Positions 1 to 6,387 of a stretch of DNA of 6,387 nt are shown here, one piece after another (positions within the stretch are counted from its first letter, which is position 1; every line of letters begins with the position of its first letter). The notes under the pieces were generated by a model. The model searched no databases. It had not been told where the DNA came from and saw only the letters and a program-made list of their open reading frames with translations. Origin of the DNA: Actinomycetota bacterium (GTDB taxonomy: Bacteria > Actinomycetota > Humimicrobiia > Humimicrobiales > Humimicrobiaceae); contig DNFX01000258.1 in the NCBI GenBank assembly GCA_003486795.1, positions 1 through 6,387 of the forward strand. The letters are read 5' to 3'. The position numbers were made by a program, and so were the translations under genes.

Positions 1-11
1 TTTTTACTCAT
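1..11 (-). CDS. Start of a further operon gene (3 codons only, runs off the left edge)
   Basis: The complement strand shows an AAAGGAGA Shine-Dalgarno sequence (positions 26-19), seven bases, then ATG AGT AAA (Met-Ser-Lys) running off the window. It begins 24 bases after the stop codon of the radical SAM gene and on the same strand, so it is very probably co-transcribed with the peptide operon. This ribosome binding site is better than those of the methyltransferase or radical SAM genes. Three residues say nothing about the product. In RiPP loci this position is often taken by a transporter, protease or second tailoring enzyme, but that is only an expectation from context. Confidence 0.55.
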
Positions 12-35
12 TCTTAAATCTCCTTTAAAGAATTC

Positions 36-2180
36 TTAATTTTTATAACATTTTTCTGAATAATAAGGACATTGCTTTCTTATGCATGTTTCGTTAATTT
101 CAGACTGGCTGCAAACATATCTTGTTTTATTTATGTCTTTAAAATAGTCTGTACCATCGATAAATGATTCAACTGCAGTAAGCGAATCTCTTTTACAGCA
201 TCTTGCTGCTTTAAATCTGCTGATATTTTTTAATGCATCTGCAGTTGCATTATTTGCACTTTGTCTGCCACCAGGAGTAATTGGAGTAGCATTTTCAATC
301 AAAGATATTGCAATTCCAGCACCTATTCCTGCGCCACAGGCTCCATAAAATCCACAGCTTCCCCCTGTTATTCCCTTTCCACGTTTGATTGCTTCGGAAA
401 TTTTTTTATTTCTGATATCAGGTGAGATATTATCTTTATTATTATAATAGGCAGCAATAATTACTGCAGGGACTATACTATGGTATTCAGGACCATGGAT
501 ATTCAGTTCAGGAAGTGAGAAAATGTCACCAGCCAGAGATAAAGGATCTTTTTTATTGCTCCGGACAAGAATATTTTCTATTTTTTCAAGTATATTAAGT
601 CCATGGCAGTCATCGCATACATAATGACCGTTTCTGCATCTGACATATGATTCAAATTGTTTATTACAGATGCTGCAAGTCTCCTTTAAAGAAATAGAGC
701 CAGAATATACAAGTTCTTCTCCGCAGATGACACATCCTTCTTTTTTATTTTTCAAAGAAACTGAACTATCTGTAAAAGAAAAATCTTGAGTTGAATTTTG
801 AATATCTTCAACTGTCTCTTCTGCCATTTCCTTTATTTCTTTAATATAATAATTGACCCCCATATCGATAAGGTCTTTAACGGGCCTGCAGTCTGGAGAT
901 AAGATATCACCATTGTTTTTATTTGCAGCAATGACTCCGCATCCTCCGCCGCATATGACATCATACTGGCAGTCATTACATTTTTGTATATGTTTTACAT
1001 CTCTTGATTTCCAGGTATTTACTAAGTCCATATCTAGTTTTACTTCAGGCCAGAAAGTCCCCAGACTGTATTCTTTTCTTCCGCAGCCTGCAGTACACCC
1101 ATAGATATCTCCATAAAGGTCAAAGACCCATTCAGTTTTGGCTGCAGGACAGGTATCAAAGCTTGCCATATACATTCTCTCTTCATCAATAATATTGCGT
1201 ATTCCTTTAAAATCCGGCCTGTGATATTTCGCAATTACTGGATACTTCCTGCTGAGAGAAATGAATTTCCCCCATAATTCTGTCTGGGCAAGCAGATGCT
1301 GTGGTTTTGCATAACATTCAAAAAGCTCATAATTCCTGCCTATCTGTGTTTTAAACAAACCGGGTGGCAGATCAAGCCACCCTTTTCCATTGACAAATTC
1401 TGCAAGATTGCGTATATCCTCAATATTTTCGCTATCAAAAACAGAACGAAGGTTAACAGGCATTTTATTTTCCACAGCTTTTTCAATGCCGGCAATAATT
1501 CTGTCAAATGTACCTTTTTTACCTGCTGTTGCCCTTCTGCTGTCATGTATTTTTCTGCTTCCGTCAAGAGTAAATTGTATTTCCTTGATGCGTGCCTTTT
1601 TAAGTATGTCGACATAATGAATAAAATCATAGCCATTTGTGACTATGGATAATTCATAATCGTTCTCTATGCACTTATTTACTATATACTCTGTAATATT
1701 TTTTTGTGCATTTGAATTTACAAGTGGTTCACCGCCGAATAATGTTATAAAAGGTTTCTGCTTCCAACTTGAAAAATTATCATTGGCATACTTAAAAAAA
1801 CTGTCAACAGTTTCCCTTTTGATAAGATTCAGTTTGCTTTCTACCCCCTGCTGAAAGCAGTAAGAGCAGGAGAGGTTGCACCCATAAGTAGGAACAAGCA
1901 TAAGCTGAACCTGGGAATTTAAAATTTCTTTATTAAAATCTTCATATGCTTCATCTATTGCTTTTTCCTGATCAGAGATGCTCTCATATGCATATCCTCT
2001 TTCTATCAAATAATCTGCAAATTTTTTATCATTGATCTTTCCATTACTTATTTCGTTTATCTGCAGATATTCTTTTTCACCCATAAGGTCAAAACTTCCT
2101 GAAACAGGATTAAGAATTGCATATTCATCGTTTTTTGAACTATCTATTTTAACAATAATATTATTTTTTGCTGTAATCAT
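36..2180 (-). CDS. Radical SAM/SPASM peptide maturase with C-terminal DUF5714-like domain
   Basis: This is a 714-residue probable RiPP maturase. Residues 1-90 form a small N-terminal domain (NPVSGSFDL near 24-32, RGYAYES near 61-67) like the recognition regions of peptide-modifying SPASM enzymes. The radical SAM core follows, with the cluster motif CNLSCSYC (C101, C105, C108) and GGEP (149-152) for S-adenosylmethionine. The SPASM region fits the seven-Cys pattern: C344, then G-x4-C362, then C401-x2-C404-x5-C410-x3-C414, then C431, so two auxiliary [4Fe-4S] clusters are expected. Residues about 480-714 are a second module, DUF5714-like as I recall it: zinc-ribbon-like pairs (C483/C486, C502/C505, C522/C525), an HGPEYH motif (562-567), a glycine-rich CGFYGACGAG stretch (609-618), C661-C662 and C690/C699/C704/C711. 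Total Cys is about 28. Typical SPASM maturases end near 450 residues, so the tail is an added domain of unknown function. The start at 2180 has only a weak AAAGAAA site. The likely substrate is the Cys-rich peptide just upstream. The reaction (thioether, epimerisation or other) cannot be read from sequence. Confidence 0.9.
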   Translation of the reverse strand: MITAKNNIIVKIDSSKNDEYAILNPVSGSFDLMGEKEYLQINEISNGKINDKKFADYLIERGYAYESISDQEKAIDEAYEDFNKEILNSQVQLMLVPTYGCNLSCSYCFQQGVESKLNLIKRETVDSFFKYANDNFSSWKQKPFITLFGGEPLVNSNAQKNITEYIVNKCIENDYELSIVTNGYDFIHYVDILKKARIKEIQFTLDGSRKIHDSRRATAGKKGTFDRIIAGIEKAVENKMPVNLRSVFDSENIEDIRNLAEFVNGKGWLDLPPGLFKTQIGRNYELFECYAKPQHLLAQTELWGKFISLSRKYPVIAKYHRPDFKGIRNIIDEERMYMASFDTCPAAKTEWVFDLYGDIYGCTAGCGRKEYSLGTFWPEVKLDMDLVNTWKSRDVKHIQKCNDCQYDVICGGGCGVIAANKNNGDILSPDCRPVKDLIDMGVNYYIKEIKEMAEETVEDIQNSTQDFSFTDSSVSLKNKKEGCVICGEELVYSGSISLKETCSICNKQFESYVRCRNGHYVCDDCHGLNILEKIENILVRSNKKDPLSLAGDIFSLPELNIHGPEYHSIVPAVIIAAYYNNKDNISPDIRNKKISEAIKRGKGITGGSCGFYGACGAGIGAGIAISLIENATPITPGGRQSANNATADALKNISRFKAARCCKRDSLTAVESFIDGTDYFKDINKTRYVCSQSEINETCIRKQCPYYSEKCYKN

Positions 2181-2227
2181 TTTCTTTAATTTTAATTAAA
2201 AATTATTTTATATTTATAAATCTTTAA

Positions 2228-2245
2228 CAGTAATTTTAATTACTG
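2228..2245. repeat. 18-bp perfect palindrome ahead of the radical SAM gene
   Basis: CAGTAATT-TT-AATTACTG is an 8-bp perfect inverted repeat lying 48 bases upstream of the radical SAM start. It is AT-rich and makes a weak RNA hairpin, so an operator is as likely as a structure. There is no direct evidence for a binding protein. In this AT-rich stretch some dyads are expected by chance, although 8 perfect pairs is on the long side. Confidence 0.4.
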
Positions 2246-2263
2246 ATTTTCGTATTAATTTTA

Positions 2264-2290
2264 AGGAGGGGTGCTTAGAAGCACCCCCTT
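2264..2290 (-). terminator. GC-rich hairpin between peptide and radical SAM genes (attenuator or partial terminator)
   Basis: The minus-strand transcript can fold GGGGUGCU against AGCACCCC around a UCUA loop. That gives eight Watson-Crick pairs plus an outer G-U wobble. It is by far the most GC-rich hairpin in the surrounding AT-rich sequence. It lies 13 bases past the peptide stop and 83 bases before the radical SAM start. After the stem the minus strand reads UCCUUAAAAUUAAU, a poor U-tract, so complete termination is doubtful. On the plus strand the stem is followed by TTTCTCTTTT, but no plus-strand gene ends here. The position fits partial readthrough that keeps precursor mRNA more abundant than maturase mRNA, which is common in RiPP operons. 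A role as an mRNA-stabilising 3' end is an alternative. Confidence 0.6.
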
Positions 2291-2303
2291 TCTCTTTTAA
2301 ATT

Positions 2304-2411
2304 TTAGTCATGACATCCTGCTAAAATTTTTGAAGACTTGGAGCAGCATTGTGCTGTAATAAAAGTAGAACAGCATTTTTGTGCTTCAAGTTTTTTTGTT
2401 ATTTTTTTCAC
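2304..2411 (-). CDS. 35-residue Cys-rich peptide, candidate RiPP precursor
   Basis: This is a short gene on the complement strand with a GTG start, 5 bases after AGAGGAG (positions 2423-2417). No in-frame ATG or TTG exists upstream before the stop near 2466, so the ribosome binding site decides the start. Residues 1-12 are a Lys-rich leader-like segment with few other charges (MKKITKKLEAQK). The rest holds five cysteines: C13-C14, C22-C23 and C33. The two pairs sit in a near repeat (AQKCCST and AQCCSK), and the peptide ends AGCHD. It has no hydrophobic signal peptide and no membrane segment. It lies 57 bases after the methyltransferase stop and 123 bases before the radical SAM/SPASM start, on the same strand. 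That is the usual position of a maturase substrate. I infer it is modified on the cysteines or their neighbours by the radical SAM enzyme and perhaps methylated. It is not SCIFF, which has six Cys and is ten residues longer, and I do not recognise it as another named family. Confidence 0.75.
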   Translation of the reverse strand: MKKITKKLEAQKCCSTFITAQCCSKSSKILAGCHD

Positions 2412-2443
2412 TTTTTCTCCTCTTCTATGAAAGATTTCTATGT

Positions 2444-2457
2444 ACAGATAAATCTGT
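2444..2457. repeat. 14-bp perfect palindrome upstream of the peptide gene
   Basis: ACAGAT-AA-ATCTGT is a 6-bp perfect inverted repeat between the methyltransferase stop and the peptide ribosome binding site. It could be a small operator or an RNA hairpin at the intercistronic boundary. It is short enough to be chance, and no half-site is shared with the other dyads in this operon. Confidence 0.25.
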
Positions 2458-2468
2458 TTGTTTATTTG

Positions 2469-3095
2469 TTATTTCTTATATGCAATTAAAGTAATACTTG
2501 CAAAATCATAACCATTTTTTATATAGTTTCTTTTACTGACAATTCTTACATCTTTAAAACCTGAGCGCTTAATAGAATCCAGGTATTCGTTTTCTGTAAC
2601 AGCACCTCCAAAACACTGAGCCCTGGCTTCAGGATCATTTTTAATGCTGGGAGGAAGAGGTGACATTGTAACTGCATCAGAAATCACGAATCTTCCTCCT
2701 TTCCTTAATACTCTGAAAATCTCTTTAAATGCTTTTTTCTTGTTTAGGGCATGATTTATGACACAATTACTCATTACTGCATTAAAAGTATTTTCATCAA
2801 AAGGCAGATATTCAACTTCACCTTCTACAAAGTCAATGTTTGAAACACCAGAGTTTAATGCATTTTCTCTGGCTTTCTCAATCATTTCCTTAGTTACATC
2901 AAGACCGATTACTTTCCCCTCCGGCCCTGCTTTTAGTGCTGCTTCAATAGATTCATTTCCCCTTCCGCAGCCTATATCAAGCAGAAATTCCCCATTTTTT
3001 ATTGCCAGAAAATCAATATTATTGCCACAACTTAAATTGCAACTATTTTTACTTTCATCTGAATATCTTTTCTTAATGCTTTTTATTGTTTCCAT
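2469..3095 (-). CDS. ArsM-like class I SAM-dependent methyltransferase
   Basis: This 208-residue protein has the Rossmann methyltransferase fold. Motif I is LDIGCGRGN (39-47), the acidic adenosine-ribose binder is LD at 65-66, motif IV lies around VMSNCVINH (107-115), and RVLRKGGRFVISD (128-140) is the usual post-motif strand. SNCVINH with C111, and CFGGAVT with C161, correspond to the two core As(III)-binding cysteine positions of ArsM arsenite methyltransferases. An N-terminal pair C19/C23 is also present. The protein is shorter than canonical ArsM (about 260 residues or more) because it lacks a C-terminal extension. As first gene of the operon with the Cys-rich peptide and radical SAM protein, it may methylate a modified peptide (S-methylation is plausible) rather than free arsenite. 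Related ArsM-like enzymes do occur beside radical SAM proteins in anaerobes. The only possible ATG is used, since an in-frame stop lies six codons upstream. No Shine-Dalgarno is visible, only an A-rich leader. Confidence 0.87.
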   Translation of the reverse strand: METIKSIKKRYSDESKNSCNLSCGNNIDFLAIKNGEFLLDIGCGRGNESIEAALKAGPEGKVIGLDVTKEMIEKARENALNSGVSNIDFVEGEVEYLPFDENTFNAVMSNCVINHALNKKKAFKEIFRVLRKGGRFVISDAVTMSPLPPSIKNDPEARAQCFGGAVTENEYLDSIKRSGFKDVRIVSKRNYIKNGYDFASITLIAYKK

Positions 3096-3113
3096 ATTAT
3101 ATTTATTAATTTA

Positions 3114-3134
3114 ATATACCCCATATGGGTATAT
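3114..3134. promoter_or_regulatory. Perfect TACCC/GGGTA dyad operator at the operon promoter
   Basis: ATATACCC-CATAT-GGGTATAT is an 8-bp perfect inverted repeat with a 5-base spacer, starting 18 bases upstream of the methyltransferase ATG. TACCC...GGGTA half-sites resemble operators of the CsoR/CstR/FrmR (DUF156) repressors, which respond to copper, persulfides or aldehydes. Minus-strand TATATT directly downstream (about 3117-3112) could serve as the -10 element with a leader of about 10 bases. In that case a bound repressor would cover the -35/-10 spacer. No regulator gene is in the window. The dyad itself is certain, and its repressor class is inference. Confidence 0.6.
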
Positions 3135-3179
3135 ATATTAGCATAGGAAATACTGTATTTCAATATTTAAATTATTTTT

Positions 3180-3408
3180 TTAAGCCGGTTTTTTAAGCAG
3201 TTCCTTCTTTACCGTAAAAGAAAGCTGCAAAGTAGAATCTGCTATGAGCACTTTTGCATCTTTGTTTTTTTCTAGAAAAATATTTCTGGCATTCAGGGAG
3301 TTTGAATAAGTACAGGGATACTATTTCCTAAGGCTATATGCACAATTGGTAGATATTATATTTTTCCCATAATGCTGCCCAGTAAATTACAAATTCATAA
3401 GGAGTCAT
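3180..3408 (-). pseudogene. Possible decayed coding fragments in the 3096-3517 gap
   Basis: Beyond the operator dyad, the roughly 420-base gap holds no intact gene. On the minus strand two open stretches look protein-like but are too short and have no usable start or ribosome binding site. One (3408-3334, 24 residues) begins MTPYEFVIYWAALWEKYN and faintly resembles the tail of integrase-type transposases. The other (3320-3180, 46 residues, no start) contains LIADSTLQLSFTVKKELL. They lie in different frames with stops between them. They may be remnants of one frameshifted gene or chance. No terminal repeats or target duplications are visible. Confidence 0.25.
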
Positions 3409-3517
3409 CTATCTTGTTTTAGGAACTGTTCCTTCAAGCATCTTTTTATAGAATTCACGTCAATCATTAAAATAATTAAATTAATAAAACAATTTGATAA
3501 TTAATAAAATTAATTAT

Positions 3518-5182
3518 TCAGGAGTTTTTATTTTCTTTTTCTTCTTTTCTGATTATTGAAGCCAGATTTACAGTATTTTTTTCAAGCTCCAGTACTATAT
3601 TGTTAATTTCAGTTACCTGTTCAGGAGTTAATGTTTTTCCCATAGCCAGCTGCGTGTTTAATAAAATAAGTTCAAGGTCATCATGTACTGAAGATATTTT
3701 ATTCTTGATTTTCTGAATGACTTCAGGAGAAGTTATAGCCTGCCTTATTTCTTCTTCACTTTGAATGCCTTTGCTGGGAAGTTCATACTCTGATACACCC
3801 GTTATGATTTTGCATTGATAGCCGAATCTCTGTTTTGCAGCAGATGCAAGTTCCTCCTTTGCTTCTTTTTCCCCATGCACAAGAAATATTTCTCTGGGTT
3901 CTGTCTGAAAACCTGAAAGCCAGTCCAGAAGGCCCTCTTTATCGGCATGACCTGAAAATCCCTCAAGATCGTAAATCTCTGCCTGAACTCTTATTTTTTC
4001 ACCCAGAATTGTTACATATCTGGCACCCTCAAGTATTGACCGGCCGAGTGTACCCTCTGCCTGATATCCCACAAAAATAATACTTGATTTCGGGTTCCAG
4101 AGGTTGTGCTTTAAATGGTGCTTGATTCTGCCGGCTTCGCACATGCCGCTTGAAGATATGATTATTTTTGGTTCTGTATTTGTGTTTAATTCTTTTGATT
4201 CCTCTACTGTACGAGTAAACTTCAGGTTTTTAAAATCAAGGGGGTCATTTCTTTGCAGAATATAATCTTTTGTCTCTTCGTCAAAAATGTGTGCATTGTT
4301 CCTGAATACTTCCGTGGCGCTTGTTGCCATAGGGCTGTCTACATAAACCATTATTCCGTTTAGTTCCTTTTTATATTCAGGATGATCCTCGTAAAAACGG
4401 TTAAATTCGAAAATAAGTTCCTGGGTTCTGCCGACAGCAAAAGAAGGAATTACGACAGTTCCACCTCGTTTGATAGTTTTCAGCACAATATCAATAAGCC
4501 TCTGGATGCTTGCAGAATTTTTTTCATGCAGCCTGTTGCCATAAGTAGCTTCCATTATAAGGTAATCAGCTTTTTTTATTATAGTGGGATCTTTTAGAAT
4601 AGGCTTGTTTTTCATCCCTATATCACCGGAAAATACTACCTTTGATATCTCATTATCTTCCTTTACAAATATTTCTATAATAGAAGAACCCAGTATGTGA
4701 CCTGCATCGTTAAATACAACCTTAATGTTCTCATTTAATTCAAGCAACTGATTGTAAAGAACAGGTTTTAATTGTTTTAAGGCAGCAACAGCATCCTCAA
4801 ACGTATAAAGGGGGCCCCTGTAGGGCCTCCCTGCACGCTGGTTTTTTCTGTTTTTCCATTCAGCTTCTTTTTCATGTATGTAGGCACTATCCTTCAGCAT
4901 TACATCCAGAAGGTCAGCTGTTGCATCAGTGCAGTAAACAGGACCTTTAAATCCACGTTTTACAAGCAATGGAAGCCTTCCGCTATGATCTATATGGGTA
5001 TGACTGAGAAGAACAAAATCAATCTCTTCGGGATTAAAATCAAACTCTTCCCAGTTAAGTTCGTCCATTTCATCGCTGCCCTGGAACTGTCCGCAATCCA
5101 GTAAAAATTTGTTTGAACCGGTTGTTATAAGATGACAGGATCCGGTGACAGAAGTTGCAGCACCTAAAAATTTAATCTTCAT
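3518..5182 (-). CDS. Beta-CASP metallo-beta-lactamase ribonuclease (RNA specificity domain)
   Basis: This 554-residue protein belongs to the beta-CASP family of RNA-processing nucleases (CPSF73/TTHA0252 group). Zinc-binding motifs are complete: DCGQFQG (29-35), HTHIDH (61-66, with H61, H63, D65, H66), GHILGS (161-166), D187 in SGDIG, the beta-CASP motif A in EATYG (211-215), motif B around SSSGMCEAGRIKHH (343-356), motif C in FSGHAD (409-414), and the final HGE (436-438). It therefore should be an active cytoplasmic endo- or exoribonuclease. The C-terminus extends about 100 residues past the RMMBL-type region, ending in a charged tail (EEKENKNS) that may mediate RNA or partner binding. An ATG four codons upstream (5194) is in frame, but AGGAGG lies at 5191-5186, inside that longer reading. 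The start at 5182 is therefore chosen. No strong terminator follows, only AT-rich sequence. Its promoter region coincides with the palindromic element at 5191-5294, and it shows no functional tie to the peptide operon. Confidence 0.93.
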   Translation of the reverse strand: MKIKFLGAATSVTGSCHLITTGSNKFLLDCGQFQGSDEMDELNWEEFDFNPEEIDFVLLSHTHIDHSGRLPLLVKRGFKGPVYCTDATADLLDVMLKDSAYIHEKEAEWKNRKNQRAGRPYRGPLYTFEDAVAALKQLKPVLYNQLLELNENIKVVFNDAGHILGSSIIEIFVKEDNEISKVVFSGDIGMKNKPILKDPTIIKKADYLIMEATYGNRLHEKNSASIQRLIDIVLKTIKRGGTVVIPSFAVGRTQELIFEFNRFYEDHPEYKKELNGIMVYVDSPMATSATEVFRNNAHIFDEETKDYILQRNDPLDFKNLKFTRTVEESKELNTNTEPKIIISSSGMCEAGRIKHHLKHNLWNPKSSIIFVGYQAEGTLGRSILEGARYVTILGEKIRVQAEIYDLEGFSGHADKEGLLDWLSGFQTEPREIFLVHGEKEAKEELASAAKQRFGYQCKIITGVSEYELPSKGIQSEEEIRQAITSPEVIQKIKNKISSVHDDLELILLNTQLAMGKTLTPEQVTEINNIVLELEKNTVNLASIIRKEEKENKNS

Positions 5183-5190
5183 ATTCCTCC

Positions 5191-5294
5191 TCATGGGGAC
5201 GTATAATTTGGCTCATTAAAGTTACAGGTTTATAATTTTCAATTATAAATTTAAACGAAATATAATTTTGGAGCCAAATTATACGTCCCCATGA
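5191..5294. mobile_element. 104-bp palindromic element with 24-bp perfect inverted repeats (REP/MITE-like)
   Basis: The left arm 5191-5214 and right arm 5271-5294 are perfect reverse complements over 24 bases. Each reads inward as (T)CATGGGGACGTATAATTTGG and ends in GGCTC. The 56-base centre is very AT-rich and has its own nested 9-bp perfect inverted repeat (TTTATAATT at 5229-5237, AATTATAAA at 5241-5249). GGGGAC termini are typical of repetitive palindromes scattered through genomes of anaerobes and moved in trans by REP-associated (IS200/IS605-type) transposases. That link is from memory, and no transposase is in the window. The element fills almost the whole divergent intergenic region. 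It ends at the Shine-Dalgarno of the ribonuclease gene on one side and supplies the ATG of the plus-strand gene on the other. A long hairpin acting at the RNA level is the alternative reading. Confidence 0.7.
5261..5266 (+). promoter_or_regulatory. Candidate -10 box for the plus-strand gene
   Basis: TATAAT lies 24 bases before the ATG at 5291, inside the centre of the palindromic element, with TTCAAT at 5238-5243 as a weak -35 at 17-base spacing. The start site would fall in the right arm, giving a very short leader. The surroundings are so AT-rich that a chance match is quite possible. Confidence 0.3.
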
Positions 5295-6387
5295 TAAAAA
5301 AAATTGATTTGGAGAAATACTCTTCTGCGATAACCTTATCTGATATGGAAATATTTATATTTCCTGAACTTTTATACAGCCTTGTCCTTGCAAATATAAT
5401 GTCTCCTGTAATCTGGGCATGGAAAAATGATCCCTGGTTTCAGGACATTGATAATATGCCCCCCTATAAAAAGATACTGAGACTTAAACAATTCATTATG
5501 GATAATTTCGATTTTAATCTTGATCTTGAGACATGGGGGCTCACCACAAAAGAGCAAGAACTGTCCAGATTCCGTCCATTCATGGATGAAAAGATAATAA
5601 GCAGAAGCAATGCCCTGTTCGGTTATGAAGGTGACAAATATTATTTTGATGTAGATATAAGAAAGCATTTCGGGATAGATAAGTATAATTCCAACATAAT
5701 CCCCTATTGGAAAACTGAAACTGTGGAGGCAATGGAGGCATTTAAGTATAAAGATAATTATGAAAAAGGGGCAGGCGAATGTGTCTCAATTGCCACTCTT
5801 TATGCTGCTGCATTATTTATTATATGCAAAATACCTCTGGAAGATATATTCCTTATGGCAACCCCGCTTCATTCCCAGAATTTCATCGACCTGAAAGACG
5901 GAATTCTGACAAACAACAGAAGACTTGTAACAAAAAACATGTGGTTTAATGGAACCAAGCTTACTGTTAAAGCTCAGAGAGCCATGAGAAATGAACAGAT
6001 TACAATTGTTTCTCATATTTCCGGCTATATTCATACAATTTATCCTGAGGCGACCATAGATACCAAATCCTATGACAGATTTGAACAAAAGCTTAAAAAA
6101 TTCCTGACTACTGATGTTAATTTTGAAATATTGTGTAATTTCCTAAGACAGGAGACACGATTTCAGAAATGTTTCCAGATCAGGCATATTCATAATGGAA
6201 AAGAAAGATTCATTGAAGCAGAAAAGGCATATGAGTATGAGAATACAAGCTCTTCAAGATTAAACGAACATACCATGGACAAACTCCTGCTTGAGATAGA
6301 TTCATATGATTTTCATTCTGAACCTTTAAAGGACAGGTTATTTCTTGATAAGTGTGATGAATTTTTTAAAAATCATAAAATTGATTT
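5291..6387 (+). CDS. Unrecognised protein with transglutaminase-like Cys/His core (3' end outside window)
   Basis: The frame is open for 365 codons without a stop to the right edge, and the composition is protein-like throughout (WAWKNDPWF near the N-terminus, many aromatic residues). I do not recognise the family. A segment GAGECVSIATLYAAAL with C164 at the head of a helix-like stretch is followed by PLHSQNFIDLKDG with H194 and D200/D203. This spacing and setting suggest a transglutaminase-like (papain-fold) Cys-His-Asp site as in protease-like or amidase domains. That assignment is inference. There is no signal peptide or transmembrane helix, so it is probably cytoplasmic. The ATG at 5291 lies in the arm of the palindromic element and has no Shine-Dalgarno. 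The next in-frame ATG (5345) has none either. The true start may be either, or the native 5' end may have been displaced by the element. It is divergent from the ribonuclease gene. Confidence 0.75.
   Translation, partial: MIKKIDLEKYSSAITLSDMEIFIFPELLYSLVLANIMSPVIWAWKNDPWFQDIDNMPPYKKILRLKQFIMDNFDFNLDLETWGLTTKEQELSRFRPFMDEKIISRSNALFGYEGDKYYFDVDIRKHFGIDKYNSNIIPYWKTETVEAMEAFKYKDNYEKGAGECVSIATLYAAALFIICKIPLEDIFLMATPLHSQNFIDLKDGILTNNRRLVTKNMWFNGTKLTVKAQRAMRNEQITIVSHISGYIHTIYPEATIDTKSYDRFEQKLKKFLTTDVNFEILCNFLRQETRFQKCFQIRHIHNGKERFIEAEKAYEYENTSSSRLNEHTMDKLLLEIDSYDFHSEPLKDRLFLDKCDEFFKNHKID

What the first reader, a model, noticed from the sequence alone, without database searches (positions are those of the whole stretch)
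2304..3095. Candidate new RiPP system: Cys-pair peptide with ArsM-like methyltransferase and SPASM maturase
Seen: a 35-codon frame with a textbook ribosome binding site and GTG start, five Cys as CC, CC and C in a near-repeated AQ(K)CCS context, placed between a methyltransferase and a radical SAM/SPASM protein on the same strand. Known: SPASM enzymes commonly modify short peptides encoded beside them. Inferred: this is the precursor, with the cysteines as modification sites and the Lys-rich N-terminus as leader. The GTG start and small size make it easy for gene callers to miss, so it may be unannotated in relatives.
Basis: partly seen in the sequence, partly recalled or inferred. Interest (0 to 1): 0.87.

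Follow-up and report, generated by a model that had tools for sequence, protein, structure and literature searches.

The report
Conserved cysteine peptide with radical-SAM partner
A 35-residue cysteine peptide that genome annotation mostly calls hypothetical or skips turns out to be an almost unchanging partner of a radical enzyme in distantly related bacteria, nearly always travelling with an arsenic-methyltransferase-like enzyme and a thioredoxin system, so it is probably an enzyme-finished peptide that handles a thiol-loving metal or metalloid (or reactive sulfur) inside the cell.

Summary
The GTG-started 35-aa frame (2304-2411, minus) is a real gene: homologues lie in 53 of 62 loci fetched with the neighbouring radical SAM/SPASM-DUF5714 protein. 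The core AQCC[SA]K.....[ASVE]GCH[DN]-stop has eight residues invariant in 54 of 54 peptides; median pN/pS is 0.26. In 559 sampled genomes the peptide occurs in 44, all with the maturase, which 45 have. No NCBIfam or Pfam model matched it, and my paper searches found nothing on it. The cassette is methyltransferase, peptide, maturase, DUF5714 (fused or separate), thioredoxin and thioredoxin reductase, in Bacillota and Myxococcota. The methyltransferase keeps the three Cys that align with C72/C174/C224 of arsenite methyltransferase. The window's operon starts behind a CsoR-type palindrome (3117-3131) that recurs in related operons. No exporter or peptidase is general to the loci. Best reading: an intracellular RiPP-like vicinal-thiol peptide for a thiophilic element, As(III) the leading candidate. 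The modification and the ligand are unproven.

The parts
2304..2411 (-). 35-aa Cys peptide (putative RiPP precursor), GTG start
   Evidence: homologues in 53 of 62 related loci, core invariant
2417..2422 (-). Shine-Dalgarno GAGGAG of the peptide gene
   Evidence: sequence
2469..3095 (-). ArsM-like SAM methyltransferase, 208 aa, with Cys23, Cys111, Cys161 aligning with C72/C174/C224 of arsenite methyltransferase structures
36..2180 (-). radical SAM/SPASM peptide maturase fused to DUF5714, 714 aa
1926..2180 (-). N-terminal part of the maturase (residues 1-85), aligned with the N-terminus of 5wgg/5why (CteB; names CteB and RRE are recalled)
888..1151 (-). SPASM region (residues 344-431)
   Evidence: CX12GX4C, CX2CX5CX3C, C431
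39..773 (-). zinc-ribbon-like Cys and DUF5714 domain (residues 470-714), invariant vicinal C661-C662
2267..2288 (-). GC-rich hairpin between peptide stop and maturase start
   Evidence: z -4.18 for 2190-2303; hairpin of -10 kcal/mol or better in 33 of 35 comparable loci, window included
3117..3131 (.). palindrome TACCCCATATGGGTA, CsoR/RcnR-type operator-like site 22-36 bp upstream of the methyltransferase start

Best explanation
The peptide is the substrate and product scaffold of a six-part cytosolic cassette. Shown by sequence: the gene is real, it is almost perfectly paired with the SPASM maturase, and it is linked again and again to an ArsM-type methyltransferase, DUF5714 and a Trx-TrxR pair. 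Inferred: the maturase binds the short Lys/Arg-Thr N-terminus with its N-terminal domain and alters the invariant AQCC-K-GCH(D/N) core by radical chemistry (a thioether or other cross-link being the likeliest class). The finished peptide stays in the cell as a thiol/imidazole ligand (three invariant Cys plus His) for a thiophilic element, most likely As(III); the methyltransferase, which keeps the Cys triad of arsenite methyltransferases, methylates the element held by or handed over from the peptide; DUF5714 helps bind or transfer it through its own vicinal Cys pair; the dedicated Trx-TrxR keeps the thiols reduced. In part of the Bacillota and in the window a CsoR-type site would switch the operon on under thiol-reactive metal or sulfur stress, and the hairpin would let more peptide than enzyme be made. 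Rough odds: peptide is the maturase's substrate 0.9; intracellular thiophilic-element role 0.55; arsenic in particular 0.35.
For: 53 of 62 loci carry the peptide; in 6 of the other 9 the same genome has it elsewhere. Co-occurrence: order of G008, 17 of 73 with peptide and the same 17 with maturase; phylum of G003, 23 and 24 of 195; class of G001, 4 and the same 4 of 291 (Fisher on pooled counts 9e-65, with no correction for kinship). Of 53 peptide loci 52 hold the methyltransferase, 47 Trx plus TrxR, 25 DUF5714 (contig ends cut some loci). Core invariance in 54 of 54. Maturase model closest to anSME and the thioether-forming 5wgg/5why. Methyltransferase: the best solved relatives are arsenite methyltransferases; the Cys triad is kept in all 40 of the 43 cluster members that align as this family, the three others (L005_10266, L035_3940, L050_427) being different methyltransferases drawn in by my loose clustering. 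Seven proteins of 1003-1061 aa fuse radical SAM, methyltransferase and DUF5714 (P0270-P0275, P0279); the triad is visible in the four I read (P0270, P0271, P0273, P0279) and P0270's methyltransferase part scores 209 bits on the arsenite methyltransferase model. ArsP_1-family (PF03773) half-permease genes lie divergently next to the methyltransferase in L011, L012 and L014 and further off in L001 (cluster; the L011 and L001 proteins scanned, 51 bits each against 32). TACCC-N4-6-GGGTA lies within 200 bp upstream of cassette genes 18 times against a shuffled mean of 0.065. Hairpin in 33 of 35.
Against: No modification, ligand or phenotype is shown. The methyltransferase scores below the curated cut-off of the arsenite methyltransferase model (208 against 263 bits), and so does P0270. 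Most neighbours are not arsenic genes: of 138 families found in 108 neighbours I saw the first 25, with 3 ArsR-type regulators and rhodanese, DUF302, desulfoferrodoxin and others, no arsenic pump or reductase; the ArsP_1-type permeases occur in 4 of 62 loci, three of them close relatives, and PF03773 is named only 'predicted permease'. CsoR-family regulators are described for Cu, Ni/Co, formaldehyde and persulfide (abstract of PMC5016687 in the listing), not As. The operator was found in 14 of the 62 loci, some of them near-identical relatives, and in no Myxococcota locus. One sampled genome with the maturase shows no peptide (G012), as do the genomes of L007 and L010, and D. metallidurans has an extra peptide copy with no enzymes beside it (L096).
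Confidence: 0.55

Rival explanations
1. Reactive-sulfur version: the peptide carries sulfane sulfur (persulfide) on its vicinal Cys; Trx-TrxR strips it, and the cassette answers persulfide stress through a CstR-like repressor.
For: CsoR-family paralogues with Tyr where the Cu(I)-ligand His of CsoR stands (ligand role recalled) lie beside DUF5714 (G061, G063), beside Trx-TrxR (G056), about 9 kb from the peptide (G024, G057) or 17-24 kb away (G002). The one in L155 matches 7mq1 best (that 7mq1 is a persulfide sensor is recalled). Neighbours include rhodanese, a YedF-like protein and HdrABC-like genes. Trx-TrxR is in 47 of 53 loci.
Against: The one in L153 matches a copper CsoR (4m1p) best and 7mq1 only fourth. 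Another Tyr-class gene (G539) is on a different contig from the cassette. No Tyr-class gene has the operator in front of itself, whereas 12 of 24 His-class genes do, which points to the His class as the binder. The ArsM Cys triad has no obvious role.
Confidence: 0.2
2. Copper (or other metal) buffer: a radical-SAM counterpart of bufferins, sequestering Cu(I) with CC and CH motifs under CsoR control.
For: The operator type equals that in front of 12 of 24 Cys-His-Cys CsoR-family genes in the same genomes; of ten such genes whose surroundings I listed, two (L122, L142) are followed by a P-type-ATPase-like protein by eye. Cys-rich RiPPs that buffer copper exist (bufferins, PMC12452194 abstract).
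Against: Four of the same ten are followed by a thioredoxin instead (L118, L124, L133, L140, by eye). I saw no copper ATPase among the families listed for cassette neighbours (first 25 of 138). Most MNIO-modified precursors have Sec signals (abstract); this peptide has none by eye.
Confidence: 0.12
3. A redox or structural thiol peptide that is not modified; the SPASM enzyme acts on another target.
For: No modification is shown; a second peptide gene stands alone in D. metallidurans (L096).
Against: Peptide and maturase co-occur almost perfectly and are often adjacent; solved enzymes of this fold include peptide and protein modifiers. The lone copy sits in a genome that has the cassette.
Confidence: 0.08
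4. A secreted antimicrobial or signalling RiPP.
For: Sactipeptide-maturase-like fold; ABC, MFS or ArsP_1-type transporter genes lie near the cassette in a few loci each (clusters in 3-4 loci).
Against: No transporter is general to the loci, and no peptidase appears among the clusters and families I saw (lists were capped). Core frozen across phyla, unlike antagonistic peptides.
Confidence: 0.05

Closest known systems
CteA/CteB (SCIFF-type ranthipeptide system; 5wgg, 5why) and PapB; names recalled
   Same: SPASM maturase with an extra N-terminal domain; short Cys peptide encoded nearby; best solved relative by sequence and among the best by fold.
   Different: Maturase far below the NCBIfam cut-offs (TIGR03974 85 of 425; NF047865 114 of 340 bits); peptide matches no NCBIfam model; extra methyltransferase, DUF5714 and Trx-TrxR.
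NF038107 CefB and TIGR04463 SPASM maturases
   Same: Best NCBIfam scores of the maturase.
   Different: 142 of 600 and 135 of 525 bits needed.
Arsenite methyltransferase ArsM (PRK11873/NF008823; 5evj, 4fsd)
   Same: Fold and the three Cys aligned with C72, C174, C224.
   Different: Shorter (208 aa), below the curated cut-off, tied to a peptide operon.
MbdU, TrsS and ArsM-type selenoprotein families (NF045648, NF045646, NF041536/7)
   Same: DUF5714 matches MbdU; DUF5714 is also fused to TrsS (P0244) and to a radical SAM-methyltransferase protein (P0270). PMC13188914 lists MbdU as a double selenoprotein with motif CU (passage).
   Different: No peptide partner is mentioned in the one passage I saw; the MbdU and ArsM-selenoprotein models score the window proteins below cut-off.
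Bufferins (MNIO-modified copper-binding RiPPs; PMC12452194, abstract)
   Same: Cys peptides finished by an oxidative metalloenzyme, linked to metal stress.
   Different: Different enzyme superfamily, Sec signals, different motifs.

Membership tests
Radical SAM/SPASM peptide-modifying (RaS-RiPP) systems | Maturase with CX3CX2C and SPASM cluster motif | tested here: met
   Pfam PF04055 80 bits
Radical SAM/SPASM peptide-modifying (RaS-RiPP) systems | Short precursor encoded near the maturase and co-inherited with it | tested here: met
Radical SAM/SPASM peptide-modifying (RaS-RiPP) systems | Post-translational modification of the peptide | not testable with these tools
   needs co-expression and MS
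Radical SAM/SPASM peptide-modifying (RaS-RiPP) systems | Leader removal by a peptidase | tested here: inconclusive
   no peptidase among the recurrent clusters looked at or the 25 of 138 families listed; others not excluded
SCIFF / six-Cys-in-45 peptides (TIGR03973/TIGR03974) | Six Cys in about 45 residues and maturase above TIGR03974 cut-off | tested here: not met
   five Cys in 35; maturase 85.2 against 425 bits
PapB-type ranthipeptide maturases (NF047865) | Maturase above model cut-off | tested here: not met
   113.7 against 340 bits
Arsenite methyltransferase ArsM (NF008823) | Score above curated cut-off | tested here: not met
   208.5 against 263 bits
Arsenite methyltransferase ArsM (NF008823) | As(III)-binding Cys triad | tested here: met
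   Cys23, 111, 161 align with C72, C174, C224; Cys in 40 of 40 members that align as this family, 3 of 43 left out as different proteins; role of the triad recalled
Arsenite methyltransferase ArsM (NF008823) | Methylates As(III) | not testable with these tools
   needs assay
CsoR/RcnR (DUF156) regulon | G/C-run pseudopalindrome with TAC/GTA ends in the promoter | tested here: met
   window 3117-3131; 18 sites against 0.065 expected; motif type per PMC10318464 passages
CsoR/RcnR (DUF156) regulon | Binding by a DUF156 repressor | not testable with these tools
   repressor for the window unknown; no genome held
Bufferins | MNIO (DUF692) enzyme and Sec signal peptide | tested here: not met
   maturase is radical SAM; the 35-aa peptide has a Lys-rich start and no hydrophobic signal by eye
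L-cysteine desulfidase/SDH-alpha fold for DUF5714 | Structural or profile similarity | tested here: inconclusive

The most novel reading that the evidence does not exclude
A ribosomal, radical-enzyme-finished peptide cofactor for metalloid chemistry: the modified CC/CH core holds As(III) (or a similar element) as an intracellular carrier on which an ArsM-type enzyme acts, regenerated by its own thioredoxin pair. It would be a frozen, housekeeping-like RiPP spread over at least Bacillota and Myxococcota, with DUF5714 as a new metal(loid)-relay domain, and the first RiPP dedicated to metalloid methylation.
Probability: 0.3. Interest if true: 0.9.

Novelty: new variant of a known kind. Interest (0 to 1): 0.74.

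Why it matters
A peptide this small with a core this constant across phyla is rare; such RiPPs (pyrroloquinoline quinone, mycofactocin) tend to be cofactors rather than antibiotics (recalled). It gives a candidate substrate to a large orphan maturase family (2708 proteins at E 1e-3 or better among the 7990 candidates scored; that list may include more distant radical SAM proteins, and how many have the peptide was not counted), ties the little-studied DUF5714 domain to it, and makes directly testable how these bacteria handle arsenic, copper or reactive sulfur with peptides.

Tried and rejected
No match of the peptide in NCBIfam (window peptide at E 1; four homologues at E 10: one chance-level hit, VcpD, E 0.22) or Pfam (window peptide at E 1). 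tblastn of the window peptide at E 1 found no plasmid record. No Rfam family in the window.

Selenium link through SelD: two AIR-synthase neighbours looked at one by one are HypE over the cut-off (L005) and a protein over no cut-off (L004); dropped. Arsenic operon context: looked for among neighbours; only ArsR-type regulators and ArsP_1-type half-permeases were seen, in few loci (no NCBIfam match for the permeases). I had first written that no exporter recurs; a recheck of the recurrent clusters showed these permeases, an ABC ATPase cluster (4 loci) and an MFS cluster (3 loci), and the text was mended.

Assigning the repressor: two CsoR-family classes, neither can be tied to the operator by sequence alone. 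A first regular expression for this returned nothing and was rewritten.

Literature, held library only: DUF5714 0 papers; peptide motif strings 0 papers; five-of-six-term search on radical SAM, arsenic and thioredoxin reductase 0 papers; other term sets: listings read, nothing on this system in what was shown. The MbdU/UXPK search gave one relevant paper, one passage read. Bufferin search: listing, and abstract of PMC12452194. CsoR/CstR: listing, and passages of PMC10318464 and PMC5480029.

Full report
What is there. The window holds, on the minus strand, methyltransferase (2469-3095), peptide (2304-2411) and radical SAM/SPASM-DUF5714 protein (36-2180). The peptide frame starts with GTG behind GAGGAG. 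No genome is held for the window; its maturase is 65% identical to one from Candidatus Humimicrobiaceae, an Actinomycetota family, so the host may belong there, but this is a guess from one protein.

Is the peptide real. With an alignment of 27 maturases I fetched 62 loci. Thirty-five of them (Clostridia and relatives) showed a short frame ending in AQCC(S/A)K...GCH(D/N) just upstream of the maturase, and a search of whole loci found it in 18 more, titled Myxococcales, Anaeromyxobacter, Deltaproteobacteria or Proteobacteria, on either strand and up to a few kilobases away: 53 of 62 in all, 54 peptides with the window, 46 distinct (one of the 46, L013, was started at an internal GTG by my script, its likely start being the ATG listed). 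The nine without: L007, L010, L016, L037, L050, L051, L052, L061, L062; in six of these genomes it is elsewhere, in three it was not found (L007, L010, L052), two of which have contigs that end close to or inside the start of the maturase gene (L007, L010). Over the last 16 codons A, Q, C, C, K, G, C, H are the same in 54 of 54, while their codons vary. Nei-Gojobori type counts on 256 equal-length pairs (DNA identity 60-99.9%, pairs without synonymous change dropped; many pairs share ancestry) give median pN/pS 0.26; 87% lie under 0.5; 14 pairs with the window run from 0.16 to 0.60.

How widespread. A profile search found 898 proteins at E 10 or better (E-values of the 120 listed 1.5e-13 to 3.5e-11); I saw those 120, none with a Pfam domain, names where given only 'hypothetical protein'; 120 of 120 match the core and 119 have a CC before it. 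Sampling genomes around three centres chosen because they hold the cassette (so prevalence is inflated): order of G008 17 of 73, phylum of G003 23 of 195, class of G001 4 of 291 have the peptide. With the maturase profile at E 1e-60 there were 21, 26 and 7 genomes; leaving out those that match only the DUF5714 part (4, 2 and 3) leaves 17, 24 and 4. All 44 peptide genomes are among these 45; the odd one is G012. G343 and G371 gave identical values and may be near-duplicates. Two peptide matches in the Myxococcota sample are weak (G093, G277; E 5e-7 and 9e-6); on inspection they are core-bearing peptides just upstream of the maturase that lack the first CC pair (L089, L090).

What travels with it. 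tblastn layouts over 77 stretches show the methyltransferase in 52 of 53 peptide loci, same strand as the peptide in 49, thioredoxin plus thioredoxin reductase in 47, DUF5714 in 25. In part of the Bacillota DUF5714 is fused to the maturase, in others it is a gene of its own, sometimes far off. The thioredoxin active sites I read are CPPC, CAPC or CSPC; three Bacillota proteins read are thioredoxin-reductase fusions. Other neighbours differ by lineage: desulfoferrodoxin, rhodanese, DUF302, Nitro_FeMo-Co, DUF134, ArsR type. Recurrent transporter clusters exist in few loci only: ArsP_1-family half-permeases in L001, L011, L012, L014 (in the last three divergent from and next to the methyltransferase), an ABC ATPase in 4 loci, an MFS protein in 3. 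I scanned representatives, not every member.

Regulation. Between peptide stop and maturase start there is a stable hairpin: 33 of 35 loci where the peptide lies directly upstream (window included) have one of -10 kcal/mol or better, L020 and L035 not (no shuffled control for the set); the window region folds 4.2 SD better than shuffles. Long T-runs are not evident, so I read it as attenuation or mRNA protection, by inference. A palindrome TACCC-N4-6-GGGTA lies within 200 bp upstream of methyltransferase, thioredoxin, stand-alone DUF5714 or lone-peptide genes 18 times (14 of 62 loci, 3 of 14 extra stretches, the window) against a mean of 0.065 and a maximum of 2 in 200 mononucleotide shuffles of those windows; 23 sites in 803,090 bases in all. 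It was not found in Myxococcota or in the Sinanaerobacter-like and Thermoanaerobacterium loci under this pattern. Such G/C-run pseudopalindromes, and TAC/GTA ends, are described for CsoR-RcnR family regulators (PMC10318464, passages). All 15 genomes checked have DUF156 proteins. Among 34 frames read (two genes twice), 24 have Cys-His-Cys and 10 have Tyr for the His; 12 of the His class have the same kind of operator in front of their own gene, none of the Tyr class. The Tyr class sits beside DUF5714 in G061 and G063, beside Trx-TrxR in G056, about 9 kb from the peptide in G024 and G057, 17-24 kb away in G002, and on another contig in G539. Best solved matches of two of them disagree: 7mq1 for L155, the copper CsoR 4m1p for L153. 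The inducer is therefore open.

Reading. Solved SPASM enzymes of this fold include peptide and protein modifiers; the partnership is as tight as sequence data can show; no export machinery is general; the core is frozen to the last residue; its company is thiol redox, an ArsM-type enzyme and a CsoR-type regulon. I therefore commit to an intracellular, radical-modified thiol peptide for a thiophilic element, As(III) first, with reactive sulfur and copper as the serious rivals. Which bonds are formed, and on which ligand it acts, is not shown.

Novelty. It is a RiPP-like radical SAM pair, so not a new kind; but a new, unnamed family with a cassette not described in what my paper searches showed and matched by no model of NCBIfam release 20 or Pfam at the thresholds used. 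Most subscription papers and bioRxiv-only preprints are not in the library.

Noticed in passing
window 5191-5214 and 5271-5294: Perfect 24-nt inverted repeat (TCATGGGGACGTATAATTTGGCTC and its complement), 56 nt apart, between the divergent beta-CASP nuclease gene and the gene at 5291, reaching into the start region of both; could be an insertion-element or REP-like remnant.
   Followed up: partly
window 3518-5194: Beta-CASP metallo-hydrolase (MBL, Beta-Casp, RMMBL) close to aCPSF1 and, by best NCBIfam score but below cut-off (456 of 800 bits), to the type VII CRISPR protein Cas14.
   Followed up: no
window 5291-6385: 365-aa frame running off the window with no NCBIfam match and only weak sub-threshold Pfam matches; reads like a transglutaminase-type protein by eye (last point is recall).
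   Followed up: no
window 3190-3480: AT-rich gap between the operator-like site and the beta-CASP gene without a frame of 30 aa or more in the ORF list; not analysed beyond a repeat search.
   Followed up: no
L096 (G002 contig 17, about 6868, minus): Second, lone peptide gene in Desulfosporosinus metallidurans with its own TACCC-N5-GGGTA site and no cassette enzyme genes beside it.
   Followed up: partly
P0270-P0275, P0279: Proteins of about 1000 aa fusing radical SAM, methyltransferase and DUF5714; CC motifs occur in linkers of some of those read; one is from Prosthecochloris sp. GSB1.
   Followed up: partly
Maturase linker, residues about 455-480 and homologues in A1: The linker before DUF5714 carries CC motifs in many homologues (for example NMCCG, NLCCE, NECCS), absent in the window protein.
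   Followed up: no
L118, L124, L133, L140: A Cys-His-Cys CsoR-family gene next to an aspartyl-tRNA synthetase-like gene and followed by a thioredoxin gene, with the same kind of operator in front: a CsoR-thioredoxin unit (gene names by eye).
   Followed up: partly
L011, L012, L014 (upstream of the methyltransferase), L001: Pairs or single copies of ArsP_1-family half-permeases (PF03773) near the cassette; L098, from the genome of L016, has a similar pair, one half scanned and below the Pfam cut-off.
   Followed up: partly
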